From contig JAJSZP010000004.1 of NCBI GenBank assembly GCA_030262775.1, positions 1-40,783 on the forward strand: a DNA stretch of 40,783 nucleotides. Reading direction: 5' to 3'. Position 1 is the first letter of the stretch. The number at the start of each line of letters is the position of its first letter. Below the pieces are notes generated by a model. It searched no databases. It saw nothing but the letters and a program-made list of their open reading frames with translations, and had not been told where the DNA came from. This DNA is from Deltaproteobacteria bacterium. GTDB taxonomy: Bacteria; Desulfobacterota; Desulfobacteria; Desulfobacterales; ETH-SRB1. Positions 1-40,783 of this stretch are shown in pieces. A program made the position numbers and the translations under genes.

Positions 1-945
1 TGCCCTTATTGATTTTTTCTGTCTTAAAACTTCCCCTGCTAAATCACCGATTGTCTCTTTCGTAACCGGAAATGACTCATCTTTTACTGCCTTTGCTGCA
101 TTTACCAGATGTTCCATATCCTGATCAGTGGTTCCGTCCAGACAGAAACTTTGTTTATCGACCGGTATAACCGGATTGATCGCATAGGCATGTTTATGAA
201 AAATTGCCCGCCCCTCTTCGGATAAAATAAAATCCATCAACTTTTGGGCCTCTTCTCTATATCTGGCAAACTTGAGCACACCCACCGGCAACCTTATAAT
301 GCCCCGATATTTGTGTTCAATGGGTATAATCTCAACATCTCTAAGATAGAGAACCGCTGTGGTTGCCCAGACGATGGTAGCATCAATTGCCCTGTGCTGA
401 GTTGCGTTACCCAGCTCAGGGATGCATTTGGCGCTGAGTGTTGCATTTTCCTTTACCTTGTCCCAGATGCCTGCTTTTTTGAAGGTTTTCTGATGCCAGA
501 TCCCAATGGCACATGACCTTGGATTTCCGAGGCCAACCTTGATGCCAGGCCTAGCGAAATCCTCTATTTTCTTTATGTTTTTTGGATTCCCCTTGGGAGT
601 GATAATCACGGTAACAAAATAGGCGGGAATGTCTGTTTTGGGATCATAATCGGTGAGAAAACCCCTTTCCACTGCCTGCATCAGGTAGAACTCCTCGCCG
701 GGCATAAAAAGATCTCCCTGTTTTGATCGGGTGATATCAGCTATAAAATATCCTGAACCCTTGTAGGAAAAGTTAACCTTAATATCTGGATTTATTTTTT
801 CAAAAACTCCCTTAATTTCATTCAGGGCTGCTCGCTGACCTAAACCAGCATGAAAAAGAATACTTTTCTCACCTCCGTATGTATGGGTAACCAGGAAAAA
901 GGAAGAGATAAACAGAAAAACCACCAAATTGTTAATTAATTTCAT
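1..945 (-). CDS. Molybdate/tungstate-type ABC transporter substrate-binding protein (ModA-like), 3' end truncated by window edge
   Basis: Not in ORF track because it has no stop in the window. Reverse strand from ATG at 945 reads MKLINNLVVFLFISSFFLVTHTYGGEKSILFHAGLGQRAALNEIKGVFEKINPDIKVNFSYKGSGYFIADITRSKQGDLFMPGEEFYLMQAVERGFL..., with a signal peptide and ModA-like periplasmic binding fold sequence; frame still open at base 1. Confidence 0.8.
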   Translation of the reverse strand, partial: MKLINNLVVFLFISSFFLVTHTYGGEKSILFHAGLGQRAALNEIKGVFEKINPDIKVNFSYKGSGYFIADITRSKQGDLFMPGEEFYLMQAVERGFLTDYDPKTDIPAYFVTVIITPKGNPKNIKKIEDFARPGIKVGLGNPRSCAIGIWHQKTFKKAGIWDKVKENATLSAKCIPELGNATQHRAIDATIVWATTAVLYLRDVEIIPIEHKYRGIIRLPVGVLKFARYREEAQKLMDFILSEEGRAIFHKHAYAINPVIPVDKQSFCLDGTTDQDMEHLVNAAKAVKDESFPVTKETIGDLAGEVLRQKKSIRA

Positions 946-970
946 TATAAACTCCTTTGCTTTGCTTGAC

Positions 971-1138
971 TTAAACCTAAATTGAGCGATTTTTTACTCA
1001 ATCTGCGCCGATCTCTTGCGCATAAAGGCTTCGTAAAAATCTTCGACATATCCACGGGTATGCCTGCGGTTTTTGCAAATCCTTATGCATCAAGATCTCA
1101 ACACATATCTTCGCAAAAAATCGCTCAACTTAGGTTAA
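971..1138. repeat. ~168-bp MITE-like element with ~24-bp terminal inverted repeats
   Basis: Left TTAAACCTAAATTGAGCGATTTTTT (971-995); right end reverse-complements to TTAACCTAAGTTGAGCGATTTTTT (1115-1138). Confidence 0.7.
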
Positions 1139-1233
1139 AAAAACTTTTCTAAAAATAAATCGCTTTTGCATCACTCCAAACCAACGAATATTAGCATAGG
1201 AACGTGGACGAAATAAACAGAAAAATTAATTGA

Positions 1234-2223
1234 TCACTGACCCCCGTGAACCGTTACAAGATGCCGTATTACGCTTTTTATTACCCTGGGAAAAGAAAAA
1301 GATATATCATTCAATTTTTCCGGGAAAAGATATTTTTCCAGCCTTACATCTGAAACATCATCTCCCTCTATCTGAATATCTCTTAACCGGCATCCATTAA
1401 TGCCGTATTTCCTGGCGGTTTTAAGCAACGGCGCCCTGTCCGGATTTATATTGAATACATCACAAATAACCCTGTCAATGCTTATACAGTTTATCCCGGC
1501 AAAAAGAAGACCGGCACGTTTTACAGGCCCGCCGCGAGGACCTGTCTTTTCCATAATATCTATGGCATCAACAATAGTAAAGCATGGCAGCACCTGCTCG
1601 TAAATGGCAAAAAGCATTAATGAAAATTTTTCGTGACTGGCATGGGCTTTAAAATGTCTCCACGCCTTGACTTTTCCGGAAACCAGGCCGAAAAGATTTT
1701 TAACAGCTCCTGAAAAAAACATCTGGCTGTGGGCCTTAAACTTTGGGATATTAATTATTTTATCAAAATCTCTGACTGTATCTGTTATTCGTATTTTATC
1801 ATTAAATGATCTGTTTGCCCTGAAAGATACAACAGGAATATTGTCTTTTTTAAGCAAAGTCAGCAACCCGCAGGCTGCGGCAACCTGATGGACACTCCCG
1901 AATGCCGGGCTGTCTCCAACAGACGGCAAACCGCCGGCAGTCTCAACTATATCTGCTACAGCTTTTACAACAAAGGGATGTGTTGTGGTCCCTGACCTTG
2001 CAGAGGCTTTTACTATCAGATTTGGTTTTAGCAGGATTTTTTCGCCCTTATTTACAAGTAATTCAATCCCGCCAAAATATGAAAATGCTCTATTAATATT
2101 ATAATCAAGATTTTTTGTATCATAGTTTGGGCATCTTAATATAATTACTTTAAACTTATTGCTATTATTTTTGAGAACCATAGCTTCCTTCAAAAATCTG
2201 TCGATTAAACCAGCATAAAACAT
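1234..2223 (-). CDS. DUF362 domain-containing protein
   Basis: 329 aa; GEKILLKPNLIVKASARSGTTTHPFVVKAVADIVETAGG...VGDSPAFGS is typical of DUF362. Confidence 0.85.
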   Translation of the reverse strand: MFYAGLIDRFLKEAMVLKNNSNKFKVIILRCPNYDTKNLDYNINRAFSYFGGIELLVNKGEKILLKPNLIVKASARSGTTTHPFVVKAVADIVETAGGLPSVGDSPAFGSVHQVAAACGLLTLLKKDNIPVVSFRANRSFNDKIRITDTVRDFDKIINIPKFKAHSQMFFSGAVKNLFGLVSGKVKAWRHFKAHASHEKFSLMLFAIYEQVLPCFTIVDAIDIMEKTGPRGGPVKRAGLLFAGINCISIDRVICDVFNINPDRAPLLKTARKYGINGCRLRDIQIEGDDVSDVRLEKYLFPEKLNDISFSFPRVIKSVIRHLVTVHGGQ

Positions 2224-2408
2224 TTTTGCAATTTATGACTTTTCGAGGCATAAATCGTAAACCTTGAAAAATCATTATCAGAAATTTGACAACTCAAAGC
2301 ATAAACTAATAATATTAGCAAATGCCGAAGAATTTATTCGGTTAATATGTTGATATCCCAAATTTTTAATGCTACACGACATTGCTTTAGAGTAATATGG
2401 AGTTAATA

Positions 2409-3224
2409 ATGAAACTATTTGACAGCCACTGCCATCTTGATGACCTCGCATATGACAAAGATATTGATGAGGTAATAAAACGCGCAAATGAAACTGGTGT
2501 TTCTGCCATTATGATAGTCGGAACAAACAAGGATTCTTCCAGCAAAGCTGTAGAGCTGGCAGAATCTCATAACGGTTTGTATGCCTCTGTAGGTATTCAT
2601 CCACACGATGCAAAAGACTGTTCAGAACAAGTTCTTTTATACCTGATTAAAATTACCAAAAGCAAAAAAGTCCTGGCATGGGGAGAAATAGGGCTTGACT
2701 TCAACCGAATGTATTCTCCCAAAAAAAAACAGGAGAAATGGTTTGTCAGGCAGCTTGAAATTGCCGACGAATTAAAACTTCCAGTTATTTTTCATGAAAG
2801 GGACAGCAATGGCAGACTTCTTGAAATCCTCAAAGAAAAACATGGTAAGGAAAGAAAAGGGGTCATTCACTGTTTCAGCGGAAACAAACCAGAACTATAT
2901 CAATACATAGAGCTTGGTTTTTATATCGGCATAACCGGAATATTAACAATAAAAGGTCGAGGCGCTGAACTAAGAAAGCTCGCTTCCTTAATACCTGCAG
3001 ACCGAATTCTAATTGAGACTGATGCACCATATCTAACACCAGCACCTGAAAAAAATCGTACTAAACGCAATGAGCCGGCATTTGTTAAATCAGTCCTTCT
3101 TAAACTGGCAGAAGCAAGAAAAGAAGATCCAGAATATCTTTCTGATATCATATGGAAAAACACCTGCAAATTATATAACCTAAAACCGGCAAAAATCGGT
3201 GTAAGCCCAACAAAGAATCTTTAA
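2409..3224 (+). CDS. TatD family metal-dependent hydrolase (DNase)
   Basis: MKLFDSHCHLDDLAYDKD..., GEIGLDFNRMYSPKKKQ, FHERDSNG, HCFSG, IETDAPYLTP; start moved from 2397 to the internal ATG. Confidence 0.92.
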   Translation: MKLFDSHCHLDDLAYDKDIDEVIKRANETGVSAIMIVGTNKDSSSKAVELAESHNGLYASVGIHPHDAKDCSEQVLLYLIKITKSKKVLAWGEIGLDFNRMYSPKKKQEKWFVRQLEIADELKLPVIFHERDSNGRLLEILKEKHGKERKGVIHCFSGNKPELYQYIELGFYIGITGILTIKGRGAELRKLASLIPADRILIETDAPYLTPAPEKNRTKRNEPAFVKSVLLKLAEARKEDPEYLSDIIWKNTCKLYNLKPAKIGVSPTKNL

Positions 3225-3308
3225 TCTGAGTGTTACATGCATGAGTCTTAATAATGAGGTTCGTACCTTGTACACAACTGGCTCAAGCGGATGGGGGATC
3301 TTGGCGGG

Positions 3309-3716
3309 CTAAAATTCCTTGTAAATTCTTGCCAAAGGATGACCGGGAGCTTTTATCTCAAGATTCAAAAAATAACCATAGGGTGTTTGAACAATAGAAT
3401 AGCCTGCTTTTTCCAGCCGTTCCCGTGTCCGGTCTAATAATTCCTGCGCCTTTACTGCTTCAGCCTTTTTTTCCCCCAGATGCGTGAAAGAATGAAGAAC
3501 GATATTTGTTGTTTCCCATTTACGGGCCAGCCACTTTGAGTTTTTTACCAGCTTTGTCTCAGCAGAGCTGCCGTCTTCAACATCATTTGGCTCTATATGA
3601 ATAAAAGCTACTACAGTATTATCGTTTTCAGCAGGTTTGGCATCCAGAGCATTTTCTATAGTTTTTATGGCCGGAGTCCAGTTAAAATTATTGCAAAACC
3701 AGAATAATACACGCAT
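3309..3716 (-). CDS. Stand-alone archaeal-type threonyl-tRNA synthetase editing domain protein (tRNA-Thr_ED family)
   Basis: 135 aa; MRVL...VVAFIHIEPNDVED...HSFTHLGEKKAEAVKAQELLDRTRERLEKAGYSIVQTPYGYFLNLEIKAPGHPLA resembles the N-terminal editing domain of archaeal ThrRS. Confidence 0.8.
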   Translation of the reverse strand: MRVLFWFCNNFNWTPAIKTIENALDAKPAENDNTVVAFIHIEPNDVEDGSSAETKLVKNSKWLARKWETTNIVLHSFTHLGEKKAEAVKAQELLDRTRERLEKAGYSIVQTPYGYFLNLEIKAPGHPLARIYKEF

Positions 3717-4015
3717 AAATAAAAAATCCTTTCAAAAAAGCCTGTTGCAGAAACAACGCCGATTAGCAGAGCACTATCACATAATGTGCCTCAGCTCACG
3801 CCACCCTACAATATATGGCACGGGCAACGTGGTTTCATGTATTTCTGCAAGACGCTCAAAAATTATTTTAAAACAATATAAAATCACAGAAAAATTATTT
3901 CAACTTTTTTCTATTTTTAATTTGTGTTATGAATTTTTAGGAGTAATCTGAGTTTTTTGATCGTAATCTTACAAAAAATAACTTATTGATTTAATTGGTA
4001 AATTTGTTTTTAGCA

Positions 4016-4432
4016 ATGAAAAATTCCTTTCAAATTTTTCCGGTAGGCATTATTATAAAACAGAATGAAAATTCAGTTATAAAAATTTATGATAAATATA
4101 GTGATGCGCTTTTAGGCTTGGATCAATTTTCACATATACAGGTGTTTTATTGGTTTCATAAAAATGACACCCCTTATAAAAGGAATATCCTTCGTGTACA
4201 TCCCAGAGGGAAAGAATCAAATCCTATAACCGGTGTGTTTGCTACCCATTCTTCTGTTAGGTCCAATCTTATTGCTTTTTCGACATGCAAAATTTTATCA
4301 ATTGAAGAAAATTTTATTAAAATTGATACCATTGATGCGTTTGATGAAACACCGGTAATTGACATAAAAGCATATATTCCGCCAAGTTATTCCAAAGAAG
4401 AGGTAATAATTCCCGACTGGGCGAGAAGATAA
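4016..4432 (+). CDS. TsaA/TrmO-like tRNA (t6A37) N6-methyltransferase domain protein
   Basis: FQIFPVGII...LLGLDQFSHIQVFYWFHKND...RVHPRGKESNPITGVFATHSSVRSNLIAFSTCKIL...IDTIDAFDETPVIDIKAYIP; first ATG in the ORF is at 3995, likely start 4016. Confidence 0.85.
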   Translation: MKNSFQIFPVGIIIKQNENSVIKIYDKYSDALLGLDQFSHIQVFYWFHKNDTPYKRNILRVHPRGKESNPITGVFATHSSVRSNLIAFSTCKILSIEENFIKIDTIDAFDETPVIDIKAYIPPSYSKEEVIIPDWARR

Positions 4433-4611
4433 GGAAGGTGGAATTATTACAGCCTTTCGGAAGCCCGATATATCCTTAACTCCTTGAATGGCTGGGTAAT
4501 CAGACGGTTACGGTGTTTTCTCCGGAAACAATGGAAGAATGCCTGAACTAAAATCCGAACCCTGATCAAACAGGGTATATATCCCACAGGCCGTATTGTG
4601 GGGGAGTCCTA
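4427..4611 (+). pseudogene. Remnant of group II intron reverse transcriptase/maturase C-terminus
   Basis: Reading through a TGA from 4439: WNYYSLSEARYILNSLNGWVIRRLRCFLRKQWKNA*TKIRTLIKQGI, matching the GW.NYY...L..W(I)RRRLR..LWKQWK..KTR...L...GI maturase tail. Confidence 0.65.
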
Positions 4612-4815
4612 TCCCGATATAAAAAAATATTTTATGATGCCATAAAAAGATGGTTAAAAATGCCATTTTTTGCTGTTTTTTCACAAAAATGGGTCAAGCA
4701 AATTATTTATTTATTTTTAAAAACTTATGAAATTGATTCATGTTTTGCTTGATCAAGATTATTCTTTTTAGTATTCAGCACTTTTTATTCAGACTCAAAC
4801 AAAGGAATTAATAAA

Positions 4816-6141
4816 ATGGCTGAAGTCCTCCCTTTCAGAGGAATCTTATATAACACGCAAAAAATTCGCAACTTGTCTGATGTAGTTACTCCGCCTTATG
4901 ATGTTATTTCAAAGCAGGAGCAGCATGATTTCTATGAACGACATCCAAAGAACATTATAAGGCTGATATTAGGCAAGACAACTGAAAACGATAATATCAA
5001 TAATAATTATTATACCAGAGCATCTGACGTTTTAAAAAACTGGTTTTCAGAAAATATACTGAAACAGGATATAACGCCTGCATTTTATTTAACCTTTATG
5101 GATTTTTCTTTAGAGAATAAAATTTTTACGCGTTATGGAATTATTGCTTTAGTTGCTCTGGAGCCGTTTAAAAATGGCGTTATTCTTCCACATGAGAGTA
5201 CATTTCCCAATGTTAAAATGGAAAGATTTGAACTTATGAAGTCTTGCCATGCCAATTTTAGCCCTATTTTTTCCCTTTATTCAGATCATAAAAACATAAT
5301 AATTGATAAATTAAAGGGGCTGGCATTAAAGCAGGCACCAGTAATAGATTTTACTGATTATGATGGACACAGGCACAAGATGTGGCGCATAACCGATTTA
5401 GATTCCTGCGGATATGTTTCCAATGTAATGCAGGAGAAAAGACTTTTTATTGCTGACGGGCACCATCGTTATGAAACTGCCCTTAACTATAGAGACTGGA
5501 TATTGAGCAACAATCCGGAGTTTAAGAAAGGTTATCCGGCTAATTATGTAATGATGTATCTTACCAGCATGGAAAATACCGGATTGGTAATACTGCCTGC
5601 TCACCGCATGGTTAAAGGCTTGAAAAGTTCAATAACAGGCTCTTTTATTAACAAAGCAGAGGATTATTTTGATATTTTGACAATTCCTTTTATGGACAGT
5701 GAGTTCGAAAGAGCTCGAGCTGAATTTATATCAATTCTTAAATCAAATGCTTCAAAAAACATTATCGGGGTCTTGATGAAAGACTCTATGGAATTTTATC
5801 TGCTGACGCTTAAATCAGGTGTAATGAAGCAGATGTTTTCCAACGAACTTCCAGAAGCATTAAGAACTCTTGATGTTACCGTTTTAACCCATCTGATTTT
5901 TATAAAAATATTTGGTTTTGATAATTCACAATTAGATAACGAGAGTACTATAACTTATTCCAGCAGTGAAAAACAGGCCATAGAAGCGGCTGTTTCCGGC
6001 AAATGCGATATTTCCTTTATTCTTAATCCAACAAAGATTGAGCAGGTACGTAATATCGCAAATAAAGGCCTTATAATGCCAAGGAAATCAACATATTTTT
6101 ATCCAAAAGTACTAACGGGTCTTGTTATAAACAAACTATAG
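4816..6141 (+). CDS. DUF1015 domain-containing protein
   Basis: 441 aa; VLPFRGILYNTQKI..LSDVVTPPYDVIS...ADGHHRYETALNYR. Confidence 0.9.
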   Translation: MAEVLPFRGILYNTQKIRNLSDVVTPPYDVISKQEQHDFYERHPKNIIRLILGKTTENDNINNNYYTRASDVLKNWFSENILKQDITPAFYLTFMDFSLENKIFTRYGIIALVALEPFKNGVILPHESTFPNVKMERFELMKSCHANFSPIFSLYSDHKNIIIDKLKGLALKQAPVIDFTDYDGHRHKMWRITDLDSCGYVSNVMQEKRLFIADGHHRYETALNYRDWILSNNPEFKKGYPANYVMMYLTSMENTGLVILPAHRMVKGLKSSITGSFINKAEDYFDILTIPFMDSEFERARAEFISILKSNASKNIIGVLMKDSMEFYLLTLKSGVMKQMFSNELPEALRTLDVTVLTHLIFIKIFGFDNSQLDNESTITYSSSEKQAIEAAVSGKCDISFILNPTKIEQVRNIANKGLIMPRKSTYFYPKVLTGLVINKL

Positions 6142-6240
6142 ACTTTCAGATAAATAATTTCACTGCGTTATCAGTCGTCGACGTATAACTAATACGCCTT
6201 CCTCCTTCTGGCCTTGTCAAATTAATTATCTGAAAGTCTA
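6139..6240. repeat. 102-bp palindromic MITE/REP-like element, copy 1
   Basis: TIRs TAGACTTTCAGATAAATAATTTCAC and GTCAAATTAATTATCTGAAAGTCTA; near-identical copy at 38454-38556. Confidence 0.9.
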
Positions 6241-6972
6241 TGAGCTTTTTGACGGCAAAAACATTTGTTTTACTTCGTTGGTGTATGAACCGTCTTCATG
6301 GTAGATTATCAAAGGAGAAGCTATGGTTACGCCAGGTCGACCCCCTTTAATTCCTTCGACAAGAATCAGTTTTGCTTCAGAGTTTCCGTTGGAATGAATG
6401 GTGCGAAGGAATTTCGGTTCAATATTGAAAGAGCGCATTTGTGTAATAATATCAGTTATGCGACCTGAGGAATAAACTGTTACAAATCTTCCGGAAGTAC
6501 GCAGCATACCGCGAGCAATTTCAATAACATCGAAATGTGTAGCTTTGATTTCATGTCTGGCAACAGCCTTTTGCTGATTAGTGTTCATTCTTCCGGATAA
6601 AACCTTCCAGTATGGAGGGTTGCTGACAACCATATCAACCGGCCCTGAAATCATGTTGCAGGTTAGCTCTTTCATATCTCGGCAAAGAATAGTAATCTGA
6701 TTTTCCATATTATTCGATTTAACATTTATAGTTGCAATATCAGCGAGTTCTTTCTGCACCTCAATTCCATAAACTGTGAGTTTCTGATTACGGTATGCCA
6801 TTATCAGGGGGATAATGCCGCAACCCGTTCCCAGATCAAGAATCCTGCCGGCCGGATACTTACCTGCATGATGAGCCAATAAAACAGCATCTATGGAAAA
6901 ACGGTAACCAGACCTGTTCTGCTTAACCTTTATATTGCCATTGAAAAAAGTATCAGTCGAAAAATTTTTCAT
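6238..6972 (-). CDS. TrmN6-like tRNA1(Val) (adenine-N6)-methyltransferase
   Basis: SAM motif ILDLGTGCGIIPLIMA and VVSNPPYW motif; 244 aa. Confidence 0.82.
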   Translation of the reverse strand: MKNFSTDTFFNGNIKVKQNRSGYRFSIDAVLLAHHAGKYPAGRILDLGTGCGIIPLIMAYRNQKLTVYGIEVQKELADIATINVKSNNMENQITILCRDMKELTCNMISGPVDMVVSNPPYWKVLSGRMNTNQQKAVARHEIKATHFDVIEIARGMLRTSGRFVTVYSSGRITDIITQMRSFNIEPKFLRTIHSNGNSEAKLILVEGIKGGRPGVTIASPLIIYHEDGSYTNEVKQMFLPSKSS

Positions 6973-7020
6973 TGAAGTGGCCCCAAGCCAAGGACAGTTT
7001 TCTCCTAAATTAAGGTGCGT

Positions 7021-7428
7021 TTATTTTTGTCTTTTATATGTTTTTTTCTGCCCATTCTGTGCCCCCTTTTTTTTGAAAATACACCTTAACGCTGTCTCAC
7101 TTTTGGGGTCCACTATAGTTCCAATTTTAAACTTTATTTCTTCAACCAGTTCTTTCCCTGCTGAAATATTCATTTTTCTTAATATATCGTTTTTAAAAAA
7201 CTGGAGTTGTTGTATCCAACTCGAACTTGTAACATTTACAAGAAGAATTTTTCCTTTTAATGCAAAAGGCTGAGCGTTTTTCGCAACGGACGTTCCTACC
7301 GTACTATTCCATATGCTGCAAACATTTTTCAAGTCATCATCTGTCTCATGGCGACAGGTTTTTAAGATATTATTTATAATGCCGCTTATATGTTCAAATT
7401 CTTTAAGATTATTTTTATTTGATTTCAT
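7021..7428 (-). CDS. DUF721 (DciA-like) domain protein with C-terminus encoded by IS-like end sequence
   Basis: IWNSTVGTSVAKNAQPFALKGKILLVNVTSSSWIQQLQFFKNDILRKMN is typical DUF721; last ~30 codons lie in an IS-like sequence shared with 32202-32270. Confidence 0.75.
   Translation of the reverse strand: MKSNKNNLKEFEHISGIINNILKTCRHETDDDLKNVCSIWNSTVGTSVAKNAQPFALKGKILLVNVTSSSWIQQLQFFKNDILRKMNISAGKELVEEIKFKIGTIVDPKSETALRCIFKKKGAQNGQKKTYKRQK
7030..7116 (-). mobile_element. Solo end/relic of an IS3-like insertion sequence
   Basis: Reverse strand CTATAGTGGACCCCAAAAGTGAGACAGCGTTAAGGTGTATTTTCAAAAAAAAGGGGGCACAGAATGGGCAGAAAAAAA; TGGACCCCAAAA-type end; related sequence at 32202-32270. Confidence 0.5.
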
Positions 7429-7657
7429 AATACTGATAAATATTTTTAAATTAGATTAAGTGTCAAGAAAAACACTTTAATAATACAAAAGCCTTGATTT
7501 TCACATAACTTTTTGCTTTTTGCTTGACTTGAAATATCAGGCAATTTATATTGTTAAAATAAAATATTCGTTGATACATATTGATAGTTACACTTTTTAG
7601 GGAAGTAAGGTCAAATCCTCATAAAAAGATTGAATTAAAATTTACAGGAAAAAAACT

Positions 7658-8698
7658 ATGAGTTGGGATTGGGAAAAACTAAAACAGCAGCAGCAACAGA
7701 AGGTGGGCGGAAGTGGATTGCCTCCGCAGGTTGATGAAATTGTTAAAAACATTAAACAGTTCAAGTTGCCTGGAGGACCGATTTTAATTGTTATTTTGAT
7801 AGCTCTATTTTTCGGTTCATCTACATTTTTTACGGTTGGAGTTGATGAGGTCGGAGTTGTTCAGCGATTCGGTAAATATATTCGTCTTTGCCAGCCCGGT
7901 CTTAATTTCAAGTTGCCGGCAGGCATTGAGAAAGTAACAAAAGTTAAGGTAAAACGTGTTTATAAAGAAGAGTTTGGCTTCCGGTCAACAAGCGGTGAAG
8001 CCAGAAAACTTTTTGTATCCGGTGGCAGTGAAGACAAAAATGTATCTCTTATGCTTACCGGAGATCTTAATGTTGGTATCGTGCCATGGATTGTTCAGTA
8101 CAAGGTAAAAAATCCCTATAATTATTTGTTTAAGGTTCAAGATCCACGCAACTTGCTTATAGATATGTCCGAAGCCTCCATGCGGCTTGTAATTGGAGAT
8201 AGAAGCATTAATGAGGTTATAACAAAGCGTCAGGAAATAGCCATTGAAGCTAAGAAGCATCTGCAGGCGGAGATGGACAGGTCGGAAAGCGGTATATCTA
8301 TTATAACAATAGAGATGAAAAAGACAAATGTTCCTGAAGCGGTACAGCCCTCATTTAATGAAGTAAATCAGGCTGTACAGGAAAAAGAAAAATTGATTTA
8401 TCAGGCAAAAGAGGATTATAACAAGGCAGTTCCACAGGCAAGAGGCGAGGCAGATAGAACCATTAAAATGGCTGAAGGATATTCTCTTGATCGCGTTAAT
8501 CGTGCCGAGGGTGATGCTTCCAGATTCATTTCTGTTTATCAGGAGTATGCCAAGGCAAAGGATGTTACAAAAAGGCGGCTATATCTTGAGGCTCTTGAGG
8601 ATCTTTTCCCAAGACTCGGTCATAAGTATATACTGGACGATAAACAAAAAAATTTATTGCCTTTCCTTAATCTTGGAAAGAACGGTGTACAGAAATGA
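7658..8698 (+). CDS. hflK: HflK-like SPFH protease modulator
   Basis: TM segment then VGVDEVGVVQRFGKYIRLCQPGLNFKLPAGIE; EVNQAVQEKEKLIYQAKEDYNKAVPQARGEAD; upstream of hflC. Confidence 0.88.
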   Translation: MSWDWEKLKQQQQQKVGGSGLPPQVDEIVKNIKQFKLPGGPILIVILIALFFGSSTFFTVGVDEVGVVQRFGKYIRLCQPGLNFKLPAGIEKVTKVKVKRVYKEEFGFRSTSGEARKLFVSGGSEDKNVSLMLTGDLNVGIVPWIVQYKVKNPYNYLFKVQDPRNLLIDMSEASMRLVIGDRSINEVITKRQEIAIEAKKHLQAEMDRSESGISIITIEMKKTNVPEAVQPSFNEVNQAVQEKEKLIYQAKEDYNKAVPQARGEADRTIKMAEGYSLDRVNRAEGDASRFISVYQEYAKAKDVTKRRLYLEALEDLFPRLGHKYILDDKQKNLLPFLNLGKNGVQK

Positions 8699-9636
8699 AA
8701 TCTAAAGGTATTATTCTCGTAATTGCTGTAATCGCAGGCCTGTTTGTTTTTACTTCACCCTATGTCGTGAATGAGACAGAACAGGTTGTTGTCACTCAGT
8801 TTGGAAAAGTCATGGGCGAGCCCAAGCAGTTGCCGGGTCTTTATTTTAAAGTTCCTTTTATTCAGCAGACAAACTACTTTCCCAAAAACCTGCTGCACTG
8901 GGATGGGGATCCAGGCCAGATACCAACTGTGGATAAAACATATATCTGGGTTGACACATTTGCCAGATGGAAAATTGTAGATCCAATTAAATTTTTTCAG
9001 ACAGTCAACAATACAACAATCGCTCAGGGCAGGCTTGATGATATTATTGATCCTGCTACTAGAAATTTTATTACTTCCTACAAACTTATAGAGACAGTAA
9101 GAACTACAAACAGAAAGCTTGATACTTTTGAAATAGGGCTGGAAGATACTGAGAATAAAAGACCTGCATATGCCATCAAAACAGGTAGGCAGAAGATTAC
9201 AAAGGGAATACTTAAACAGGCCAAACCCAAACTTGAAAAATTCGGCATTGAGTTGGTTGATGTTAAGATAAAGCGCATTAATTACGTGGAGGAAGTACGA
9301 AGAACCGTTTATGCCCGAATGATTGCAGAACGGAATCAGATAGCAGAGAAATTTCGTTCCGAAGGTCAGGGGGAGGCCCGTAAAATTCTTGGCGAAAAAG
9401 AAAGGGATTTAAAGCAGATTACATCGCAAGCATACAAAGTTGCCCAGGAAATAAAAGGAAAAGCCGATGCTGAGGCGACAAAAATATATGCAGAAGCATA
9501 TGGTCTGGATCCTGGATTCTATTCATTTGTCAAGACACTTGAAACTTATAAAACAGCTCTTGATAAAAACAGTTCTCTTGTTCTTTCAACTGACTCAGAT
9601 TTCTTTAAATATCTAAAAGGGTATGGCGACAAATAA
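8695..9636 (+). CDS. hflC: HflC-like SPFH protease modulator
   Basis: NETEQVVVTQFGKVMGEPKQLPGLYFKVPFIQQ...VKIKRINYVEEVRRTVYARMIAERNQIAEKFRSEGQGEARKI; 4-bp overlap with hflK. Confidence 0.9.
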   Translation: MKSKGIILVIAVIAGLFVFTSPYVVNETEQVVVTQFGKVMGEPKQLPGLYFKVPFIQQTNYFPKNLLHWDGDPGQIPTVDKTYIWVDTFARWKIVDPIKFFQTVNNTTIAQGRLDDIIDPATRNFITSYKLIETVRTTNRKLDTFEIGLEDTENKRPAYAIKTGRQKITKGILKQAKPKLEKFGIELVDVKIKRINYVEEVRRTVYARMIAERNQIAEKFRSEGQGEARKILGEKERDLKQITSQAYKVAQEIKGKADAEATKIYAEAYGLDPGFYSFVKTLETYKTALDKNSSLVLSTDSDFFKYLKGYGDK

Positions 9637-9645
9637 TGAAAAATA

Positions 9646-9691
9646 AAAAAGCACCGACTCCTTAAAAAATAATTAAAGCTCGGTGCTTTTT
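9646..9691. terminator. Rho-independent terminator after hflKC (possibly bidirectional)
   Basis: AAAAAGCACCGA ... TCGGTGCTTTTT. Confidence 0.75.
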
Positions 9692-9720
9692 CTAATTCCT
9701 GGAAGAGAGTACATACACCA

Positions 9721-9819
9721 TTATTTGCCTTTCCTTCTCTGATGGCGTGTGCGTGCCAACAGCTTTCTGTGTTTATGTTTTCTCATTTTTTTTCTTCGTT
9801 TTTTAACTACACTGCCCAA
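9721..9819 (-). CDS. AURKAIP1/COX24-like small basic ribosome-associated protein (32 aa)
   Basis: Absent from ORF track. TTG start 4 nt after GGAGGTGA: (M)GSVVKKRRKKMRKHKHRKLLARTRHQRRKGK*. Confidence 0.8.
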   Translation of the reverse strand: MGSVVKKRRKKMRKHKHRKLLARTRHQRRKGK

Positions 9820-9924
9820 CAAATCACCTCCATCCTTTATCTAATTTTTTACGATAAAAGGTTTTTTACATTTTTTGTATTTATTTGTCCACAATTTTAT
9901 TAAAGAACTTTTCAATTAGATAAA

Positions 9925-10464
9925 ATGAAAAAACTGCAAACTTTTAACACGGATCAGATAAAAATTGTAAACGAGTCCGTTGAAATAGCCGAAGAACTCG
10001 TCAGCAACCATTACAAGATGTCTGCCAGTCAGTGGCTTCACAGGAGATATGATGTCAAGACTCTTGTCGACCTTAATTCTGACGAAGTAGTGCACGGCCC
10101 TTATGCGCAAATCATTCATTATAAGGGGCAGCGAAAAGACACTTCCCTTGAATCTTCAACTTATGATTTTTATAAAATATGTCTTCAGGATCATTCTATT
10201 CTTGCAACAATTGAGCAATTATCTGAAATGAAACTTTTTTCGTTTACATTATATATTATCATTCATGAATTAATTCATATAGTAAGATTCAGCAAATTTA
10301 TCCAAAACTTTGATGCTTCATCTGAAGAAAAGTTGGCAGAAGAGGTTCGTGTTCATAAAAAAACACATGAAATTCTTAAGACAATTAGATTTTCGGGGCT
10401 TACAGATGTGTTAAAATTTTATAATAAATGGCGTATGCCTTTTGATGGTTTGCAAAATTCCTGA
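9925..10464 (+). CDS. Uncharacterised protein with HELIH (HExxH) putative zinc-protease motif
   Basis: 179 aa; ...FTLYIIIHELIHIVRFSKFIQNFDASSEEKLAEEVRVHKKTHEI. Confidence 0.65.
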   Translation: MKKLQTFNTDQIKIVNESVEIAEELVSNHYKMSASQWLHRRYDVKTLVDLNSDEVVHGPYAQIIHYKGQRKDTSLESSTYDFYKICLQDHSILATIEQLSEMKLFSFTLYIIIHELIHIVRFSKFIQNFDASSEEKLAEEVRVHKKTHEILKTIRFSGLTDVLKFYNKWRMPFDGLQNS

Positions 10465-10610
10465 ATGAAAATAAAAAAGCGGGAGGTTACTTCTTGACAA
10501 CCCCCAAAAAACGCTTAAAATATTAAATTGAATTTGTTGTTATTGTAAACGGTTTTTGACATCCTTCTTATCTTTAAGATTAAATAATTTTATGCAGGAG
10601 TTTTTTAAAG

Positions 10611-10883
10611 ATGCCTATTTACGAATATGAATGTATGGAATGTGGTGAGATTATAGAAGCAATACAGAAATTTTCCGACAAATCTCTAACTAAATGCAAA
10701 CATTGTTCAGGAAAGCTTCAAAAACTCGTTTCACAGAGCACTTTTCATCTTAAAGGGACGGGTTGGTATGTAACTGACTATGCAAACAAATCCAAAAATT
10801 CTTGCACTTCTCAAAAAAAGAAGGAGAAAAAAATAGTTGCAACTACTGATAAGTCAAACAAAACTACCGATAAAACTTCATAA
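10611..10883 (+). CDS. FmdB family zinc-ribbon protein
   Basis: MPIYEYECMECGEIIEAIQKFSDKSLTKCKHCSGKLQKLVSQSTFHLKGTGWYVTDY. Confidence 0.92.
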   Translation: MPIYEYECMECGEIIEAIQKFSDKSLTKCKHCSGKLQKLVSQSTFHLKGTGWYVTDYANKSKNSCTSQKKKEKKIVATTDKSNKTTDKTS

Positions 10884-11111
10884 TAGCAAAGCTCCTGCCT
10901 TTTTTATATATATTATCTGACAAATTCAGGCACTCTGATAAATATATTATTAATTTAAGTGAGTTTTGATTTTTTTGGAGATTAATTGTTCTTGCCCCAA
11001 ATATTGAAAGAACGGTTTACGGCTGTTCAAAACAGAAAACTGTGAACCATTTTTATTTATTCATGATTGTTACAGAAATAATTTAGTTATAAAAAAAGGA
11101 GAATTTATAAA

Positions 11112-11399
11112 ATGAAACTTAGACCATTACAAGACCGAATTTTAGTAAAGCGTGTAGAAGAAGAAACTACGACAAAGGGAGGAATCATTATTCCTGATAC
11201 AGCTAAGGAAAAACCTGCAGAGGGCGAGGTTACAGCTGTTGGTATCGGCAAGATAGGCGAAGACGGCAAAAGGATTGCTTTAGAGATAAAAAAGGGCGAT
11301 AAGATTTTATTCAGCAAATATGGCGGAACCGAAGTTAAGATTGAAGGCGAGGAATATCTGATCATGCGTGAAGACGATGTTCTTGGTATAATCGAATAA
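11112..11399 (+). CDS. groES: Co-chaperonin GroES
   Basis: [40 protein letters not shown]... Confidence 0.98.
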
Positions 11400-11433
11400 T
11401 TAATAAATTATAAATACTGGAGGATAAGATAAC

Positions 11434-13098
11434 ATGCCTAAAATAATAAAATATAATATGAAAGCCCGTGAAGCTATGCTCAAGGGTGTTACAACTCTTT
11501 CTGATGCGGTTGTCGTTACCCTTGGCCCAAAAGGAAGAAATGTAGTTATTGATAAATCCTGGGGTTCTCCCACAGTTACAAAGGACGGAGTAACTGTTGC
11601 CAAAGAAATTGAGCTTGAAGATAAATTTGAAAACATGGGCGCTCAGATGGTTAAAGAAGTTGCCAGCAAAACAAGCGATATGGCTGGCGATGGTACAACG
11701 ACCGCTACGGTTCTTGCCAGATCCATTTATGAAGAAGGACAAAAACTTGTTGCAGCCGGAAACAATCCTATGGCTATAAAACGAGGTATTGACAAGGCCA
11801 TTGAGGTTGTTGTCAAAGAACTTCACAGGATTAGCAACCCAACCAAAGAGCAGCGTGAAATAGCACAGGTCGGCACCATATCTGCGAACAATGACGAAAC
11901 CATAGGCAACATCATTGCCGAGGCAATGAACAAGGTTGGTAAAGAAGGCGTAATCACCGTTGAAGAAGCCAAGACCATGGAGACCACTCTTGAAGTTGTT
12001 GAAGGCATGCAGTTTGACCGCGGATATCTTTCTCCATATTTTGTGACAGATCCTGAGAAAATGGTTGTTTCACTTGAAGAGCCTTATATACTCATTAATG
12101 AGAAAAAAATCAGCAACATGAAAGATCTGCTTCCGATTCTTGAGCAAATAGCCAAGATGAGCAAACCACTTATGATTATTGCTGAAGATATTGAAGGTGA
12201 AGCCCTTGCAACTCTTGTTGTTAACAAGCTGAGAGGCACACTCCAGGTGGCTGCGGTTAAAGCCCCGGGTTTTGGCGATAGAAGAAAAGCCATGCTTGAG
12301 GATATAGCAGTTTTGACAGGCGGTCAGGTCGTTTCTGAGGACATAGGTGTTAAACTGGAAAGTATTACTCTTGCAGACCTTGGTAAGGCCAAGCGTATCA
12401 CCATTGATAAGGATAATACTACTATTGTTGACGGTGCCGGCGCTCGCAGTGCGCTGGAAGGTCGTGTAAGACAGATTCGCGCTCAAATTGATGAGACCAC
12501 ATCAGATTACGATCGTGAAAAACTCCAGGAACGTCTGGCAAAACTTATTGGTGGTGTTGCTGTCATTAATGTTGGCGCTGCAACTGAGACCGAGATGAAG
12601 GAAAAAAAGGCTCGCGTTGAAGATGCATTAAACGCTACCCGTGCTGCTGTTGAAGAGGGTGTTGTGCCAGGAGGTGGCGTTGCGCTCGTTCGCTGCCTGT
12701 CGGCGCTTGACAAGATGAAAATTAAAGCCGACCAGAAGCTTGGCGCAAAGGTTGTTATGCGCGCTATCGAAGAACCGCTTCGTCAGATCGTCAATAATGC
12801 CGGCCACGAGGGCTCTGTTGTGATTGATAAAGTAAAGAATGGCAAAGACGCGTTCGGCTTTAATGCAGAAACCAACGTATATGAAGATTTGATAGAAGCC
12901 GGAGTTATAGATCCTGCCAAGGTAGTACGTTATGCTCTGCAAAATGCCGGCAGTGTTGCTTCATTAATGCTTACGACAGAAGCCATGATTGCTGATAAGC
13001 CTGAAGAAAATGCCGGTGCCGCTCCTGCTATGCCTGGAGGAATGGGCGGCGGCGGAATGGGCGGCGGCGGAATGGGCGGAATGGGCGGAATGATGTAA
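11434..13098 (+). CDS. groEL: Chaperonin GroEL
   Basis: [70 protein letters not shown]-rich tail. Confidence 0.99.
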
Positions 13099-13140
13099 TG
13101 TATTCATAATATATACTCAACGTATTCCATGGATCATATA

Positions 13141-13180
13141 AAAAAGCCCTTATGCTTTCCGGCATAGGGGCTTTTTTTTG
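13141..13180 (+). terminator. Rho-independent terminator after groEL
   Basis: AAAAAGCCCTTATGC-TTTCC-GGCATAGGGGCTTTTTTTT. Confidence 0.9.
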
Positions 13181-13297
13181 TTTACTATATTGAATATCTT
13201 GACAAATTATAGATATGATTGTTATTCATTTTCTAACTTTAAAAAATTATGTTAATTTGGATGAGCTGAGACAAAGTCTGTTGCTGATCAACAATAA

Positions 13298-14314
13298 TTG
13301 GCAAAGGAATTAAGGCATTTTATGAATTATTGTATAAGATTCCGGTTAGTTATGTATTTGTATATGTTTGCTGCAATTATTGCATTTCCATTTATACTTT
13401 ATGCTGAGAAAAGCGAAAATGTCGTAGAACACGAGGCAGGTTTTTACTCCAGTATCCAAAAAGGAGATACGCTCTGGGATCTTTCACGCCGGTTTTTTGA
13501 TTCACTATGGCAACGTCTTGATATGTGGACTAAAAATAGCCAAATCGCCAACCATCACCGTATTTATCCTGATGATCGCATACGTTTGTTTCAGCGTAAG
13601 AAGATAGAAACATGGGTTGACACAGACTTGGCTAAAGAAGTCGTAGAAAAAAAGGAAGCCTTATATTTTTTTTATTCTGCAATAGATAAAATCGGATTCA
13701 TTAAGAAGAAACCTGATAGTCCTAGGGGAACTATTTTCAAAGTCAAAGATAATAAAGAACTGATCAGCAAAGGAGACCTGGTATATATACGACCAAACGA
13801 TGACGCCTCTTTTATTCCGGGCAATAAGTTTACAGTATATAGAACGTTGAAGCCATTAAGACACAGAAAAACAAATTCTTATATTGGAGCACAGCATTAT
13901 CTGACCGGCATTGTTGAAATTACAAAAATTGGGCCAAAATTTGCCGTAGCTAGAGTTATTCAGTCCTTCAGATCTATTGAAGTCAATGATCTGTTAACGC
14001 CTTATATAAAAAGATCGCCAAAAATTATACTGACAGAAAGCAAAAAAGAACTTAAAGGTAAGATAATTGTATCAGAGGAGCATGCAAGTATCATAGGAGA
14101 TAATACTGTTGCCTTTATAGACAAAGGAAACAAAGACGGGGTAAAGCCTGGACAAAGGTACACTGTATTTTATAAAGAAAATGATTACTTAACTCCGGTT
14201 GATTTCGGTACACTGCTTGTTCTTTATACTGAAGAAACAACATCAACAGTTCTTATTACAAGTGCTGAAAAAAGTATTTATCCTGGTGCGGACATTCATT
14301 TGCCCTTGCGATAA
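13298..14314 (+). CDS. LysM domain-containing envelope protein
   Basis: N-terminal hydrophobic segment; SSIQKGDTLWDLSRRFFDSLWQRLDMWTKNSQIANHHRIYPDDRIRL is LysM-like; ATG at 13322 is an alternative start. Confidence 0.75.
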   Translation: MAKELRHFMNYCIRFRLVMYLYMFAAIIAFPFILYAEKSENVVEHEAGFYSSIQKGDTLWDLSRRFFDSLWQRLDMWTKNSQIANHHRIYPDDRIRLFQRKKIETWVDTDLAKEVVEKKEALYFFYSAIDKIGFIKKKPDSPRGTIFKVKDNKELISKGDLVYIRPNDDASFIPGNKFTVYRTLKPLRHRKTNSYIGAQHYLTGIVEITKIGPKFAVARVIQSFRSIEVNDLLTPYIKRSPKIILTESKKELKGKIIVSEEHASIIGDNTVAFIDKGNKDGVKPGQRYTVFYKENDYLTPVDFGTLLVLYTEETTSTVLITSAEKSIYPGADIHLPLR

Positions 14315-14362
14315 TGTATTTTATGAAAAAAATTAAAAGCGCCTTTAAAAAGAGCTGGTTGA

Positions 14363-14428
14363 ACTTTAATCCTTTACAGAATTATAAAAAAATTATATAA
14401 ATAGTAAAAGCAATAGAAGGATTAAAGT
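14363..14428. repeat. 12-bp perfect inverted repeat with AT-rich 42-nt spacer upstream of cytochrome genes
   Basis: ACTTTAATCCTT (14363-14374) and AAGGATTAAAGT (14417-14428). Confidence 0.6.
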
Positions 14429-14468
14429 ATAATAATTGCAAAGAGGTACTTGCGGTCAGGAAAGAATA

Positions 14469-15551
14469 ATGAAAAAGTCATTGATATTTATACTTTCCAT
14501 AATTTTTACCATTGCGCTTTGCAGCCAAGTTAAAGCCAGGGTGACCGGAGCATGCTCAAACTGCCATACTATGCACTACAGCCAGGGGGGGGCTTCGATG
14601 GCAACATATGGAGGGTTTGGTGAAGCTCCTTTTCAGTGTCTGGTTCGCGGCAACTGTTTGGGCTGCCACGGTCAAAGCGCTACCGGCGGTGAATACGCAA
14701 CATGGGGCTCCCAAAAAATTCCCCAGGTTTATCACGCTACGGGCGGTACAGACCTGGCAGCCGGAAATTTTAAATATATTGATACTTCTGATGCCAAAGG
14801 CCATAATATAGACCTCCTTGGCAACACTGAGGATACCATCCCGAATGTCGCTTCCAGCTTCCCTCCTGGCGATGAACATGGCAACTATACCGCTTATCTT
14901 ACAAAAGGCACCTTTACTTGTGCCGGAAAATTTGGCTGTCACGGTGATCGCGATGTAGAGGGCAATTTTGAAAGTATAAAAGGCGCCCATCATGGCGGAG
15001 TGAGCGGAGAGTGTGATGGAAGTGATCTTGCTAACAGCTATCGGTTTTTGAAAGGCGTAAAGGGCCATGAGAATACACATAATACCTATCCGTGGCAAAA
15101 TAGAAACTCCACCATCCATAATGAATATTATGGTGCTTCAGGCACAGGTACTGAGAGTACCGCATCAACTCCTGGTGGTAATACCATCAGCGGGCTTTGC
15201 GCTGAATGTCACGGGAATTTCCATCAAGGAGCTGATGTTACAGCGCAAAGTAAGCTAAACTCTCCATGGCTCCGTCATCCCACAGATATTGTTTTAACAA
15301 ATTCCGGCGAATATACATCCTACACGACTTACAGCATATTGGCTCCAGTAGCTAGGCCATCACTCTATGGCACAATAAACAATCTCGGAACAAACAACGT
15401 TGTTACCCCAGGAACAGATATTATCATGTGCCTGTCCTGCCACGGAGTTCATGCTACAAACTATTATAAGCTTATGCGGTGGGAATATGATAGTACAAGC
15501 CTTGCGACAGCCTTGGAAGGGTGTAATGTTTGTCATACGTCGAAAAATTGA
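14469..15551 (+). CDS. Multihaem cytochrome c (5 CXXCH + 1 CX5CH), exported
   Basis: Signal peptide MKKSLIFILSIIFTIALCSQVKA; CSNCH, CLGCH, CAGKFGCH, CAECH, CLSCH, CNVCH. Confidence 0.9.
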   Translation: MKKSLIFILSIIFTIALCSQVKARVTGACSNCHTMHYSQGGASMATYGGFGEAPFQCLVRGNCLGCHGQSATGGEYATWGSQKIPQVYHATGGTDLAAGNFKYIDTSDAKGHNIDLLGNTEDTIPNVASSFPPGDEHGNYTAYLTKGTFTCAGKFGCHGDRDVEGNFESIKGAHHGGVSGECDGSDLANSYRFLKGVKGHENTHNTYPWQNRNSTIHNEYYGASGTGTESTASTPGGNTISGLCAECHGNFHQGADVTAQSKLNSPWLRHPTDIVLTNSGEYTSYTTYSILAPVARPSLYGTINNLGTNNVVTPGTDIIMCLSCHGVHATNYYKLMRWEYDSTSLATALEGCNVCHTSKN

Positions 15552-15586
15552 ACAAATGAACCGTTCCGTAAAATCCGGGAGGCATA

Positions 15587-16825
15587 ATGAATAGCATAAA
15601 GACAATATTTTTATGCCTGGTAATCCTTATGCTTTTGGTTGGCGGTGTCAGTTATGCAGGGACTTATCTTGATTCGGCCCATGGCAATAGCACCTATGGT
15701 GTGGACCGAACTGTTATTGATGCAAAGTATGATGATTATTGTTCAGGAAACTGCGCCCACTGTCATGAGGCTCATGCAAGCTTGGGAGGGGATGAGCCTC
15801 TTCCTAACACCAGTACAGCAGAAGGACCGGATGAAGTCCTTCTCTTTTCAGAAGAAGAAAGTGTCTGCGAAACCTGTCATGATGGCAATCCGGCTGCCGA
15901 TAATATTCAAGCCCAGATTGACAAAACGTATGCCCATCCCACAGATGATTACTCCGGCGTGCATAAAGTATCGGAAAGCACAACAGCCGACATGGATCCA
16001 GGTGACTATGATGCAACCAACAGTCTTCATGCAGAATGCGTGGATTGTCACAATCCACACGCGGCAGGATCAACCGTACATACTGCAGAAACAAACACTG
16101 TAACCGCAACCTCTCCACTTTATAAGGTTTCTGGAGTCAATCCACCCTCCACGGCGGCATGGGTGACGCCTGCGGCTGCTTCATATACCGAAAAGCCTAC
16201 CAGTACAGGAATATCTTTTGAATACGAGCTTTGCTACAAATGCCACTCCTCCTGGACTGGACCAAACGATCCTGTGATAAGGGATACCGCCAAAGAATTC
16301 AATCCCGCCAATGCATCATACCATTCCGTTGAAGAGACTGGAAAGGCAAGCAGTTATGGCACCTATGTGAACCACTGGAACAAAGACAGCCTGATGTATT
16401 GCTCGGACTGCCATGGAAGCGAGATCTCCTCAGATCCGGCAGGACCTCATGGCTCTATAATCGCGCATATCCTTAAAGGAAACTATAACAGAGATACAGG
16501 GAAATCCAGCCTGAAGACCTCGGGCCACCTCTGTTTTGATTGCCATGATTACCAAACCTATAAAGCTGCCGGTACCAATTTAGGCGGTAGCGGCTTTGCC
16601 GAATTGGGATATGATAATCTACATACGATACATAATGATGCCGTATGTATGGACTGCCATTCTGCCCTTCCTCACGGAATAAACAGAAAGCACTTGATTG
16701 TTCTTACAAAGGATAATGCCGATTATATAAACGGCGCTAAAATTATGAGCTTTACAAATGTCGATGACCGTACCTATAGTAAAAGCAACTGTAGTACCAC
16801 TATTGGCTGTCATTCTAAAAAATGA
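15587..16825 (+). CDS. Multihaem cytochrome c (7 CXXCH + 1 C-terminal CX5CH), exported
   Basis: Signal peptide; CAHCH, CETCH, CVDCH, CYKCH, CSDCH, CFDCH, CMDCH, CSTTIGCH. Confidence 0.9.
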   Translation: MNSIKTIFLCLVILMLLVGGVSYAGTYLDSAHGNSTYGVDRTVIDAKYDDYCSGNCAHCHEAHASLGGDEPLPNTSTAEGPDEVLLFSEEESVCETCHDGNPAADNIQAQIDKTYAHPTDDYSGVHKVSESTTADMDPGDYDATNSLHAECVDCHNPHAAGSTVHTAETNTVTATSPLYKVSGVNPPSTAAWVTPAAASYTEKPTSTGISFEYELCYKCHSSWTGPNDPVIRDTAKEFNPANASYHSVEETGKASSYGTYVNHWNKDSLMYCSDCHGSEISSDPAGPHGSIIAHILKGNYNRDTGKSSLKTSGHLCFDCHDYQTYKAAGTNLGGSGFAELGYDNLHTIHNDAVCMDCHSALPHGINRKHLIVLTKDNADYINGAKIMSFTNVDDRTYSKSNCSTTIGCHSKK

Positions 16826-17084
16826 CAATACCTTTTCGCCTGTCCCCAGTGTCTGTACCGGCATCACATCGTTTTTGTTCTTTGTTCCGCGCCCATTGCT
16901 TCGTTCTTATAGGTTCTCGACCAAGCATAGGCTGCTCCGCGCTGGTCACTCTCCAGGGAGTATGCCCAGCGCAGGACCCATAAGAGGTAATTATTACTGC
17001 TACTCAAACGATTAACCTTGCGACTTCGGAATACACCCCAGAAATTTGGGTTAGTCTTGTTTGGAAGCTCTTCCAGGATAGAAT

Positions 17085-19055
17085 ATGAATAGTTTGTGGA
17101 ATGACGATGACGCAAGAGCCTTCTTAAATGATCCATTGCAGCTTAGGATTTATACATCCAGGCTGTTAGGAAGTCAGCCCGATCTGGTTTTACACGGGGG
17201 AGGCAACACCTCAGTTAAGGTTAAGAAAGAACATATCTTTGGGGATATCGAAGAAATCCTTTATGTAAAAGGAAGTGGCGTTGATTTAAAAACTATACAG
17301 CCCGCTGGATTTGCTCCTCTCAAACTTGAAATTCTTAGAAAAATGGTTGCACTTGAGAATCTTGATGATGCTGATTTGCTCAGACTTCAAAGAACCTCAA
17401 TGATAAATCCCGACTCTCCCAATCCTTCCATAGAAGCAATTTTGCACGCCATCATACCTTTTAAATATGTTGATCACACTCATGCGGATTCAGTTGTAAT
17501 AATTACGAATAATGAAAGAGGAGAAGAACTGATCCGTAAAATTTATAAAGACCGGGTTTTGATTGTGCCCTATGTAACGCCCGGTTTTATTTTAGCAAAA
17601 AAAGTTTATGAATTGACCCGAAATTTAGACTGGAGCAAAGTTGAAGGTATAATCCTGTTAAATCATGGAGTATTTACTTTTTCAGACGATGCTCGAACGA
17701 GTTATGAGAAAATGATTCATATTGCTTTGCTGGCAGATGATTATCTTAAAGAAAAGGGTGTTTTTGACTCTGTTGCCAAAGCTGAATCTGTCGAAGATTT
17801 GCTGTCACTGGCACGTATTCGTCATCATATTTCTGTCGCAAAAGGGGATGCGATGATAGCCCTGCTTGATCAAAGCCAGAATGCCTGTGGGTTTGCGAAT
17901 CTTCCTGATGTGGATTCAATTGCCACACACGGTCCCATGACTCTTGATCATGTGATCCGCACAAAGCCGATTCCTGTTATACTAAAGAACGATATTGAGA
18001 AAGACATAGCCGATTATTCTTCGGAATATAAAAAGTATTTTGACCGGAATACCGATGGCCATCTGGAATGCCTTGATACAACACCTCGATGGGGCATCTG
18101 GCCGGAATATGGTACAATATCATTTGGACGAAGTGTAAAAGAAGCAAAAATAGTTGCAGATATAGCAGATCATACAATACTCGCAATTCAGCTTGGCGAG
18201 GCCATAGGAGGTTGGAGCCCATTACCGGAAGAAGCTGTTTTCCACATGGAATACTGGGCACCGCAACAGGCCAAATTACAAAAAGAAGAAAGTTCTCTTG
18301 AGCTGCAGGGCAAAATAGCCCTGGTAACCGGTGCTGCCAGCGGGATTGGCAAAGCCTGTGTCAAAGCGTTATATGAGCAAGGCGCAGTTGTTGTTGGGCT
18401 TGATATTAATCCTGAAATTGCAGAGATATTCAATCAGCAGGATCAGGGAGGATTTACTTGCGATGTTACTGACGATAAGGCCGTGCAGAAAGCGGTTGAG
18501 TTTCTTGTTCGGAGTTTTGGAGGTCTTGATATTCTGGTAACCAATGCAGGTATATTTCCCGCAAGCCGGAATATTGAAAAAATGGATGCTGTGAGCTGGA
18601 ATCGAAGCATGGAGATAAATTTATCCAGCCATCAAAGATTATTAAAAATATGCATACCTTATCTTAAGCATGGCATTGATCCTGCGGTTATTTTTATTGC
18701 TTCCAAAAATGTTCCGGCTCCGGGGCCTGGCGCTTCCGCCTATTCAGTAGCAAAGGCCGGCCTGACTCAGCTTGCCCGTATTGCCGCAATGGAATTGGCC
18801 GTTTTTGGCATTCGTGTTAATATAGTTCATCCAGATGCTGTTTTTGATACAGGGATCTGGACCCAGGAAGTCCTGGAGGGTCGGGCAAGGCATTACGGGC
18901 TGACAGTTGCAGAATATAAAACTAAAAATCTCTTGAAAACCGAAGTTACATCAAAAGACGTTGCCGCAATGGTCTGCGCTATGGCTGGTAGGGCTTTTGC
19001 CAAGACAACGGGCGCTCAGGTTCCTGTTGATGGAGGCAACGAAAGGGTTATTTAA
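17085..19055 (+). CDS. Bifunctional class II aldolase / short-chain dehydrogenase
   Basis: N-terminal aldolase (LHGGGNTSVK, HTHADS, LLNHGVFTF) fused to Rossmann SDR (GKIALVTGAASGIGKACVKAL...TNAGIFP...ASAYSVAKAGL). Confidence 0.92.
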   Translation: MNSLWNDDDARAFLNDPLQLRIYTSRLLGSQPDLVLHGGGNTSVKVKKEHIFGDIEEILYVKGSGVDLKTIQPAGFAPLKLEILRKMVALENLDDADLLRLQRTSMINPDSPNPSIEAILHAIIPFKYVDHTHADSVVIITNNERGEELIRKIYKDRVLIVPYVTPGFILAKKVYELTRNLDWSKVEGIILLNHGVFTFSDDARTSYEKMIHIALLADDYLKEKGVFDSVAKAESVEDLLSLARIRHHISVAKGDAMIALLDQSQNACGFANLPDVDSIATHGPMTLDHVIRTKPIPVILKNDIEKDIADYSSEYKKYFDRNTDGHLECLDTTPRWGIWPEYGTISFGRSVKEAKIVADIADHTILAIQLGEAIGGWSPLPEEAVFHMEYWAPQQAKLQKEESSLELQGKIALVTGAASGIGKACVKALYEQGAVVVGLDINPEIAEIFNQQDQGGFTCDVTDDKAVQKAVEFLVRSFGGLDILVTNAGIFPASRNIEKMDAVSWNRSMEINLSSHQRLLKICIPYLKHGIDPAVIFIASKNVPAPGPGASAYSVAKAGLTQLARIAAMELAVFGIRVNIVHPDAVFDTGIWTQEVLEGRARHYGLTVAEYKTKNLLKTEVTSKDVAAMVCAMAGRAFAKTTGAQVPVDGGNERVI

Positions 19056-19062
19056 TAATGAC

Positions 19063-19204
19063 GGCTTCTTAAAAAGTCCATCTGCATGTTGTGCTTCATC
19101 TTTCATCATTGCGACGTAAAGTAACTACGTCCCTTTCCTCAAAATTCGGATGACTTGTATATGAACTTTTTTACTTTGACGTTGATTTGATGATTTTTTA
19201 AGGG
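19063..19204. repeat. Dispersed repeat / MITE-like element between aldolase and LsrF-like genes
   Basis: ACGGCTTCTTAAAAAGTCCATC ... GATGATTTTTTAAGGGGC imperfect TIR; internal GCGACGTAAAGTAACTACGTCCCTTTCCTC. Confidence 0.6.
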
Positions 19205-19259
19205 GCTATCAATAATGAGATTTGTTTAGCGTCATAGATAATAGAGAGGAGGTATATAA

Positions 19260-20141
19260 ATGCCAGATGTCGATGAGATAAAAGAGGCGAAAAAATTTCA
19301 CACAGATGTTCCTTATAAAACAGAGGGTTTTTTCCTTAAAGGATCAAACTCACTTGACTGGGGTATGAAAAACAGGCTTGCCAGGATTTTTAATCCAAAA
19401 TCAGGCCGTACGGTAATGCTTGCCATTGACCACGGATATTTCCAGGGACCGACTACAGGTCTGGAACGAGTTGATATCAATATTCTTCCTCTTGTTCCTT
19501 ATGCCGACACACTCATGCTTACCCGTGGAATTCTGAGAAGCATAGTGCCTCCATCATTTACAAAATCCATTGTTTTAAGGGTTTCAGGTGGAACCAGTAT
19601 CTTGAAAGAACTCTCCAATGAATCAATTGCTGTTGGTATTGAGGAATCAATACGTCTTAATGCCTGTGCAATGGCTGTCCAGGTATTCATAGGCGGTGAG
19701 TATGAAAAAGAGTCAATTATCAATATGACTCGTATGGTTGATATGGGTACGCTCTATGGGATTCCTACCTTGGCAGTTACTGCGGTGGGCAGGGATATGA
19801 ACCGTGATGTACGCTATTTCAGGCTTGCAACAAGAATTTGCGCCGAACTTGGCGCTCATTATATTAAAACATATTATATTGAAGATGGTTTTGAAACCGT
19901 CACATCTTCCTGCCCTGTTCCCATTGTAATGGCGGGAGGCAAAAAGATTCCAGAACTGGATGCCCTTACCATGGCCTACAGGGCGGTTCAGGAAGGAGCC
20001 AGCGGAGTAGATATGGGACGAAACATTTTCCAGTCAGAGTCGCCGACTGCGATGATACAGGCTGTTGGAGCGGTAGTCCACGATAACGAGACTCCTGAGA
20101 AGGCTTTTGATTTTTATAATACATTAAAAAATCAATTTTGA
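19260..20141 (+). CDS. LsrF-like class I aldolase/thiolase family protein
   Basis: [46 protein letters not shown]...[44 protein letters not shown]. Confidence 0.88.
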
Positions 20142-20400
20142 CGGTTTTGCGGCTACCAACTTAAAATGGGACGCTTTCCTATTTTGAACTCCTGAGATCT
20201 AATAACAGCTCACGGTATTTCCCCTCGCATTAAACTGCTTGGCATAGCTAACCACGCAGAAGTTATTCTTATTGTCATTTCTGCGAGTGTAAAAGAATAA
20301 TCAGATTGAATGAAGTAGAACCAGGTATTCCTGATACTGCAAGAGTCATATATGCGGTGTCAAAAAAAGACCTGAACGTGCTAAACGTCTTCTTACAAAA

Positions 20401-20428
20401 GAGGCTGCCCCAGAATAAGGGCAGCCTC
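20401..20428 (-). terminator. Intrinsic terminator for the 20445-20765 gene
   Basis: Reverse strand GAGGCTGCCC-TTATTCTG-GGGCAGCCTC followed by TTTTGT. Confidence 0.85.
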
Positions 20429-20444
20429 TCATCAAGACTCGGTT

Positions 20445-20765
20445 TTACTCTTTAATTTTCTCGGCTTCCTTATTGATTGATTTGATAACCATGTCACCAG
20501 TGTATTCTACCACTACATGATCGCCCACATTAAAGTTCTTAAGGTCTACATCCAGACCTGCGGTTAAAGTTACTGCCTTGCCGGATTCCTTTTCTACTAC
20601 TATAATTTGTCCGATATCAGGCATCATATCGCTGATCATCCCTGCTATTTTTTTCACCTCTGTCTCCTGTGACTCCTGGGAAACCGCTATTCCAGCAAAA
20701 GAGAGAATAAACATGGCACCAACTAATATGGTAACTAACTTCCTTGATGTTAATTTTTTCATCAT
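20445..20765 (-). CDS. Small exported protein of unknown function
   Basis: Signal peptide LVTILVGAMFILSFAGIAVS; 106 aa. Confidence 0.6.
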   Translation of the reverse strand: MMKKLTSRKLVTILVGAMFILSFAGIAVSQESQETEVKKIAGMISDMMPDIGQIIVVEKESGKAVTLTAGLDVDLKNFNVGDHVVVEYTGDMVIKSINKEAEKIKE

Positions 20766-20864
20766 TTTCTTTTACTCCTTATTTATTTATGGTTAGTTTA
20801 AAAATCTTCTGTCTTTTCAGTTAGTATGTGAAACGTCACCACCGCTTTCCTGTTCTCCATGGAG

Positions 20865-21068
20865 CTATCTTTCCTCAGGGGAGGGAAGAATTTCCACGGG
20901 AGGTACAGTCTCCTCAGGGACGGCAGGAGTTTCCACTGCAGGTACAGTCTCCTCCACTTGCAGTGTTGCCTTTTTCGTATCCGCTGGCGAAGAGCTCTCA
21001 TTTTCTTTGCAACCAACGAAACCAAGGCACATTATCACTACAAAAAATATACAGATAAACCCTTTCAT
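20865..21068 (-). CDS. Small Pro/Glu/Val-rich lipoprotein
   Basis: MKGFICIFFVVIMCLGFVGCKENESSS lipobox; ETVPAVETPAVPEETVPPVE repeats. Confidence 0.6.
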   Translation of the reverse strand: MKGFICIFFVVIMCLGFVGCKENESSSPADTKKATLQVEETVPAVETPAVPEETVPPVEILPSPEER

Positions 21069-21112
21069 CTTTTATCACCTCCGTTCTTTCCAGTATTCAT
21101 GAAACAACCCTG

Positions 21113-21205
21113 TCAACGTATATAAATGCCCATTTGCTCTATCATTTCCTTTATGATGATGAGACCGGCTAATGCCTCATCATCGGCAATCAAAACCTTC
21201 ACCAT
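21113..21205 (-). pseudogene. N-terminal remnant of a response-regulator receiver domain
   Basis: MVKVLIADDEALAGLIIIKEMIEQMGIYIR*: acidic DDE pocket of REC domain then premature stop. Confidence 0.6.
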
Positions 21206-21955
21206 GTTTTTCTTGCCTGACCTACCATTTACTGTCTTTTTAGTCAAGTTGTTACCCAGCCTTGTTCAGATAAGGAAGACATTGTCCCTTGTTTTAAGCA
21301 AAGGGCATGCCAAACTCTCGCGATTGTATTAACAACTTGATTTCTTAAGAATTGTCATCATAGGGGGAATCTTACAGGCAGGATTTTTTGAATGGTTTTT
21401 CCTACAGGGGAGGATGGGTTAAGTTTAGCTTAATTGATTGATAGGTTGAACTACTTATAAAAACTCTACATTCTTAGCATGCAGGTTATTTCATACGCTT
21501 TACTTCAAAAAAAACTTAAGGTACGCTACCTAACTTATAAACTTATTTGCAAATTAGCGAATAGCAGACCATCCACGCTTCGCCCATCTTCCATCAAGGC
21601 TTCTCTTGATTCCCTCACGAAAAAGGGAATCCTGTTCAGAACAAACAACAAAAATATTGAACCATTTAAAGTTAAAAACCTTTTTTGCTTAAATACGTTG
21701 AGATTAGCGAGTAATTATTTATTATTGCTGTTACCATTGTTAACAGTTATATGATTGTCGGAGATGTGATCAAAATATCGAAAAAAGCAAAGGCAAAGAT
21801 GACCCTTTCAAGCAAAACACAGGCGAATAATCAGAAAGCAAAAAAGGCAAAAAATGGGCGGATAAAGCCAGGCCTGGTACATTCCATACACCATTAACGG
21901 CTATATTGTTAAAAAATGAAGATAAAATAATAAATGACCTTAAAAGGAACCAAAA

Positions 21956-23758
21956 TTGTATAAAAACTTAAAAAATTTTTTAGATTCTATAGATAAAGCC
22001 GGGGAGCTTAAATACATACGGCATGCGGTTTCCCCGCGCCTTGAAATAAGTAAAATTACAGATCAGGAATCAAAAAGCCCGTATGGAGGGAAAGCGCTGC
22101 TCTTCGAGCAGGTAGATGGCTCATCATTTCCGGTTGCTACAAATATATTCGGAAGTTCTCGCAGGATTTGCATGGCTTTTGGGGTAAACCATCTCGACAG
22201 ACTGAGCGAAAGGATAAAAAAGTATATAGATATTAATCCTCCAAGAAGTTTAAAGGAGGCATTGAATATCATTCCTATGGCGATTAATTTTACAAAATTT
22301 TTTCCCCGTTCATGCAGATCAAAAATTCCGCCATGTCAGGAGATTGTTCATAAAAGCGGCGATGTTGATCTGTCGAGACTTCCTGTACTCCACTGCTGGC
22401 CAAAGGATGCAGGTCCGTTTATCACTCTGCCGATGGTATTTACAAAAAGCCTTGTTACCGGCAAACGTAATGTTGGAATGTACAGAATGCAAATCTTTGA
22501 CAAAAATTCCACAGGGATGCACTGGCACGTTCACAAAGACGGCTCTCATTATTTTAATGAATACCGAAGCGCAGGTAAAAGAATGCCTGTAGCCGTAGCA
22601 ATAGGTGCTGACCCTGCTTCCATTTATGCTGCAACAGCTCCAATGCCAAGAGGGGTGGATGAAATGCTGCTCGCAGGTTTTATTCGTAATAAACCTGTAG
22701 CTATGACAAAATGTATAACAATCGAAATGGAAGTCCCTGCTGAAGCTGAATTTGTGCTTGAGGGTTATGTCGATCCTGATGAACTCAGGCTGGAAGGTCC
22801 GTTTGGCGATCATACCGGTTACTATTCTCTTGCTGACTATTATCCGGTATTTCATGTCACAGCCATAACTCATAGAAAAAATCCGATTTACAATACCACG
22901 CTTGTCGGGCGTCCGCCAATGGAAGACTGCTATCTGGCTAAGGCCACGGAACGTATTTTTTTGCCGATGCTTCAAACAGTTATGCCTGAAATATGCGACT
23001 ACTGGTTTCCATGGGAAGGGGTTTTCCATAACATAGTTATTGTATCTATTGATAAAGAATATTCAGGACATGCTCAGAAAGTTATGAGTGGGCTCTGGGG
23101 ACAGGGTCAGATGAGCTTCTGTAAGACTATTGTGGTTATCGACAAAAATATCAATCCACAAAATCCAGACAAAGTAATAGAAAAATTGGTGACAAGGCTT
23201 GATATTACTTCTGATATTACCATAACAAAGGGTATTCTGGATGTGCTTGACCATTCATCTCCCTTGCCCAGTTTTGGAAACAAAATAGGTATTGATCTAA
23301 CCGCCAGATTCAAGGATGAACCGCCAAGAAACTACAAAAAACCCTTAAAAAAGATACCTGCTGTTGATTTGCCAAGTATAGTAATAAACAGGTTGCCTGG
23401 TTCTGTTAAGTGCAGACATATGTTTCATAATATATCGGAAAAAGAAAATTGCTTAAATAACATACTTGCGATTTCAGTGGAAAAGACAGAACAAAGAGGT
23501 GGGAAAAATTTTGCCATAATGTTGTTCGGCATAGATGAACTTGACATGTTTAATATAGTTATTCTTTTTGACAGGGAAATTGATCTTTCCGACGGTTCTC
23601 TTATGCTGTGGAAGGTTTTCAATAATGTTGATCCTGCAAGAGATATGGTCTTTCAGGATAGCCGTGTTGTTATAGATGCATGTAAGAAGGGAATAATGGA
23701 CGGTCATGAAAGAGAGTGGCCGGATGATCTAACATTTGACGTAACCGTTCACAGTTGA
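21956..23758 (+). CDS. UbiD family decarboxylase
   Basis: 600 aa; GMYRMQIFDKNSTGMHWHVHKDGSHYF, EGPFGDHTGYYSLADYYPVFHVTAITHRKNPIY; TTG start. Confidence 0.93.
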   Translation: MYKNLKNFLDSIDKAGELKYIRHAVSPRLEISKITDQESKSPYGGKALLFEQVDGSSFPVATNIFGSSRRICMAFGVNHLDRLSERIKKYIDINPPRSLKEALNIIPMAINFTKFFPRSCRSKIPPCQEIVHKSGDVDLSRLPVLHCWPKDAGPFITLPMVFTKSLVTGKRNVGMYRMQIFDKNSTGMHWHVHKDGSHYFNEYRSAGKRMPVAVAIGADPASIYAATAPMPRGVDEMLLAGFIRNKPVAMTKCITIEMEVPAEAEFVLEGYVDPDELRLEGPFGDHTGYYSLADYYPVFHVTAITHRKNPIYNTTLVGRPPMEDCYLAKATERIFLPMLQTVMPEICDYWFPWEGVFHNIVIVSIDKEYSGHAQKVMSGLWGQGQMSFCKTIVVIDKNINPQNPDKVIEKLVTRLDITSDITITKGILDVLDHSSPLPSFGNKIGIDLTARFKDEPPRNYKKPLKKIPAVDLPSIVINRLPGSVKCRHMFHNISEKENCLNNILAISVEKTEQRGGKNFAIMLFGIDELDMFNIVILFDREIDLSDGSLMLWKVFNNVDPARDMVFQDSRVVIDACKKGIMDGHEREWPDDLTFDVTVHS

Positions 23759-23784
23759 CAGTTACTTATTTTCTATCCCCGTTC

Positions 23785-24699
23785 CTAATCAACGACAATT
23801 ATTGCACGGCATTTTTTCATGAATGATAGATGCTCGAAAGCACTTCTCAGCCTAAAAGCATCTGCGTTGCTGATTACTATATCAGCCTTGCCGGGCCCCT
23901 CTGTTTTTAATCCTTTTACAGTTAAAGGATTATTTGTAACTCTTGGATTACTCTGAGCCACTGTCATATCTTTTGCATAGCCGCTCATTCCTTGCTGGAC
24001 CGCATATTCACGGCTGACAAAGGCCGAGCCGTAAACTTCCTGCCCATTTTCATCAATTATTTTTGGAGACATGGCAGGCCTTGCATTAAGTCCCTTGGCA
24101 TTAACTATCAGGCCTGTAAATATTTCGGATGTTGGCTTTTCTACGGTTTTAGAAGGTATGGCAGGAGATACTTTTGCCGGCTCAACTGATAAAAAAGAAG
24201 CTTCAGGTGTAATTGTTTGTGACAGAACAGGTTTAATGGATTCCACCTGCTTAATTTCCTGCGGAAGAACTAGTTGAGCAAAGCCTCCATAAAGACTCAT
24301 CTGCATTGTAACCTCGACTGTGCCGTCCGACAGATATTCCTGTTTAACAATCTGAGTTCCTTTTACCATGCCGCTTATTTTGGCCATTATTACATCATTT
24401 GTAACAGCAAAATCTTTGACCACGGTGTTGGAATCAATCCTTACTCCTTGTGTAACTTCAAGAAGGTTGCGTATAGCATCAAGCCGTGCAGCTCTCAGAG
24501 CCATAGGTCTTGCCATGGGTTTGCCATAGTATTCTTCCGGAGAAGCCCCAACGCCCCTGGCCTGAATTTTTCCTTTTGTCCAGTTTATGCTGCCGTTTCC
24601 AATGTTTTCAACAAGTTCCTGCCATTCATCACAGAATCCACAGGCAGACAAAATTAATAGTACCGCAAGTACCACTGACAAAATTGAATATTTTTTCAT
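23785..24699 (-). CDS. LPP20-like exported protein
   Basis: Signal peptide; IQARGVGASPEEYYGKPMARPMALRAARLDAIRNLLEVTQGVRIDS...VEVTMQMSLYG. Confidence 0.7.
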   Translation of the reverse strand: MKKYSILSVVLAVLLILSACGFCDEWQELVENIGNGSINWTKGKIQARGVGASPEEYYGKPMARPMALRAARLDAIRNLLEVTQGVRIDSNTVVKDFAVTNDVIMAKISGMVKGTQIVKQEYLSDGTVEVTMQMSLYGGFAQLVLPQEIKQVESIKPVLSQTITPEASFLSVEPAKVSPAIPSKTVEKPTSEIFTGLIVNAKGLNARPAMSPKIIDENGQEVYGSAFVSREYAVQQGMSGYAKDMTVAQSNPRVTNNPLTVKGLKTEGPGKADIVISNADAFRLRSAFEHLSFMKKCRAIIVVD

Positions 24700-24892
24700 A
24701 TTCTACCTTTTTGAGATCGAACAAAGGTGGCTTGAAGCTGTGACGCATAGTTGGGGAAGTTATTTCGTTCCCCTTCCTTATCTAATTTTGTTGACCTTTT
24801 GAATTTTTATATTGTAAAATTCCATGTAAGTCAATAAACGACAGGCCAATATGGAATGTTCATTTATAAAATATTTTCGAATAGTTCGATGA

Positions 24893-25675
24893 GTGAAAAT
24901 GGATAACATAGCTGGCTATATAGGCAGAAAAGCCACAAGCACTACAAACCACATCTTAAACTTATTCGCCTTTACATACAGAATATTCGCTCTAATATTT
25001 CAAAGACCCAGGGCAGGTAGAGCTCTTGTCAGAAGAGTGGCTCTTGAGCAGGTTTATTTTACCTGCGTTCAGGCGTTACTTATTATTATTCCGATAGCAC
25101 TTGTTTTTGGAAGCACGATAATCATACAATTTGCCAAGGTTTCAGGCCAGTACGATCTTGGCAAAATAATGGTAATGCTCATTGTTAGAGAGCTTGGGCC
25201 CGTGGTAACAGCTATTTTGGTCATATTAAGGTCAGCTACCGCTATAACCATAGAAATCAGCCATATGAATGTTTTCCATGAAATAGATGCAATCGAAATG
25301 GCGGGAATTGACCCGATGCGAATAGTCTGCCTTCCAAGATTAATCGGGATAACTTCCGCTATACTTTGCCTTTTTATTGTTTTTGATATAGTGGCTATTA
25401 TCGGAGGATATTTGATAGTCTGGGTATTTACATATATCCCAATGGGTGACTTTATGACACAGATAGGGAAAGCTATAACCGCCACCGATATTGCCGTTGG
25501 AATTATAAAGACTATATTCTTTGGAATCGCAATTACCGTTACATGCCTTAAGCATGGCTTAAGTATAAAAAAACTTACTACTGACGCACCGATCAGCGCT
25601 TCCAAAGCATCTGTTGAATGTTTTTTCTACTGCATAGTCATCAATGTTATCACATCAATATTGTTTTACATGTAG
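24893..25675 (+). CDS. MlaE/YrbE family (Mce-associated) permease
   Basis: ARALVRRVALEQVYFTCVQALLIIIPIALVFGSTIIIQF...VRELGPVVTAILVILRSATAITIEI...EIDAIEMAGIDPMRIVCLPRLIG. Confidence 0.88.
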   Translation: MKMDNIAGYIGRKATSTTNHILNLFAFTYRIFALIFQRPRAGRALVRRVALEQVYFTCVQALLIIIPIALVFGSTIIIQFAKVSGQYDLGKIMVMLIVRELGPVVTAILVILRSATAITIEISHMNVFHEIDAIEMAGIDPMRIVCLPRLIGITSAILCLFIVFDIVAIIGGYLIVWVFTYIPMGDFMTQIGKAITATDIAVGIIKTIFFGIAITVTCLKHGLSIKKLTTDAPISASKASVECFFYCIVINVITSILFYM

Positions 25676-25768
25676 AGTAAAGAGGTGAATAGACTAAAGG
25701 CGGAAGACGGAAGACTCTCAGCGAGCTTTAGCCTTCATCCTATCCAGCTATGTAGTTACGAGAAAAAA

Positions 25769-26437
25769 ATGTATTTGATCAACCTTGTTGATTATACTGT
25801 TAATTCCACAGAGGAAGATTGCGGTCTTGATAAATTAGACTTTGCTCTTTCCCTGGGTGATGCTTTTGCAATAATTGCTGATTCTCATGATCGTGCTCAC
25901 ATGTTTCTTAAAACACTTGCAATGCTTGTGAAACCTGTATCCGGCGCTTTCTACTTTAAAGATAAAAAAGTAGATTTTTCAGACTATCGAAACCTTTTGC
26001 CCTGCAAAAAAAAGATAGGCTATATTGCTTCGGATTCAGCAATGATTGGCAATATAACCGTCAGGGAAAATCTTCTTTACATGAGATACTATTTTGAAAA
26101 TTCACTTTCACTGCCTTTAGATGAAATAACGAAAAAATTATGCAAAAACTTTGGCATTTACGATAAGCTTGATATGCGTCCAGGAAGGCTTCGCAGCGTA
26201 GATTTGAGAGCCGCCATTGCAATACGTGAACTTATCAAGTCTCCTGATTTACTGCTTATTGAACGTCCTGAAGACTTCACAGGACATGCCAGTCTTGATC
26301 TCTTTACAGAAGTTTTGAGGGATATGGTGTTGACCAGACTGCCTATTGTCTTTATATCTTATGACAAAAATTTTATTGAAGAATGTTCCAACAAAAAAAT
26401 ATTTTTCAAAGGCGGAACTTTAGACATCATCAAATAG
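25769..26437 (+). CDS. MlaF-position ABC ATPase-like protein with degenerate catalytic motifs (candidate pseudo-ATPase)
   Basis: Overall ABC-ATPase order (LALSLGDAFAII...LKTLAMLVKPVSG...KIGYI...ITVRENL...AIAIRELIKSPDLLLIERPED) but no GxGKS/T, LSGG, DE or H-loop; track start 25685 likely too early. Confidence 0.75.
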   Translation: MYLINLVDYTVNSTEEDCGLDKLDFALSLGDAFAIIADSHDRAHMFLKTLAMLVKPVSGAFYFKDKKVDFSDYRNLLPCKKKIGYIASDSAMIGNITVRENLLYMRYYFENSLSLPLDEITKKLCKNFGIYDKLDMRPGRLRSVDLRAAIAIRELIKSPDLLLIERPEDFTGHASLDLFTEVLRDMVLTRLPIVFISYDKNFIEECSNKKIFFKGGTLDIIK

Positions 26438-26488
26438 TTAATTCAAAAATGGCTAAGCGGGTTTTATTTATCAGTTAACGAGAGCTGT

Positions 26489-27484
26489 ATGGAAGTCGAT
26501 TACAATAAAAAAGAAAAAATAGTCGGAACGTTTTTAATAAGTATAATCGTTCTTATGCTTGCAGTGTTGATTATAATAGGCAGGGGTAAGGACTGGTTTA
26601 AAACATATATTACTTATTATACGACATTTGAAGAAAGTTATAATCTTAAAGAAAATGCTGCTGTTAAACTATACAAAGCAGATATAGGAAAAGTAAAAAA
26701 GATCACTCTTGCTGAAGATAAGGTAAAGGTTAAATTGTTTATTCTGGAGGATTATTCATCCAGGATCAGAAGTGATTCCGTGGCAATTGTTGACAGTCCT
26801 ACTTTTATAGGCTCTGAATACATCTCCATAATACCTGGCAGCGCTGATGCTCCTCTGATCGAAAAAGGCGGCGAAATCCCTTCCAGGGAGAAGAAGTCTG
26901 TTTCCGATATTCTTGCAGAATTTGAGGTTGAGAAAACAGCCAAAATGGTTATTCCGGCAATACAGGATTTTGCAGAAGTTGCTCAAATAATAAGAGATAC
27001 TAATGGACCTTTATTTACCGCACTTGATAGTTTCAACAGAACACTTTCCTGTTTTGAGAGAGTTGCACGGGATATAGAAGCAGGGAAAGGCACTATCGGG
27101 GGAATAATCAGATCCAGGGTGATATTGGATAAAATTCTTGGCGATCTTGATAAACTGGGTGAGATCCTTGAAAATATAAATAAAGCTTCCTCAAAAACTC
27201 CTGGAATAATGGACCAGGTACAGGACAACCTTGCAACAGCAAAAAAGATAGGAAATGATGTATCAGAAAGTGTTTCAAGCATTAAAAGGATAGTAAAACA
27301 AGTTGAAGAAAGTCATGACATACCTGAAATTACTCATTCTGTAAAAAATGGAATTAAAGAGATAAGAGATGGTGTGGATGAAATAGACAAAGTTGTGCGG
27401 TCTCTTCAGGAGAACTTCTTGATAAAGCATAATCTTCCCCCTGAAGAAAAGCCGGAAAATATTGATGCCGGACTTCGCCAGTAA
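26489..27484 (+). CDS. MlaD/Mce family substrate-binding protein
   Basis: N-terminal TM then TTFEESYNLKENAAVKLYKADIGKVKKITLAEDKVKVKLFI...IVDSPTFIGSEYISIIPG. Confidence 0.88.
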   Translation: MEVDYNKKEKIVGTFLISIIVLMLAVLIIIGRGKDWFKTYITYYTTFEESYNLKENAAVKLYKADIGKVKKITLAEDKVKVKLFILEDYSSRIRSDSVAIVDSPTFIGSEYISIIPGSADAPLIEKGGEIPSREKKSVSDILAEFEVEKTAKMVIPAIQDFAEVAQIIRDTNGPLFTALDSFNRTLSCFERVARDIEAGKGTIGGIIRSRVILDKILGDLDKLGEILENINKASSKTPGIMDQVQDNLATAKKIGNDVSESVSSIKRIVKQVEESHDIPEITHSVKNGIKEIRDGVDEIDKVVRSLQENFLIKHNLPPEEKPENIDAGLRQ

Positions 27485-27513
27485 TGATATCAGGGATCGA
27501 AGGAATTTAACAT

Positions 27514-28578
27514 ATGTATAACACTCGAAATATCCCATTGATATATTTAGTCATAGCTTTGATTGTATTATGCAATTTTTTCGGTTGTGTACAAAAGATC
27601 AGGATCACTGTGATCAAACCTGCCAAAGTATCCCTTCAAGACATCAGGACGCTGGCTATAATTAAATTTGATGGTATATACGAAGAGTTGGTTCGAAAAG
27701 CACTTTATAATAAAATTATTGAGGTCCAAAATTTAAATAATAAACCTGATCACATTCGAGTTATAAATATTGATCAAAACAGCTTTAAACATGTTGATGA
27801 CGATATTAACTTTTCACCTGATTCTGATAAGGTGCATGTAGATGGTGTTATTTCAGGCAGAGTTGCTGCCTCTATAAAAGACGTTCATGATACCGAAAAA
27901 GTAAAGATACAAGAGGGTACCGGTAAATATAAGAAAGACAAGAATGTATTTGGGCAGGAAGCAGAAGTGGAGATTCAACGAACTATTGTAAAAAAAGTTC
28001 CCTATGTTATGCGTCAGGCCAACATTATTGTAGATTTTAATATATTTAAGCTGAAAACAAAACAGCGTGTTTTTACTGATAAGGTTTCGGAACAATATAA
28101 AGAAAAGTTCGGTGGAGAAAATGAATATAGAAATTATTTAGGAAGCAGTATGAGTCAGCTTCCTTCGCAAAATCAAACCCTGAAGGAGCTTTCCGATAAA
28201 GTTGCCTCAAGGATTGTTGCAAAAATTTTTACTACCGAGATTGCCAGAATTGTAGAATTCGATAACGGCAGTAAATATGTGATGGGCATAGGCGGTAACA
28301 AGAAGGTGAAAGAAGGGATTAAATGCGCTAAGAACGGGAAATGGGAAAAGGGTGTAGAGATCTGGAAGGATGTGCTTAATACTGAACCGGAAAATTCGGC
28401 GGCTTTCTACAACCTGGGAATTGCTTATGAAAATATTGGAGATTTGGAAAACCTGAAGATAGCGCAAAAGATGTATAAAAAAGCGGTAAAAAATGGAGAC
28501 AAAGAAATTTATTTAGATGCTTTAGATAGAGTAAAGGCTACAATCAGTGATTTCCCAAAGGAATCGCATATAAGGTGA
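27514..28578 (+). CDS. Lipoprotein with C-terminal TPR, end of Mce operon
   Basis: Lipobox LCNFFGC; NGKWEKGVEIWKDVLNTEPENSAAFYNLGIAYENIGD TPR. Confidence 0.7.
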   Translation: MYNTRNIPLIYLVIALIVLCNFFGCVQKIRITVIKPAKVSLQDIRTLAIIKFDGIYEELVRKALYNKIIEVQNLNNKPDHIRVINIDQNSFKHVDDDINFSPDSDKVHVDGVISGRVAASIKDVHDTEKVKIQEGTGKYKKDKNVFGQEAEVEIQRTIVKKVPYVMRQANIIVDFNIFKLKTKQRVFTDKVSEQYKEKFGGENEYRNYLGSSMSQLPSQNQTLKELSDKVASRIVAKIFTTEIARIVEFDNGSKYVMGIGGNKKVKEGIKCAKNGKWEKGVEIWKDVLNTEPENSAAFYNLGIAYENIGDLENLKIAQKMYKKAVKNGDKEIYLDALDRVKATISDFPKESHIR

Positions 28579-28610
28579 ATAGTTACAATTTGAGTTATGC
28601 AACAGGTTTT

Positions 28611-28642
28611 AAGCCATCCAGACTCATGTCTGGATGGCTTTT
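28611..28642 (+). terminator. Terminator after Mce operon
   Basis: AAGCCATCCAGAC-TCAT-GTCTGGATGGCTT TTAT, 13-bp stem. Confidence 0.75.
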
Positions 28643-28666
28643 ATAGTTTATATGGAGGTTTATAAT

Positions 28667-29242
28667 TTGGCGAAACTGCTTGTAATTGATAATTACGATT
28701 CTTTTACTTACAATCTTGTTCAAATGTTTATGAATTATAATCTTTCTATTGAAGTGCACAGAAGTGACAAAATTTCTCTTGAGGGGGTAAAAGCAATATG
28801 CCCGGATTATGTACTTATCAGCCCAGGACCCAAAGGTCCATCCCATTCAGGGATATCTATCCCGCTGATTAAATTTCTAAACGGCGGAATACCTGTTCTG
28901 GGTGTTTGTTTGGGCATGCAGTGTATTAATGAAGCCTTCGGAGGCAGTACTGTCAGATCTTTTTTACCGGTACATGGAAAAGTCAGCATGATTTACCATA
29001 ATAATGATAAAATTTTCAAGGATCTTCCTTCTCCCTTTGCTGCAGCCAGATATCATTCATTGATGGTAAAACTTAATTCAAGAGAACTGGTTATAACCTC
29101 TCAAACCAGTGATGGTGTTATTATGGGGCTTTCGCACCATAAACTTCCGATTCACGGGGTACAGTTTCATCCGGAAAGCTTTCTTACAGAGAATGGATTT
29201 TTAATAGTTGAAAACTTTCTCAGACTTGGGTCACTTGCTTAA
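28667..29242 (+). CDS. pabA: Anthranilate/aminodeoxychorismate synthase glutamine amidotransferase (PabA/TrpG)
   Basis: LLVIDNYDSFTYNLVQMF...ISPGPKGPSHSG...VLGVCLGMQCI...GVQFHPES; TTG start after GGAGG. Confidence 0.92.
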   Translation: MAKLLVIDNYDSFTYNLVQMFMNYNLSIEVHRSDKISLEGVKAICPDYVLISPGPKGPSHSGISIPLIKFLNGGIPVLGVCLGMQCINEAFGGSTVRSFLPVHGKVSMIYHNNDKIFKDLPSPFAAARYHSLMVKLNSRELVITSQTSDGVIMGLSHHKLPIHGVQFHPESFLTENGFLIVENFLRLGSLA

Positions 29243-29253
29243 GGATTATTAAG

Positions 29254-31533
29254 TTGCTTATGGAACCTGTTGAATCTTCAATTGATAAAATAAAAAAAAT
29301 TGCCGGTGAGATTGATGGTATTTATACTGAACGTATCGAATTAGAAGGATCTTTCCTTGATTTTGCTGCTCGTTTTGCCTCAATGCCAGGCACGGTTATT
29401 CTTATGAGCGGAGGAGATAATGACTGTTCAAGATACCATATACTTGGCGCAAAACCCTGGCTGACTTTTACCGGACGTATCAATGACATGAAGATCATAG
29501 CCGAAAATCATAGCTTTAATTTTAGAGCAGATCCCTTTGATACGCTTCGGAATATCTTAAATGCCTACAGGCCGTATGCTCGGCATTTGCACGGCCATAA
29601 TATACAATCTCCTTTTGCTGCAGGCATTCTGGGATACCTGTCTTACGATCTTAAAGATTGTCTTGAAAAACTTCCCCGTACTTCTATAGATGATCTTTAT
29701 CTTCCGCATATATGCTTTTTTGCTCCTTCAATAATAGTTATACATGATCGAAAGAAAGACAGAACATCTCTTTTTATTCCTGAACGCGTTGTTTCCGGAA
29801 AAAGTGTTTTACACAACGACCTTGAAGTTTTTAAAAATATACAGAAATCAAAAAAACCGTTAATGGAGAGTTTCAGCGGAGATATAGATGGATTTCGGTC
29901 AAATTTTACAAGATCAAAATACATAAACGCGGTTAAGCAGATAAAAAAATATATTGCATCAGGCCATGTATATCAGGTGAATCTTTCCCAGCGATTTGAA
30001 ATGAATTTCGAAGGCAGCGCTTTTGGTCTGTTTAAAACGCTTTATAACCTTAATCCTGCGCCTTTTTTTTCTTATATAAATGCCGGAGATCATTTTATTG
30101 TTTCCACATCGCCCGAACGTTTTCTTCTTCAGTCGGGAGACCGGCTTGAAACCAGACCAATAAAGGGCACAATACCAAGGGGAGATACTTTAAAAAAGGA
30201 TAAAAAACTTGGTCTTGAGCTTAAAAACAGCAAAAAGGATGATGCCGAGCTTTCGATGATAGTTGATTTACTGCGTAATGATCTGGGAAAGATATGTGAG
30301 GCAGGATCTGTTCGCGTGTCTGAGCACAAAAGACTTGAGGCATACAAAAATGTTTTTCATCTTGTGTCAATTGTTGAAGGAGTTCCAGACAAAGGCCGTG
30401 ATGCAGTGAATATTATCAAAGCTGCATTTCCAGGTGGTTCGATAACAGGCTGCCCTAAAATCAGATCAATGGAAATAATAGATGAACTGGAGCCTCACAG
30501 ACGTCATATCTATACAGGTTCTACAGGATATATAAGTTTCCACGACACAATGGACCTTTCTATTGCTATCCGCACAGCCACAATAGTTAATAAAAAAATC
30601 ATATTTTCAGTCGGAGGAGGTATTGTCTTTGATTCAGATCCATTTGATGAGTACGATGAAACAATGCATAAGGGCAAAACACTTATGGAGGTCTTCAAAG
30701 GAAAAGAAAAAGCATTAAGCAGCGAAAACCATGTCTGGATTAATGGAAGCATTGAACCCATAGGCCTTGCTAAGATAAATATTACAGATCAGGGATTTTT
30801 ATTCGGATATGGTTTTTTTGAAACAATCAGGGTGGATAAAGGGAAACCTCAATACCTTGAAGAGCATATTTCGAGATTTAATCAAACCTGGCAGCGTCTT
30901 TTTTTTGAACAAATTCCGGATTTGACGTGGCAGGATATTATATATCAGGTAATTTACAGTAACGGCCTGCTGGAAGAAACTGCGGCAGTTAAAATTGTTG
31001 CGTCAAAAGGAAACAGCGAGAACTCTTCTTTAAATTTTACGCTTATAGTTATGGCCAGGCCATATACTCATCGGCTGGCAGAAAAAAGAGAACAGGGAGT
31101 AAATCTTGTTATTTACCCTAAGCCGCGGCAGACACCTCTTGCTGATTACAAAACCCTGAATTATTTATACTACCTGCTTGCTGGAGAATGGGCAAAAAGA
31201 AAGGGCGCTGATGAAGCGCTCATATTGAATCCAGATGATACGATTTCTGAAACAAATACAGCAAATATCCTGCTGATTAAGGATAAAACTTTCATAAGAC
31301 CGGTTTCGCCGCATGTGCTGCCCGGTATCATGGAAAAGGTTGTATGTGAACTTTTTTTAAGTTGGAATTATATATCGGAAAGCAAAAAGCTGTGCCCTGA
31401 AGATTTGTTTTTAGCTGATCAGGTTATTCTCACTAATTCACTTATTGGTGCTATTCCGGTACTGAGCATTGACGAAAAAAAACTAAAAAAACCCACAGAC
31501 ATTTGGCTGAAAATAAACGATGCAGTTTTATAA
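29254..31533 (+). CDS. Aminodeoxychorismate synthase component I fused to aminodeoxychorismate lyase (PabB-PabC)
   Basis: Chorismate-binding motifs (RPIKGTIPRG, ELSMIVDLLRNDLGKIC, AAFPGGSITGCPKIRSMEII) followed by class IV PLP domain (GFLFGYGFFETIRVDKGKP...EEHISRF...NPDDTISETNTANI). Confidence 0.92.
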   Translation: MLMEPVESSIDKIKKIAGEIDGIYTERIELEGSFLDFAARFASMPGTVILMSGGDNDCSRYHILGAKPWLTFTGRINDMKIIAENHSFNFRADPFDTLRNILNAYRPYARHLHGHNIQSPFAAGILGYLSYDLKDCLEKLPRTSIDDLYLPHICFFAPSIIVIHDRKKDRTSLFIPERVVSGKSVLHNDLEVFKNIQKSKKPLMESFSGDIDGFRSNFTRSKYINAVKQIKKYIASGHVYQVNLSQRFEMNFEGSAFGLFKTLYNLNPAPFFSYINAGDHFIVSTSPERFLLQSGDRLETRPIKGTIPRGDTLKKDKKLGLELKNSKKDDAELSMIVDLLRNDLGKICEAGSVRVSEHKRLEAYKNVFHLVSIVEGVPDKGRDAVNIIKAAFPGGSITGCPKIRSMEIIDELEPHRRHIYTGSTGYISFHDTMDLSIAIRTATIVNKKIIFSVGGGIVFDSDPFDEYDETMHKGKTLMEVFKGKEKALSSENHVWINGSIEPIGLAKINITDQGFLFGYGFFETIRVDKGKPQYLEEHISRFNQTWQRLFFEQIPDLTWQDIIYQVIYSNGLLEETAAVKIVASKGNSENSSLNFTLIVMARPYTHRLAEKREQGVNLVIYPKPRQTPLADYKTLNYLYYLLAGEWAKRKGADEALILNPDDTISETNTANILLIKDKTFIRPVSPHVLPGIMEKVVCELFLSWNYISESKKLCPEDLFLADQVILTNSLIGAIPVLSIDEKKLKKPTDIWLKINDAVL

Positions 31534-31756
31534 CCTTCCGCTCCCTTCGCTGGAATGACAGACGATTAGTCATATTTATTGCATAGGAACAGGGGAGCGC
31601 CTGGTTCAGCCATCTATTCTATGGACTTGCGATGCCATTCGAACCACCATCAACAACAGCAAAAAGAATCTCCCGTATGCTTTCCTTGGGCAAGTCTACA
31701 GCGTTCGCAATCTTCCAGTAGTCGAATAATGATAGAGCCTGTCCCACTGGGCATGG

Positions 31757-32140
31757 CTACATCATCATCCCTACGACCGAAAACTCAATTCGTGATGGTT
31801 TTCTGCCCTCACAGTAAACGTGCTTCTGTTCGATATAGCCCACCTGCTTAGGACCGATTTCATCGGGCTCAACATACCAGGTATGCCTCCCAATGAACTT
31901 CCCTTTTGTGTCTCTCACCGTGAAAACAACCTGTACTGCTCTGTACTTTGCCGTCCCTGTGTTTTTCACAGTACCCCAGATGAGAACATCCTCATCATCC
32001 CAGGTTGTCTTCTCCAAGACAAACTTCAGGGAGATATCCTTCGATGTCACATCCTTGCTTCTCGTTGCAAAAAGCTCTCCTGCAAAGGCTGCGCTCGTCA
32101 TCGAAACTGCCAGTAAGATCGTGATCAGGATTCTTCTCAT
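31757..32140 (-). CDS. Small exported FxLYD-like domain protein
   Basis: MRRILITILLAVSMTSAAFA signal; VLIWGTVKNTGTAKYRAVQVVFTVRDTKGKFIGRHTWYVEPDEIGPKQ. Confidence 0.65.
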   Translation of the reverse strand: MRRILITILLAVSMTSAAFAGELFATRSKDVTSKDISLKFVLEKTTWDDEDVLIWGTVKNTGTAKYRAVQVVFTVRDTKGKFIGRHTWYVEPDEIGPKQVGYIEQKHVYCEGRKPSRIEFSVVGMMM

Positions 32141-32201
32141 GTGCATTCTCCTTGTCCGCTCAACACTACGATGAGAGATGCGAGTCCTCAAGCGTCCCCT
32201 A

Positions 32202-32270
32202 TAGTGGACCCCAAAAAATAAAACAGTGTGTTAAGGTGTGTTTCCAAAAAATGAGGCAAAAAATGCCTTT
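32202..32270 (+). mobile_element. Solo IS-like end related to the one at 7030-7116
   Basis: CTATAGTGGACCCCAAAAAATAAAACAGTGTGTTAAGGTGTGTTTCCAAAAAATGAGGCA. Confidence 0.5.
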
Positions 32271-32355
32271 GGTGCAGCCCCTAATATTTTCAACCTGTGC
32301 GGTTAGGATTGACCGTGCGTTGTCAATTAGTTGATGGTTATTTCGTCCACGTTCC

Positions 32356-33300
32356 TTACTTTATTTTTACCGTACTTCCGACCTTTATGTTTTTGCCTGA
32401 AACAAGAGATGCCTCGGCTTTATCAGGATAAAGTGCGGTTATCTTAATTTCTCCAATTTTATGCCCAGGAATGAAAAATTTCCGGCTGTCTTTTCTTTCA
32501 AATATATTTCCACTATCATATACTTCAAGTTTGTCTCCAAGGATAATGCCTGATTTTTTTCCTGAAGATATTATTATCTTGTCATCAAAGCTTGAAATTA
32601 CATATCCTTTCCAGGGCTGAATATTGACAGCATCGCAAATCTTTTTGCCTATGGGAATAGACGCATTTAACAGAGCGTCAGTTAAGAGGGGTATTTCATT
32701 TGTCTTGCCGGTTCTGAGATTATTAAGGTCTAATTCATTGACCTCAATTTCATGAACAAAGCTGTCATCGAAAATTTTTGCTCCGGTTTCAGTGTCATAG
32801 ATTTCTAAAACAATTTGAAATCGAATAAAATTACATATATTTTTGAACCACAGAATTCCCCTGTTTTCTTTGTTTCCGCTTATATCTATAAGGCTTCCCG
32901 TGACAATTGCATTGAGACCCAGTCTTCTGCCTGTTTCTGCAAGAACAAGGTTATCAATTCGTTCTGTGGCAAGTTTAGGGAGCACAACCATTTGATCAGG
33001 ATATCCTGTATCTCCCGGTTTTATAATAATAAGGTCCTGACATATTTCTTTTATATTTTCGGCAAGTTTAATATGAAAGATTTTTTCGAAGTTATTAACA
33101 GCTAAAAAAGTGCGATTTTCGAATAAAGTTATTCCAACTTTTTTCTTTAAATCACCTGCGGGGGCTTTTATATCGCAAGATATTTTTTTTATAGCCGGCA
33201 AAAATGAACATCCTGCAATCAGAGACGCGAAAAAAAATAAAAAGCAAACGGCAATAACGACAAGTATTTGACTAAAAGTTTTTAAATAATAAAATCTCAT
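32356..33300 (-). CDS. Lipoprotein with FlgT-C-like C-terminal domain
   Basis: Lipobox LIAGC; GYVISSFDDKIIISSGKKSGIILGDKLEVYDSG...IGEIKITALYPDKAEASLVSG. Confidence 0.65.
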   Translation of the reverse strand: MRFYYLKTFSQILVVIAVCFLFFFASLIAGCSFLPAIKKISCDIKAPAGDLKKKVGITLFENRTFLAVNNFEKIFHIKLAENIKEICQDLIIIKPGDTGYPDQMVVLPKLATERIDNLVLAETGRRLGLNAIVTGSLIDISGNKENRGILWFKNICNFIRFQIVLEIYDTETGAKIFDDSFVHEIEVNELDLNNLRTGKTNEIPLLTDALLNASIPIGKKICDAVNIQPWKGYVISSFDDKIIISSGKKSGIILGDKLEVYDSGNIFERKDSRKFFIPGHKIGEIKITALYPDKAEASLVSGKNIKVGSTVKIK

Positions 33301-33339
33301 TTTTTCCTATTACCTAAGTTGAGCTAAAAATCGCTCAAT

Positions 33340-33741
33340 TTAGATATTATATTCGACGGCAACTTTCGTAGCGATACCGCCTCTTGCTGTAAAATTCCCT
33401 GCAACTTCCATCCATTTAGGATCAAGTACTTCAACCAGGTCTTTTAATATGTCATTGACCACATGTTCATAGAAAATACCGACATTTCTGTACTGTAACA
33501 TATAAAATTTCAGAGACTTTAATTCAACAATCTTATTATTGGGTATGTATCTAATTGTTATACATCCGAAATCAGGCAGCCCGGTCATCGGGCACACGGA
33601 TGTAAACTCGGGTTGCTGAATTGTAATATCAATGTCCCTTACCTTGTTATATTTGTAATCAATGGTTTTGAGCACATCAATTTTAACTGTATTCGGTGTT
33701 TTTATGTTGTTCTCCACCCTTTTTTCAGGCTGATTGGACAT
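33340..33741 (-). CDS. queF: preQ1 synthase (NADPH-dependent 7-cyano-7-deazaguanine reductase)
   Basis: PEFTSVCPMTGLPDFGCITIRYIPN...VELKSLKFYMLQYRNVGIFYEHVVNDIL. Confidence 0.96.
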   Translation of the reverse strand: MSNQPEKRVENNIKTPNTVKIDVLKTIDYKYNKVRDIDITIQQPEFTSVCPMTGLPDFGCITIRYIPNNKIVELKSLKFYMLQYRNVGIFYEHVVNDILKDLVEVLDPKWMEVAGNFTARGGIATKVAVEYNI

Positions 33742-34021
33742 AAAGGCATCCCCCTTTGCAAAAAACCGCTCAGCTCAGGTAATAAAGAATAAATTATGAT
33801 CTGTCAATTACGAGTTCATCAACTACACTATTTTACTGAAAGGATGTTTTTTTATAGAAACTAAATAGTTATCATAATTGCGATCCATAATCAGGATTTA
33901 TGTTGCAAAATAGTGTTTACAAAATTGCACTTATTTTATATAGAGATACAGTTTTGTGCCTTTAATCACTAATTCATAAATTCATATATGCTAAATTTTA
34001 CATAAATTCAAAGGTGTTGTT

Positions 34022-35695
34022 ATGGGAAAAAAGAGCTTGATCAAATCTACCGCAAAAAAGAAAACTAAATCTGCTAAAAAAAATGAGATAAAGAAGCCTG
34101 ATAAAAAGGCCAAAGTTACAGCAAAAGCAGAAACAAAGGCAGCAGCCAAAACTCGCAGCAAAAAAACCGTTGGAGCAGCAAAAAAGAAGAAGGTCTCATT
34201 AACGGATCTGATTTTAAAGAAATTTGAGGCCTGGAAGCCGGCTGAGGTTTTCAGGGCTGCCCCGGATGAGAAATATTTAAAGAATTTTGCTTCACCGCCG
34301 ATTGTTTCGGGCTTGAGTGATAAAGAAGCCAAGAGAATAAAAAAATTATTGCTTAAGAAGAGAGACATAGCGACTATCAGAGCTGAAATAAAGAAGGAAG
34401 CTGCTGAAAGAGAGGCAACAAAAAAAGCAGCAGCGAAAAAGGTAGCTGCAGAGAAGGCAGCAGCAGAGAAGGCAGCAGCGGCAGAGAAAGCAGTGGCAGA
34501 GAAAGCAGCAGCGGAAAAAGCAGCGGCAGAGAAAGCAGTGGCAGAGAAATTAGCGGCAGAAAAGAAAAAGGCTTACTTAAAGACTTTGCCTTTAAAAAAG
34601 TTTGAGGTTTGGAAGCCGGCCAAAATTTTCAGAGTTGCCCCGGATGAGGAATATTTAAAGAATTTTGCTTCACCGCCGATTGTTTCGGGCTTGAGTGATA
34701 AAGAAGCCAAGAGAATAAAAAAATTATTGCTTAAAAAGAGAGACATGGCGACTATCAGAGCCGAAATAAAGGAGGAAGCCGCTGAAAGAAAGGCGGCAGA
34801 AAAGGCCGCCGCAGAAAAGGCAGCCGTTGAAAGAGAAGCCGCTGAAAAGGCAGCCGTTGAAAGAGAAGCCGCTGAAAAGGCAACTATGAAAAAAGTAATT
34901 ATCGGTCTTGCATCTGGTTTTATTATTTTGGTTGCATTTATTCTCAGCGCAAGTTCTTCGAATAATAACAAATATTATATTAAAGAAAAGGCTGGAGTGC
35001 TTGAAATCTGGCAGGGCAGATATGCCCCTCTAGGCGAAGAGCGGATGATGAGTCTGCCCGGAGTACCGTTGCCCGAGCAAATTAATGCTGTTTATTCTAA
35101 AAACGAAGTATTTCCTCTTATTTTTAACTATTATGTCGACAAAGCAGACGCTATTGTAGGCATGTCGGATACTCCTGATTATGCGACTATAAAGTCATAC
35201 CTGAATAAAGCCTTGTTATTTGCAACAACAGGTGATCTTCGCGGGAAAGCTTATAGCCGTTTAAATAACATCAAGTTTAATGATTTAATGTATAAAGCAG
35301 GTGTAGCTGAAAGCAGAGGCGCTATTTCGGACCTTGATAAAGCGATGAGATATTTTGGACAGGCGTCATTGTTAAAAGTTGATCCCGGCAAATCCGATGT
35401 GGTGAAACAGAAAATTGAATCAATAAAAGAACAAAAGGCAGAGATGATAGAGGCTCAGGTATCTGAAAAAGCAGCGAGCGCTGCTTCCGGCAAACCTGAT
35501 GTGGTGGAACTAAAGATTGTGTCAGCAGAAGAACAAAGTGCAGAGATAAAAACTCCAATGGTTGAAGAATCAACGGATTCTGTTACCGTCGAACCTGATG
35601 TGGTTGAACAAAAGACTGAGTCAACACAAGAACAAAGCGCAGAGATAACGACCCCAATGATTAAAAAATCAACAGATTCTGTTTCCACCGAATAA
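34022..35695 (+). CDS. Lys/Ala-rich membrane-anchored protein with internal duplication and C-terminal repeats
   Basis: KKTKSAKKNEIKKPDKKAK basic N-term; FEAWKPAEVFR.../FEVWKPAKIFR... duplicated modules; AEKAAAEKA helices; TM VIIGLASGFIILVAFILSAS. Confidence 0.8.
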   Translation: MGKKSLIKSTAKKKTKSAKKNEIKKPDKKAKVTAKAETKAAAKTRSKKTVGAAKKKKVSLTDLILKKFEAWKPAEVFRAAPDEKYLKNFASPPIVSGLSDKEAKRIKKLLLKKRDIATIRAEIKKEAAEREATKKAAAKKVAAEKAAAEKAAAAEKAVAEKAAAEKAAAEKAVAEKLAAEKKKAYLKTLPLKKFEVWKPAKIFRVAPDEEYLKNFASPPIVSGLSDKEAKRIKKLLLKKRDMATIRAEIKEEAAERKAAEKAAAEKAAVEREAAEKAAVEREAAEKATMKKVIIGLASGFIILVAFILSASSSNNNKYYIKEKAGVLEIWQGRYAPLGEERMMSLPGVPLPEQINAVYSKNEVFPLIFNYYVDKADAIVGMSDTPDYATIKSYLNKALLFATTGDLRGKAYSRLNNIKFNDLMYKAGVAESRGAISDLDKAMRYFGQASLLKVDPGKSDVVKQKIESIKEQKAEMIEAQVSEKAASAASGKPDVVELKIVSAEEQSAEIKTPMVEESTDSVTVEPDVVEQKTESTQEQSAEITTPMIKKSTDSVSTE

Positions 35696-35712
35696 AGAGG
35701 TAACTACTCAGA

Positions 35713-35759
35713 TGAATAGACTGAAGGCTGAAGCTCCCTGACAGCCTTCAGTCTATTCA
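35713..35759. terminator. 18-bp perfect inverted repeat between convergent genes (possible bidirectional terminator/repeat element)
   Basis: TGAATAGACTGAAGGCTG aagctccctga CAGCCTTCAGTCTATTCA. Confidence 0.6.
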
Positions 35760-35823
35760 CCTTAATGCCCCCCAAGTTTTTGTGATTGCGCATGATTTTT
35801 CCTAAAAGCCTTCTACCTTCAGC

Positions 35824-36801
35824 CTATCCCTTATACAAATGGCACCACACCTGGCGCATTTCTGTTTTTAATTCTTGTGGTTCTATCTTTCCGCATATAT
35901 CCATAACTTCCGGACAACGAGTGTGAAAATTGCATCCTGGCGGAGGTGAAGATGGAGAAGGAGTCTCTCCTTTGAGGACAATCTTTTTCTTTTTATAGAT
36001 TCCAGGTGTAGGAACAGCATTTATTAGAGCTTTTGTATAAGGATGCATCGGATTGTTTATTATATCAAAAGCAGGCCCTTGCTCAACAATTTTTCCAAGA
36101 TACATAACAGCTATACGGTTTGCTATGTTGCTTACTATGCTTATATCATGGGAGATAAAAATATATGAAAGATTATAGCTGTCCCTGAGATCCAGCAGAA
36201 GGTTTATGATCTGGGCCTGAACAGATACATCAAGGGCGCTGACAGGTTCGTCGCATACAAGGAGATCGGGCTTTAAGGATATAGACCTTGCAATGCTGAT
36301 CCGCTGGCGCTGTCCACCGGAAAATTCATGAGGATAGCGGTATATTGAGTTTTCATCAAGTCCGACTTCTTTCATAAGCCTTTTTGCATGATCTTCCTTA
36401 TTGTTTTTTATTATCTTATATTCGACAAGCCCTTCTGTAACAATATCAAGAACATTCATCCTGGGATTTAGAGAGGTTAAGGGATCCTGGAAAATCATCT
36501 GTATTTTTTTTCTCATTTTCTTCAGCTTTTTCCGCTTGAGATCAAGAAGATTCTTGCCTAAAAAAAGTATCTTTCCTTTTTGAGGTTCTTCCAGCCTTAA
36601 CAAGGTTCTTCCGAGTGTTGTTTTCCCGCATCCTGACTCGCCGACAAGGCCAAGCGTTTCTCCTTTGTATAGATGCATAGATATTCCATCAACAGCCTTA
36701 ACATATCCTTCCGTCCTTGCCATGATGCCACGTTTTATTGGAAACCAGGTTTTAAGATTTCTTATTTCAAGTATCGGTTGTTTAATTAATTGGTTGTCCA
36801 T
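35824..36801 (-). CDS. Dipeptide/oligopeptide ABC transporter ATP-binding protein (DppF/OppF-like)
   Basis: VGESGCGKTTLGRTLLRL, EFSGGQRQRISIARSI, LLVCDEPVSALDVSVQAQ; likely start MDNQLIKQ at 36801. Confidence 0.93.
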   Translation of the reverse strand: MDNQLIKQPILEIRNLKTWFPIKRGIMARTEGYVKAVDGISMHLYKGETLGLVGESGCGKTTLGRTLLRLEEPQKGKILFLGKNLLDLKRKKLKKMRKKIQMIFQDPLTSLNPRMNVLDIVTEGLVEYKIIKNNKEDHAKRLMKEVGLDENSIYRYPHEFSGGQRQRISIARSISLKPDLLVCDEPVSALDVSVQAQIINLLLDLRDSYNLSYIFISHDISIVSNIANRIAVMYLGKIVEQGPAFDIINNPMHPYTKALINAVPTPGIYKKKKIVLKGETPSPSSPPPGCNFHTRCPEVMDICGKIEPQELKTEMRQVWCHLYKG

Positions 36802-36820
36802 GTTATTTTCTCTTTGTTCT

Positions 36821-37783
36821 CTATACAAGAAAACACGCTGTTTTGTGGCCGTTGCCGAGATCAACAAGCTGTGGTTTTTCTTTTTTGCATCTATCAAAAG
36901 CCTGTGGGCATCTGTCGCGGAAATAGCAACCTGACGGATAGTTGAAAGGTGAAGGTACATAGCCATGAATGGGCATCAGCCTTTCGGCATCAGTTGATAA
37001 CTTTGGAACAGATTTGAGAAGTCCTTTGGTATAAGGATGTGCCGGTTTTGAAAAAATATCGTTTATATTTCCTTCCTCTACTATCCTGGAAGCATACATT
37101 ACAACTGCCCGGTCGCACATTTCCCAGATAACACCTATATCATGAGTAATTAAGAGTATAGAAGTGTGGCTTTGTCTCAGTTCCTTTATCAATTCAAAAA
37201 CCTGAGCCTGGGTGGTTACATCCAGTGCGGTTGTAGGTTCATCAGCTATAACAAGATCAGGCGTCAGCATTAGAGCCATTGCAATAATAACCCTTTGCTG
37301 CATACCGCCTGAAAGTTGGTAGGGGTATGAAAACATCCTTTCTCCTGCATCAGGAATACTTACTTTTTTAAGCCAGCTTTCAGCAATGTTCCAGGCCGTT
37401 TTTTTACTTATATTCTTATGCAGCATGAGGCCCTCTATCATCTGCTGTCCGATTTTGTGAAGGGGGGACAGAGCAGCAGCCGGTTCCTGAAAAATTATGC
37501 TGACAGCATTGCCCCTTATTTTCTTCATTTCACGGATATCCAGCTTTAACAGATCCTTGCTGCTGAATATTATCCTGCCTTTTTCAATCCTGCCTGCCGG
37601 TGAAGGAATAAGACGCAGTATGCTGAGAGCGGTTACAGATTTGCCACACCCTGATTCGCCGATCAGTCCGACTATTTCATTGTTTTTTATATGAAATGAG
37701 ACATCGTCGACCGCTTTAAAGACACCTTCGTCAGTTTCAAAGCTGACAGTAAGTTTATCGATTTCCAGCAATTTTTTGCTCAT
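36821..37783 (-). CDS. Dipeptide/oligopeptide ABC transporter ATP-binding protein (DppD/OppD-like)
   Basis: [52 protein letters not shown]. Confidence 0.93.
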
Positions 37784-38027
37784 TGATCCACGATCCCTGA
37801 TCTTTTCATTCGGGTGTAACCTTTTTGCGTAAATATCAACTACAGCTATAACTATCTGAAAGGCTTAAAAATAAAAACGGTAGACATCCTTCCTCCAATT
37901 TATTACGATATTGGTGTAAAACTAACATCTAATAAGGAGCATAGTACATTGCTTCGCAAATTAACCAAAGGAATAAACTTGAGCATAGCCGAATTACAAT
38001 ATTATTAAGTAGTTAGAATTAAATTTA

Positions 38028-38309
38028 TTGGGAGGAAGGATGCAACCGTATTCAGTAAAGCAAAGCATAATTGAAGGTGAACTGGAAGTCAAAGAGCTTT
38101 TCGGATATGCGCAAAACAACGCCGCTCAATTTGAAGCCTATGAAATGGAAATAGATATATTTGCGAGAGTGATGCAGATTGGTTTAGCCGCAATGAAGTG
38201 TTACTTTACAGAAAAAGGCACGGGTGGGTTTTCCTTAATTCTTTTCATGCAGAAAATGCAGGGCAACAGACAAAAATATGTAACAATTCAAGCCAATAAT
38301 AAAGATTGA
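38028..38309 (+). pseudogene. Truncated transposase-like fragment (possibly ISKra4 family N-terminus)
   Basis: MQPYSVKQSIIEGELEVKELFGYAQNNAAQFEAYEMEIDIFARVMQIGLAAMKCYFTEKGTG resembles the N-terminus of ISKra4-type transposases; ORF stops after ~90 aa. Confidence 0.45.
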
Positions 38310-38453
38310 TGAAAATGTAAATTTCTGATAATGGATATTTTAGAATGGAGCCTTAGCAGGATTCAAATATGGCATGTTTCACCTGTATCAAGTTCTTTTC
38401 ACAAAAGGATTAAACAACAGCCTGCAACCCGATCACATGTGTATAATAACTTA

Positions 38454-38556
38454 TAGACTTTTCAGATAAATAATTTCACTGTGTTATCAGTCGTCGACGT
38501 ATAACTAATACGTCTTCCTCCTTCTGGCCTTGTGAAATTAATTATCTGAAAGTCTA
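38454..38556. repeat. 103-bp palindromic MITE/REP-like element, copy 2
   Basis: TAGACTTTTCAGATAAATAATTTCACTGTGTTATCAGTCGTCGACGTATAACTAATACGTCTTCCTCCTTCTGGCCTTGTGAAATTAATTATCTGAAAGTCTA. Confidence 0.9.
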
Positions 38557-38602
38557 AACCGTAACGGCTTCGTAAAAAGCCGTCAACCTTCAGGAGGTCA
38601 GC

Positions 38603-39055
38603 ATGAATATAAAAAAAATAGCCTGTTGTATAGATTTTTCAGAAAATGCCGAAGATGCCTTTATAACGGCCCTTGATCTTGCTGAAAAAAATAAAGCCAA
38701 ACTTTTTGTAATTCATGTATCGCCGCCTGTAATAAGTTATCAGGCAACAGATACGGAATGGATGATGCCTTACGAACCAGAAGAACCTTTGATTTTAGAA
38801 TTAGAAAAACGAATGGATAAAGAGTATGGAGCCAGAATAGGTGAACATACTGATTATAAGCTTGTCGTACTTAGCGGACATATTTCAACAGAAATATTAA
38901 CATTCTTGAAAGAAGAAAATATTGATCTCGTTGTGATGGGCTCTTATGGGCTATCGGGAATGGGGCTCGTATTCTTCGGTAGTGTGGCCAAGAGAGTGGC
39001 GTATAAATCCCCGTGCTCTGTACTGATAGTACGTAAACAAAAAGAAAAGGTGTAA
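38603..39055 (+). CDS. Universal stress protein (UspA family)
   Basis: IACCIDFSENAEDAFITALDLAEKNKAKLFVIHV...IDLVVMGSYGLSGMGLVFFGSVAKRVAYKSPCSVLIV. Confidence 0.93.
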   Translation: MNIKKIACCIDFSENAEDAFITALDLAEKNKAKLFVIHVSPPVISYQATDTEWMMPYEPEEPLILELEKRMDKEYGARIGEHTDYKLVVLSGHISTEILTFLKEENIDLVVMGSYGLSGMGLVFFGSVAKRVAYKSPCSVLIVRKQKEKV

Positions 39056-39099
39056 CAATTTAGCCTTTTGAAAATATATCCGCTTCAGGTATAATATAT

Positions 39100-40296
39100 A
39101 TGTTGAAAAAAATTCTATCCACTGCTGTGCTCTTAACGGTGTTTCTTTTTTCTTCAACCTGTTTGGCAGCCGGCTCTGATCTAAAGGAAGCAAAAATTCC
39201 TGATTCCCTGCATTCCGGGCTGGAATATCTTTTATCCTTAACCTCTAAGGATAAAAACGGACCTGTTGATCTTAAACTTATTCAAAAAATACTGGATTTT
39301 GTCGTTTCTCCCAAAAACAGGTCCTCCCTTTATTATACAGACAAATTGTTCGGCTCGCCTTCCGCTTATTATGAATTTGATATTAATACAGATCTGAAAC
39401 ACATTCTCCAGTATGCATACAATCCTGATATTCCTTCATTTGCTTTTATGCCTTCTTCTGCCAGGCTTTCCTACTGGGCTGAGGTAAACGGGCAAAATCA
39501 GGACCTGCCTAAATTATGGACTTTTATTTCAAACCCTGATCCTCCAATAGTGGTTAAAGGGATTGAACATATGGAAATAACTCCGGATCAATTTACAGGT
39601 GCTTACTATAGTTATGATATGGATAGGGCTCTGATTCTTTGCAAGTATTGCGGTCGAAATCTATTAATATCGATTTCCAAACAAAAAAACAAGTCCGATG
39701 TGGGCCGAAAAGGTATTGTTCTGGGCTCAGATGACAACTGGGACTATCTTTATTCAGGCCGGAAAGGTCTTTCAATGCCGGGTCTTGGTTGGGTCAGCTC
39801 CTATATGTACAATTCCATTGGCATAAGCTTCCTGTACGAGGTTGACTCAAAAAAACCCGTCATAAGATACGGGGCATTTAAATGGCTCAGGGCTGGATGG
39901 GCTGACGTGAATGTAGTAAAAAATAAGCACATTCATAAAGGTCTGGTTCGCTACGCAAAGGATTTAAAAATAATTTTGGAGCACCCTTTGCTGCCCGAAG
40001 CCTCAAAACTTGCAAAATTATTTTCTGATTTTGAAAATTATCCCATCGAAGACATGAGAGAGAAGGTTAAAAGTCATTTAACTGCTCTGAAAGACAGATA
40101 TAATGGAAACAAATTATCATCCGGTAAAAATTTCCCTAAAAATTTAAATATCAATAAATATTTAGATCAAATGACGAATAAGGAAATGTACGCTCTTCTT
40201 ATTGTGGAATATATGAAATCCATGCTTGGGAAAAACCAGCATCTTGATAATAAATTACTTTTCAGCTATAGATTGTTAGGAACATGGACGAAATAA
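39100..40296 (+). CDS. Exported protein of unknown function
   Basis: Signal peptide MLKKILSTAVLLTVFLFSSTCLAA; 398 aa; no family recognised. Confidence 0.6.
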   Translation: MLKKILSTAVLLTVFLFSSTCLAAGSDLKEAKIPDSLHSGLEYLLSLTSKDKNGPVDLKLIQKILDFVVSPKNRSSLYYTDKLFGSPSAYYEFDINTDLKHILQYAYNPDIPSFAFMPSSARLSYWAEVNGQNQDLPKLWTFISNPDPPIVVKGIEHMEITPDQFTGAYYSYDMDRALILCKYCGRNLLISISKQKNKSDVGRKGIVLGSDDNWDYLYSGRKGLSMPGLGWVSSYMYNSIGISFLYEVDSKKPVIRYGAFKWLRAGWADVNVVKNKHIHKGLVRYAKDLKIILEHPLLPEASKLAKLFSDFENYPIEDMREKVKSHLTALKDRYNGNKLSSGKNFPKNLNINKYLDQMTNKEMYALLIVEYMKSMLGKNQHLDNKLLFSYRLLGTWTK

Positions 40297-40304
40297 CTTT
40301 CCCC

Positions 40305-40783
40305 CTAATCCCTGTTTTCTGACCCATGCCCCCTGTTTTTTCCACTATCCATAAGTTTCAACAGCGGCCTGAAAAGATCCATGGGAAATGGGAATATGGT
40401 CGTCGTATTGTTCTCAGCAGACATCTCTCGCATTGTCTGTAGATACCTAAGCTGCAAGGCCATAGGATTTTTTTCAATTATTTGCGCTGCCTCAGCAAGC
40501 TTTGTTGCTGCCTGATATTCACCCTCAGCATTTATAATTTTCGCACGACGTTCTCTCTCAGCCTCAGCCTGTTTGGCCATTGACCGCTGCATTTCCTGGG
40601 GCAGATCAATGTGTTTAAGCTCAACTGTCGCAACTTTTATTCCCCAAGGATCTGTGTGAGTATCAAGGATTTCCTGTAATTGTGAATTTATTTTTTCCCT
40701 TGCAGATAAAAGTTCATCCAGCTCTGCCTGGCCGCACACACTTCTTAAGGTTGTCTGTGCAAGTTGAGACATTGCATAATTGT
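40305..40783 (-). CDS. Slipin/stomatin-like SPFH protein, 5' part beyond right edge
   Basis: [85 protein letters not shown]; frame open to window end. Confidence 0.9.

Follow-up and report, generated by a model that had tools for sequence, protein, structure and literature searches.

The ABC ATPase position of an Mce lipid-transport operon in the window (the whole stretch of 40,783 nucleotides analysed here) is held by a gene, psF (pseudo-ATPase), whose product is related to the MlaF-like ABC nucleotide-binding domains (NBDs) and carries none of their catalytic motifs. We hold with moderate confidence that psF has a structural role, as a pseudo-NBD, in a lipid bridge that spans the envelope and performs no ATP hydrolysis itself. 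The psF frame is intact and stands between an MlaE permease and an MCE-domain protein, an association seen both in Pfam matches and in synteny, and 93 nt separate the permease stop from psF and 51 nt psF from the Mce start (Table 1). A GTG at 25685 is a possible upstream start, but the orthologues start at the ATG at 25769, the start also chosen in the preliminary description of this DNA; on re-reading the sequence, the frame, the coordinates and all four motifs quoted in that description proved exact, and our results bear out its central claim that an intact Mce operon contains an ABC subunit with no catalytic function.

Table 1. Features of the psF locus in the window, with the evidence for each.
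Feature	Position	Strand	Evidence
MlaE-family permease	24899..25675	+	Pfam MlaE 3.8e-48; orthologues
psF, MlaF-like ABC nucleotide-binding domain minus catalytic motifs, 222 aa	25769..26437	+	Motif reading, Pfam, NCBIfam, orthologues, profile comparisons
Former Walker A, ADSHDRAH instead of GxxGxGK(S/T), aa 37-44	25877..25900	+	Alignment; Ala replaces the Lys in 92% of clade
Former Q-loop Gln, now Ser (S88)	26030..26032	+	Alignment
Post-Q-loop segment DSAMIGNITVREN, counterpart of MlaF DAALFDSMTVGEN	26033..26071	+	Conservation 0.74 vs 0.59 mean
Former ABC signature, LRSV instead of LSGG, aa 141-144	26189..26200	+	Alignment
Former Walker B and catalytic Glu, LLIERP instead of VLFDEP, aa 162-167	26252..26269	+	Alignment; ER replaces DE
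Former H-loop, SYD instead of SHD, aa 197-199	26357..26365	+	Alignment; switch His to Tyr
Mce/MlaD protein, 331 aa	26489..27484	+	Pfam MlaD 1.6e-14; follows psF in orthologous loci
Probable lipoprotein, TPR C-terminus (DUF6340)	27514..28578	+	DUF6340 3.1e-8; lipoprotein signal by eye

Every feature that marks a functional MlaF is missing from psF, namely the Walker A motif, the signature, the Walker B Asp with the catalytic Glu, the Q-loop Gln and the switch His, and the D-loop is also gone. When 38 sequences of the pseudo-ATPase clade were compared with 37 canonical MlaF sequences, conservation fell from 1.00 to 0.35 at the Q-loop Gln, from 0.98 to 0.53 in the D-loop and from 0.97 to 0.47 in the signature, which now lies under the family mean, whereas the segment that follows the Q-loop (DAALFDSMTVGEN in MlaF, DAAMISNRTIREN in the clade) is still conserved above that mean. 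By its position in ABC NBDs we take this region to be the groove that receives the coupling helix of the permease, so that the segment presumed to grip the coupling helix is retained in psF. The coupling helix of the permease is itself retained in comparison with canonical MlaE (EQIDAL / HEIDAI). New residues have also become fixed at former catalytic sites, with Asp at the second P-loop position in 89% of the clade and Ala in place of the Walker A Lys in 92%, and a Glu after the signature helix is fixed in 97%; since some of the lost catalytic positions hold new fixed residues, the pocket is not simply drifting. This fixation, beyond what would be expected of a relaxed surface, is what a regulatory subunit might display if its altered pocket bound another ligand or protein and gated the permease, but no ligand-binding motif was recognised in psF, and the replaced positions differ outside the clade of the window, which means that the wider subfamily has no new pocket in common, so that we regard a regulatory function as improbable.

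The homology of psF to ABC domains is, as judged by profile comparisons, distant but real. Pfam ABC_tran scores only 18.8 bits on psF, under its gathering cut-off of 25, and the top NCBIfam model is LolD (E=3.5e-11). A profile built from 25 psF orthologues (A1) matched 235 PDB sequences at E<=0.001, of which the best 60 are all ABC ATPases (top match PsdA, E=8.6e-22), and the comparison with an MlaF profile that the preliminary description had proposed gave a match across the whole NBD (hhalign against canonical MlaF, 98.6%, E=1e-15, 213 columns; GroEL control, 0.1%). An AlphaFold (AF2) model built from four input sequences is poor (pLDDT 48, pTM 0.51), and Foldseek matched this weak model to ABC NBDs including E. 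coli MlaF at a TM of about 0.45, which we count as weak support. The low Pfam score and the weak model are the two points in favour of a non-ABC fold with a chance resemblance to an ABC domain; against them stand the hhalign match to MlaF, the ABC NBDs among the PDB profile matches listed, the Foldseek matches and the Walker A motif that members of the sister clade retain at the identical alignment column, and we give such a chance resemblance hardly any credence. Because psF lies under the Pfam and NCBIfam cut-offs, automated annotation likely overlooks genes of this type. A published survey found MlaF by a generic MlaF profile together with synteny (PMC10665443), a method that could miss psF-type proteins, and our literature search, whose coverage was incomplete, turned up no published case of a dead ABC subunit or dead MlaF in an Mla/Mce operon.

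Orthologues of psF were sought by a protein search of 58 relatives and by searching 243 genomes of the order with a profile. They occur in 70 of the 243 genomes, none with internal stops, although the weakest one or two of the 70 (G239) are probably ordinary ABC ATPases, and in 50 of the 148 genomes with >=90% completeness and <=5% contamination; identities in the aligned set range from 34 to 91%, and a contig scan for psF relatives returned three close loci only. All orthologues lack the Walker A motif, the signature and the DE pair, and a loss common to every orthologue is neither chance nor a sequencing error. The order permease, psF, Mce protein is constant in all orthologous loci with enough contig, and the outer genes vary. 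In Nei-Gojobori comparisons, dN/dS is 0.15-0.35 for psF and 0.16-0.31 for the permease (both in the same two genera) and 0.18-0.28 for the Mce protein (the genus of the window); psF experiences purifying selection comparable to that on the neighbouring genes. The loss of the motifs, taken alone, would be compatible with a pseudogene or an assembly artefact, but the frames intact in 70/243 genomes, the purifying selection and the independent assemblies in other public records reject this explanation almost completely. The preliminary description was therefore right to deny decay, which orthologues, selection and synteny exclude. It had also named motif-bearing orthologues, a sequencing error and a fold other than an ABC domain as findings that would speak against it, and none of these was obtained; the motifs are retained only in relatives from the sister clade, where Walker A and the DE pair are present and the switch His is still missing.

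Those relatives belong to a wider MlaE permease subfamily, found phylum-wide by searching 395 genomes with a permease profile (A3). The motifs of the adjacent ATPase were scored at 119 loci, one of them a canonical locus truncated by a contig end, and the ATPase is complete at the other 37/37 canonical MlaE loci and at 0/81 subfamily loci. Nine of the 81 retain Walker A and D-E or D-D with the switch His absent, four retain GK(S/T) only, and the remaining 68 have no valid Walker A, three of these 68 having a His at the H-loop column. In a permease tree rooted on canonical MlaE, from which the long-branch loci L129, L130 and L201 were excluded, the subfamily forms one clade (100/100). Within it, the clade containing the window (100/97) has as its sister a clade of Walker A keepers (98/88); further keepers and losers are intermixed in a second clade. 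A single origin of the Walker A loss is rejected, as the losers grouped in 0% of the bootstrap trees, and on the assumption that Walker A did not re-evolve, the tree requires no fewer than three losses of it. We tentatively propose, with slightly less than even confidence, that this MlaE/Mce branch has repeatedly decommissioned its ABC motor across the phylum, losing the switch His, then the catalytic Glu and then Walker A, while the NBD was kept for its structure and the system became an ATP-free lipid conduit, perhaps reversed toward the outer membrane.

Complete loss of the ATPase gene is not claimed for the subfamily, because several loci scored as lacking it turned out to encode it at a greater distance downstream or in a different frame. 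Within one family of the subfamily, an MBL-fold hydrolase gene directly follows the permease at L166, L170 and L172 (G268, G305 and G395), and at L170 and L172 the eroded ATPase comes after it. Permeases with no adjacent MlaF-like gene are followed by a fructose-1,6-bisphosphatase-like gene at L177 and L192 (G345 and G445) and by a ParB-like gene at L174 and L185 (G456 and G327); these four permeases may stand alone or have partners elsewhere. The highly divergent MlaE loci L129 (G043) and L130 (G023) carry a fully degenerate ATPase of a different type, which may be a separate instance.

The search for a second, intact MlaF suggested in the preliminary description was successful: contig C85 of the same genome has a canonical locus with MlaE, an MlaF with all motifs (GQSGGGKS, LSGG, FDEPT, SHD) and MlaD, which brings the genome to two Mce proteins in total. 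Canonical MlaF is common among psF carriers, most of which encode canonical MlaFED. It is conceivable that an intact MlaF from another locus pairs with psF, or takes turns with it, to give one working or half-working motor, in the manner of the degenerate-site heterodimeric ABC transporters or of the shared mycobacterial MceG ATPase; the intact MlaF of this genome and of most carriers would allow it, asymmetric ABC dimers in which one site is degenerate have been described (PMC7756269) and several Mce systems can share one ATPase (PMC9947336). The co-occurrence of canonical MlaE with psF proves little, however, because almost all members of the phylum have canonical MlaE. In heterodimeric exporters, moreover, the degenerate NBD usually retains Walker A, which psF has lost. 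In five of 60 carriers (G049, G188, G197, G201 and G224), and also in G004, the only MlaE match is the psF-linked permease, and the top MlaF-like ATPase of these six genomes, which are drafts or 90-97% complete by score (G197 is one contig), reaches at most 39% identity, the level of unrelated ABC families. Since psF-linked permeases are carried by six genomes that have no recognisable MlaF, energisation in trans is not a general requirement. The degenerate-site exporters TM287/288, TAP and SUR1 also keep an NBD with altered motifs in a transporter, but there it has a competent NBD partner and its losses are usually confined to the catalytic Glu or to part of the signature, whereas psF has lost Walker A and everything else and has no partner in its operon. 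We consider a shared motor unlikely, though less so than a regulatory function; energisation in trans, a mixed complex included, is possible where an MlaF exists. Among the roles that the preliminary description had listed, a scaffold that works independently of ATP is thus favoured, and drive in trans keeps a chance in this genome, although the six other genomes speak against it. Five of the six genomes (all but G004) have an MlaC-family protein (PF05494) with canonical MlaE and MlaF undetected, which could be of the HpnM type or an unusual MlaC partner. PF05494 covers HpnM-type proteins as well, and these matches were for that reason not used as evidence.

The permease frame opens at a GTG at 24893, and orthologues point to the ATG at 24899 as its start. 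It retains the buried R-E pair and the Lys of MlaE, and the Asp250 of canonical MlaE is replaced by Asn (for the residues compared, see PMC7790496), which suggests that the permease may itself work differently. The Mce protein has one N-terminal transmembrane helix, one MCE domain and a long, helical, coiled-coil-like C-terminal part, with weak Pfam matches to coiled-coil families at aa 206-313. The TPR lipoprotein is a possible outer-membrane end of the system, and its orthologue or another TPR lipoprotein comes next in many, not all, relatives. Compared with MlaFEDB of E. coli, the operon shares an MlaE permease with the coupling helix, R-E and Lys retained, an adjacent ABC subunit and an MCE-domain MlaD; it differs in an ABC subunit without catalytic motifs, in the long helical tail of the Mce protein, in the Asn at the Asp250 equivalent and in having no gene for MlaB or MlaC in the operon. 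MlaC was also not found in the genome as a whole (92% complete).

Elongated MlaD bridges have been described for Veillonella (PMC10665443) and Brucella Mpc (PMC12436622). The operons of the minimal MlaEFD of Veillonella parvula and of Brucella MpcEFDA likewise encode an elongated Mce protein that is predicted to bridge the periplasm, MpcD has the same 331 aa as the Mce protein here, and Mpc also includes an outer-membrane lipoprotein; in both systems the ABC ATPase is well conserved (PMC10665443, PMC12436622), whereas here it is dead. PqiABC and LetAB are Mce lipid bridges whose inner-membrane proteins have no ATPase domain (PMC12436622), but their membrane protein is PqiA or LetA rather than MlaE, whereas in the psF system the ABC architecture remains with a dead NBD.

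As a structural subunit, psF would neither bind ATP in the usual way nor hydrolyse it. The MlaE-like permease dimer would probably carry two copies of psF as caps, each attached by its preserved groove for the coupling helix, which would keep the dimer assembled and closed on the cytoplasmic side, and the permease would in turn hold an Mce hexamer whose long helical tail spans the periplasm to the outer membrane, where the TPR lipoprotein, inconstant among relatives, may dock. Lipids would then pass along the bridge without ATP hydrolysis by the system itself, driven by a lipid gradient or another energy source, as Pqi and Let, which have no ATPase, are assumed to do. In E. coli, lipids pass from MlaD to MlaC in the absence of ATP, and hydrolysis reportedly blocks this spontaneous transfer (reviewed in PMC10212509). 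Lipid flow down a gradient would thus be unhindered in a system that does not hydrolyse ATP, and it may run outward. We infer the stoichiometry, the bridging of the periplasm, and the ATP-free transport and its direction.

These operons bear on how lipids are delivered to the outer membrane and on whether Mce systems depend on ATP. The preservation of psF across a large bacterial group suggests that lipids can be moved between membranes without a dedicated ATP motor, and a natural series of operons of similar architecture with full, partial or no ATPase motifs offers a direct probe of the role of ATP and allows the direction of lipid movement in a motor-less system to be asked. An NBD that never carries nucleotide and still has its permease contacts intact would reveal what an NBD contributes beyond hydrolysis.

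Elsewhere in the window, two multihaem c-type cytochrome-like ORFs with many CxxCH motifs stand in tandem at 14436-16825. The region downstream of the operon (28634-31533) holds a PabA-like amidotransferase and then a 759-aa ORF that resembles a PabB-PabC (aminodeoxychorismate synthase-lyase) fusion. A 557-aa protein at 34022-35695 has Lys/Ala/Glu-rich repeats and a duplicated segment, KFEAWKPAEVFRAAPDEKYLKNFASPPIVSGLSDKEAKRIKKLLLKKRD. On the opposite strand, 35824-37783 carries two OppD/OppF-type ATPase ORFs with all their motifs intact; as listed, the two overlap by 146 bases, and the second probably has a later start.
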